Shown in pieces: positions 1 through 64,000 of a stretch of 64,000 nucleotides of DNA. Position numbers and translations under genes: made by a program. The stretch is from Druceiella hillmani (Eukaryota; Arthropoda; Insecta; Lepidoptera; Hepialidae), in NCBI GenBank assembly GCA_039881145.1, contig JAYKKI010000087.1, forward strand, positions 8,424,001-8,488,000. The letters run 5' to 3'. The notes under the pieces are model-generated. The model did no database searches, was not told where the DNA came from, and was given only the letters and a program-made list of their open reading frames with translations. Each line of letters opens with the position of its first letter. Within the stretch, counting starts at the first letter, position 1.

Positions 1-670
1 AATTCCATCGCGGTAATACAAAAATACCTTATTTGTCACTGAAAGAACTTTACGCGTCAATTAAAAAAAAAAAAGTTGTCATCAATTGGTATGTTATCTA
101 GACGATACTGAAATATGTTGATTTTTCTTATTTTCAATTATAATATTTTACTATTAAGTTCATTAGCAATATGAGATTATTTTGGAATAAAAAGTTCATA
201 TTTATACTACTCTTTTAAATTATAAACATTTCAAGAACTATCTCATCTCTTTGTAATCTTAATCGTAACGTGTCGGAATTATACGTTCGAATCATCTGGC
301 ATGGTGTTCAAGAAAAATGTGGAAATATGAAGAAAGGATATTAGTTCAAAATTTACAGTAAAATAGATCTTATAGAGAAATAACTTTTGCATATAGAACA
401 CAAAAAGGATTCTTTTTTTATATTTTTGTTATTTTGTGTTTGTGAGAAATATGCCGATTTCTAGCTCTACTCCAGTGATAGTATTATCGATACTCTGTAT
501 AAGTTCGTAGTAAGTTTTCGTAATTAGGTCGCCATCATCTTTCATCATGCTTATTTTACAGGTTTTGTTTTCATTGTTTTCTTTATTTTGTTAGGATTTT
601 TTTCAAAACGGCTTATCTAATTGACATAGAGTTTAACAAATATATATAAATTTAAATACTCAGATTAATA

Positions 671-751
<81 letters not shown>

Positions 752-755
752 ATAT
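671..755. repeat. (AT)n microsatellite
   Basis: Alternating AT dinucleotides with a few interruptions (TTTA, TGTA, TACA). Interrupted runs like this are usual in old microsatellites. The length may be misassembled. Confidence 0.95.
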
Positions 756-3700
756 GTTATATAATATCTTCATTTAACATTAGTATATTGAGCAATAACC
801 ATATCGGAGAAGCCGTATGTATTTTGATATTAAACTTCGAAAGCACCATAGCTATATTTAAACAAGATAAGAACATATTAAATACAAAATAAAAATATAT
901 ACCAAAATATTTAACGTTGTTTAGCTTTATCTTGCATAATTGGAACATAGAAATATATTTTTATTAATTTAAATAAATTAAATGGTTCTAGTTATAATTA
1001 AATATGGTTAAAAGAAATTACAAACGACAATAAAATTTACCAAAAAATTCTGTTTGTGTATGGTCCATTGTTAATAATTATTTGTTATTACGTGTTATTT
1101 ATTATAGAGTAACGTATTTATTAAAGAGTAACGTAATTAGAGTATATTATAGAGTTCTAAACGCGATTAATATTGCATATTATTGTGATATGAAAAATCT
1201 ATTAAAAAAATAAGTATACATAGAAGTATAAAATAAATAAAATTGAAAGAAAAAAAACTATAAATATCGAGATTATTTTTTAAAGCTTGTCGTAAAAATA
1301 ATAACATTTTTGGGACTTTTCCAAAATTTTTATTCTTTTTGTGTACCGTATCTCAAAAGGACATTAACTTAATCTTTATAAGACCACTTAAATAACCGTC
1401 CGATTGGCAAAGGTGCTTTCTGAAGGACACTTTGACGAATGAATCTATAATTCGTGTTTGAAAAGGCATATTAACTATAATATATTTCAAGAGTTAACAC
1501 TAAAAATAGCCGCATGGAAATTTTATAAATGGTAAATGAAGTAATCAAAATTTTTTTTTTATATTTAATACATCGTTTAACCAATTGGCTGAGTAAATTG
1601 TAACTTTTCAAAATTTTCAGAAAATATTAGTTAATATTATCAAAAATGTTATAAACATAATTTAACGAAATATATCTAATCGTCCCATGAATCCATCTAC
1701 AAAACTTCTAAAGTTCTAATAATTAACTCCATAAAATTTCATATAAACTTTACCGGATATCCTCACCAGAAGTTTATATAAAGTTTAAGGGAAAATTATA
1801 TTGATGTTTCTAAGTCTTATCATTTTTGCGAATTTCGCTATATTTTTATACTGAAATAATTCAAGAAGTAAGAAGACATTTACAGTTTATTTTAGTGTAC
1901 TTAAGTAGAAAATATTATCCGGAAATAACCTAATAAATAATGCTATCGGACCTTGGCGCATGTAACTTTTATATAAATACATTTTTGTATATCATAATTT
2001 GGATGTTTCGTCGCAAAATCTACCAAATTATTATTTTTTTAAATTTTTTAGTAAAAATTTTGAAAAGTTATTTATATGGGATTCCCATAAAATAGCTTTC
2101 ATATTCACATTAAGATAACATTTTTAGACAACGTCGAATTGAAACAATTCAAATAAACAAAACTTGTTACAGCTTTCAAATATATTCTCTTTTTAAAATT
2201 TACCCTTAGTTACTTTCAAGTTTATTTGATAACTGTAATACGCAGTTCCATATAAAATACGTTTCGCAGAAATAAAATTCACAAAAGTAAATTTTAAGTC
2301 ATATCTACAAAAGGTTAACTTGTGCATTAAAGACGAATGGTCGCCGACTAGTAATTTACGTTTCTCAGAATCAGAACCCTTTTAAGATAACAATTGAATA
2401 TTTTAAATTAACTTATAAATTTAGCATATATAACTTAATTTATTTGGCGTTTTACAAATTTGTCTAACCTTGGATACCGCGAATGTCTTTCCACACTCTA
2501 CACGCTGAGACGGTTTGACCTATATAAGATTAAATAAAGCCCGTTTAGGGTTTCATATTTTATTGCTAACCAAGGAACATTTTTTGTTTAAATATTTTAG
2601 TACTTTTATTTTAATACCGACATAAAAAGGTATCTTTAGGCACTGCGTAGTTTGAGATATATATTGTCTTTCACTGTTGATCTTAGTTTATTCTTATCAA
2701 CTTCTTTACTGACGACTCGTGTTTCAAACATGACAGAAATTATTTAACCAATAAAACACCAGGCGTTCATTTATGACGTTTAATATATTTTTCTTGTTGG
2801 CCTTGCACGCAGTTTGTATATTACTTTTAAAATTGAACTCATGTTATAAAAAGGAATTTTCAACGTGTTTATAATGGATATTATGACACAAAAATAAAAT
2901 TAAAGGGGGAAAAACGATTCTGAAGAGAAAATGCCACGCTTTCAAAAATATATGGATGTCGAAGTTTGACGCCTGTTCGTCGGTCAAACTGTGACATCCG
3001 TTAAACTCACGTGTCAAATGTAAATGTAAATTTGTGCCATTTCAGTCAATATCTATACTATCAATATTTTTAATCGAACATGCTCTTTTTGTTACTAACC
3101 ACTGAACAATTTTTCTTAAAGAAATATAAATTATAAATGTTTTGAAATCAACCAATTCGAAAGCAATATTGCAAATATTACGTATTAAATATCATTTAAG
3201 GTCTTAAATATTATATTTTATGGAGCCATTGGTTTAAACAAAATTTCTCTTCCCATTTTTTAAAATAATTTATTTGTTTAGATAAATATATACTATTTTT
3301 AATTTTATATAATATTATTTTCAAATTTTATTTAAGTATAATTATTTTCAAAGTTTTAATGTTTAATTGAGTTTTTTTTATGTTATCTCTATTTTACAAC
3401 TAGAGCATTGCTTAAAAATTGCTGATTTGTACACAAAGATTTATTTACACGAAATAACCAAGACACCTGATAGATAAAACCTTTAACCCTCAAATTTATT
3501 AATGAAATTATTTCATATAATATTTTTTTAATGGATATATAATATTAATGTGTATACCAACTTAAAAAAAATAGATAAAAATATGAAATTCTTATTACGT
3601 ACAGCGCGTGTCTCATGTAGACATAAATATAAGTTCCGGTAAACCCCACATGTTATAAATTTAGCAAAGGAACTGTATATTTAAACATTACTTTGTATCC

Positions 3701-4048
3701 ATTTACAACTATCACAAAGCAGCCAGTTGTGAAATATTGCCTGAATATTGATAAATGAAATTATTGGTGAGTATTTCATCTCATAATATTTATAAATATT
3801 TTTGTAAGTATCTCGTCTTTTGGTAACCTGTAAATAAAAATTAATAAATCATACAAATGATAATAAATAAAGGGATTATAATAATTATACAAATAAAATG
3901 GTGAAAAAATATCATGCCAGAAATGAATTGTGAAAATGTGGAAATGTCGACATAATTTATATATTATAAGAAAGGTAACTTGTTGGCACTGCAGCAAAAA
4001 ATAAAAGTTGAGAATCATTGAAAATAAAAGTACGTACAAAACCAGTTT

Positions 4049-4098
4049 TTTTACCAGGTTTTGATACCCTTTTACCGGGGTATCAAAACCTGGTAAAA
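4049..4098. repeat. Perfect 20-bp inverted repeat (hairpin)
   Basis: Arms at 4049-4068 and 4079-4098 are exact reverse complements, 20 bp, with a 10-nt spacer. The arm contains the stretch ACCAGGTTTTGATACC. No flanking element boundaries or target duplication are apparent. It could be the remains of a foldback element or a local template-switch product. A small-RNA precursor is possible but unsupported. Confidence 0.85.
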
Positions 4099-5525
4099 GG
4101 GAAATTATTTTGTACATTTTGAATTAATACTTTGCTTATAATGACATATAGAATTAAATACAAAAATAGTCCTCGGGATATATTTCCATTGAAAATGTAA
4201 TTCAATAGTATGTAATAGTTAAAATACTTATCTAAAAATGTTATATTCATATTGAACTGAGTAGTTTTCAACAATCTAATTAACACCATAAACAAAAAAT
4301 ATTTGGTTTATTGTATTCAATAACATCAAAGTTTGCAATTGCCATACGATTGCATGTATCAATCAAATTATTATTTGGATATTAATGCAAAAAACAATTC
4401 ACATTACCGAAATATTGAATACAGAATATTAAACGGTTTCATATTTTTTTAGTTTAAAATTATCGATTTACGGTTCATCACTAAACATTTCTTTAAGTTC
4501 AAATGGGGGTGAATGTTCGCGGATAATAAATATTACAAAAATGAAATGTAAGTGAACTCACTTATCAGTAACCAAACATATAAATAAATGTCACAAAGGG
4601 AAAGCATTCGTTTTCAGCTCAACTGATGTCAAAATGTAACCGGGTGAGACATGTGTTCCTTTAAAAAATGTTGTCAAAATTTGACAAACTCTCTGCACAC
4701 AAAGTCCTCACTCCTTTGATTCTTACATCCTTGGTAATAACAAATTTTAATTTTGCACCCTGCACACAGAATACACTTTATTATAAATATTGAAAAGTAC
4801 CTAGTAAAAATAATATTCAATGTTTAATTATATAAATATCAGAAATAATTTGGAAGATGAAGAAATTTGTTATAAATGGGAATAAAGACTGTGTACGCTG
4901 CCTTGTCAAAAACTGGAGCAACTTTACAAAAAAATGCACACCTTTTGCTAACATAATAAATTTTGTTATTTTTGAACATTCACGAGATAAACGTTACAGA
5001 AAAATGTTTAAACTGGTAAGTATTTGTTATGTCGTCGCAGTCACAATAAATAAAGCTAATAGTGTTATAAAACCCATTCACGTTTGATGATACGACGCCC
5101 TTAAAATGGAATTCATTAGAATTAGGTAAAAACGTTCATTTTCTCGGACTTCACTTCCCGATACTTCCCTATTACTATATTATAATGTGAATTTGGAATA
5201 GAGTTAGTAACCCGAGCCAAGCACTTTGTATTTCAGCTCTATACTGCAAGAAAATTTTAATTTACACTCGCGACGAAAGATATTCACGTCATTCCAATTC
5301 GTATACACCGGTGAGTATAAATTTGTTTACATACACAAACACTGTCATAACTTGAATTATTCATTGGAAAACGTAATACAGTATTTAAAATAAATTTGGT
5401 ATATATAATTTGAGAAAAATCATCTTAGAATTTAATTTGTTAATGATTGAGACAGTTTTACTCAATGAGCAATGGCAAATTCAATTACAATTGTTTAAAC
5501 AACAAAATAAAATACCGCATTTGAC

Positions 5526-5663
5526 GATGTGGCGCACCGCGCGGACCCGGGTTCGATTCCCGGCCGTTCGTCGAACGGGGCTGGACTGGTGTTATGGTGA
5601 ACTGTAAGAGATTGCTCTTGTAGCAATAAGTCCGACATATGTATTAATTAGATACATTAAATT

Positions 5664-5704
<41 letters not shown>
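5526..5704 (+). mobile_element. tRNA-derived SINE, 5'-truncated copy, ending in (TA)n
   Basis: The segment holds an RNA polymerase III B-box-like motif GGTTCGATTCC (5550-5560). A T-arm-like stem surrounds it: CCGGG and CCCGG enclosing a 7-nt loop. It continues into a body (ACGGGGCTGGACTGGT, then TGCTCTTGTAGCAATAAGTC) that matches a second copy at 7434-7650 almost base for base. The tRNA-like head upstream of the B box does not match the other copy beyond about 15 bases, so this copy looks 5'-truncated. It runs into an (AT)n tract at 5666-5700, which probably grew from the original simple-repeat tail. The unrelated tail body suggests a SINE mobilised by a partner LINE (inference). It is not a functional tRNA gene because there is no complete cloverleaf. 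Confidence 0.75.
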
Positions 5705-5706
<2 letters not shown>

Positions 5707-7203
5707 CATATATTGCAGTGGAATTTATAATAATATTGCCACATATTTTTTGCATCTCTGATGATTTAAGCCGTCCATCTTAAGATTCCTTTCCGTCGAA
5801 TGCTTTTTCCGACTTTGTTAATATTTATCGTCAGAGGTTGGGTAATTTTTGTAAAATGTTCATAAATGTACATACTCTCCTCGTAATTTCCATTAATTTG
5901 TTTATTGAAAGAAAATGGAAAATCTGTTCAGTAATTATTGAGAAAATTGTGCGATAACCTTAAAATTACGACGATTTTTTTTAAATCTAGAGACGCGAGC
6001 TGAGGAATTTATTTTGTAATATGTAGGCAAATGTAGAAATGAAATACATGAGATAAAGTTTTTTATGGCAATTCATGAATATAACTTTAAAATCATATTT
6101 CGTATGTTGGAATAAAATTCATTTAACAGTTAAGTAGTACATATCTTGAAATAGTCATATGGAGCCAATCATGGAGAAAATAATCTATAGACAGGATATT
6201 AAACATATTTTATGTGGAAACCTAACTCGTCGCTAAAATATATGAAAGGAAGAGAGGGAACACAAAGTCGTATAAAGAAATTCACGATATCAGCGAATTT
6301 TTCATCATTTCACAATTTTCACATCGACTGAACTGGATTTATTTATTTTATTTACCGGAGAAATTCAATAAATACCAAACCTATATTTATGGATATTATT
6401 ATCGGATAACACAATGAACAACATTCGAAAAGATTTCTAGGAAACGCGAAAAAATACGTACGAATCAAAGCTTTCGCATTGAATGCAGAATATTGCTTTT
6501 TATCAAAGTAATTTGTTGCGTAACAAAGAATTGGAATATTCTAATAATATACGCACATTAAATTGAAAGTGAAAACCCATTGATTGAAGTAGCTGAAGCG
6601 GCAATGACCTCTCGCTAGCACGGTGGCTACGCGGAGGTAAATTTTTAAAGATTGTGGAAAATTGAGGGAACGCGACACTTCGTTGCTTTCAAAGAGATTG
6701 GCTTGTATCTTTCCAGAGCTCTATTATTAAAACCAGTTGAACATTTTACTTTGAAATGCACATATGATTTCTCTATACACTTTTGTACTTACCTGCAACT
6801 TGGAATGATATTGATAATATCGCACTTGAATAAATTAGTACTGCCTACTATACCCCGGAAAAGATATTTTCTATCTCCATTATGCACAGTTTTTTACCCT
6901 CATAAGTGCTGCATATAAGCAATAGGTATACAAGACGAGGTCCGCCAGTCTTTAGTGTGGGAGTGACCTGAAATTACAACTAAATAAAACGAAACTTGCT
7001 ACTGTTTCTGTGAATCCCCTCTTAAAAGGCGCAGGAAACTTTCGCGGGGAGATCCGCTCTCTGGGTGGCTATTTTGTATCTTTAGAAATAATAAGATAAC
7101 GTGCCTTTTGGTGTGACATATGAATAGAATATCACCAGCCATCCAAAACGATGGTAGAATAGAGAAGTAAATTTAAAAAAAAACTTTACAAACGCTATCA
7201 CAA
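5705..7203. other. Spacer with a slightly GC-richer unrecognised patch
   Basis: No gene recognised. The part from about 6590 to 7110 is less AT-rich than its surroundings, with GC-bearing stretches near 6600-6640, 6930-6970 and 7015-7075. It may be an old transposon scrap. The 88-codon plus-strand frame at 6652-6918 crosses it but resembles no family I know. Confidence 0.5.
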
Positions 7204-7376
7204 CTCACAATTCATCTTAATTGTATTACAACATCTTAATCTTAGTTTAAGATGTTGTAATACAATGAAAAGGTCGTGGTAAAGAACTTAAAGAGAGTAG
7301 AAATAATGCAACATCACATAGTTTCATTTAATTGTGAATAATTAATTTCTACAAAATTAACGCCAATTATATTAAA
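7204..7376 (+). mobile_element. Hammerhead-type Penelope-like insertion, copy A (decayed)
   Basis: This matches the family defined by copy B at 10535-10820. It carries a shortened inverted left arm, a short hairpin centred near 7238 (TTGTATTACAACATCTTAA and its complement), and then the right arm: GGTCGTGGTAAAGAACTTAAAG, a variant of the ACTACATCACGTAGTTTCA block, ATTTAATTGTGAATAAT, and the one-sided extension with TTTCTACAAAATTAACGCC. The ribozyme is destroyed. The CUGAAGA box reads TTTAAGA, and the stem III 5' strand is deleted so that GAAAAGGTC replaces GAAACCTAGGTC. I could not find a convincing target-site duplication, so the ends are approximate. This looks like the oldest or most rearranged of the five copies. 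Confidence 0.8.
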
Positions 7377-7433
7377 TTAATATTAGGCTAATATTATTTT
7401 GAATACCAAAATTATTTGAATTCCTAATTTATT

Positions 7434-7650
7434 GTCGTCGCCGTGGTGTGTTCGGTTAACCACAAGGCATAGGCCCTTTGCCGAAGCGGCGTACCCCGGG
7501 TACCCGGGTTCGATTCCCGGCCGTTCGTCGGACGGGGCTGGACTGGTTTCATGGTTGGCTGTAATAGATTGCTCTCGTAGCAATAAGTCCGCCATATGTA
7601 TCAATTAGATAGATTAAAGTAAATAAATAAATAAATTAATTAATTAAGTA
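7434..7650 (+). mobile_element. tRNA-derived SINE, longest copy, with TAAA-rich tail
   Basis: A tRNA-like head is followed by the B box GGTTCGATTCC (7507-7517) inside a T-arm-like stem: CCGGG at 7504-7508, CCCGG at 7516-7520, 7-nt loop TTCGATT. The A-box region upstream (GTGTTCGGTTAACC and neighbours) is weak. The body after the head (GACGGGGCTGGACTGG, then TGCTCTCGTAGCAATAAGTC) is shared with the copy at 5526, and the tail is (TAAA)n/(TTAA)n. The GCTCTCGTAGCAATAAG block resembles tails I associate with insect LINE/SINE families, which fits mobilisation by a partner LINE (inference). Exact ends and the target duplication are unclear. The 73-codon minus-strand frame across it is an accident of the tRNA-like sequence. 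Confidence 0.82.
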
Positions 7651-8162
7651 ATGTTAATAAGGAACTCAGATATTTTTGCTAAATCACCGATGAAGAACTA
7701 CGGGATTTCTCCATTGAGACGGAAAGAGCGGTACACCTAATATTTTTGTTTGATAAACAATGGACAGAGAATATCCATGTAAGTTTTTTTATTAAAACCA
7801 TTGTTAAAGAACTCATAATAAACATAAAAAAAGTAAATCCATAAAGTTATCATCGCTAAGCAAATTTAATAAGTTTTTTCCTAAGTGAATTTCCATTTTT
7901 CTCCTACACAAGATACTACGATACTTGCACACATTGTTCAACGCCGGGGGAATAGCCCGCAAATAGCTGCGAAGACATCGCCACTGCGGGTAAACACCGC
8001 ACTCTGGGCAAGTGTTGGCTGTGTTAAAAATAGTTATGTGTATTATTTTTTTAAAGTAGAAAAAGGGCGCGTTTTATATTTTATTCCTTTCTAGCCTACG
8101 AATAGCGTGGGTGTCTCAGCACCAAATTCCAACTATAAATAATAATAGAAAAACGAGTTATC

Positions 8163-8163
<1 letters not shown>
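7651..8163. other. Spacer, nothing recognised
   Basis: AT-rich with a GC-richer patch around 7925-8020. A 69-codon plus-strand frame crosses that patch but I recognise no domain in it. Confidence 0.5.

Positions 8164-8217
<54 letters not shown>
8164..8217. repeat. (AT)n microsatellite
   Basis: An almost uninterrupted AT dinucleotide tract lying about 30 bases upstream of a transposase scrap. Confidence 0.97.
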
Positions 8218-8222
<5 letters not shown>

Positions 8223-8246
8223 TTAACTAGAGTAGACTAAAGTACA

Positions 8247-8348
8247 TTTGTGCAAAATGAGGCCACTGCCCATATAGCTAGGGTCGTCATGGATACAATT
8301 TGAGCGCTATTTCCGGGAAAAGTCATAAGCCGATTTTCCTTAGATAAT
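8247..8348 (+). pseudogene. IS630/Tc1/mariner transposase fragment (second catalytic Asp region)
   Basis: The plus strand reads FVQNEATAHIARVVMD, one stop, then ALFPGKVISR. This matches the well-known block around the second catalytic aspartate of IS630/Tc1/mariner DDE transposases, usually FQQDGATAHTAR followed by a hydrophobic helix and FPG...ISR. The catalytic Asp is Asn here and an in-frame stop follows, so it is dead. Only about 34 codons survive; the flanks show neither the first nor the third catalytic region. The same part of a related transposase appears on the opposite strand near 17.4-17.5 kb, but the two copies differ clearly and are separate old insertions. It cannot code for an active transposase. 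Confidence 0.75.
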
Positions 8349-10523
8349 TCAAATATATCGAACTTTAAAAGTAGGCTCCAGGACCTACTTAAAAAAAGCA
8401 AAAAAACCTCAAATTAACCGTTTTAACTTTAAAATTCATATTATTATTGGTATATTTATATGACGTATAAGTTTTATAATGCACATATGTTATAAAACCT
8501 GTCCATAATATTATTATATCTGTATTTTATAATATAGATATTTTTACATGAATACCTCAATATAAACTTTTGCACAAATTTGCTAGTTATATTTGATTTT
8601 CAAAACAAAGTAAATTTTATATTTCGTGTCTTAATGTTACCGATTTCCGTCACTATTTAATATGGTACATTAAGGACTCTAATCAAATTTTGTTTGTTTA
8701 TTTCGGCGTAACAAAATATACCATTCCTGAAACAGAATTGAGCGCTGCCACATATTGTATTTTTTTTCCTATTGACATGCAGATAATTTACACGAAAAAC
8801 ATAATTGTAGAGCATTGTCGCAATTTCTGTGAACTGATTAGGGTTTTTTTGACAGTGCATTAAAATTGCACCAGAATATCAAAAGAAATATTTTTTCTCA
8901 TTTTCATTTAACAGCATATTTTAGGAATAAATGAAAAAATCCGTATCTAAATTACTTCGAAACAGGTTACGAAATATTGTATAAACAAATGTTTCCCTAA
9001 CAATTTCTTGCTTCTAAATTTATGAGGTTGATATTTCGTTTCGAATACGAGCATACATTTTTAACCGACTTGAATAAAATAAGCTTAATTTTGAGTTTAA
9101 TTGGGAAACAAAATTATTTAATTAATGCGCTATTTCGTATTCATTTGCAATAGTATTTAATGCGCACCATAACAAGACAAATCCGCAACATATTGCATTA
9201 GTAGTTGAGAATCGTTTACTTTAGTTTATGTTTTAGACCACAAACATTTTCAGTTCTGATACTTTATTTATAGCTAGTGTGAAAATAAATTTTTCTTCTC
9301 TTTATTTTTTTCAAAGCAACGATGAATTGCAGTTATTTAAAAATTTTAACTCCAGTTTTTGGAGGAATTATATTTCACTTACATAGTCTAAAACATATTT
9401 CAGACTAACTTAGAATTATCGAATCTGGATAAAATTTCGTATTTGATAATTTCTCCTAAATATGTCCACTTTAATTTTACTAGTTTAATCTTAAAATTTA
9501 GAAAATAGGAAGAGAATAAAGAAAATAATTTTCTTCAGGAGAAAAGTCGTTTCTTTTCAAAATATTCACAAGATTGTTCCTTAATAATAAATATTTTTCC
9601 GAAAACATCTCACTAAAGTACTTCTCTTCATACTGAAACAGATTGAATCTGTCCATTTAGCATGGACGAAACGTGCAGGAGATAAATACCTGACAAACAC
9701 AATAAAATATAAATATCCAATTTTATTTGAAATTACAAAAATCATATGTACAGGCTTGCTTATTGCGTCACACTATAAAAAGGGAGATTTAATTTTTTTA
9801 TTCGTATTTCTGCAAAATATTTTGTACACTAATTTTCACAATCTTTGTCTTCAATTATCTATGTTAGATGTCAAGTAAGCAAGGCACTTAGAAACTCTTA
9901 ATGAATAAAAAAATAATTTAAAAATGATATCTTAAAAATTAGAAACAGCACCATTACGATTAGTGTTTGAAACTCATAACTTCTGAATTTACCGTTATGC
10001 AACTTCTTTAAGTGCATGTGTGCTTTCGTGCGAATTTATGAAAATTTTGAAATAAATTGGCGAGAAAAAATTATAATTATAAATACAAGTCAACTGTTTT
10101 CCTTTCCTCTAGTAGTTTAGGTGTTCATATAGAAAACGTATTACGCTGTATTGTGATTTCAATTTTCAAATGGTCTAAATCATGATGCAACAAAAATGGA
10201 AAATTTTGTAAATTTATAATATCCTAAACATTTTCAGAACTTTTTAAACATTTTTAGTATTGCAAATTTTTTAAAAATACACATGTTGAGAAAATGTTTA
10301 CTGGTGCTTAACAAGTGTCTGTGTTATATATACATTTAATACAGCTAGATACTCTTGAGGCATAATAACTAATCTCTGTTTCTTAATGACCTAACGTTCG
10401 TCGCTAAGAAATTTAATTAAAGAAAGAGGGATTGGCCTCTGACTTAACTCGGCGCTTTAATTTGAATCCGAGTCACCGAGTAACTTTAGATAGTTTCCAC
10501 GTACTCTAAAAAACAAACTCAAT
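8349..10523. other. AT-rich spacer, nothing recognised
   Basis: No coding signal. One short imperfect hairpin, AAGTAGG...CCTACTT, lies near 8390 just after the transposase scrap. A 67-codon minus-strand frame at 8657-8860 matches no family I know. Confidence 0.6.
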
Positions 10524-10593
10524 GTTGTATTTGATCCACAATTAAATGAAACTACGTGATGTAGTATTATTTCTACTTTCTTTAATTTCTTTA

Positions 10594-10634
10594 CCACGAC
10601 CTAGGTTTCGTTGTATTACAACATCTTCAGGTGG
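10594..10634 (-). ncRNA. Hammerhead ribozyme, type I, minimal stem III (intact)
   Basis: Read on the minus strand from 10634 down. Stem I 5' strand is CCAC; the conserved box is CUGAAGA (10630-10624); one extra U follows. Stem II is GUUGU, loop AAU, ACAAC. Then GAA, stem III ACC with loop UA and GGU, the cleavage-site C (position 10598), and the stem I 3' strand GUGG (10597-10594). All four stem I pairs, five stem II pairs and three stem III pairs are Watson-Crick, and every invariant core base (CUGANGA, GAA, H17) is present. Predicted self-cleavage is between the C at 10598 and the G at 10597. The very short stem III is typical of hammerheads in Penelope-like elements. Activity may need a longer stem I or dimeric pairing. 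The call rests on sequence and pairing only. Confidence 0.85.
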
Positions 10635-10680
10635 GATATTAGCAAAGATATCGAAGATATAGAAGATCTTTGCTAATATC

Positions 10681-10721
10681 CCACCTGAAGATGTTGTAAT
10701 ACAACGAAACCTAGGTCATGG
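10681..10721 (+). ncRNA. Hammerhead ribozyme in right arm of copy B (one mismatch)
   Basis: The same motif as the left arm, on the plus strand: CCAC (10681-10684), CUGAAGA (10685-10691), extra U, stem II GUUGU/ACAAC, GAA (10706-10708), stem III ACC/GGU, and cleavage C at 10717. The first stem I pair is broken: position 10718 is A instead of G, facing C10684. This is the only difference between the two 113-bp arms and has the form of a CpG to CpA change. It should weaken but may not abolish cleavage (inference). Confidence 0.8.
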
Positions 10722-10831
10722 TAAAGAAATTAAAGAAAGTAGAAATAATACTACATCACGTAGTTTCATTTAATTGTGAATAATGAATTTCTATAAAAAT
10801 AAAGCCAAATATATTCCATAGTTGTATTTGA

Positions 10832-11444
10832 CATAAAAGTCGTTTCTGACACGAGCTAATCTTATCACAGTTCAGCGATCTTGTGGAGATAGCGCACGCG
10901 GTTCCATATTTTCTAAGCCATTTATTTTAAGGTAAAACTTGAATACAGACACTAAAAAGCAACTTATTTTAATCATTGTATAGTTTAATCATTGTAGAAT
11001 TGAAATTTAATTTGTAAACCGATATTAGTATAGATTTAGTAAAAAATTAAAGGAAAATGCCAGATATTGGTCCGTCGGAAAATTTTCGTTGTGTACACAA
11101 TTATTTCTTTAAATTGATTCATTTCTTATTCCATTAAGACAGGTCTTATTTATTAGTTTAATATCACTCACATAAATTTCCAATGAAATAAAGAAATAAG
11201 AAAATAATGACCTATAGGATGTATAGTTCAAAATAATACTGACTTGACGTCGTGGATTTAACTAAATTTATCCCAGTGATTCCATGTATTTTGCTATATT
11301 TGATAAATATCACAAATGGAAATTGTCCCGATCTGTCATTTGACAATCTCTAGATAGATATCAAAAGCAGCAAGTACGTATACTTGAGTTTTTCAAAATA
11401 GGCTAACAAACTCTCTTTGCTTGACGTAAAAAGAAGGCAAATAC
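10832..11444. other. Spacer, nothing recognised
   Basis: AT-rich sequence between ribozyme element B and the 39-bp direct repeat. I see no coding or structural signal in it. Confidence 0.55.
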
Positions 11445-11483
11445 GACCACGAGACTATCAATCAGTACACACTTTCAGTAATT
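11445..11483. repeat. 39-bp direct repeat, left copy
   Basis: Matches 12164-12202 at 38 of 39 positions (C/T difference at the sixth base). Both contain GAGACTATCAATCAGTACAC. The two copies bracket the segment 11484-12163. Confidence 0.93.
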
Positions 11484-11921
11484 CCCCTCTTATTTTAGTT
11501 TCATTAATAGATGACTAGCGTGACCCGTGCGAAGTCTTCGCATTATTTATTCCATTATGAAGCTCAGATGACAGATCAAACAAATATTTTACTAAAATTG
11601 ACATATAGAGGCGCAAGTATCAAAAGCATTGAGCTAAAGCGCCACTTTATTTATACGTGAGTGGATTTGAAATTAAACAAAAATTTTACCGACCGTCAAT
11701 CATATTGACGTTGAGCCGTTAGATTGCAGCATTGCTGTTTTGTGTATATAATTTTAATAATTAATTAATTTGCAAAAACAATAGCAATAATAAATTTTTT
11801 AGTTGTGGATGCCGGTAGAGCAAGCAATTATCTATAAAATGATATATAATTTATGTGGATTAGTTGTGAGGTTTTTTCTAAAAAGGGAGTGTAACATCTT
11901 AACCTTAGCGTATTAATATAT

Positions 11922-11942
11922 ATGATGATGATGATGATGATA
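11922..11942. repeat. (GAT)n microsatellite
   Basis: Seven consecutive ATG/GAT-type trinucleotide repeats. Confidence 0.95.
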
Positions 11943-12112
11943 ATCCTCAACGTTATTCATAGTTTGTACTTGACGGACCAAAGACTATTCCAATAATACA
12001 GAGTAACATATTTGTTATTTTTAATGAATAAAACGCAAATAACTTTTCATTTCATAGACATTTATTTGTCAAAATATGGATTATAATTAATATTTGAAGC
12101 ATTCACATCACA

Positions 12113-12137
12113 TTACATAACATGTAATGTTATGTAA
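12113..12137. repeat. Perfect 11-bp hairpin
   Basis: TTACATAACAT at 12113-12123 and its exact complement at 12127-12137, with a 3-nt loop GTA. It lies close to the right end of the bracketed segment. Confidence 0.85.
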
Positions 12138-12163
12138 ATGCAATATATTTTATAATACCAAAG

Positions 12164-12202
12164 GACCATGAGACTATCAATCAGTACACACTTTCAGTAA
12201 TT
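12164..12202. repeat. 39-bp direct repeat, right copy
   Basis: See the left copy at 11445-11483; the repeat period is 719 bp. Confidence 0.93.
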
Positions 12203-15200
12203 AACAAGTTCCTTTGTAAAATTAAGCTATGAGGCATTGGTATGAAGTAGACAACAAATATTAGGAGTGAAATGCCTTAGGAGTGAAATGGGACAAGGTT
12301 AGGGTTAAAAAGTGTTCGGGATTTTCAGGACCCCGAACACCTTGGAACCCGATCCCGGAATTTTTGATGTTGTTCCGTGTCCAGGAATGTAGTTAGTTTC
12401 TCCAGGAAATCTAAAAAATAGCGGTGCTTTTAAAATTTTCCTTTACTGGCATTTTCTGGGAATCTATATATGCCATGGCCGTATTTTACTTATATTAGCT
12501 TAATCAATCGAAAGACTGGAACCGAATGATCATAGATCTAATCAGGATACGATTTTAAATTCAAATAAGTTGCGAAGAGTCTTGCTCCTGAATTTGACAG
12601 CCGCTATTAAATAATCCTTATAGCAATATATTTATTAATTTACTTAATGAAAACATGAACATAATAAACTAAATATTGTCATTGTCAATATACGTAAGTT
12701 AAGTTTATGATTGCTATAAGATAAGATTATATGTCGGAAAAGAAGTAAATCTTTAAAATGTCTTTTATCAAATATTAATATTAGCTCTTAATAATTTGGG
12801 TGGATGCGACTAACGTAACGTTTGTTTTGATGTTAAACTATTATTGTTTAGTGAATCAATAAATTTTAGAAGAAATTTGACTTTATATTAGTAGATAACA
12901 ATTTTCTGAATTTTTTGTTACGTTCAAAAAACCTTTCGTTCAAACGAACTAATTTTTTTTCTTAAACTACTTTTAGTTATAGTATGATGATTTTTACTGT
13001 ATAATGTAAACAAAAAGGGATTAATAATGTTACTTCAATAAAGTTTTGTTTTCAACTTTGCCTTAATCTGATCTCTTTGGTAGAAATGTATCGGAAAAAG
13101 CAAATTGGCGTATGACAAGCTCAGACAAGGTGTTGATCATGTTGCACATATTTGATTTACATACCGATTTATTTCTCGGAAGGGAATATATTTTTATATG
13201 AATATATTGTATACGAAAGAGAACCCTGCCTGTTCATTCAATTATTATTTTATTTATAGTTGTTCTCTCGATACGTTTCAAGATTTTGAACAAAATCTAT
13301 AGGAATTACACAGGTCGCATAGTACTCTATAGAATTCTTAAAGACTGAATTGCGCATTACATGAATATTACAAATTTGGTTTCCGATTTTTAAACCAATG
13401 TCTATCACATATTTCCCATTTACCTAAAATACAAACTGAAATGTTTTTCTCATAACATTTGTGATATTTTATGGCTAAACGAAAGCGAAAAAACTTATTT
13501 TTTTTATTTTAAAAGAAGGAAAGAACTTTTTCGACAGACTTTTTGTATGTAGTTATTGTACTTGAGTCATCACGTATGAAAATAAATTTTCTTAATGTTT
13601 TTAATTATGTTCAATATGAATTGGACTTTTCAAGGTCAGAAACTTAATTTTGAGTTATCGACGGCTCAAATTTTAAGTGCGTTAAAATTTCTTTTAAGAA
13701 AATTTAATTATAGATTCATATTATGTGAGGAACTCAAACTTGTTCTCTTAATTATTTTTTCGGATTGAACAAATCCCTTGGTGGACACTAGTTTTTTGTT
13801 TTTATGTATCACTACTTTGTTTATTAATTCGATGTTTTTACAGATAATAAAAAACGCACCTTGAAACGGTTACCTGATATATTGTTAAATTTTATATTTA
13901 TCTAGTTGAGAATGATGATGTGGAGAGACATGTAAATATGGATTTTAGTACATTTTTTCTATTAGACATATCAATACGAAGGCAAAATGGGATTAATTGG
14001 AAAAATGTTCACAACAAAATGCAATATTAACTTTTTGACATTTTGTAGGAATTTACATATTATATAAATGTTACATGAAATAAATGACCTAAATTTTAAC
14101 TTTTATTTCGAAATAAATACTAAAACTTATAAAATTATGAAAATCCCATGTATTGGTTATTAAATAATTTTTTTACGTCTTTTAATCCAATGATTAATAA
14201 AATATTCCATGATTTTATTTCACCAATCATTATCACGATTTTAGTTCATAAACAATATTTATTACTTATTGGCCAGGTAACAACTTATTCAAAAATAATA
14301 AACCGGCGCTACAATCAACAACCCAAAAATTATTTTTCATTACATATACATTAATCCGCAAGATCTAAAACGATTGTTAATGCGGAAATCAGAAAATATG
14401 CGAATGCGGATGTAGACGTCTGTAATATTCCAAATTTAAAGAAATAGAAATTATAACCTAAATTTATGTACCTTTCAGATATTCGTGTCAATATTACGTT
14501 GTTCTACTCATATATACTCACTAACGTACACAGAAATCGGAGAAGGTAAAGCAAAGTTTGACTAAATATAAAACTTTCCGCCGAGGCCTTTTATTATCGT
14601 AAAGAATACTGGTAAAATAATTTGTATATAGGATGTAAATCTTTCTAAACCTTTATGACTTTACTTAATTCATATCATTTTTACCTTTTTTCAGCCAGAG
14701 AATACTGTCTGCATTCTCTTTTTATTTCCTGAGTTTGCTTCCACTTTTTGATAAAATAACTTTAATTTATATTTTATCTTGAAAATTTCCTCCAATCAAA
14801 TTTCTAACAATAATCTGATTTTCTATATTTATATATTTATTTTTATCTTTTTATCAGTGTTTATGTTCTGCCCATTTAACTCTTCGGCCATACATCTATT
14901 TTCTTTCTTAAATTTTGTTTTCTATTTAATTTATGTCCTGTAACTATTATTCTTTTAAATTGAATTTAATACAAATTGCATAGATATTTTTCAATAATCA
15001 CGAATTCTATTTAAATAATAACATTTACACATATTAATAGCGGCAACAAACATAATAGTTTTGTTTATTCCTGGGTCGACTTAGAACTTACCTTCACATA
15101 ATTTACGATCCTTACGTCTAGAATACGATCCAGTGTAGATAAGCTGCCTTCTACTGAGAGTATATTTCTGAATTTATTTCTGCCAAGTACTTTAGATTAT

Positions 15201-17201
15201 CTCAGTATTAGTCCATAGGGTGACCACATCATTTGTTATGTGGTTTTGATTAGAATTAAGACAAAGTTGATAAATTAGTCAACGGTAGAAGGATTTAAAA
15301 GATATTTGACATTGTTTCTCTTTTTAGAATAAGCTTCTAGTAAGTTGTAATATCGTACTTGAAAGACTGTTAAAATTGTGCTCTGGCTTTTATTAATAGA
15401 GTTTTACCCACAAACTATCGATTTTTCCATTGGCCATTTTCCCCTCATGAAAAAGTTAAGGTCCTCAATTCGCCAGAATTTGTTATGTATGCTTACGCGT
15501 ATCGCTGGTGTGTGTGAAATTATTGAAATAGATTTCTTTTTATTTAGAAGGGTATAACTCAGAGTTGTTTCCATATAGATTTTATTAAGATCTGATAAAA
15601 AATGGAACTCTTCAATGGGTGATAGCGTCTTACTTGTGATTAAAATGTTTTTTTTAATTAAATTAACATTTGTACATCAAACTGAGATAATGAACGGGGA
15701 TCTTCAGATTTTCATTAACTAGGACCATGTTCGTATAACGTCTTATTTGTTAACGCTGCACAGCATTATTTTTAATTAAAACTTAGCGCCAACTCTAAAA
15801 AATTAACAATTGTTAGTACATATTTTGTCGTGTTAATGTCATTTGCTATTTAATTACTTAGGTAGGAAATATAATAAAGACTTTTAGCTTTTGAGTGATT
15901 AATGAAAAGTTCATTTTCGCAATCGGTCTTTATATTTTTTGACGTTTAATTCATATAACAATTGTCCATAGACATAGTACTATTGTTACTGTTGTCTTTG
16001 ATTCCAAATTCGAATAAGTTTTACTTTAAAGTCATTTTACTCCATTTGTTTATCTTTCTGTATTACATGTTTGTTTGGATTTTGCCACTTTTCACTATTA
16101 TAAATAAATTTAAAATTTGCTTTATTTTTACTTTAGCTGTTATAAACTTTATGGGAATGTGATGGAATTCAATGCAAATCAATAAAGAAAAATAATTAAT
16201 TATGAAATGTTACTGAACTTGTTTCTAACCAACGATATATGACTAAGCATATAAACACGGAACATACTGTAAGTTAATATATGTTCCTACGTATATGTGA
16301 ACTATAAATTGTATATAACTATATCCCTGTAAAATTGCATTTTTATAAATGGTAATTTTGAATTTAATCAAAATGAATATCTTGACTCCTTTTGCTTTAT
16401 AATGCCTCACTAAACATTGTTTCCATTTATGTAATATTACATTTTCAAATTAAAAGGAAAGGTAATAAAGAAACCTATAAAACAATATAGGTATTTCAGG
16501 AAGAGAAAAATGCCAATGGAAAACGGTTTGAAAACAAAACAAACATAAAGAGATTCTCAAAAGAGATAACACTCTTGAAACGTCAGTGAATTAACATTTG
16601 TTTAAACATATATATTGAGGTGAAAGTTCTTACATATATACGTGTGTTTACTCTTTATTTTACAATTCTCACTTTTGGTTTCACTGTAATAAGTTAAAAA
16701 ATTAAAACTTATAAAAACACAAGTTATAGAAACAAACAAATTGCACAGAAATAATTAGGTGAGAAGGCATATAATATGTGCAAAGAGTTGCGTAAGCGTA
16801 AGCATGTGTAAGTTTTATGGGTGCATGTTATGTGTTTTCTATTTCTTCCTCAACGGAAGCACGAATTTAGATGACTGAATGACGTTTGCCTTGAACAGTA
16901 TGTAAGTTCGCAGTAAGATGGGATATTTTCCAGATTGTCACTATACGTATAAAAAGTTATTGAAAATATTGGTGTGATCTAATATTCCTTCACTGTATGG
17001 CAGTCATTATTTTATTCAATTTAATAAAGTATTAATATTTGTATAGTAACCGCAGTTTCCATTGGTCTCCGGGGTATTTGGATGCAAATCCCAGAGACAA
17101 ACATTTGAAAAGAGTAATAACTAACGTAGAACAACTTTTCTTGTACAAAAAGCTTGAAAAATTGCTAGCGTGCTTGTAAATGTATAGTTATTATATATTA
17201 C
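12203..17201. other. AT-rich spacer, no gene recognised
   Basis: About 5 kb with no supportable feature. Near 12317-12345 there is an imperfect GC-rich hairpin (GTGTTCGGG...CCCGAACAC) followed by a G/C-richer patch to about 12470 that I do not recognise. Frames at 14148-14354 and 15962-16162 are hydrophobic, low-complexity translations of AT-rich DNA without a known domain. The GTAAGC-like triplet near 16792-16809 is a trivial short repeat. Confidence 0.55.
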
Positions 17202-17860
17202 ACCATCAAGATGTCTCTCACCGCGGCGAACGCACTCCGTAAAGCGTAAGCGCAAACCCCTGTGCCCCTGAACGTCAACTGAGATGGCTCTCACTATTTT
17301 CTGTTATTTTAGCCTTCAGCTGCACTAAGTTTTTAAGAGGGGTATCAAAAACTCTTGCTTTAAGATAACTCCATAGAAAAAAGTCAGCTGGGGATAATTC
17401 TGGGTGGCCAAATTATATCTCCAAATTAGCTTATGACTTTTCCCGTATAAGAAGTGGCCCTGTCTTGCTGAAACTACATATCTGAGTCGTCAACATCTTA
17501 CTCTCGTAGCTGAGGTACAAAAAAATTGGTGATCATTTCGATATACCGCTCGGTTGTCACCGTTGTACCGCGGTCATTCTCGTAGAAAAATGCGCACCAT
17601 ACAGTAACTAAGGCTATGTAATGCTCTCTAAAACTTTCTTTTGGATTTCTAGTGACCAGTAATATTAATTTTGACTATTTAATTAACCTTCAAGATGACA
17701 GTGTCATTCATAGCTAAAATAAATATTGTCCATCCCATTTTCCTCTGAAAAAATCTTTAACATTTTCTGACAGTAAATTTCCCCCTTCAAGGTTTGATTT
17801 TTTTAAACGATCTGAATTTTAATTAGGGACGTAATTTTAAGTCGAAAGCAAAATTTTTTT
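17202..17860 (-). pseudogene. Degenerate IS630/Tc1/mariner transposase
   Basis: The minus strand, with several stops and shifts, shows the ordered blocks of a Tc1/mariner DDE transposase. Near 17.72 kb, FSYE*HCHLEG stands where the family has FSDEAHF, so the first catalytic Asp is Tyr. Near 17.6-17.5 kb are VTVWCAFF and ERYIEMITNFFVPQLRE. Near 17.46 kb FQQDRA keeps the second catalytic Asp. Near 17.4-17.34 kb, WPA...NYPQLTFFYGVILKQEF matches the third-Asp region (usually WPPRSPDLTPLDFFLWGYLK), and the third Asp is lost. The C-terminal tail ends in CVRRGERHLDG at about 17.2 kb, like the family's RLxxCIxxNGRHFEH ending. Upstream of 17.86 kb the helix-turn-helix half is not recognisable. Terminal inverted repeats were not found. 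It cannot encode active protein. Confidence 0.82.
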
Positions 17861-18018
17861 AAAGACCTAAATGATCGATATTCAAAGAGGCAGCATGTTT
17901 TTTATTGTAAGCTCTTCAACCACAGTGACGAGGCGGTTGTTGTTTTCAGTTGATCACAAAGTTCTGTTTCGAGGTCTACTTGAATAATTTAGTATACATA
18001 CTGACACTTTGAACTTTG
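17861..18018. other. Region where the transposase N-terminus would lie
   Basis: By position this should hold the DNA-binding half of the transposase, but no helix-turn-helix motif can be read in any frame. Confidence 0.4.
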
Positions 18019-18073
18019 TTACCCACAACTTGATAAAGAGCACTCAGTGTGCTCTTTATTAAGTTGTGGGTAA
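18019..18073. repeat. 25-bp inverted repeat (hairpin) beside the transposase
   Basis: Arms 18019-18043 and 18049-18073 pair over 25 bp with one mismatch, which is a G-U wobble as RNA, around a 5-nt loop TCAGT. The arm includes ACCCACAACTTGATAAAGAG. It lies upstream of the transposase remnant. It might be an internal rearrangement of the transposon, or a transposon end captured next to its inverse. Confidence 0.85.
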
Positions 18074-19655
18074 TCAATAAAATGCCCGATTTCAAAATGA
18101 TTACAAAACCTTCGTGCCTCACTAACAGGAAAACCGTTGCAGAAATACGCTTCCACAGCTTAAGCTTGGTGTACGCCAGGCCATTGTTACATGATGACTA
18201 AAAATATCGCTCCAGTGAGCTATTGAACGTCACCACTCTTCACCCGCCAGGTCTATTGCTTGATGAGATAATCGGGTTTAAGATTTGAATTCAGCGCTGA
18301 GACATCTTTATAAAGATGTTCAACGTGCTCACCCTTTCTGCTGCCGACCGCCGTGCCGAGTTGAGGTCACCGCAGTTCATTTCTGCAGGTCCGCGACTTC
18401 GTGATGGCTTGTTGATTCTACCGTGTTGCTATTCGTTACTATTCGTTTACGCAAAAACTAAAAAACGGGGTAAATACAATGGGTCGATTGGAGTCCCCTC
18501 TTTGAATGCGGACAACGCGAAGAAACTATCAGCATGTCATTTTTTTGTTTTCAGAATAGTTTGTTTGACTAGATTCGTGATATAATATGTAGGCTTTACA
18601 TTTAAAAATATGGAAAATATTCAATATTTTGTTGCACTGAATTTTGATAAAAATAACAAAAATATATTGATATCTATAACATGGCCTTTATCACGTGTTT
18701 TAAGATATCTACCTCCGAATGAGAACTATGCAGATGAACTGAAATGGGTGAACCAAAAGAGTTGGTGATTTTTGACTCGGATTTGATCATACAATTTTTA
18801 CGAAATGGTACCAATTTCAATATCTTTCAATTATTCAAAGTCCATAACACTTTTTATCAAATTCTGTTCAACATCCCCCTTTTCACAATTTAATAATGGT
18901 AAAAAGTATATTTTTTTAGGATAACTAGAAAAAATACTACTTGCAAATAGTCATCACTTACGCACTTTCGAGTGTTATCTGACAAGGAATTAGGTATAAT
19001 TTGTTATGTAATAAAACCGCAGAATATCAGCCGGAAAGCAAATTCCGCTATGTCTCGTAAAGCAGGATCACGCATATAATATGAACTAAAGCCGCCTTAC
19101 GTCTTTGTATTTTATGAAACTATAAAACTTCCATTCTGGGACTTTATGAAATGGTATTTTTTCTATACATTTTACGATTGGTCGTGGCAAAAATACAGCG
19201 TTAATATGTTAATTTTTTGGGCAGATACCGTTAAAAGATCTTATATTCCTATATATTGAAGAAAGTAATATTAAATATTTAAAGGAGAATATTCTAATGA
19301 AAAAAATTAGAGACTTACAAAATTAAATACTTAGGGCTTCATATAAGTTAAATGAAAAATTTATATTAAGACCTTTAAATTGTTGTCAGCAGCTTTGTAA
19401 CTATTCGACTTTATATTGCGTTGGTATCCAGGGAAGGATTAATTATAGTAGGGGGTGAAATCAGATGCAGATTTCCAGACCTCTTCTTTTGACAATAGAA
19501 AACGATGAAAATAACGTCTATTAATCAAACCTGAAGAAAAAATGTTAGGAAGGAAATTCTTCTTTAAAAAATATTACCAAACAACACAAAATCTAATACT
19601 GGCAACTGGATAAGCTGTTTACCAAAAATGTCAGCAACATAATAGAGGAATAGAA

Positions 19656-19692
19656 ATTGCGCGTGGCGATGGTATTGCGCGTGGCCGATGGT
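19656..19692. repeat. Short tandem duplication, 18-19 bp unit
   Basis: ATTGCGCGTGGCGATGGT is followed directly by the same unit with one inserted C. Unusually GC-rich for this window. Confidence 0.9.
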
Positions 19693-19833
19693 ATGTAACC
19701 TGAAAAGATCGATTCAATTAGTAAAAGTGCACAATTTTAAAATTATAAAGTTGAAAATTTTACAGTTTCCTGTTTTATAAAGATTCCCTAATTTTTTTAA
19801 AAGAAATATATCATAGGAGATCATATTTTTCCA

Positions 19834-19879
19834 AGCGCTGAAAATGAAGTTAGTAGTAGTAGCGCTGAAAATGAAGTTT
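19834..19879. repeat. Short direct duplication, 19-bp unit
   Basis: AGCGCTGAAAATGAAGTT occurs at 19834 and again at 19861, separated by a TAG-triplet spacer. This looks like replication slippage. Confidence 0.9.
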
Positions 19880-22800
19880 AATTAAATTAAACCTTTTTAA
19901 CTAGTTATTTAATACAAGCAATCTATCCTAATTTTTGGCTCACAAAATTAAGTTTGAAATTTGAAAAAAATTAAGCTACAAATCATCTATTTATATATTT
20001 ATGCATTTTTATTAATTTTAACGAAGACAACAAAGCAGGAAGAAATATACATTTTTTCTGTATTGGATATTTTCATTTGTAATTTAAATATGCATGTCTG
20101 GTTTCACAACATTTATCGTGTTACATTCGGAAAACTTTAATCGCTTGATAAAAACGCATCAATCAATTATACTAACTAAAAACAAAACACGTGCGTATTA
20201 TTAAAAATTAAATACCTATTGAGAGCATATTTTGGTTTTAGGGTTACCTCAAAGCAAAAACGGAACTTTTGTAAGATTCAATCCTCCTATTAAAATTTCA
20301 TATATGTGTCGAATAACTTTTGAAAGAGTTCATTATAAGGGTCTCATGAATATTTTTTTTTATCAGAGATTACTTCTACAATAACCAAAATGACGTGTTA
20401 AATCATTAATATTCACGTACTGAGACGTTTAGAAACGAGTAGACTCGTTTCCAAGACAATGCGGGTTTTACTTGAATCGTGACACGGTCATTCGATCGTT
20501 ACGCATGAATAAACGAAAATTGGATCATCCCTCAATTTTTATTCAAGTCATTCAACTTAATCTGGCCTCGTTCACAATCTGGCAGTCTAGTTGTTTACTC
20601 AAAGAATGTCGACCACATTATGCAAATATATTATCAGATATTGGGACGAACAACAAGTTTCTTAATGACGGACCATTGCATTATGAACTGAAAGTTGATA
20701 ACTTCATAGTTGAGAACTCCTCTGACATTTTTCTTACTTCTAATAAATGACAATTTTTGATGTAATTTATTTTTATGGTTTAGCCTTTCCAACCATCGTA
20801 ACCACAATCTCTTACTGAATTAAGTACGGTGCTGGGGGTTGAAACCATAATCTTTGACTTATTTATCACAGTATTTCTCTTTATTGGCCTTATTAAACGT
20901 TTTCATGTGCAGCTCTTTTACGGCTTTGTGCGATGTCAATCATGTTTTTGAAGGGACCATTTTCTTTATTTTCTACGAGTAAAGTTTTATAAAATAAAAA
21001 CATTATTGCCTTATTCTATACAGTTCAAAGTTAACCGCCATAAGTAATAATAAATTAAGTTATAACAAAATTAATCTCGACTGAAGGCGTAGTAGTTTTT
21101 CTTTCAAATTCCAGATTAAACGCAATTTAATATATCTATAAAATTTATTTTCATAATTTTGCATTGTTATATATAAAAAAAATAACTGATGATGTATATC
21201 TTATGAGTCTTTTTTTTTCAAAGAATATATATTTATATAATTATTATTCACCAAGGCTACACTGAATAAAATTACCACACTAAGACACGGAACACTTGAC
21301 CGATTTCGTGCTACTAGTGGTCACACAGTGGTAGAAATCAGACCGTAATTCAATAGATTTTTAACTTTGAACGTTATTTGTTTAAGAGAAACTCGTTCAT
21401 ACAATTTGTTTGATATTAACAATATAAAAGTAATCAACGAATCTTTTATTATTAAACGTAAATAATAAATCTTTCAATGTATTTGTAATAAGTAATTAAA
21501 TGTATTTGTAATGCATCTTATACATAAATTTTAGCTTTCCGTACTCCTAGACTTTGACTATACCAAATCCCACACTCTGTGCGCTCAGTATGCTTAGAAA
21601 GGGATACAAAATTATCTCTTCACATATTAATATATAGATTGCGTAATGAAAAATGATTTCTTGCCTTGTCGACATTTTACTACAATGAACTTGACTATTA
21701 TGCACTAGTTATCTAACAAATAGTTTTAGAAATCTTCTAAGATAGTAAATTTGGCTCGTAGTGCATGGGAGACCTTTTACTCATCTCTGTCTTTCATAGT
21801 TTAATTTATGAGGAACTTATTACTGCAATGCCAGTTATGCTTACTCAAATTGAGCTTTTGAATTCTGAAATATGAATGATAATGTTAATATGAATTTATC
21901 TATTAAGACTTTTATCGTAAATTTAATTTAAACATTCATAAAGCCAGTGCAGTCATTTTGTTAGATGCTGACGACTTAAATAAATTCTAATCGATTTGAA
22001 AATAGAAATCTAAAATATTTATTTCGGAAACATATCATTTTCGGCACGCTATGTTATATTATATTGCAGATTATTAATTAGCCGTGGTTAAAATGAAAGT
22101 TTGAAAGATAATTTACTGTGGATAGGATTATTTAAAATAAAAACAAAGATAAGTTACAATTATTCACATTTATAAACTGAATCAATCGCCAAAACAATTT
22201 AGTAAAATTTGCAAAAATAAGGTTGTTCAGAAAAAAAGAAATTACGGTAGAGAAAAGAAGAATCGAAATTATAAAGTAATTGCAATAGTGGTGAAACACC
22301 AATCACTTTTATCGAGTCCTATTTGGGTATGTTATTATTATTATAAAGTTACATGTTAAAGAAGTGCGGTAAATGTCCGCCATCTTCGTGCGTTTTTCAT
22401 GGCGTCATTCGGGTATCGGCATATGTAGTGAATGTATACTTATTGAATGTGAACGTAGCCTCAATGCTATTTATTAAATTTTGGGAGTAATTCTTTGTAA
22501 ATAATAATGGAAATTTAATAAAAAAAACAATTGCATAGATATTGCATTATGCCTACATGAATAAACATTACCGTATAATATAAATATTCCTTAATGTGCC
22601 GAGAACTGTTTCAGCTAGAAGAAAATGTCACAAAATCATGAAGGGAGATGAACGAAAAAATCTAAATTTATCAGAATAGTTACTTTAGTACGTACGTAGG
22701 TAACTTGAAAAATTGTGATAATTTGTATTTACACAATAAGAAACCAATTTCAAATGTTCTTTTGCTGTTGACAAGTGACTGTTTTGCTTTAAATTTCATA

Positions 22801-24839
22801 CGTTTCCGGCAAATTTTTTTACTTATTTCGTTCCTGTCCTTTTGTAGTCAATTTACATGTAAAATTTAACAATTTGTGTTCATGTTTAGGTACCTAGCGT
22901 TTTACAGACACACCAGTGGCAACTAAGTTGAGAGGTTACATAAAGTAATTGATTGGGTGGCCAATATTTTAAACGCTCTTATATATTGTAATAGATAATA
23001 TATAAATATGTTACGTTTATTGTCATATTTACGTTTGAAACCATTGCAGTTTAGTAAAAATGCAAATTTCACTTATTGTTTTAAGGAAATTATATACAAG
23101 AAAAAGCCGTCAAAATTAATTATTAGGAAAAAATTCATGGATAAAAAATAACTCATATTAATATTTCCATATTTTTGATTGCTAAAACTTCTTTCACTAC
23201 TTTCACTTTTAATTAGAATTTGTTACCGTATTTTTAACAAACTTATAAATATGAATGGTGATAATAAAAGAAAAAGTTAAAAAAGTGATTAAAAAAATTT
23301 ACAAACTTTATCTGTATCAGATTCAATTGTGCCAAACTTCAAAATTAATTGTTAATCAAAATTTACAGTTTGTGAATGTTTTTATTTATTAGTTAATAAT
23401 TGCGAACAAACGCATTTCAGTAACGATGAAAATTTCACGGCATGTTAACCAAAAATACATGAAATTTGGAATAAGTAAAGAGGATTGTTAATCCATAAAA
23501 TCATAATTTAAAAATTTATACATCAAAAAATTAAGACTTAAATGTCATAATTTTTTTTTTTAATAACTCGTAAATTCATATTTTTTTCTCGTTTAATTCT
23601 TATTATTAACATTTCTGTTTAGATATTTACCGAGTACGTTAGCAATGAAAAATAAAGATATCTTTGAAAACAGTTTTATAAATAAATGTTTAAACAAAAT
23701 AACGACTGAGTTCAATTTTGCTAAATGAATAATTGTTTATGTTTAATTTTTAATGTGAAAAAATAACTAAGTTAGCATTTTTGTTATACTGAACTCGTAC
23801 CTCACTTTTTAAACATCAGAAGCAAATTTTCGAAATGTGAAACGATAGTTATAGTGTAGTAAATTTTAAAAATACCTGAAGAAATAGTAAATCGATATTT
23901 TATAGATTTCCAATATTGAAATGGAAATTAGCTGAAAAAAATGAATAGCTGCTGTAAATTTCATTAATTCTGACATTGTTTGCGATTCGAAGATTATGTT
24001 ATTAGTAAACATTAAATATTTGAATAATTTTTTTGAGCTGAAAACGAAAGGATATTATATAATCTGAGTAAGGACAAAACAAATATTGAGAGTGGAATAA
24101 TAATAGAAAAGGAAATATTGACACGCAGTTAGGAAAATAAAATAAAGAAAACATTGCATGTATTATAACTCACGGTCGCTGCCTTTTGTTGTTTTTATAT
24201 TATTCACCTAAACATTTACCGGAGCCGTTAATCTGAAACATATAAATAAAACTCATGCACCTATAAAGTCGCGAACGTTAGGCAATGCTTATGTCACGCA
24301 CCCAGCGAATAAAATTCAATATTTTCTTTACGATAAGGGTGTATATATTTTCACAAGAACAACTAATAATTGAGTTCGTTCCCAATATATTCCGAATAAA
24401 AACAGTAAATAAACTTTTAATTTATTTTTACCTATTGGAGTTCTACTCGTAATGCCTTCCAAGGCTTTTCTTCCGTATAATATTTTTTTAAGAATCTATA
24501 TTTTCTCCGTTGTTTTACATTTTCCTTCATAAAGTCTAAGAGAATAAAAATCACTATATACAAGGTTATCTTGAATTTAGTTTACTTTTAATTTCGTTCA
24601 GTGATTCTAAATTCGTCCGAAGAATAACATTACTACGTAATCTTACATCGATTTGCTTTGATAACTGCGACTCGATGACGGACTCTGTCAGGTAAATTAT
24701 TGAGACCGCCCAGAAATTATCAGGAACAGGATTTTCCGTGATTGACGAGAGGATTGGTTGTTTGACGTAATTAGTTTTAATATTACAAAAATATTAGTGT
24801 AAACGAAATAATCAGCAGCAAATAAAGAAGGTGAATCTA

Positions 24840-24840
<1 letters not shown>

Positions 24841-24870
<30 letters not shown>

Positions 24871-24877
24871 TATACAC

Positions 24878-24914
<37 letters not shown>

Positions 24915-24921
24915 TATACAC

Positions 24922-24963
<42 letters not shown>
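24841..24963. repeat. Compound (AT)n/(AC)n microsatellite
   Basis: Alternating purine-pyrimidine tract in which the block TATATATACACATGTATATA occurs twice about 43 bases apart, so a second-order duplication sits on top of the dinucleotide repeat. The 89-codon minus-strand frame over it (a YIYI run) is a repeat artefact. Confidence 0.95.
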
Positions 24964-24965
<2 letters not shown>

Positions 24966-25742
24966 TAGTGTGAGTTCCAGCCCTCTTATGCTTGGCTGAG
25001 TCGTTATTTATATAGAACTTATTTTATAACCGAAACAGCTCTTTTACAACCTGCGAGCTTGTCGAAACATCGCCATTCTTTGCAGGTATCCATATCGTCA
25101 CATTTTATACATTTTAATAAAATGAAGACGTTGACTGACAAAACTATTCGACTTATGACATATAATGTGCTACAGCACAGCACAGTACCGTCTAAACTGG
25201 ATTCGTCTTCCATTTTAATATGAGATCTTTTGAATGGAGCATTCAATTATGCGTTACCTATCAAGGCTTTTGGTCGACTAAATTCTTCTAGTTTTTATTT
25301 TTATTTTGGAGGGATGGAATTTTATTCTTTGTTCGTCGAAGATTTTTTTTAAATATCTATTGTAAAAAATAAATATCGTAAATCTTGGGAAGTTTAACAT
25401 GTTTGCAAATAGACTTTTGTGAGACACAATGTCGTGTTGTCGGGCAAGCAGATCATGCCACTTGCAAACAATACCCTTTCTCTCTGTTACATAATTTTTT
25501 TCATTGGGAAATATTTTGACCTCATTTTTGACTGCAGAATTTCTTCATTGCTGGTAGTTCTTTAGCCTTGATCAAGTAAATATTCAATTTCTATTTCCGT
25601 GTTGAGTCAGTATGCACCATATATCAAAAATTATTCTTTCGGAAAATTGTATCACTACCATTTATTTCTTTTAATTATTGCGTTTAGGTTTTTTTTCCCA
25701 CTAAATGCCGTATTTTTAGAAAAAACCCGAAATATTTTTTAA
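24964..25742. other. Spacer, nothing recognised
   Basis: AT-rich flank of the Ty3/gypsy element. The 75-codon minus-strand frame at 25019-25246 has no recognisable domain. I do not see the matching half of a target-site duplication here. Confidence 0.5.
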
Positions 25743-25917
25743 CGTTCTATTAACACGAGGATCGTTGTAGACTTTAAAAAAACAATTAAAGAGTTTGCAA
25801 TTATTATTATTTCAAATAATATATGCTACTAGTAAAAACTTTAGATTAAAAGAAATTCGGTAAATACTCTCTCGCAACCGGAATAAGTCTAGAACTGAGT
25901 TGAAAGTCTAGTGACTT
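25743..25917 (-). repeat. Left (3') LTR of the gypsy element
   Basis: Aligned to 32543-32717 at a constant offset of about 6800 bp. The best-conserved blocks are AAGTCTAGAACTGAGTT (25885-25901), ATATGCTACTAGTA (25821-25834) and TTGCAA..GGAA/AAGTC near 25874. Similarity fades beyond each end, giving an LTR of about 175 bp. The strong divergence marks an old insertion. Confidence 0.78.
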
Positions 25918-26034
25918 TTATATATATTAAAAACAATCAAGAACAGAAAGCTGAGCTGAAGAACTATTTGTAGTTTATGAATGAATACACCTCTTTGTTC
26001 CCTAAAGACCTTGGTTAGTATTATTTTAAATACC

Positions 26035-26165
26035 TATTAGAAAGAACAAAGGAATGTTTCCTACATAATGGGAACATAGCCTTCTATTATGATTTACTGT
26101 TATTAAAAAGAACAAAAGAATCGGTCACTATATCAAGAAAACATAGCCTTCTACTGTTTCTACAG
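26035..26165. repeat. 67-bp tandem duplication
   Basis: Two diverged copies with AAAGAACAAAGGAAT/AAAGAACAAAAGAAT and AACATAGCCTTCTA in each, offset 66-67 bp. It lies in the noncoding 3' part of the gypsy element, between the integrase remnant and the left LTR. Confidence 0.8.
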
Positions 26166-26570
26166 CGTCATTATGTTGGAGCTATTAAAGGTGTATAACA
26201 GCTCCCCGCGATAAATAAACTTACGCGATTAAAGCGCGAAGATTGATTTAAAATTCGAAGTTTTTTTTAAAAGTATGGTTCTATACCATCCAATTTAGGA
26301 TTTTCAGCCAGATTTTAAATATTTATTAAGCCATGGATATAACAGAATTCTACAGGTACAGGAAACTCCATAGCTTTAGGCAAATATCTTAAGCTATCGA
26401 CTAATTCATGAAAGGATTGCTTAGTATTAAGGATTGATGGTTGCTAGGTATTGTTTTAACAAATAATATGGCGTTAATTATATCATCTCTTTTAAAAGAT
26501 AGAGTAAGCAAACTGGTTTCTAAAATATGAAATATTTCATTAATTCCAGATTTAATTGAAGATTATCAGT

Positions 26571-26575
<5 letters not shown>

Positions 26576-26620
<45 letters not shown>
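26576..26620. repeat. (AT)n microsatellite
   Basis: Uninterrupted AT tract inside the 3' part of the gypsy element. Confidence 0.97.
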
Positions 26621-26622
<2 letters not shown>

Positions 26623-26999
26623 GATAAATGATAATTCAAACAACATCGCTACTCAAACTCTTCTTCCTTACAGTTTACTAAAATAATGATTTTGCTAAAA
26701 TTAGAGATTGTTGATTTTACATTAAAATATTTTTTTTTCAAGGAAAGTTAAATTTCTATTATTATTTTGCAACCTTTTATTAGCATTATTATATTTTATA
26801 GCATGTTCTTGGCCTAATGTGCCAAAAATATGTTTGAAAGCGATATCTACGAATCAATCATCTATAAATCACGCAGAACTTTATCCACTGTTACGGATAA
26901 TTTGATCTCGAAAAAATGGAGCTTTATGTATCGGCGAATAATTAAGATTACCGACGAATTATTTCCACTAATTTTAATAACTTTACATCGACCTTTTCA

Positions 27000-29900
27000 T
27001 ATTGAGGGGAGATCTTTGAAAGTCCTTAGGGGCGTGATTTTCCTGGTGTTAGGATCCAGATGATTTCGAATTTGGACAGTGAAGGATTTTTCAAAAATGA
27101 AGAATTTTTCGTAAGAGGTGGAGGTATGTTTAGGAATAAATAGGGTGAGTGAACTTTCAGGTCGTAGTCCAAGGCCGTGAGCAGACAAATCTTTAAATTT
27201 GTCAGTAAGATAATTTGGGCTTTGAGGATTTTTTAATGTATTAAAAAGAAGTATAAGTACGTGAAGTTGGGTTCTATCGTAATAAGCTTCAGAAAAGTTT
27301 TTAGATTTTAATATATTTTTGATCGCCTTCTCGCAAAAATACCTTGAATGATGTTGAAGGATACGGACATAACCAGGATAGAAAGCACTTAAGGCTGTAT
27401 CATACATATATAAATAATATATAAGGCTGTATCATACATATAAAAATATATAATCCAGGATATAAAGTTTGTGCCCATATGAAAGCATCTAAGTGGAATA
27501 GTTTCTAATAAAATGAGTATTATTAGTATTGTACCGCCATATGGACATATGGTGGTTTATATGTGGGTAAAGCGGACCCATTTGCTTTGGTTTCTGTCCA
27601 CGTAAGACTTCAAATTTTCTTGTAATGTCGAGTGGCTTCGCTCTAATGCTTCTTGAGTCTGTAGACGATAGGGAGAGGGTCCTAGTTGTTTAATCTTGAG
27701 AAAACTACAAGTTTACTTGAAAAGGTAGGCAGTGAAATTCTTGTCTTGGACTGTAAGAATGAATTTAGGAATGCCAATTAGAAAGATGAAATGAACCAGA
27801 CACTCGTAGGTTTCATCTGCTAGTCGAGAATTTGGTAAGATCGTCCCGTAATGTTAACATATATTTAAGTTTGGCGTTGCCTTATTCTGGTAAAAGACCG
27901 ACTATGTAGAGTCTAATATGCTCGAAAGGTATATTATAAATGGTGGTTATTTGCCGTGCTCCAACACGGGTAATTCTTCTAAGAGTCTTGTTTGTTTGGC
28001 ATGGTAATCACTTTCTTATACAATTTTCTATATCGCTTCGCACATTTGGCCCATAGCATTTTCCTTGAATTATTTTTAACATACGAGTAGGATCCAAATG
28101 TCGACCGTGTCTGTTAAAACCACGAAATTTGATCGGAAAGTCGTGGTTTTCTTAAGAATTTTTGCGAGTTAGCTTAATGAGGGGATAGGCAGCTTTGTTA
28201 TAATGAATGTTAATAATAATTCTTGTGTTATGAAATAAACAGAGAATAATTTTTTTATATTTTATAACATCTGTGTTTGTCAAAAGCGCTTTTAAAGTTT
28301 TGTTATTGCTATTTCGTTGTTATGGTAATTTATAGTAATTATTATTTAATTTTCCAAATTTTTTTATAAATATATTGAAATAAGCATTCATCGAAATGAT
28401 AAACCTTTGTGAAGGGGAAATAAAATAATTTGCTTTATGAATTAAATGAAACGAATGTAGTCTTTCCCAATCTTTCTTCGGAATTATGTCATGAGCATTT
28501 TCTGGATTACTAATTATTTCTTATACATAGTGGTTGGATTTGTCTAGGTCAATGACTGTTGGGATGATCATTATTTTGAATGAACTTTTAAATACAAGTT
28601 CGTTATGTTCTTTAATTATAACGTTGGAGTTGAAGTTTTCGTCAGATGTCTTTTTAAAAAATTCTGAATTGCTACTAATCGAATTTATAAATTCTAGCGG
28701 GTGTCAAATTTTTAGAGTTGCATTCGGATGATTCAGTGTTTTTAATAAGACTTTCTTCATACACTCCCACCCACCGTGGTGAATAGTGATTAATTCAGCG
28801 GCTAGGTCCTGAATTTGAATTGGATTTCCAGTCAAAGGGGATAATGCGTCTCTATTGCAATTTATTTTACCTTTCTTGAATTTAATTTCATTATCGTACT
28901 CATCAAATTCGAGACATCGAGCCATCTCACTAGTCTGGATCCAGAATTTTTACAATTAAATGGCCACTTAAGAGGTTTATGATCGGTAATCATTTTAAAA
29001 CGGTGTTCTAATAGATAAGGACGGAAGTTTTAGTTCCGAATATAACGGTTAAGCATTCCTTGTCTGTGGTGCTGAATTTGCACTCTCCTTTATTGAGCGT
29101 CCCGTGAAGCATAAGTGATTAGCTTATAATTGTCGGTATCTCCTTGAGATAGAATGGTGTTAATAGGGCAATTGGGTGCGTCACAGGTAAGTGTGAACGG
29201 TTTTATGAAGTACGGATAAATAAGCAAGGGAGCGGATGTAAGTTTCAAGAAATTATGAAATGATTTCATATCCTTCAAACAAGCTCGTCAGGAAAATCTT
29301 TGACTGTTGATCTTATCGGGATTTCATAAAACACCTTCGTCACTAATAATGTGACTGAGGTAAGCTACATCTTTTCTGAAGAATTCACACTTTTCTGGCT
29401 GGAGCTTCAAGTCGAATTCGCGAAGCCTGGTAAATATGAAGGAGAGATTTTTTAACATAAGAATAGACTACAATATTTTCAAGGTAAACACAGCGGATAA
29501 GAGCAAGTCGGTATAGGTATGTATTCAAGAGCCATTTAAAAGTGGCGGTGCATTTTTAAGACAAATGGCATTCTATTAAACTGAAATTTACCCTGAGTTA
29601 TACTTAATGCTGTTTTGGTGTATCTTTACGAGATATCAAAACTTAATGAAAACCACTAGCCATATTTAGCCCATAAAATATTTACTTTTTCCTAGCTGGT
29701 CGAGAATTTGGGATATTTGTGGAATAGTATATGTTTTGCCCATAATAATATCGTTAAGTTTTCTGTAGTCGACCACGATACGCCATTAACGTTGGCCGGA
29801 AGCGTCTAATTTTTTCCATACGGGGTATGACTATACAAATGGGTATACAAATGGATGAAGACTAAGGTGATAAAGAGGGCGTAAACGTATTTTGACTAAG

Positions 29901-30255
29901 TATTTTATTAACCTGAGATTCCACTTCTTTCTTATGACCCTGTAGGAACATATACGATTCCGTGTGAATTGGAATGTCAGCTGTAATTTTTGTTTGATAT
30001 TTAACAGCTGTAGTAAATAAAGATTAGGTCATCATTGAGTAGGTGAAAAATGTCGAAATTTTGGGAGCTTAATTCAAATATGGACTCACTTTCTTCGCTG
30101 TTTATATAGAAAACTCTGAGTAGTCCAAGAATTTCTGGTATTTTTTCAACAACATCCGAGTTCTGAATATAACAGATTGAATTATATTCGATAGGCTCTA
30201 GAGCGAGTTTGAGATCAGACTTTAGACTTATGGTTTCTTCATGCACTTTTATCAT
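27000..30255 (-). pseudogene. Ty3/gypsy pol remnant (linker, reverse transcriptase, RNase H, integrase)
   Basis: Order along the minus strand. About 30.25-30.0 kb: a linker with FYINSEESESIFELSS, like the segment before RT in gypsy pol. 30.0-29.85 kb: RT entry block (ITADIPI, GHKKEVESQVNKIL). 29.78 kb: VVDYRKLNDIIMGKTYTIPQ. 29.65 kb: MASGFH. About 29.48 kb: YLENIVVYS where active enzymes have YLDDIVVYS. 29.4 kb: KCEFFRKDVAYL. 29.28-28.93 kb: RNase H with TLTCDAP, ECLTVI and TDHKPLKW. About 28.1-28.0 kb: an integrase zinc-finger remnant (RHGRHLDPTR, CQTNK). 27.93 kb: FEHIRLYIVG where SLDIVG is expected, so the first integrase Asp is lost. About 27.65 kb: QEALERSHSTL keeps the catalytic Glu. 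27.4-27.0 kb: the C-terminal part, a 136-codon open stretch. Many stops and frameshifts; non-functional. Confidence 0.88.
27391..27442. repeat. 20-bp direct duplication
   Basis: AAGGCTGTATCATACATATA at 27391-27410 and again at 27423-27442, within the integrase remnant. It adds to the disruption of the frame. Confidence 0.9.
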
Positions 30256-31029
30256 GCAACTTGCTACTAATAGAAATTGGGAAAGGTGCTGGTAGGCAAT
30301 AATACTTTCTTCGGACTCAGGATTTTTAACTGAACACTATGTAACAGTTCCTGTTGGCGGGGCTAACGGCTAATGTGTAAGATGGTTCGTGAGAGACAAT
30401 TCTATAGTGTATTTACCTAATTCTATTAATTAATATTGTTATAGTTAATTCGTTAATTGTATTTAATTAGTAAGTCGTTACCTATAATTTCGTTATAGGG
30501 TAGGCTTATTGATCTTTTATCGTTATTTTGCATCCTGTGATTTTGAGGTTGCTTATACCAACGGACAGGATGTTGGTTTCGTATGAGTGATGATTTATTT
30601 CGTTTTAATCATAAACTTGAGTTATGAGTTTTTAGTTTAATTTACCGTGTTTTTGGGACTGGCCACTCTATCTGTTGGCATTTTTAAGTAAACGTTTATG
30701 TTGTCGTATCTTTGGAACTGGCTAACGTGTCGGTTGGTATTTGTTATATAATGGTTTGTTAGGGAGTTTATTATTCGCAGTGATTAAGTGGTTTTCGCCG
30801 ATTTTTGATCTACCGTGATTTCGGGGCTAGTTACTCTATCCGTTGATAGAGTTTGATAAAATAGGGATAATGAATATTTTGGATAAGCTTTATCTCAAGT
30901 GAGATATTAGTTCGTTTATATGATTTTCGGAAGTGTTCATATTTATGTTTTAATCATCTTGAATGTTTGTTTCGACAAAATTCACTCGCGGCGTGTTTCA
31001 GATTAAATAGAGCGTTATTAATAGTATTA
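30256..31029 (-). other. Gypsy gag-to-pol junction, protease region not recognisable
   Basis: By position the aspartic protease should lie here, but I cannot find a DTG/DSG active-site triad in any minus-strand frame. The stretch contains three degenerate copies of a short sequence (TGGGACTGGCCACTCTATC and relatives near 30656, 30715 and 30824). On the minus strand these encode PTDRVASPK-like peptides. The first and third are in the same frame and the second is shifted. This may be a repeated peptide in the original polyprotein, or a later duplication. Confidence 0.5.
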
Positions 31030-31831
31030 AACTTATCATTGTTTTATTTGCATAAACGAAATACTTCGATAGTGTGACCTGTCTTTTTACAATAGCGATA
31101 TATAATTGGGTTAAGTTGAGAATCGAATTTAGGCTGATCAGAGTTAGTTGGCTTTGAATTTGTCCTGTTTGTGTAGATTTTAAATTATGCTGGCTTTAGA
31201 CTTAAGAAACAATTTTGAATTTTTCTTCATATCATATGTATAAAACTATATATTATCCAATTTATAGTTTTGTTGGGGGTTCTAGGGTCTCGGCATCAAG
31301 TCATATTAGAAATTGTTGGGCCACCCCCAAAAAATAAAACCCCATAGTAAAAGTGTCAAGTACAAAATCTTCTATGGCTGCTAGGCGGCCCTTTAGTTCG
31401 GCTATAACTATGTTTGAAATCATTGCTTCTGTTGAAAGTTTTGAGAGGCATGTTTCTACATGTAATGAAAACTGGTTTATTGATTCAGTATAGTTTTATC
31501 AGCCATCGTTCAGGTTTATAAGCAAGTGAGCATAATGTTTGAGCTACCCAAATTGATTTCTTAAAAATTCATTTTGTTCAGTCCAAGTATCGAACGCTTT
31601 GATAGAGCAGGCTACCGCTGCCTTGCCCCGCATTTGTCTAAGAATAAATTTAAAAATGATTTCCTCGCACTAAGCAAAAGCTAAAGTAACTAATTTGCCG
31701 CAATTTGTTAAAAATGCGTTTAGGTTTTCTTTTGAATCATCGTATGGTTTTACAAACTGAATATTAGGAGGAATAAGATCCGAATTAATTTTTACGTCTG
31801 CGCCCTTAACGTTTCCTTTTTCTCGGGACAT
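31030..31831 (-). pseudogene. Ty3/gypsy gag remnant
   Basis: The minus-strand start codon is at 31831-31829 and the product begins MSREKGNVKGADVKINSDL. It continues with IQFVKPYDDSKENLNAFL and TNCGKLVTLA, the style of the amphipathic capsid N-terminus in insect gypsy Gag proteins. Stops appear from about 50 codons on, but the reading can be followed through RQMRGKAAVAC, FDTWTEQNEFLRNQFG and HVETCLSKLSTEAMI to about 31.4 kb. Near 31.1 kb YRYCKKTGHTIEVF looks like a decayed CCHC zinc knuckle (nucleic-acid binding): one Cys and the His remain, and the first and last Cys are Tyr and Phe. Non-functional. A frame just downstream of the leader supports the element's minus orientation. Confidence 0.78.
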
Positions 31832-32533
31832 TAATAATTAGTGTTCATGGAATGGAGCAGCATCTACAGTAACAATACACTTGATAAAGTATTGCTTTAT
31901 TGTTATAAATTAATAATGATATTAATACGAAGCTATTGCTGAAGAAGCTATTTGCTTTTAGTTATAGATACAATTTTAAAAATGAACTTAAGGCGAGAAT
32001 AAATACTAACATATAAGTAATGTAAAAGTAAATCTTTGTTACAATTATTATGAAATTACAAAGTCAGATATATAGGTTAAATAATAAAAAGGATTATGGT
32101 AATTTTGAAATATAGCACAAAGTTAAATAAATTAAATGGTACAAACAATACAATATAAGTTATAAAATTAAGTTTTTAAATCGTTTACAATAATATGATG
32201 TTCTTTCCTTGCAATGGAGAGTATGTAAAACAGATGCACTCGGTGCTGGACTCCCAGACAGATTCAGGAAGGAAGCGCGCTGCTGGTGTTGGCTGCTTAA
32301 TATTACTTACTGCACAGTGGGCAGCTCTGCTTCGGGTTTTCGAACTGAAGTGTGACAGTTGTACGTCGATATTATTTGGAATGGAGTTCCAATGGTGAAG
32401 ATGATAAATAGTTATCAGCGTCGCGGCGGCGATATAATAGAATTTTATGTCAATTTTCGGTTTTTCGCTGTCATATTTAAAAACAAAATTAAGGTTATTT
32501 GAGGCGTTTCCCGGATTTTGGACATTCCTTTAA

Positions 32534-32542
32534 GCTGCCACC
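32534..32542 (-). other. Primer-binding-site-like motif of the gypsy element
   Basis: The minus strand reads GGTGGCAGC directly after the inferred end of the right LTR (…AATATATT). A TGGTGGCAGC-type site next to the 5' LTR is frequent among insect gypsy elements and would pair with the 3' end of a host tRNA. It fixes the LTR's inner edge. The leader from 32533 to 31832 follows and is GC-richer around 32.2-32.45 kb. Confidence 0.6.
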
Positions 32543-32717
32543 AATATATTAAAGTGATAAACGTCTTAGATTATAGAAAAACAATTTAAAAAATTACAAT
32601 TACTTTTATTTAAAATAATATATGCTACTAGTAGAAATTTTGATCCGTTTTGGAACTTCGTAATTACCTGCTTGCAACGGAAGTAAGTCTAGAACTGAGT
32701 TAAAAGTCTCTTGGCTA
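32543..32717 (-). repeat. Right (5') LTR of the gypsy element
   Basis: Partner of 25743-25917. The inner edge is set by the GGTGGCAGC motif; the outer edge near 32717 is where similarity to the left LTR stops. It should hold the element's promoter, but no motif can be picked out with confidence in such AT-rich sequence. Confidence 0.78.
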
Positions 32718-34565
32718 TTTCAATTGTTATATGGGGTGCAGTTGAAAAAGTGTTTAAACCGTGTTCGTTCAATCTGGAATATGGGACGAGGGAGGAATAG
32801 ACTGTTCGTACATCAACGTACAGCCGTTAGCATTCTTACTGTTATCTTACGATTTATTTTGTCATTCAAAACAAAGAGCAATATAAAATTGCAGACGTTT
32901 AAACTTCAACGCCAAGTTGCAAGAAATCAAAGATGTGGATGATGGTCTCACGTTCTCTTGCAAATTTTTGTTTGAACCCTGGTTGCACTGCATAGTTTTG
33001 ATAGGTTCAAATTCCGATTATCAATTTTACATCACTTTTTGGTTTTAATTCTCATCCATAAATGTCGAAAATATCCAGGACATAAAAAAACCCTGTACCG
33101 TAATTAGTGGAATTGTTATAGTGTCATTTTTAACAGTATCAAATGCCATACGTTCACAGGGATTTATCTCATATTGTAAGCCGAAATGAAAACAATTCAA
33201 TTTCCCATATTAACTTACATTTATTTATTTTTATTCAGAATATAACAAAGTATATGAAATTCATTCCCATGCCTGATGATCATTCAGAAACAGGAAATTG
33301 GTTCAGTAGGAATTATGTCCAAAATATTTTGCTCTGATTTAGTATGAGAGTAAAAATAAATATTAAAATGTATCTTTGGTTCCATGTTGGTAATTTCAAA
33401 GGGAAAAAACACTTCATTAAGTCTATATACCCCTAGAAGTCTTATTGAAATAAGTCTTTTTTTACGTAAAACGTGAACAAAACAAATTTTGGATTTATTT
33501 TGAAATAAACCTTTTTGAAACTGGGATAACAAATATTCTAAATGTTGATCCAAGGTTATATCTATTTACTGTTAGGAACTACATTGAGATCGCTTAATTA
33601 AAGTTTGTTTGATAGTCGGACAAAAATCTAGACACACAGACAGAAAAGAAATCATCGAAAAGTAAGCTCATCGAGCTTGGACACGTTCGACGTCTTGACG
33701 TTTGCGGGCAAGTAGCATAGTAAATAGATAGGTAAGTACACACAGATACATAGAAAGTCACGAAGCCTCTTTTTTATGCATGCTAATTCATAACTGCGAC
33801 ATTGGTCAAGTAATTTGAAGGATTTTTTCGATATAAATCTAACCTTTAGCAAAGTTAGAGTACAGTGATAGAGTCAGAAGGCGATGTCAGGAACTGTTTA
33901 TTAATGAGAAGTAAAACTCATTAGGTTTGGACTTGTTTCACTTGATTTGACTTAGACACGGAAGTAAGAATGTGAATAGATACATCAGTTTATGCGGATA
34001 TGTACAAAAATATAAAACTATTAAGAAATACCTCAGTAGGTAGGTGGGCAAGTAAGTAAGTAAGTATCTACAGGTATATGCAAAGCTATACATTTTATAA
34101 AAACAATTTTGTGCATATTTCTAAAAAACTTAAACTTAGCGCAAACAACTTCATTTATAGATTTTAACTAAAGTACTTTGACAGATTGTTTACCAAATAG
34201 TTATTGGCTAATTTTTTGGTGATCGAAAATTACTTTTTACCGTCATTCGTTATTTTTACTATAGTTTTCTCACGTGATTATAGATTTCTGGTTTTTCAAA
34301 ATATAATTCAGAAACTAAATATTGCCGGCAACGTTTTAAGAAAATGTAGATATTAATTGACCTTTCGTCAATTTACATGTAAAAAAACTATAGAATTGGC
34401 CTATTTGCATTTTAAAATTGTTTAAAAAAATACATAAAGAAAATGAAAAAACACACAAACATTGTTTTGTGAAATTTTGCCTGTTTGCCTTTCCGTCTGT
34501 TTTCCATTTGTTTGAACACGCATAGCATAAACATTTCTGGCAACATGTAGATGAAGATTTGTTTT

Positions 34566-34613
34566 TAAATATTGGAACTATTAAAGTTCTTACTTTAATA
34601 GTTCCAATATTTA
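34566..34613. repeat. Perfect 22-bp inverted repeat (hairpin)
   Basis: Arms at 34566-34587 and 34592-34613 are exact complements around a 4-nt loop TCTT. The arm includes ATTGGAACTATTAAAGT. Its stem and tight loop are longer than expected by chance. Nothing around it suggests a transposon. Confidence 0.87.
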
Positions 34614-35830
34614 CTTTACAATGCTACTTTTTTTTCATCGAAAAGGATTTTTTTTTTCATTTTGTATGTTTTTGATATCAGTTTTCTTGGTTATCTCAAT
34701 TCCTTTACATCTATTGTGTATATTCGTGATTTAATTATTTTTGTAGCTTTAATGTTAGGCTGTGTAAATTTGTTTGTTATGTACTCTATTATTTATATTC
34801 ATATAATATAGCTGCATAGAAGTTTTAGATCAGGCAAGAGAAAATTAAAATGAGAATATAAAAGTTTATTAAACTGAAGCAACAATAAACTAAATCTTTT
34901 CTAATTTATGTATATCCCTAGCACCATTTTTATTCTGATACGTGTAAAGTAGAAATGAAAATATTATATGCAACTGAACATATATTCTCTATCGGTAAAG
35001 ATAATGTAGTCATCATTTAAGTATCTTTCTATCCATTTGAATCCATAATTTCTTTCCCAGTACTTGTATTTAACCTTTCATCAGTCCTTTTCGTTTTCTA
35101 AATTTTACAGAATGTAATTCGTTTCTAGCAGTATAACTAAAATTAAAGAATTACTTTTAAAGTAAATTCTATAAATTTAGTTATAAATTAAAACGAGAAA
35201 AATTCAATGGTTTAATCAGTAGTGTGATTTTTGCACAGATTTTTTTTTATTTTATAGTCAATGAATTAAATCTGTGGCCATGGATTTAAATAATGTAACG
35301 AAAGAGACAGCTAAAATGCATGACCTTATTTTATACTGAACCTTTTCCACACAGACACTTAAAGCATGTGAACATTGACGTTAAGCTTAGGATATTATAA
35401 AAAAGATATCAAATAAAAATAAATAAATAAAAACTTAAAATTTGGCACAGTGATAAAACACATTTAACCCCATTATACGTCACTCATCAGTACATATATT
35501 GGAATTTAAAAAGGGGCTAATAATATTTGCAATTTTTTACCATTTGTAGTATAAAGAGCGATTTGTAAAATTGATGTCAAAATTATTGGTTTTACAATTT
35601 TCATAAGATGATTCCGGATATATTGTAAAAAAATATCACTTCTTTTCTCAGAAACCGTTTAAACAGAAATTTAAATTTGGACTAACCATAAAACGTATTA
35701 AATTTTGTATATATCAATTTTGTCCCATGCCTGAAGAAGCAAGTAAATTATCGATTTTTTTTATAAATTTCATATATTTTTCAAAAAATTACGAAAGGTA
35801 GATTTAGATATATTATTGAAATATCCACAA

Positions 35831-35859
35831 ATATATGTATATATATATATATATATATA
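35831..35859. repeat. (AT)n microsatellite
   Basis: Short AT dinucleotide run with one G. Confidence 0.93.
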
Positions 35860-38800
35860 CCCTTCCACTCCTATTTCCAAAACTACTGTAGTCTACATTA
35901 TGTAAAACAGCGTTGCTGGATATTTACCTACAGTTTTCCGGAAAACAGTTCAATTCAAAAGTTTTAAATGTTTAAGTTTGCATGCGTGTGTACGGAACAT
36001 TGCAAGTTCTAATATTTAACGGTCATATTTTATTTAAAATTTTATAAATAAATATTATTTTTTACAAAAAATTTATTTATTTTGTACTTTTCAGAGATAA
36101 TAAAATAAAGAAATATAGTATTTTCTCGTATATTTTTCAATACATCTATGAATATATATTCTTTAAATTAAAGAAAATAATTATTTTTTGGCCCTTTCCC
36201 ATGATATTTCACGCTATTCATAAATTGAATTTTTTTTAAAATCTCTGTTTGTCCCACCCCCTAAACTTTCCAAGTAAGTATCTTTGAGTGTTATTGCTAC
36301 ATGCCTGGGTACTATTGATATATGCCTGGGTTAATATGCTTTATTAGTACGTCAAAATTTAAGTTTCCTCGTCAAGCGGTTTCTGAGAAAAACGGTTTTG
36401 GCATACGGATACGTTAATGATCTTATAAGTTTTCCGTTTTTCAGATGCGGCGTAGAATACTAAAAATGAGACATAGTTTAGGTTAATATAAGAAATTACC
36501 TGCTTTAAAAATAAACGAAATGAAAAAAAAAATGAACAACTGTCTCAACAATTTCAGACTCTAGCTTCTAAAAGATAAGTAATTATTCAAGTCAGACTCA
36601 GATTGTATATCTGTATTTTAATTCCATTTCTCTTTTATATACAATTGGTTGAACTACTGACCTGCGTCTGACTTTTGTCTCAAACAATTTAATAATTTTC
36701 AAAATTCAAGAATTATTTTCAACTAAATAAGGTTCCCTGTACATCAATAAACGATAAATTATTAAGGACTGAATTGATTGATAATAAAGAATTTGATCCA
36801 CAATAATTTGGAAAATGTCCAGCAAACATTTGATTTATAATCTAAAAGACCAGAAAAATAAAATGCAGAAACATTTCTGAAAATTATTACCATTAATCAT
36901 TTACCTTCCGAGGATTTATTATGCTTAAATGGTTAGGACGGCAGTATAAAGCCACCCATGGACGTATTGAAAAACAATTTATGAGCAATCGTTTAAACCG
37001 GGAATACAATTTTTAACAATGGATGCTTTCTAGTCATCTACATACTGCTTTGCATTCAGCGTTGGCAAATATCATACCAATGTCAAAATATCGTAACGTG
37101 TGACAAAAAAATTCGTTCCTTCACACAAAGGTAATACTCAAGTTAAGACTATTGCATGGAAAAGCTAAAATTTTGAAGAGTTTTGTTGTTCTGAACAGGC
37201 GTCGTTACCAACGTTGTTTCTCATGAAATGTATGAAATTTACTCTTTTGCGCATTTTTTACTCATGGTTTAACCTGACAAACCTACATTTTGTCATTTTG
37301 CTATAAAGAGCGCTACGTGACTAGTGACGTAATAGTGATTTTTATTTTATTATATAAATTAAAATAAATTTTATTTGTTGTGCCATAATGATTTTAAAGA
37401 TTTAACTATGCATGATTAATGTTTAACATGATCTCTGTTTAATCTACGTCTACCTTGTACAAATACAATTACCTAATATTAAAAATATACAACACTAAAG
37501 ACCTAGAACCTGTCATTTAAACTCTATTTAAAGACGTTGAATGATATCTTGTCTATTAAACGTTTTATATGATAGCAATATGTGATAGGAATCCATGAAA
37601 AAGTTAGGCGTTCGATTTGAAACGATGAATGGTGGTTCCAAGTATTATTGATTATCCAATAATTTTAGAGCAATTTAGAATTCGTATGAAAACTGAAAAG
37701 GAAAGTGGAAATGAATTAAACCAATTTTTGTAAATAATGTTAATCGTATTTTTCTATTTGATAACATAATTATTCAGAATATGCTATTGTAAGTAGGCAT
37801 TTATTAAAAGAAATTTCTTCACTTTCATTTATTCAGAGCAGCAACAAATATCTAGCATGTATATTATATCGACTTTTTACATGTTTTTACAAGTACAGTA
37901 CATTATTATACAAATATTTATGGTGACATAATACTAGAACCAGCATTCAAATTTAATTATACATACAGAAGGTTTATCACTTAGTTACATAACAGAAAGT
38001 ATGAAATGGATAAAAACTATGCATTGAAAAATGTTTGAAAAATATAAAGTTAACAATTACTCTTATTTAAACAATATCTTACTTTAAAATGATTCATATT
38101 TCCTAGAATTCGCGATAATGTTGTAACGATCACGAACTCCTGATAAGTTTTTATTTATTATGAATAATTCTTTAGGATGGTGAAAAAAGTATTTTAAAAT
38201 TGATGCGTCCTTAGAGCTCTGTTGACTTTAGTTACTTTTATTTAAGGACCGAAGATGAAAATTAATTTAAAATTAATTAATTGATTATGATTGATTAATA
38301 TAAATACAAATCTTATCGAACAACTCAATTAATTAGCGACATCAGTTGGCTATCACTATAATTGTGACCACACTGTATATTGAGTTCCAGAAGGGTTGCT
38401 ACCAGGTAATGCTATATATATAATACTGCTTAAAAATTTAATTGTTTAAAAATAACACCTTCAGTAGAAAATTGTTTCATTTATAAATTTGGGAAAATAA
38501 GTAAATATTTCTACCATAAGGCAATATTGACATAAAATTTGCTTCAAATTATATTTTTCATTATGAATTTTCCTATGCAGCTTCAGTTAATATTAATCTA
38601 TTATTTAGTGTAGGTTTTCTTTTCTCTAATTTTCCTGTATTATTTCACAAAATACTACTAAACCCTGCTATTGATGAAAGAAAATAATGAGAACTGAATC
38701 AAACTGTGAATTATTTAATTCGCTGAAAAATGGAATATCGTAATAAAATATGAAATAAATTCACTAAAAGGAGGCATGTGTAAATTTCTTTTTTGTACGT

Positions 38801-39455
38801 ATAAACCGATTATTTGGAAATAACCATCTAACATCTAGCATTTTTGACTACGCAAATTTTATTTCAGTAATGATGACTATTTGATACTTATTTTTCTGTA
38901 TGTTTCAAGATTTTTCATTCCTTGGTTTTTTCTCCTTTTTCATTGCATGATTTTAATTTTTAAATAAAAGGCCACCGCATATTAACTTTCTACTATACAA
39001 TTATAAGTTTTAAAATAAACTTTAAATCTCATAACATGGCATACATAATATATTACACATGCTTTTTATATATCGTAAGACAAACTAAACGAAAACATCC
39101 GAAAAACTCCCGAGCCTTGCCAAAAGCGACATCTATTTTCCGAATTGTTAAAACCTATTTTAATATCAAGAAAGGGCGAATAACTGCGGTCAGAGAGTCA
39201 TAAATAATGAAAATAATTCAACCGATGTAAGTATGTGAAAACATATGTAGGTAATTTACAGATTACCGAAACTGTTGTAATTACTAATAAATAAAGAAGG
39301 TGATGGAAGCTAGAGCAATGAAATATAAGTCATGCATTTTCATTTCCACATTCGATCTCCATGTTTAAAAACTTAATTTTGAAAAGCTAAATTACACTTA
39401 TCTAAAATTAGATAAGTATCATTCAGTTTTTTTTAGGATTAATAATATTTTTTCT

Positions 39456-39621
39456 CCACAATTAAATGAAACTACGTGATGTAGTATTATTTCTAATTTT
39501 GTAATACAACGAAACCTAGGTCGTGGTAAAGAAATTAAAGAAAGTAGAAATAATACTACATCACGTAGTTTCATTTAATTGTGAATAATGAATTTCTACA
39601 AAATTAACGTCAAATATATTC
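39456..39621 (+). mobile_element. Hammerhead-type Penelope-like insertion, copy C
   Basis: A 166-bp member of the ribozyme family, flanked by an exact 12-bp target-site duplication AATATTTTTTCT (39444-39455 and 39622-39633). A short inverted left arm (39457-39494) pairs perfectly with 39546-39583 over 38 bp. The centre keeps only the 3' half of the ribozyme: GTAATACAAC, GAAACCTAGGTC and GTGG are intact, but the CUGAAGA box and the 5' half of stem II and stem I are missing. The one-sided extension follows at 39584-39621. The left arm starts at the same base as in copies B and D but joins the centre at a different point. It has no coding capacity and cannot form a hammerhead by itself. Confidence 0.87.
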
Positions 39622-39658
39622 AATATTTTTTCTATAAATAACATTTTAAATATTAACC

Positions 39659-39683
39659 ATATATATATATATATATATATATA
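39659..39683. repeat. (AT)n microsatellite
   Basis: Short AT dinucleotide run 26 bases after the right target duplication of element C. Confidence 0.93.
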
Positions 39684-39900
39684 CGCGTCTACCTTAACTT
39701 GAATACCAATTAATAAAAAACAGGCAAAACTATCTTTGAAATAAATGAAATGAAGATTAAATTTCGCCTTAGAAAAGTTTTTGCTATTTACTCTTTAAGA
39801 ATCGATTGTTATATAAAGTGCCTGTCATGAAATGCCTAGTGTGAAGATAGTACGAAGATTAGGAGTAAGATCAGAAGTTACAAATAAAAATAGAATTTTT

Positions 39901-40005
39901 GAAATCGGATGTGTAGTTCTGGAGGTAATCTCCGAAATGACTCCCCGAAACTACTAATCCGATTTCATCAGTTATTTCCGAAACTACTCATCCGATTTCA
40001 AAAAT
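39901..40005. repeat. Cluster of a short repeated motif, two direct and one inverted copy
   Basis: TCCGAAACTACT.ATCCGATTTCA occurs directly twice (39942-39966, with one gap, and 39978-40000) and once inverted as GAAATCGGATGTGTAGTTCTGGA (39901-39923). A sequence of this type (GAAATCGGAT.AGTAGTTTCGGAGA) is reminiscent of tails of dispersed arthropod retroposons; that link is from memory and weak. Confidence 0.6.
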
Positions 40006-40724
40006 ATTTAGAGAGGATTAGGATGGATATATGTTGTATATTATCTTGTTAATTTTTTTCATGGAGACCAGTTTTGTAACGCAAGTCAACGAAAAAACAG
40101 TCAGCCGAATGCATTTCGTATGAGCACTGTCTTAACTGTATATCTCTTACAATTGATAGATGATATTAATATTTATAGAGTGTTAACTATTTTATATATC
40201 ACAGGACAAGCGTAATTAAGGAGTAAACTCCAGTGCATAATGTTTTATGAATAGTTACCACTTTCGCTGTACGGAAAAACCATGTTAACTTAAATGAGTG
40301 CTTGTATAAGTTGCTATGGAGTGACAACACAAATAAAGAATAAATTAAATTTTCAATATACATGGAATATAATTATCTTTGAAAAATATTAAAATAGGTA
40401 TATATTTAAAAAAGAAAACATATTATTATTACAAAAACGAAACATGATGGTATTCGTATCAAGTAATCCAGACAACGATTTATGAAGTTACTGATCAAAA
40501 CGATGTTTATAAAACGACGAATTTTTATAAAGTCATTGTCACGTTTTGTAATGTAGCTTAACAAATAACGCAGACGACGTTTTGTAAAGCAATTTTTTCT
40601 CAAAATTTTCTAATATTAATGTTTTCATAACATCGTGAGTGAAGCCAATCGAAGCTGAAATACACAAGCTTTATAATATAGGGAAATGTTTCTATTAATA
40701 AACTTAAGTTATAATTAAATTTTC

Positions 40725-40958
40725 ACAATTAAATGAAACTACGTGATGTAGTATTATCTCTACTTTCTTCAAGTTCTTTACCACGGTCTAGGTTTCGTTG
40801 TATTACAACATCTTCAGGTGGGCTTGTGTGGTTTGGCTAAAGATTCTTTTTTTTCTTTTCTAGAACTTAAAGAAAGTAGAAATAATACTACATCACGTAG
40901 TTTCATTCAATTGTGAATAATGAATTTCTACAAAATTAACGCCAAATATATTCAATAG
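40725..40958 (+). mobile_element. Hammerhead-type Penelope-like insertion, copy D
   Basis: A 234-bp insertion with an exact 10-bp target-site duplication TTAAATTTTC (40715-40724 and 40959-40968). The inverted left arm begins at ACAATTAAATG, as in copies B and C, and contains a complete but mutated hammerhead on the minus strand. The centre carries a sequence shared with copy E (GGTGGGCT...AAAGATTC/AAAGAATC). The right arm begins after the ribozyme position at AGAACTTAAAGAAAGTAG and ends with the one-sided extension (40916-40958). The arms pair over about 54 bp with a few mismatches. No coding capacity. Confidence 0.87.
40781..40821 (-). ncRNA. Hammerhead ribozyme remnant in copy D (stem III broken)
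   Basis: Minus strand: CCAC, CUGAAGA, extra U, stem II GUUGU/ACAAC, GAA, then ACC UA GAC C and GUGG. Stem I, stem II and the conserved boxes are intact. The stem III 3' strand reads GAC instead of GGU, leaving only one of three pairs, so the fold around the cleavage site should be impaired (inference). Confidence 0.75.
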
Positions 40959-40968
40959 TTAAATTTTC

Positions 40969-42949
40969 GTCAAACTGGTGGTAATAAAAATAGAATAAGA
41001 AATTTTCTTGAAACGTAAAACACATTGAATTATTAGAGGATATTGCCTTTCTCTTGTTTCAAATTCAGTCTCGAAAAGTAAAGAAAAGTAGAAATCCGCA
41101 TTTTTATAAAGTTCGACGCGATCTGTTGGCACTAGGAGAGGGAAAGTTATTTTTGTGTACAAGGGCACCATGTTGCAGGACATTATTACAGCTTTGTTAT
41201 TTAATATAAATTACTAGATGCACTAATAAAAGAAAGAAATATATATAAAAAAAAACTTAATCAAATAACTTAATTATATTTTTGAGAAGACTTTATATGT
41301 CGTTTAATTACCTGGTGTACAAAGAAATATTTTAGACCCTAATTTCTTCTGCTCTAAAATATATCCGTGCAGCCACAAATAAAATCAAGGTAGGTCGTTA
41401 ATAATTATAGAAGAGGTGCTTTATATTTTGGAACCTAATAAAATTTATAATACCGCCGTTAAACGTGTTAATCCGTCAGTCCTCTTAATAGTAATGAGCC
41501 GTTCTTTTGAGGTCTTTCCAATTCATTCGATGGATATAATTGCATTTCTTAAATATCCTTACACGTTGTTACGTAAAATTTTCAGCATTAAAAACATTTC
41601 GGAAAATTTTAAACCCAAAGTAATTAAATTAAATTAGTAAGTTACATTTTCCCTTTCTAAAATGTTATGTACTTTCTCTCATATATATTATAAAATGTAT
41701 GTAATATTCAAACCCACGATAACATGTTAATGTAAATACAGTCTTATCTAACCAGATAGATATTATTAGCCACGCTATTATCATGTACCAAGTTTTATCG
41801 CTATCAAACATTTATGTTTGGAAATAATGGGTTTGGGAGGTTTACAGAGTATAATTTTAAAGCCATAGATACTTTTATATCCACGACCCTTACGTTCAAA
41901 ACTGGGAGAGTGGACCAAATAACTACTTTAAGGTAATGTATAATAGACCGTTAGTATCATTATATACATTATAAATGATGTAGAGAGTATGTAGATTAGA
42001 CCGGTCGCGTATCTTCAGTCAATTTATCTATGAGGTTGAAAATCTAGTAAGTATATGACTTCAAACACGATATTTATAGATTAGTATATTCCTGTTATTT
42101 TAATATTATCTTTAGTAAGATTCAAATAGCAAGAATTCACGTAACACTTTATTATGAAGTAAAATTATTTTACCAATATAGATTACGATGGGTTCAAATT
42201 TTTAACGTTTCTTTTAAGAAACCTAATGTGGCTAGTTAAATTTCTTTATTAATCGTTGGTGTAGGTCATCAAAGTTTAAAAAATAAACAACAACAGTGCC
42301 TTTTAAAGTTTTTTATGTTTTAAGTTGAGTGTGTATCTTAGAAATAAACCTAGTGATCATGACACTTTCTTTTGTTTTTTTTGTATACTTTATTTGATAG
42401 TCTATTGAATCGCCACTGTAAGTCCGTAATGTAATAGCATTATCTGGCAGCTTGAAGCAAATAATTAACTTGGATATATTTTTGAAATATTTGCACTGCT
42501 AGAATATTGTACATTTACTATACAGATATAGATTACGGGGTGTTTTCATATCAGACGGCAAAGGAATGCGTGCCGTAAGCCTTGTACCGTAAAGTCTTAT
42601 TTTTGAATTGTAACTTCTTTTGACAAGAAGGGCTTTATTGTTGAACTAAAAAAGCCGTGCGGAGCTAAAATAACCCTAATGTTATCTGTTTTCCTTACTA
42701 AAACTAACGCAGAAAGAAATAAGTAAAACAGGGTACTGGTATAACAAAATTGGTTCACATTCCTGTATACATATCTCAATAATATAATACAACTCCTAGA
42801 GTTACTTATTTGATTTGAATTTAATTCTAATTACTGTCCATATTCCGATCGTAGATACGAAGAAGATAATTGTAATTTCATAGTATCACTATGTAATTTC
42901 CCAAAGTTTAGGCTCTTGTAAGTTGTCTCGATAAGTGCTATACTTCTAT
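40969..42949. other. AT-rich spacer, no gene recognised
   Basis: Nothing supportable. Frames at 40959-41183 (minus), 41416-41637 (plus) and 42597-42779 (minus) have no recognisable domain, and their composition follows the AT bias. Confidence 0.55.
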
Positions 42950-43560
42950 GTGGTATTCAGAGTGTGAAGGTGAAGCCGGAATGTATTTGCAGAAACTTTA
43001 CAATGACGCAATGACAACCCTTCTAGTTTCAGCTTGTACGATTTGCTTCGATGAATATTTTTATCTTATGTAACTTCCAGGATGTTATAATTGAACTGGA
43101 AGGTTGTGACTGGAAGTTTGCAATGACCTTATGCAACTATTGGTTATCGATAGTTTGATTTGTTTGGACAAGTACCCTATTTCCAAAATGTGGTGAGAGG
43201 AAAACCACAAGACATAATGCCAAGCCATCTAGTTTCAACTTATTTAATATGTATAGATCAGGACTTTGATTTTAGGTGACATCCAGAATCCGATGATGGA
43301 TGGAAAGATGGTAATAGTAAAACCATACAATACGTTAATGCAAACTCGTCGACTTTGGACTCGTTTGACTTGTCTTTATAAGTACTCTGGTCCAGGATTA
43401 TTTTCATATTCTGAAGATAGAGCCATAGGGTTGCCACAAGTAGTCCATAAAGTTATAATGTACTGCCTCGAGTTTGGGCTATACCTATATATACCTCATT
43501 TAAAAGGAAAGTTATGGCAGTTTCCGAGTAACGATCGACAAGGTTATGACTTATAGTTGA
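42950..43560. repeat. Degenerate tandem array, ~103-bp monomer / ~206-bp dimer
   Basis: Blocks recur at about 206 bp. CTTCTAGTTTCAGCTTG (about 43020) matches CATCTAGTTTCAACTTA (about 43226). TATGCAACTATTGG... (43130) matches AATGCAAACTCGTCG (about 43337). A weaker match at about half that distance links 42990 to 43110. I count roughly five or six very diverged monomers. The 96-codon plus-strand frame at 43266-43556 lies inside the array and is best explained by it, not as a gene. Confidence 0.55.
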
Positions 43561-43628
43561 GTTTGTGAATAGTTCATAGAAACTAGATAACCTAAATAAA
43601 CTGCATAGATAATTTGAAAATAAAATGT

Positions 43629-43715
43629 TTTTTGATATGTACTAAAAAGCAAAATTGTAATTGATATGTACTGAAAAGTAAACTAAAAAATACAATTGAT
43701 ATATACTAAAAAGTA
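43629..43715. repeat. Minisatellite, 30-36 bp unit, three copies
   Basis: GATATGTACTAAAAAG at 43633, GATATGTACTGAAAAG at 43663 and GATATATACTAAAAAG at 43699, each preceded by ATT or TTT. Confidence 0.85.
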
Positions 43716-43809
43716 AATAAACTTTTTAGATTTTTTACCTAAATGTTATAATTTTACTTCTAAATTGTCATATTAGTCACGATAATATTTCACGAGTTCG
43801 AAAGTAACC

Positions 43810-45310
43810 GATGTCATTTTCTGGCCCGAAAACTATATCTGTGCAGAAAATCACGTTGATCTGTTGCTCCATTGCGACATGAAGGAAGTCCAAACTATGT
43901 GTCAGTTTAAATTAGTAATATTTGTTGGGAGGGATATTAGTTAAGATGAGATTTTCCGAGTTTATTTTCTGACTCGTCAACTATCTCTATGCAGAAAATA
44001 AGATCAATCCGTTTTTTTGTTGTGGCGTGAAAAAAGAGCAATCTAATACATCTTCAATTTTTTTTAAATTTTTAGTTAAGCTGAAAACAGAAAGAAGCTT
44101 GTACCATTTCCTGGCCACCAACTATCTCTGTGCAGAAAAAAATGTGTTACTCCGATGAGACGTGAAAGAAGGACAAACGAATATATTGGTGATTTCTTAA
44201 TTTTTGGGTTTTGCCATATTAGTCAGGATGAGATCTCTTTTATTGCATAGTAGCCTATGTTACTTTCTTGCCCAACTGGTATCCATTTAAATATGAACAA
44301 AGGCAAACAAATATATTTTCGAATATCTAATTGGAATCTCATCCCTGGAAGTCTTGTTCTAATATAATATAGCAATATGAATTAAGATGAGATTTCCCGG
44401 GTTGGACAGTAGCAGATGTTATTTTCTAACCTGCCACCTATCTCTCTAGATAATACTCATTACTATGTTGCTCCATTGCGACTTAAAAGAAGAGCAAAAC
44501 ACTTTTAAATTTTTGATATTGATTGGAACGGCAATAATGGTTAGGAAAATATTTTTCGAGTTGGCAATTAGTCTATGTTATTTTCTGATCCACTAATATT
44601 AATATATATATAATATTATTTTTTCAGAAAACAAGGTCGATTTGCTGCTGCATTGCGACGTGAAAGAAGAACAAAAAACAAGTTTTTAAATAATAGTAAT
44701 TAAAAAGTAACCCATGTAACTTTCTGATCCACCAAATATCTTTGTGCAAAAAGCCACGCAGATACATTTCTCTATTGCGACGTAATAAAAGAACATACAA
44801 ACACATTTTTGAATTTTTAATATTGGACAGATTTTGTGTTTTAGTTAGGATAAGATTTTCCCCATTTAAAATATCTAGTGTAATTAATTTAATACAAAAA
44901 AAACAAGATCAAACATGAATTTATAAATCAGGCAGATCACTTTGTATATTTTTATTAAATTTAAATATTTATTTTTTAAGTTATTTTCCCGGATTAAAAA
45001 GATAACTATATTATCTCCTGGTCCACCTACTACCTTTGTACAAAAATTTACATCAATACGATATTTCGAATTTTGAATTTTTAATATCATTTGGGATTGA
45101 CATATTAGTTAGGATGAAAACACAATAAAGCAAAAATACAAGTAGCCTACGTCATTTCCTGGTCCACCAATTATCTCTGGGTAGAAAATCACGTTGATCT
45201 TTTGCTCCATTTTATTTAGTATTATAATATTATTTAGAATGAGATTTCTCGGAACGAAATGATATCGCTTGTCTTTTTCGGTCCGCCAACTACGATTTTG
45301 TAAATTTTAT
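43810..45310. repeat. Degenerate satellite array, ~147-bp unit, about ten copies
   Basis: A recurring order of blocks: (G)T.ATTTTCTGGTCCACCAAC, TATCTCTGTGCAGAAAATCA, TTGCTCCATTGCGACGTGAA, AGAAGAGCAAAC, TTTTTGAATTTTTAATATTG, then TATTAGTTAGGATGAGATTT. The first block occurs at about 43813, 43961, 44101, 44258, 44417, 44577, 44715, 45009, 45149 and 45271. Spacing is mostly 120-165 bp, with one double gap around 44.86 kb where a copy is badly eroded. Copies are heavily diverged, so this is an old array no longer homogenised. The small frames inside (44624-44806, 44884-45090 minus) are by-products. Confidence 0.85.
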
Positions 45311-45420
45311 AAACTCGAATATTCGAAAAACTCAAAATTGAAATGAATAATCAGAAGGGGTCGCGTGAAAACGTTCATAGATACAAATCCGGGTATATAA
45401 TTTAAAAAAACATCCGCAGT

Positions 45421-46010
45421 ACATTAAAAATTTAGTAAGCAAAATGAATCGATGCTAGTGAATTTGTGTTTGCATTAGTTCCTGTTTGCATTTATATGAA
45501 TATATAAATACAAATACGAACTGATGTACAAACGAAACAAACCAAAACATTAAAAATTTTAGTTTGACAAAAAGGATCCCGTAGAGAAAGTTTATAAACA
45601 AAATACGAATGGATAATTACGAAGAAAACAAACTCGATACATCCAAAATTTAGTAAGCAAAAATTATAACTTAAGATAAATATAAATAAAAGGACGAATT
45701 TTTATTTAAACAAAAACAAATCCAAAAGTAACAAAATTTAGAAAGCTGAAAGGATTACGCCAAAAATATATAAATACAAACACGAATGGATAGTTAAAAA
45801 AATTTCCCCAAAAGATCCAAAATTAAGTATGTAAAAAGGATTATTTAAAAAATATAAATATAAATAAGAATTGATATAAAAAAAAATTCAAAATGTCTAA
45901 AAAATTAACAAAATAAAATGTCGGGTGAAATAAGTTTATAAATTCAAACACGAATTAATATAAAGAAGACAAACCCAAAACATTCAAAAATGACTAAGAA
46001 AAAAGAATTT
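45421..46010. repeat. Degenerate tandem array, ~88-bp unit, about seven copies
   Basis: A-rich unit of the form ACATTAAAAATTTAGTAAGC, AAAAAGGAT, TATAAATACAAA.ACGAATGGAT, AGAAAACAAACC. The start block is seen near 45421, 45547, 45639, 45728, 45813, 45892 and 45980, with spacing of 79-92 bp after a longer first interval. Purine-skewed on the plus strand. Follows the 147-bp array with about 110 bp between. Confidence 0.8.
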
Positions 46011-49000
46011 AACAAAAAGTGAATTACGTAAAAGAAAAAAAGGTTAAAATATAACATTTTAATTAAATTAAATTATTAAAGCAAAAAGAGAAGTATGACA
46101 AATTTTCACATGACATTTTTAATAACGAACAATCGCAAACCGAAATATATATTCTGAAATACATGACGCATTTCAAAATACATATTGTATTCAAAATATG
46201 TAAGGCATATTGTTCCATGGCCTATCAAAAAAATTTCAAGATATCAATGGTGCTAAACAACTTATCTACAAGTTTAAAACACAGATTAAAATCCAAGATT
46301 AAAATTAATTTAATTGTACCGCTTTTTACTTTTATTGCTTTTTGGCAGGTGGGAAAACAAGCGACATGGACCCGACTAGCACTGCGCCTCGACATACACC
46401 GTTTGCTTGCCTGCGAGTAAAATAAACGCAATAGACATCGCCGAAACTCTTCTTTGTGTTTGAGAGACATAATGTCTTTTGTTTTTATTCACCTATGTGT
46501 TGACCTTTTTGTTTATCTGATTAAGGCTGATATATTTTACGACAAGTACATTGAGTACGTAAATGTTACATTTTTAAAACGGATATAGGAAAAGTTTTAT
46601 TTAAGGTTATGCACAAGTTCGTGAAAATTTATATTCCCGAAGAGTTATTTTAGTAGAAGAAAAATTATATCTGTAAGTTCGCATTCGAAAAATGTTTGTA
46701 GACATAACAATTTTACTCACACAGCCATTAAAACTCAATCATTTTCCTTCATTTTATTTTCTGAGTTACTTGCAGCTTGAATTTACTACGTATAGTGTAC
46801 TATCTAAGACTTACCTCTTAGGTGAGAAAATTAGTAATAATATTTTTGAACACTAGTAACTCTTTATATATAAAACTTCTTTGACCGTTTCTTCAGTCTA
46901 TGTATAAATAGACATTTTTTTATAACAAAAACCAATTTCAACACAAGCCCACGTTCTACCGCCAAATAAAACCGAATATCTGTGAATGTAGGAAGGACCA
47001 TTATATTCATCCCTCTGCTCTGAGTGTCACCGATAACATTTCAACGCCGTCGGGTATATCAGAGACTTTTGCACCACATAGTTTCGTATACGTTATAGTA
47101 CAAAACCGTCCGAAGTGAATCACATCGCCATTGGTCACTTACGTGCGGTACTGGAAAAGATATAGCGAGTTGATCCCCGCCAGTCCCGGGCTTGAAACAT
47201 TCATGAGTTTCATTTTAAGCCTAAATCGACCTTTTGGTGTCCCACGAACTATGGACTGAGGATAAAGATAGTTATATAAAAAATATCGAAAGGCTGAATT
47301 TGGTTTCAAACACCGCTTTTTACAGGATGCGATTACTATTTGCGATTAAATTTTAACTAAATTATCAACATATCCTACTTTTTGTTATTAATTTGAAAAT
47401 AGCTTTACTTTTATAAACTTGAACGAAAAAATTAAAAGTTTTTGCCAAGTGGGATACCTCTATTTTTAAAGTGCAATTTAGGGCTAAACACGGAGTATTT
47501 TACTCCATTTTTCCTATATCTTTATATATAATCTTTTTTGGCATTCATTAGTTTGGAAACCCCTAGTTATTCAAGGGATTCAGAGATGGCGCTGCAAGGC
47601 CCTCGTTATCCAATAGATTCGGAGGCGGTGCCATTAATTTAATTATTCTTAAATATGAATTTGAATTGATGCCGGTCGATATCCTTATGAAACCACCGTA
47701 GTTTTGTTTTTGAAGTTTTATTTTTTTTAAAGACTTACAAATATACATCGAAATATCATTCCTTGGAGTTAGCCTTATTCGGAAATTTGCATTATTTATA
47801 TTAAATCATATGAACACACTTCGTTACGAATTATTTACCTTATATTTGTTTATAATTCTTTTCCGAAACGAAACAAATATATTAATGTAATTTGCCATTT
47901 TACTGTATTAAATATTACAGTAAAAATAATAAAATATTGAAAAAGCGTCGTTTAAAAATAAAGCATGAAATTAAGAACTATTAACAATTTATAATATCTA
48001 CTCATTTAAATATACATATTTACTACTGGAGTTTTTCATTGAATGTTTTATGAAAGTCAGAAATGATATTTTAATCCTGGAGTAAATAATATAATACATA
48101 TTTTAATACGTTTTAAAATGTGATTGAGTACTGTCTTTAAATGAGGGAGAATGAAATAAAAATTTCTTATAGACAACTCTCGAATATACGAATATTTCTT
48201 ATTTGTGGTAAGTCTTTCAGCCTGAAGTAATTTCTAACAAAAAAAATTACAGTAATTTAAATAAATTATATAATATCAGGTATATAAATTGCCGTATATA
48301 TTAAAAAATCTATCAAACATCTGTTTGGTCACTTTAAAAATGATCAATACATCGGTCGTACTTTTAAAAACAAAACAAATGGCAATATTGTATTTGATAT
48401 CTTGTGTTACTACGACCCAATAAATCTTGTGAGAAGATTGATAATGCTTATTATTATCGTGGGTTTAATTAACTCTAACCCCAATAATGGCTCTTTAACG
48501 TATTAGTTTATAAATAGACCTTTATGTTCGAGATTTTTTTTGATATACTTGTTTAAAACGTAAAATATTTGTTTATAATACCATGCATGCTCTCCGGCCA
48601 ACTGATAAAAGGAATTGAGTAATGAAATGTAGTGAAAAGATACAATTTTCCAGAACAATAATTTACGAAAGTCTGCAAATGGAAAAATTTTCCTCGAAAA
48701 CACCACATAAGAAATAATGTTATGTAACTACAAAACAAAATATGTCACAGTATGTGTATAAATAGGTGAGTACATAAGAGCAAGGTTAAGGTAAATTGTT
48801 TTTCCAACTTTACAAAGTAACTTAGGACTTCTACCCGAGAGTCTGATAATTTGATTATTTCTTGTTAATAATAATTTACTTAGATAAATTCGAAATTAAA
48901 TCGAGTGAAGAAGAAATTTACAAATGAAACCTGCTTTTTCGTAAGGTAATCTTATACATGCTCTATTTGGAAGAAACATTTTGAGCAATTTTTAACCTTC

Positions 49001-51547
49001 AGAAGTTACTAAATTTTCCATCGTATTGTAATGTTTGTACAAAGTAGAAAAATAAGAAAATAGTTGGTTTTGTGTAATGACCACAAAATTGAGAACAAAG
49101 TTATGCTTGCGATAACATCACGATAGTTTGTGTGGGAATATATTTATACCTATGTTCTAATCTATAAAAACTATGAACACACAATATCTTATTATTTTTT
49201 TAGTAGCATCTAGTGGTGATTAAAAATACACACTGAACAGGATATTATCCCAGACTTTCCCCACCGTGCACCAAAACGTGGTTAGTCATAAATTTCTAAC
49301 TGTATGCTATTCTAGTCCTAGTTGTAAAAAAGATAATACGTTTCTTTTTAAATTGGGTGTAGGCATATATTTAATTCGTATTAACGATCAACCTACCCAG
49401 AGGTTCTTGTAGGGGGTTAAGGCTACTTACAACACGGTTGTGCCTGGTGCTCTGAGGTGATGCTCGACGTGACAATAGTTGAAGAACGAGAGGTCCAGTG
49501 AGTATGACGAGTGAGAAAATATAGTCCATCCAAGTCCAAATAATTTAGCCTGGACTCTGATGTAAAAAGGTCTTTATTTCTTTCTGGAATTAGCGAAGAC
49601 AATTGTCCTAGATAAAGATTATCGGCAACATCAACATTTTCTCACCAAATTTTGGAATTTATTGAGAAAATATATGATAAGAAAGGATACCTATCGTCCT
49701 TTATGGACATGATTTTATAAATGCGTGACTTACATCATACCCTTATAAACTTAAGGTTAAGTAATGCTACTATGAGCATGTTCGATATGTTCTTGGATAT
49801 TTTCATTTGGTATTGATAACGATTATCAATTATATAAATCAGTAAAAATTTAATTCAAAATATATAATGTGATAATGTTATATAAACTTATACCGAAAGT
49901 GAAAATAAAAATTTGAATCGATTTTAAAATTATATTAAGTAAAAATTTTAACAGCATGTTAATTTTTAAGTTATTAGATATTGTCAAGATTTCCCAATTA
50001 TATAAGTCGCTTAAGACTTTAGTCGTTAAAATTAATAACGACATGGATTCAAAACATATGGGAAGAGGTATTTTGTAAAAAATCCCCCTAAAAAAGGAAA
50101 GAAATTAATTGATATTAGTTATTTTTAACTGCATAATTTAACAAAATATTACCTTCTTCATTTTTAAATGACAAAAACATTAAAAATAACTTATTATCTA
50201 AATTAATAAAAACTTGAGATGTTAAAATTAATAACTGTCAATATTAATAGTTGAAATCAATACATCATGTCAAAATATGTATATATAAATTACGTTAAAG
50301 GTACAATTTAATAGAATATAAATAATTTTTACATTTTTTATTCAAAATATAAATTATAGGCAAATTTAAATAATATGATCGTTTACTTATTTTAATATTT
50401 CAAATGATGGAGATAGGATATCTTAAATGGACCGAAATTTTTTTTATGTCCAATTTCTTAATAACCCAAAAGATTGTTCATAACCAAAATGTCAAGCGAC
50501 CTTAGTAAAGATTGTTTTTTTAAATCAATCTTCCTTAATTTTAAATTATGTTTTATTAAAACGAAGCCTACTGTATGAATGCATCTATTTTTATAAAGTT
50601 TTCAACAGTCCACAAATACAGAAAAGTGACTTGAACCGGCTTACTGACTGAAGGAACTGGACTGATTCAGAGGATACGACTATTTGTAATGATTACAACT
50701 GACTAACTCGTCCGCGGATCATCTATCGTGCGTAAAAAGTCGTATTTTCTCCATGATGAGTTTGTTGCATTAGCAGAAATAACATAGGTTTAGAGCTAGA
50801 TAGAGCAAAACACCGTACCAGGCGTTGCTTTGTTATTCTGGACAAAATATGCTAGCCAGAACAGTTAATGGAAATATAATTAAAGATAATTTTTTGATGA
50901 AACTCTTTCCAGGATACATCAAGACAAAATATAACAAAATTAACAACCGTTGAAATATAAAACTATTATTATTAATAAAGGTATTCATTCAGTTGATTTA
51001 CAATTTTAAAGTGATACATGATGAGTAAAAAGCGTAAAAATACTTTGGCAATGTAGCCATGTTAATTTGAACACTCGTGAACGAGTGTTGCCGAACGAAA
51101 GTGCCTTTACATAAATTGCCCGCCCGAGTACGCGTCTACTAGATAAATTGAATCTACTAACGGCTGTTTTGCAGCGAGTGAGCATTTAGAAATAGACTTG
51201 CCTATTTCGTTTATTCAAATGTGTCGAACATCTCAAGAGTAAGAGAAGGTTAGGCGAGTTGCTTTATTATTATTTTAGTAGTTGTGTCGATATTGCAAGA
51301 AGTTAATTAGGAAAGCGGTTACTCAGAGTATGGTAATTTAATAAAGAACCTGCTTCTGAAAATGTTCTTATGTATTTCCTTCTTTAAGTGCCGGTTTCTG
51401 AATACTTTTTATCGAACAGATATATATTTGACAAATATTTTGTATGAAGAAATTAAAAAAAAAGAGTTATGGAATGGATATATTTTCGATAAAAAGTACT
51501 CAGAAATCGGACATAAGTTATGCGAGTGCTTAGACGTGCACGTATTA
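46011..51547. other. AT-rich spacer with unrecognised GC-richer patches
   Basis: No gene recognised. Less AT-rich patches lie at about 46340-46450, 46990-47250 and 49390-49570. They may be old transposon scraps or small conserved elements, but I identify no domain in any frame. Overlapping frames on both strands at 46163-46470 and 48503-48738 show how little information an open frame gives here. Near 51.13-51.2 kb a short G/C-containing patch precedes ribozyme element E. Confidence 0.5.
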
Positions 51548-51562
51548 CCTTTATAACATATT

Positions 51563-51729
51563 GGATATATTTGGCGTTAATTTTGTAGAAATTCATTATT
51601 CACAATTAAATGTAACTACGTGATGTAGTAATATTTCTACTTTCTTTAAGTTCTTTACCACGACCTAGGTTTCGTTGTATTACAATATCTTCAGGTGGGC
51701 TGTTACCAAAGAATCGTTGCTTTTCTTAT
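51563..51729 (-). mobile_element. Hammerhead-type Penelope-like insertion, copy E (single arm)
   Basis: A 167-bp insertion flanked by an exact 15-bp target-site duplication CCTTTATAACATATT (51548-51562 and 51730-51744). In minus-strand reading it starts AAGAAAAGCAACGATTCTTT, runs into GCCCAC and the hammerhead, then the conserved block with ACTACATCACGTAG, and ends with the extension AATTAACGCCAAATATATCC at 51563. It lacks the inverted second arm, so it shows the basic unit of the family. The plus-strand 64-codon frame at 51362-51556 ends at the target duplication and is unrelated. Confidence 0.9.
51658..51698 (-). ncRNA. Hammerhead ribozyme in copy E (weakened stem II)
   Basis: Minus strand: CCAC, CUGAAGA (51694-51688), extra U, AUUGU-AAU-ACAAC, GAA, ACC-UA-GGU, cleavage C at 51662, GUGG. 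Stems I and III are fully paired and all conserved core bases are present. The first stem II pair is A-C instead of G-C. This is the second-best hammerhead in the window and may retain activity (inference). Confidence 0.82.
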
Positions 51730-51744
51730 CCTTTATAACATATT

Positions 51745-54014
51745 ACTTCCTTTTTAACCAAGATGGAACGGAGAAGTATACGAATTTCGGATGATGAAAT
51801 ACGTTTCATCATTCAGATATTCATCTATTCGATATGCAAATAGGTCATTAATTTTTATGGTTCAAAACTTTGTTTTTATAACTATTTTTAATACCAGATT
51901 CATTATGCGAAATGTAGAAATTATTAATTTTTTAATTATACTACCTGTTACTGTTATATGACATTATAATGATAATTAAAATGCGACATTAAAAATTCGC
52001 CTTCATTTTCACATGCATTATTTTTAAAGCGAACGTAATATGTATAAATAGTATATTATACTATGTTGTATGTTACATAAAGAGTAAAAAAATTTATACA
52101 AAACGATATCAAATAATTTATGATGGTTTTTGCGTGAGGCCTGAGAAATCAAGCGAACAGAAAGAATTAAAGAAAAAGGTCGGTTTCTTTACATAAATAG
52201 CAGTTTTTTACAGTAACTACTTGATTGATGAAATAAACTTGAGTTCTTCTTTAACAATTTATATTTTGAAATAAATTATGTAAATGAATAATATGAATGT
52301 TTCCATATTACACCTCGATTTTTAATAGTTTTCTCTTCGAAATATTGTAACCGAATTATAATAAAAGCCTTGCTCTGTCACAGTCAACAGCCTTCCATAA
52401 ATTTATTTTCATTACAATGTCCTAACTCCATGTAATCAATGTCACGAATAATGACAATAAATACATTAAAATTTAAAAGTAAATGTTATTCATCTTTTTT
52501 TGAAATAAATAATAATAATTGCAACATAAAAATGCGTGATACTTGCAATAAAAAATTATATCGTTGTTACCCATAGCTTCGTTTCGTTTAATTTAACTGA
52601 CATCTATAAACCAAATTTATAGATGTCCGTAAAAGCACATACTTAATTATTTTATATTATAATTAATTATATTTAAATTGACAGTTTGATTGACGTCTCG
52701 AATTAATACTTCATACGTCAAGCGAGTCAAGTTTCTTATGTCAAGCATAAATATCCATTATTTCAATATGCATTGCGTTAAATCATTATATTTTCAATCT
52801 GTGTATTGAACATCAAATATTGAACCATATGAGGTAGATCTTTGAGGAAAATGTAAGTAAAATTTAGATATGTAGGCATAGAAATAAACCTAAAGCACAA
52901 AGTATTTATAACAACTAAAGAATTACAAAATTTTAGCATTCTAAAGTATATCTAGGGTTTCGTGTAGAACTGGTGCGAACCACTTTACTTCTCAACAACT
53001 TTATTATTTCTTGAATTTTGTTATTACAATTTGTTAATTTGCATAAAAAGGATTATCTTTGGTATATCGTGTTAGGATTGGTTTTTTGACAGTTTGTTTC
53101 TTTTAACTTTGTAAGTCAGCAATACGCTGGTACTAAAGAATGTCTTACATGTAGGAGGGTCACAAATAGAAAATTATTTGCGGATTCGTTTACGTGGCGT
53201 ACCACAATATCACAAAAAGTGTATTTAAATCTCTGTTACCATAATTAAATGACTGGAAAGACATACCTTTAACTTATTTTTAAACTTGCTTGCAATAATT
53301 TATCGAACGATTGAAATTAATACATCGATTACGTTTTTATCAGAGAAAAAACATAATTTCTGTTGAAAGAAACTCAGTGTTTTACCTCAACATGTATATG
53401 GATTTGGAATTTAGTTTGAATAATGAATTATATAATTGATAGATACACCAACATTTGTTACGCTTATAACGGGTTAATAACGCCTTTAACGTTGTCACCA
53501 CATGTAATTTCTGAACATGGTTTAAAATTCCGAATTGAAAGTTAGGACATTGTTTTCACCGTGCTTTTTTTTTAATTTGCCACCTGGGTTTTTTGGTTGT
53601 TGCTTTGTTGAGCTAGCGTTACTAATATCAATACCTATGTTTTTCAACATCGCTTAAAACTAGTACTCCCTATACGAATGACTTTCCACGCAACCTGTCG
53701 CCAATTTCTGTTACCAACTGGTCGAGTTACGTGCAGATGGCGTAAATGTTAAGGTAAGCGCATATGGATGCCTTTCCTTCACGCGACTTTTTGTCATGTC
53801 ACCTTGTTTATTTCATATTCGGCGACGCAGTTAAGTGACAGGCCATTTTCATGATGGATTTCGTGGATGTAATATTATTTGTGCACGAGAGCTAGGAGGT
53901 AAAATATTAAAAAGAAAGAGGCAACGGTACTGGGTTTATCTTTTACTTAGTACAAGATTAATAAAAGGAAAATTCTACACATTTTTTAAAAAGTTGCTTC
54001 AATATTCGGATTAT
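51745..54014. other. AT-rich spacer, no gene recognised
   Basis: Nothing supportable. The plus-strand frame at 53835-54023 has no recognisable domain. A somewhat GC-richer patch at 53680-53850 is unassigned. Confidence 0.55.
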
Positions 54015-54182
54015 TCTTTTTAAATTTTTTAAGAATCTATTACAACTTAAAATTATTTGCTTAATTTGTTATTTCCTTCATTCACGTTGCAAGATATGCT
54101 TTTTTTTAAATTCTTTAAGATATCTATTAAAATTTATAATTCATTTTTGAATTTGTTATCGCCTTAATTCACGTTGCAAGTT
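54015..54182. repeat. 87-bp tandem duplication
   Basis: Two diverged copies ending in TTCACGTTGCAAG (54081 and 54168), each beginning with a T run, TTTAAG and ATCTATTA. Confidence 0.85.
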
Positions 54183-54363
54183 AAACATTTTGGCCATCTA
54201 TACATAAAAAGTTGCTGTGACGTTAAGATAAGTGAAATAAAAATATTTCTTGCAAGGTTATTTTATTTTATGCTGTTTTTAAAGTTTTTATTTATTGGCT
54301 ATAATATAATGAAAAAAGCAAAGTATCGATAAAATTTATTACATTTAAGTGAATAGTGTTATC

Positions 54364-54503
54364 ATATTAATTTGTTTGAAAAAAGGGAGTGTATAGTTGG
54401 GGAAAGTGTGTGTTGGTGAATAAAGTGTTTAGGAATAAAGTGTGAGGTGGAAAGGTATTTAGTTGGGGAGAGTAAATGTGTAGGTAAAGTGAAGGGATTA
54501 TTT
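54364..54503 (+). repeat. C-free, G- and purine-rich low-complexity tract
   Basis: The plus strand has no C for 140 bases, while G is frequent and clustered (GGGAG, TTGGGGAAAG, GAGGTGGAAAGG, TTGGGGAGAG, GAAGGG). TAAAGTG and GTTGGGGA recur irregularly, so it looks like an eroded minisatellite. The minus-strand frame over it (repeats of NTLF and PQL) is an artefact of the composition. Confidence 0.75.
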
Positions 54504-54549
54504 CGATAACAAAGGGATATAGAAATTGGATACCAAACTTTTGAAACAA

Positions 54550-57500
54550 TGTTTATCAGTTCATGGTCTATTGTACTGTTGTAGATGATTTGGGAATATG
54601 ATAGTCACTGATAACAGAATGCGTTTTGTAATTGTGAAGTACCTGCATGTTGTTCGAAAACTGCATTAGAAAAGCTGCAGATAAATCTATTTTCAAAAAT
54701 TTAACAAATCTGTTTGAACATTTAATTTGGCCGAAATTGGTAAACACTTTAATGTCAGTAGTGCAAAGCCTCAGTCTGTTCTAGCACAGAATGTGTTCTG
54801 CCAAAAGTACTACTGAAACGTCGACGCTGAAGCGATTGGTACTTTTTGCTCTTATCCCTTTCATATTTATTTTTCTTATTTTGGGGGTTCTGTTCTTTAA
54901 TTATTAATAACGATGGCGAAATTTTGACGCCATGTTGTTAAAGAAATAATTAAATCTTAAATTGTTTGAAGTATCTCTCTGTGGTAAAGTCGGTAAAAAG
55001 AATACATTTTTTTTAAATAACAGTATTTTAAAGGTTGAATACCTCTTGAATATGATCATGGGTTCTCTTTGTAGGTCTTTTGATATTTATCGCTGTAAAT
55101 GGAGAATTCTGCACAGAACAATCGATACTAATTTTCAGTTTTATAAAAAAATTATTGTAACATACTGCATTTCACACAACTATGTTCGTTTAAAATATGA
55201 AATTAAATTCACAAGCATATGCGTATATTGTGGTCCGAAACCGATGTAGATAACGAAAAGCATAAACTAGTCGTGTGCTAATGAAATAAAGAAATTTTTT
55301 GTTTAATTTTTTAAAATAACAATGGAGAAACACATCCCATGGAAACTTATACCTTAAGGGGGAAATTTAGGATAGAGTAGAAAATCCATAAAGTTTTCAA
55401 ATTTACTTTAGTAGTACTTTTAGATATGCGTAAATGCTAATAGCTAAACTTAACGACTTTTTGAAATAGATTTATAAAACAACATTGGCCACAACTAATA
55501 AAACTGAAATCAATCATAATTTATGAAAACAATATTTCAACAATCCCCATTCCGATAGACAATAATATGGTTCTAGAAAATTGTACTGTGTCTTGCTAGA
55601 TATTAACAAGTTTGTGAATTCATGCGCAGTAGCATTGTTTAATTTTTTCAAAATTTTCATTCCAACGGCCTGAAAATTTGTTAAAAGGACAAGAGAAGAA
55701 TTATTCAGGCATTTAGGATTACAAATTTAAGAATTAATATTCAGTCCTATAATCCCAAAAGAAATTTAAAAAAGAAATTAAATATGAATTGAACGTCCTC
55801 TCGAACTTATTTAATCTTCTGTTCCTGTAATAAAGGAAATAATAAAACATATTTTCATTTAATACTGAATCAAATATAATGACTCAAATTGAGTTTTGCG
55901 ATAATATTTTTGGATTAAAAAATGGAAAACTGAAAAAGCAATGAGTCACATTTTTATATTTTTCTGCATCCAAAACATATTTTTACTCTATTGTTTCATA
56001 CTAACGGATCAGTTTTGTAGCAGTACGATAAAATATATCTTAAATCATCTTGATTACGTATCACATTTAGTAGAGAGTATTATATGGTATGAATTAATTA
56101 ATGTATAATAAATTATTTATTTGCCTTTCTTTTTTGAGCCGCCCTAGATATCTCGTAAACGCTTCGGTGAAAAAAGTAACCGGTTTATTCGTATATTACA
56201 CAATCAGAAGGTACCATGAAAAAGATAGTCTCCTTACTGTGGTGTCGCCGGTTGCTGGAACTTTTTGGCACGTCGCTGTCACATTATCCGACGAGCGCAA
56301 CTTCATGTATTTTCACAGGAAATACCCTACAAAATGGAGTGATAATTAATCACCATTATGAAAGACCTCGTCTCTTGCTTGTCATCGTCTCTTATCCATC
56401 AATGTATACGTTTTATATTTGGAAATGTTTTTATAACACCTTCTTTATCATTCAATTATGAAAAAACTTTCAGACATTTTAGACATATTACAGAGAATTG
56501 TTTAAAAATAATAATACTAATGATAGAAAAAATAAGATTTGCTTGGTTTATAAAAAAATACTACAAATTTTGTGATAATTCGTAGTCTATTTTGAATATT
56601 CTAAGTCTATAATATTAATTTTGAAGATAAAGGAGAATACATCTCTCCGAAGTTGATGTTGAAATACAATTTCTGATTTACGATTCGTAACGTACAATTT
56701 TCTTGCTCAGCGACGTAAAAATTAATTTTCTTGAAAGAAAGAAGATGGAAATCAAATAATTTATGAGAACACCCAATATATCTACATTCAATGTGAAAAT
56801 GATTTCTGCATCAAAGAAATAAAGTCTGCTTTCCATCAAAGAAAAGTTTTATTGCATATTTGATGAAATTCAAGGAGGAGTATTTCATTATGAGTTACTT
56901 TCGCAAGTTGAAATAAAAATAAAATATTATTAATAAAATATTTAAACCAATTATATTAACTTTAGAAAATTATTGGTAAGTAGCATGTAAAATTGGTGGA
57001 CAAAGGAGACTTTTTTGAGGTCGATAATGCAAAGTCCCCTGAGTTTTTGCTGTCATAAATAAACTGGGGCCATTTGATTGAAACTTTGATCTCATCATCC
57101 ATAATTCCTGGGTATCCTGGGTATCGTAGTTAAAATTTATTTCTTTTATTGAATGAATTTAAATTACGGGTTGAAGTACGAACTGAAACACAAGTAGTTC
57201 CAAGGAATTCCTCCAATCGTGCATTACGAAAATGTATGATTTTATGGTGAGACGAAAAAGTAGTTGTGTAAATTTATAAAATAATAACCAATCAAACAGT
57301 ATCCACAATTCTGTTGTAAAATATGAAATGAAAAACGAACTATGCCAAGAACGCAAGAACCAAGAGTTCTTATCTGCATATACCGCTTTGATATATTTAG
57401 ACGAGAATTTGCGTTATAAGATCATTGCTGCGAGCTGGGTAGTAACGCTCATCGTAAAATAGAAGAGATAATGGAGAAAATAAAATAAAATGAAATAAAC

Positions 57501-60500
57501 CGGGGTCATTAGATTTCTTCGATTTTCAACTAACATCCACGTGTACACACCAATTATTTATTGTCATCATTCCTGTAAAATGTGCTATAAGCAAATCTGA
57601 AAAAAATATATTTTCTTCTTTAATTCTTTGTTGTCTTCTTCGATTTGGTTCAAATATATACCAAGGGATTATAAACCATTCGCAGAGGAATTTATCTCCT
57701 GAAGCGAATCTTGTTTCTTTTCAATTAGGGATTGTATTATTATATACTGGAATAAAAACTCGGTTTTACTAAAAGACAGTTATTTATTGTGGTAATGGAA
57801 ATGTTCTGAATCTAAACTTTATTTTGTTCGTAATATAATGAGAAACAAAAACCAGAAAATTATTTCTCATTTAATGTTTTTATATATTACGTTGAAAAGT
57901 TTATAAATAAAGACAAAAGCTATTATCTTAGTGACCTGAAATAATTAAAAAATATTACCTATATTTTTCACTCATATATATGCACATGTATATGTATGAG
58001 TAATATACAAATAAATGTTACTTCTTTGTCAATATAAAATAAAAGAAAATACGTCTTTATTAAGCAGATGCCAATGTCGCCCATTTCGCGAAACCGCATC
58101 ATGTGAATTGTTTTACGGCGAGACACAAAGCTCTGCACGTTTGGTATTATTGTGCGATTAATATTCATTATTTTTAAATACTTCAAAACAGGAGGAGATT
58201 ATCAATCCGACCCGTCTTTATTTTTCTTTAATTTACGTAAAACCGTAACTCAGAGATTTTCATCTTTTTTGTTTTCCTTTAAAAATAAATGGGTTCGAAT
58301 AGATTCCATATAAATATCGAAAGGACCTGATCACATGCTACGGAGATAACCTTAGAACCTTCTCGACAAATAAGAGTGCAAGGTTCTTTTGATCAGTTTG
58401 AAATCGAGTTTGAACTCATTTAACATTCCTTGATAAAGTCGCAGATGAAGATCAGGATCTGAGGATGTAAATGAAACATGAAATCAAAACTTTTCAATAA
58501 TATCGTAATTTTCTCAGAAAGATCTAGGATTAACGCGATAATTTTGAAAATGCTCTTTTTTCATATTTTGATGAATATTTTTGAAGTTACTACATACAAT
58601 TGTGAAAAAATATTTTTCATTTATTTGCGAATAGCTTTATTATACGATACCTCATCGGATGTAGAGAAATAAAAATAAAAAACTTTTCATTGTAATTTTT
58701 CCCCTTTTAAAGCTTTATATAAGCCTTGAACAAATCTATCGGATGACATTACGATGGTTTGTCTCGCTCTCAGCCCATAAATTTATGCAGCGTGTAATAC
58801 TCGCGTCTATTTTTGCATCCACACATGACACTTCCATACTGTGTATAAGACAGTGACATCTCAATAGTGATTTACCAGTATAATCCAAAAGCAATATGTA
58901 CTCATTTTCATCCGCGTAAATGATAATCTAAGTTGGAAGTTTTATTAAATATTTACAATTATTTTAACCCAAAGCTTACTGAAAATTTCTTGTCTAACAA
59001 TTCTATTTTTCACTGATATTTTAGATTTTTTCTGTTTGCACTTTAATAAATTTTGTTCATTGCTTTCTTTGAAGTTTTATTATTTTCTGATGTAAAATAT
59101 TTGGAATAACTGAACCAAGATTGTATTTTTTACTTTAATAATTAACATTAATTCTTAAATATTCGTTTCATTTCTGTTCGTGTTTAATTATTTTAGTCAT
59201 GTCTGTGAAAACAATGTAAATATTGCATTCTGTAATTTGATATTTAACTTCCTTTGAGCTAAATAAAGTTAATTTTTGATGTCCTCTTGATTGCCTAATT
59301 TTAACTGAACCATTCGCTTTTTGTACATTGTCTATTTTAAATAATAAGGTATTCGTTATATTGCAAGTTTTGTTATAAATTATGATAAAACGGGTATATT
59401 TTTCTCTTATTTGTTTGCACCAAATTTAGAGTAAAATCAAAGCCGATAAAAATAATTTAGCAAGCATTAATTTACCCATTCAAAATTTGTGTTGCCATAT
59501 ATCAATCGCAAGGAAAATTTTTGTGTTAAATAGACAAAGTACTTTGTTATACTAGCAGACAATTGGTAAATATGCAAAAAATAACTTTTATTAATTACTC
59601 GAAATACAATGAATTCATTGCCTGATCCCGTATGATGGATTTGGGGTTTCCAATAGAAAATTAAAAATCGATATACGTAGAAAAGGGAATAGGACGAGAG
59701 TTCAGTATTTTCATTAAAATAAACAGTTAAAAATCTGTTAAATTTGGTACTTGAATTTAGAAAAAATACGCAAAATATAAATTACCGTACTAGAGAGCAC
59801 AACAGCATAATATGTGAATATACTCATTTCAGTTTTTCATTCGCTATACTCATTTTGGTCTACGCTTTATGTATAATCAAAAAGAGTGTTTTACACTCTG
59901 TGCCATTTATATCAAACATTTATTTTGTTTGACCCAAAAACAAACACTTTTTTTATTTTAAATAAATAAAATTAAATTTATTATCGACTAGAGAAAAACA
60001 CGACCGAAGCCGAGAAGCTGTCAATCAGCAAAAAGATCTATATAAGGATATATAATACCATAAAATAGCTTTTAGATCCTTAAAATGCTCTAATAAAGAG
60101 AACTGAAATAAAAATATGGGGGGATGTTACAAAAACATAGGAAGTTTCTTTATCGTTTTAAGTTTAAATAAAGCGGATATTTAGATAATTCTTGGTTAGA
60201 AAGTATTGGTAATTTCTTGAGTAAATTGAGAATTGATAATTTCTCCTAATACAGATAGCTGAGATTTACTGGAATTCCTATTCGTCTGGTATTATATAGT
60301 CGAACTTTACTTTTTTGCTTTTCTAATGATATTAGAAATATTTTAATAAAGCTTGATGTGTGCCCTAATTCAAAAAAAAAATTTAATCTTTCAATTTGGG
60401 CTTTTTACGTAAATTCCACAGGAAAACATCTTTAGGGAGACATCAAACTTTGAATTTTTTTGTAACTTTATTGAATCTTTGACTATGGTCATGTTTCAAA

Positions 60501-61837
60501 ATCACGAAAAACTGTCTAGTTTATTATTCATGTACAAAAGTTGTAAGTGCATAAGCAAACCTGTTTTTTATTTATATAATTTTAAAAGATTTTAGTAGTT
60601 TTTAAAATTTCATTTGGTGGACCAAATATGACCGTCTGAAATTGACAAAAACCACATTCTTTTCTCGCTTAGAAATGGAAATATAAGTTTCTAGTTGTTA
60701 TCTTTTAATGCATTTGGAATATATTTTATTATAATAATTGTGATAAGTTTATTAAATGAGCACAGATCGAAAACCATTTTTCTCAATTATGCGCCGATTT
60801 TATACTAAAATTCTAGTTTAAAACGACTGAAGGAGGCATGGCATACTAATCATATTTAAAAAATCGTTCCAGTGCTCAACCTACTTCTTTTGCTTTTAAA
60901 GTCTCATTATAAAGGGATATTTAGACAAAAATTCGATTAAATATTTTGGTGATAATGTTTTCCATAAAGTGTACAATTACCAGTGATTACAAATAAAAGC
61001 AATTTGATGCTCAATATTCGCTTGCACAATTAGACGTGAAAATGTCTAATATTTGCTGAGTTGTCAGCAACTTTTTCTTAATGCAAATGAACCAAGTAAT
61101 TTTTTGATTTAATGAAAGTGATTTCAACAGGTTTATTAAGCACGAAATGAAAATACGGGGAGAGAAATCTACTCTTTAGAAATATGTGGTTTACTTTCTA
61201 TTAAATATTACAGGATTTGAATGAAAAGTAGCGTCTCGTAACAACATACACGTTTCTTTAAAACAAAAAAAAATTATAAAAATAAAACTTACATTCTAAA
61301 TCGTCGTGACAATAAAACTTTGATACCGAAAGTCTTACGGTAAACATAATTATTAACTTGTAATTAATCAGTTTTATATTTAATTCAATGTTAATTATCG
61401 ACTACAAACTTTACCACTTACTAAATATAGTTTGGGAATAAAACATTCACTTTATTCTGACACACCTGTTACAAGTACGCAGTAGCACATAACACATTTC
61501 ATTTACTTGTATAACTTGTCTAACTTAATGAAATCTTGGAACGTGCAATGGGTGCAACTATATTAATTTGCGACGATTTAACTATCGTTATGTGTCTTGT
61601 TTATTTAATGTATTTCAGAAATTGATTGAAAACTAACTTCATTAGTGATTTATTGAATTCTGTCACAAGTTTATAGAATTTTAGTGTTAGTGTTACCGAT
61701 TTAATAATAAAATAAGCACGAAAAACCAGAAAACTACCTCAGTCATGGTAAAAGTTACGGTAGTTGTCGCGTGACAGTATGATCCAAAAATTATTATGAA
61801 TTTTTTTGTTGAAAAAATTCTTTTTCCAAACTATTAA
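54550..61837. other. AT-rich spacer, no gene recognised
   Basis: Over 7 kb with no supportable feature. Frames at 54962-55249, 56101-56585 (three overlapping), 57159-57356, 57968-58186, 58478-58672 and 59744-59932 have no recognisable domain, and several overlap one another in different frames. Slightly GC-richer patches occur at about 56180-56340 and 58070-58150; I cannot assign them. Confidence 0.55.
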
Positions 61838-62215
61838 TAATATAATTTTAACAATTTGTAAAAAAATTATTTTGCGTTTTTTTTAATAAAATAAAATGTG
61901 GTGAAATACTTAGTTTTACCCTAGGGTTACAATTTTTGAGAGCGATTTTTAACAAAACTAAATGTTAAATACTTTTTTTAATTTTAATAACACATAATTT
62001 TAAATCGATTTAATTTTTCAGACAAATCGCTCCACGCGATTTAAAAAAAAATTTAGTTTGATGAAATTACCACGTTTTCCATTATCTTAATTTTATAATT
62101 TTTGAAAGCGGCTTTTACCAAAAGTAAAGGATTAAAAATATTTTTTAAAATGTTAATGTAATATAATTTTACACTGATTAATTTTTTAGACAAATTACTC
62201 AACGAGTTTTTTTAA
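61838..62215. repeat. Degenerate tandem array, ~165-bp unit, two to three copies
   Basis: TTTTTGAGAGCGATTTTTA (61934) matches TTTTTGAAAGCGGCTTTTA (62099). ATAATTTTA with its flank recurs at 61842, 61994 and 62163. TTTTTCAGACAAATCGCTC... matches TTTTTTAGACAAATTACTC.... The offset is 152-169 bp. The first copy is partial. Confidence 0.75.
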
Positions 62216-62259
62216 ATAAAATTGAAGGTGTGATGAACTACTTTTTGTGTAATATTATA

Positions 62260-64000
62260 ATAATTATATTACAATAATTACTGTAATGTTGAAATAACTA
62301 CTTTTACTGTAATGTACGAAAAAATAAATGTGTATAAATAGATTATCGATTATTTTAAAACGAATCAATTTATAGTTTTTTGGTTTGAAGTTTATAACTG
62401 AATAGATTCTATATATTAACATAGCATCGAATACCCATGTCCCAAGAATAAATGGCAGTGCCCAGTTTAAAATTAGGGTGACAACTTTTTAAGGGAATAT
62501 AAAAGTTATTTAATTAAGGAAATAAAACAGTAAATAATTAAACATCAAGATTTGTTGTAATCAATATTAGGCATTTGTTTGTTTATTTATTGATTAAGTT
62601 AGGTTAAGTTTGGTGAAAGGTATGGCATGATAATCTCTTTGTTCTGGCTTAAACCCCTTGGTCCAAATGTACATTGGAAACTAAGAGAAAACCAGTTTAG
62701 CCCATAAAAACGTATACAGGTACTTCAGGTAACAAGTATATATTTTTCAAGTTCCTTAATATCCTCGCCTGTACATAGGAAGATGAAACGAATGCGAAGA
62801 AATAAATAAAACCGCCTTGTCTAATACATCTCCGTGTTTATAAAGAAATATATTTGAGATGAAATTTACTCACCGAAATGGTTCTCGTTTTCTTTTAATC
62901 ATGGCTCGTATCTGTTTAATGCTTGAAGGAAACGTAGACTTATATTAACTATGTGTTTAATAAGGAAGTGTTTATATACGTGGTATATTTGCAATGTTAT
63001 ATTAACGTTTACATTTTTTTAAATAAGTTGAGCTGTAGGAAGGAACAATTTTTTTTATTTATGTAATTTTTAGGATTTTGAAAGTTACCATCGTGACAAT
63101 ATTGATTGCTTAAATATTATTGTGTTAGGAGTCTTCAACACGTGACTGGAATAAATTTAAATTTTACACCTATTAGGTAAATTTTTGACCCAAATATTAA
63201 ACATACTTGAAGGAATTTCAAAGTGATATCCACTTGTAAAACGGGGGACAAAAAGAAATGTTTCACCAGCTAAATTTGTATTGTTAAAAAAAATTCTTGA
63301 AGGAAAACAGAAAAGTAAGAGCTCTTTAATAGAATATACTTATTTTTTATTTCTGTCGTCGATAATTGATGTGGAAGATCGTTAAATTTATCTTGTCCTC
63401 AGGTCGACTTTAATAAATATGTTATTTCTGCAAGCAGATTTCTTTCTCTTCACTGGGTATATCCACGGTTTAAACATTAAATATTAAAATTACATTATAT
63501 TAAGATAATTCTTAACTTGCGAATATAGTCAGTTTTAGCAGAATATCTTGAGGATACATGGTAAATTAATAAGACTTGTACCTATATAGGTATCCTAATA
63601 TTCATAGCATTCTATCAAAGAGTATGTGACTATAACCAATGTACGTAGGTATAGACATTTTTCATTCCGATTTGTGTAAAGTCAAATTTATCAGAATTTA
63701 GTAGGAAAATACGGAACAATTTCGTAGTTTCTGCAGTTTGAGGACCACGTGCATAACACGCACAAGGTGTTCCTTCAGGTAAAAATTTTAATTGATACGC
63801 AGCTTATTTTTATCCGCTTTTAGATACCGTCCCTTATTAAGAATTGGGTTTGTAAAACATTTCTCACCAATTCTTATCAAGGAAAGTTAAGTGTTTCGTT
63901 TTATAATATTCTATTTTAAATGTTTTCAAAACGGAATTTAGGTTCCAATAACAACTTCTTACTTTTAACTTCATTTACAACATATTAAACTTGAGTCATT
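62260..64000. other. AT-rich spacer, no gene recognised
   Basis: No coding or structural feature that I can support up to the end of the window. Confidence 0.55.

Follow-up and report, generated by a model that had tools for sequence, protein, structure and literature searches.

Whether the 41 nt at positions 10594-10634 of the analysed window (64,000 nucleotides of Druceiella hillmani DNA) constitute a hammerhead ribozyme that is cut in the living organism, and which element carries them, is the question raised by this locus. The evidence below makes it likely that the carrier is an inserted Penelope-like element (PLE) whose template RNAs are sometimes cut by the hammerhead before being copied, and that the window copy itself does not cleave from its locus. 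Read on the minus strand (10634-10594), the motif is CCAC CUGAAGA U GUUGU AAU ACAAC GAA ACC UA GGU C/GUGG, with the slash at the predicted cut, and contains all core bases (CUGANGA, GAA, A15.1-U16.1, and C17), together with 4, 5, and 3 Watson-Crick pairs in stems I, II, and III, respectively. The core with its cleavage C, the stems closed by Watson-Crick pairs only, and the cut between 10598 and 10597 were all recovered as given in the original prediction. The hammerhead described there as intact is so in sequence; the unpaired U at 10623, which lies between A9 and stem II and sets helix II off, is a deviation that had gone unmentioned and weighs against cleavage. With three helices in all, an open helix I, a very short helix III, and no visible contacts between loops I and II, the motif is, by its sequence, a minimal type I hammerhead of the PLE type with predicted self-cleavage, and its earlier reading as such a hammerhead in a retroelement with inverted arms was right. 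In addition, stem III and its loop form an 8-nt palindrome (ACCUAGGU).

The covariance-model check suggested with the original prediction gave little. No Rfam match at gathering, neither hammerhead nor microRNA, was obtained over the whole window, and the 16 Rfam matches in a 501-base stretch (E up to 10) included no hammerhead, the scores of their microRNA models being under gathering. Only in a 55-base search did Hammerhead_1 (RF00163) match the motif, with 16.6 bits (gathering 34, E 0.052), a below-gathering score that should be read with the scope of the model in mind, as it represents hammerhead_1 generally and not the PLE variants. The alignment ran end to end (model positions 1-45), with 14 nt including stem II left unspelled in the printed form. 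This match may be regarded as suggestive, not decisive.

Counting showed the motif to be more than chance. In the 2.586-Gb genome, the strict family pattern (core plus CGAAAC plus GUC at the right spacing) had 54,045 matches (26,969 + 27,076), whereas the reversed pattern had none. Similarly, the 26-base core with at most three mismatches occurred four times in the window versus none in 100 shuffles, and only the copy at 10594-10634 kept all stem pairs (Table 1). More family copies, some with truncated or changed motifs, were seen in the window at about 7245-7420 (+), 39440-39610 (+), 40725-40960, and 51590-51705 (-). Separately, five identical CTGATGA...GAAAC matches spaced 3,597-3,598 bases apart at G000:C1:8342179-8356598 apparently form a long tandem array unrelated to the PLE hammerhead family.

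Table 1. Coordinates of the window insertion, its parts, and the cores of other family copies
Feature	Position	Strand	Remark
Target-site duplication, left copy GTTGTATTTGA	10524..10534	.	
Two bases between target-site duplication and left arm	10535-10536		
Left arm, short 3' end (~10537), 5' end AUCUUUGC at 10649	10537..10649	-	
Minimal type I hammerhead motif, sequence-intact	10594..10634	-	predicted cut 10598/10597; extra U 10623
Bases between arms at head-to-head junction, 16	10650..10665	.	
Right arm, long ('tail') 3' end	10666..10820	+	
Second motif copy, right arm	10681..10721	+	first stem I pair broken, A for G at 10718
Target-site duplication, right copy GTTGTATTTGA	10821..10831	.	
Core of another family copy	40792..40817	-	two stem III bases changed, just outside core
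Core of another family copy	51669..51694	-	first stem II G to A

The motif is carried by a 286-bp PLE insertion (10535-10820) flanked by an 11-bp target duplication and without a coding part. Its inverted repeat (10534-10649 and 10666-10781) is 98% complementary, with the arms head to head and 16 nt apart; the left arm stops at ...AATTGTG, and the right arm is about 40 nt longer. In a longer relative, L067, a frame matching the reverse transcriptase family RVT_1 (35.8 bits, cut-off 29.6, E 8.9e-9) and a GIY-YIG endonuclease frame (21.6 bits, narrowly below the 22.6 cut-off, E 2.7e-4) were detected upstream of the same arm and on its strand, both several hundred bases upstream of the motif. The DNA just before it (L071) and L067 look like one larger inverted insertion: a minus arm with the short end, followed by a longer plus arm with reverse transcriptase, endonuclease, and long end. 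A GIY-YIG family search yielded two matches over the cut-off among the 150 scored of 1,572 candidates, one of them in L040, which contains motif-like copies. Moreover, the features of canonical PLEs were found, namely inverted pLTR arms with an optional tail at one end and target-site duplications (11 bp in the window; a shared stretch of at least 9 nt at the ends of 24 of 36 head-to-head pairs). As such, the window insertion is most directly read as a copy of a putative PLE with reverse transcriptase and GIY-YIG endonuclease; the small inverted-arm retroelement originally proposed does have inverted arms, but a separate element was dropped as the same arm sits in L067. A coding frame through the motif was likewise dropped, because the frames of L067 lie so far upstream, and a retrozyme was rejected since the 36 pairs among the arms are head to head, not tandem, and no loop contacts were seen.

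Folding analysis bears on whether this copy acts where it lies. The minus-strand transcript across the insertion had a predicted fold of -196.7 kcal/mol in which the hammerhead pairs had a probability of 0.0 and the hammerhead bases were paired with the other arm at 0.999; whichever strand is transcribed, the other arm comes first. Cleavage from the window locus is therefore unlikely, and the claim of an intact ribozyme holds for the sequence but not for the predicted hairpin, which sequesters the hammerhead. The copy is a relic in a dead insertion and, according to this model, most likely silent at its locus.

The original prediction also held that the motif is conserved while its surroundings vary, which was not borne out. 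In 55 arms found by whole-arm similarity, 46 of 2,255 cells (2.04%) differed in the motif compared with 63 of 2,915 (2.16%) in the next 55 nt (14 of 105 arms were dropped as late-starting and three subfamily sites excluded). The counts were 37/1,148 in the motif and 68/1,484 after it for 28 arms picked by the motif pattern, a sample biased for the motif, and 27/328 and 14/424 for eight arms failing that pattern, a sample biased against it. The apparent conservation is thus an effect of arm end points, because the rest of the arm shows the same degree of conservation as the motif, and conservation was rejected as a sign of function. Furthermore, 91 arms gave no sign of compensatory stem changes (one pairing double change, 18 still-pairing single changes, and 59 broken cells), a weak test when all copies are dead and belong to a single family. 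A look for covariation between families examined 100 of the 1,055 matches in which a different base follows AUG; these look like variants of the same family, the only one seen in the genome. A separate observation is that the stem II region was 3 nt shorter (TGT in place of TGTTGT) in 17 of the 100 copies at the head of the listing, a change far commoner than substitutions that breaks stem II; it occurred on one arm only in insertions L051, L057/L058, and L060/L061, raising the question of reverse transcriptase slippage or two different RNAs per insertion.

The ends of the arms follow two rules. With R coordinates set as L067:1481-1640 and 3'-end classes split at R125 and R150, the 3' ends of 105 deduplicated arms fell mostly into two classes, short and long. 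Head-to-head pairs (n = 36) comprised 29 short/long, one long/long (in a four-arm locus), no short/short, and six unclassed pairs, and 20 further loci chosen for a junction at the cut were short/long in all 15 classable cases (five unclassed), giving 44 of 45 classable pairs overall. Equal ends, as expected of fold-back self-priming, were nearly absent, which favours two priming events. Paired arms differed by 5.1% compared with 6.8% in shuffled pairs (0/2,000 shuffles as low), indicating that they share one source. For the 5' ends, 81 of the 85 scorable arms (of 105) started at R1-R4, including 55 at R2 (AUCUUUGC), while two started far upstream (L067 and L071) and two extended upstream by one or two bases; of the rest, 14 started later and six had no seed. 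Among arms not picked by similarity to the 5' stretch (L041 onward and the window), 34 of 38 started there. This clustering at R1-R4 indicates that the element RNA starts at a fixed point, 52 nt ahead of the cut. Across the genome, two arms met near the AUCUUUGC end with at most eight bases between anchors at 6,268 loci (reversed control, 0). A small AC-rich hairpin (ACTAC-ATCAC-GTAGT) was also seen between the motif and the short end, just before the end points (L067 1530-1636 and other arms).

A further set of junctions lies at the predicted cut. Two-arm junctions with both stops inside stem I or shortly upstream of it were found at 476 places per strand (control, 31). Fifty places were listed, and 47 of them were scored after removal of three nested duplicates: 51 of 94 arms stopped at GUGG, the first base after the predicted cut, with three arms one base upstream and six one base downstream. 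A few of the 51 may be intact arms in which the base at the cut has mutated. Another 16 stopped two bases downstream, at the edge of the pattern, and some of these look like mutated copies. In the control intervals the ends were spread, the top position holding 20 of 98 arms downstream (from 49 of the 50 places listed) and, upstream, 15 of 100 arms, there at the interval edge. The single-arm sample, which includes mutated intact arms, gave a weaker signal: of 100 ends, 15 fell at the cut, 7 on each side of it, and as many as 17 at the edge. Genome-wide, 106 loci were detected in which two arms, separated by at most eight bases, meet with both ends at or near the cut (reversed control, 1), compared with 9 loci for arms reaching 3 nt further upstream. 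Of the 50 listed, 43 were exact on both sides by the set rule, and 40 of these held 1-8 extra bases; the first added bases were T 47, A 19, C 13, and G 1, where the next base of the template would be G. In 20 fetched loci, both BLAST starts were exactly R54 in 14, the flanks were all different, and 11 shared an end stretch of at least 9 nt, each distinct; the cut-junction loci are separate insertions. They amount to about 1-2% of such junctions (106 vs 6,268, with patterns that may lose copies to mutation unequally). Two loci, L072 and L087 (G000:C1:615775 and C3:62947844), have the same eight extra bases between cut-ending arms, in opposite sense relative to the short and long ends and with different flanks. 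The pile-up resembles a footprint left in vivo by template RNA that had been cleaved, and sister copies ending exactly at the predicted cut suggest that the cut happens in the living organism. This footprint formed no part of the case made in the original prediction and is the best sign of hammerhead activity.

Other origins of the pile-up were weighed against this evidence. The one that survives best, although we consider it unlikely, is that no hammerhead cut occurs in vivo and that transcription of the PLE has a minor start at GUGG. A transcription start is also the simplest account of the major 5' end at AUCUUUGC, and the C-G step at GUGG would suit one too. Consistent with this, no RNA reads ended at the hammerhead cut of the lizard element PAc (PMC11167929). 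A minor start would, however, have to coincide to the base with the predicted cut. Less probable still is that the pile-up reflects not RNA ends but the way cDNA ends are joined, or RNA structure halting reverse transcriptase. Joining at self-complementary sites is indeed common in the family, at AGATCT and at CTAG, on which seven of the nine loci with arms 3 nt longer are centred, but CCAC is not self-complementary, which favours run-off over palindrome joining, and the extra bases in most exact junctions also speak against it. A structural stop would be expected before stem I, at about R58, and not after GUGG had been copied, again favouring run-off at an RNA end. Both alternatives fit less well than cDNAs running off a genuine RNA end. 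Finally, that the arms represent a microRNA precursor or a DNA transposon of the foldback kind, with a chance likeness to a hammerhead, as their long near-perfect hairpin and the sub-gathering microRNA scores might suggest, is hardly credible given the RVT_1 and GIY-YIG frames upstream of the same arm, the short/long end rule, the target duplications, the strict pattern count, and the lack of any gathering-level microRNA match over the window, and the microRNA precursor was dropped.

The reading of hammerhead-cut PLE templates can be set out as follows. The element RNA would start at AUCUUUGC and carry a minimal hammerhead whose cut lies 52 nt further in. Reverse transcription would begin at either of two sites separated by about 40 nt, which would give rise to the short and long 3' ends observed, with both target strands presumably priming it, one per start site. 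Usually, both cDNAs would run off the nearby RNA 5' end and be joined head to head, leaving two short arms; occasionally, the hammerhead may already have cut the template RNAs, so that both cDNAs run off at GUC/GUGG, where the ends pile up. Such pre-cutting probably takes place in a dimer through the palindromic stem III, as the palindrome ACCUAGGU points to dimer action. The unconstrained cofold of two copies gave exactly the double-hammerhead pairing at -23.0 kcal/mol, an energy that is not unusual (74 of 500 shuffles were as low). Cutting of both arms of one insertion fits a modelled dimeric hammerhead and also fits one cut RNA copied twice. On balance, we lean towards the junctions being a fossil record of in-cell cleavage, with about 1-2% of two-arm junctions derived from pre-cut templates. 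That both arms are cut is what a dimeric hammerhead would produce by keeping two template RNAs together, each target end then copying one from a different start site. The window copy would be held in duplex by its other arm and probably does not cleave from its locus. Looking for such a footprint takes no more than counting insertion junctions in any PLE-rich genome, and it opens two models of PLE insertion, the dimer and the two start sites, to direct testing.

Several parts of this picture are already known from the accessible portions of earlier reports, namely the minimal hammerheads of PLEs, their cleavage as dimers, and the tail (PMC7761336, PMC6155905, PMC11167929, PMC3846280). No junction footprint at a PLE hammerhead cut was announced in the open-licence literature surveyed, as far as its accessible text goes, a set without the key papers of 2014 and 2017. 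For PAc, a Poseidon-type PLE of Anolis, the accessible text of the report describes cleavage that needed protein and was dispensable for insertion in vitro, and a tail that is the stretch between two reverse-transcription start sites (PMC11167929). The window family resembles it in having a hammerhead near the RNA start, two start sites explaining the tail, and both target strands cut and extended, and its ACTAC-ATCAC-GTAGT hairpin is similar to the AC-rich stem loop at the reverse-transcription start of PAc. In vitro, the two target strands did not differ in the start site used by the lizard element, so the short/long rule would govern how ends are paired and not which strand receives which end. 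The PAc cut lies 26 bp after the start codon, and the AUG-to-cut spacing is close in the window family; unlike in PAc, its AUG at the hammerhead is directly followed by UUG UAA, so no reading frame is opened.

The Penelope families of Adineta vaga, as far as described in the accessible text (PMC3846280), share inverted pLTRs with a 31-bp tail on one, head-to-head palindromes, and target duplications of 9-10 bp, like the duplications found here; their authors favour self-priming for the inversion, whereas the short/long rule favours two primings. Like retrozymes, as portrayed in the available part of their report (PMC7229834), the family combines a type I hammerhead with a short, very abundant non-coding repeat, but retrozymes are tandem with canonical hammerheads, whereas the window family is head to head with a minimal one. 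The motif also resembles the minimal type I hammerheads of PLEs, which are reported in print to cleave as dimers (PMC7761336 and PMC6155905, in the portions available, citing Cervera and de la Pena 2014 and Lunse, Weinberg and Breaker 2017). Type I topology, a stem III that is very short and, being palindromic, suited to dimers, the lack of visible contacts between loops I and II, and location in a PLE repeat region are common to both, while the window motif has its own sequence and adds the cut footprint and the two-end rule.
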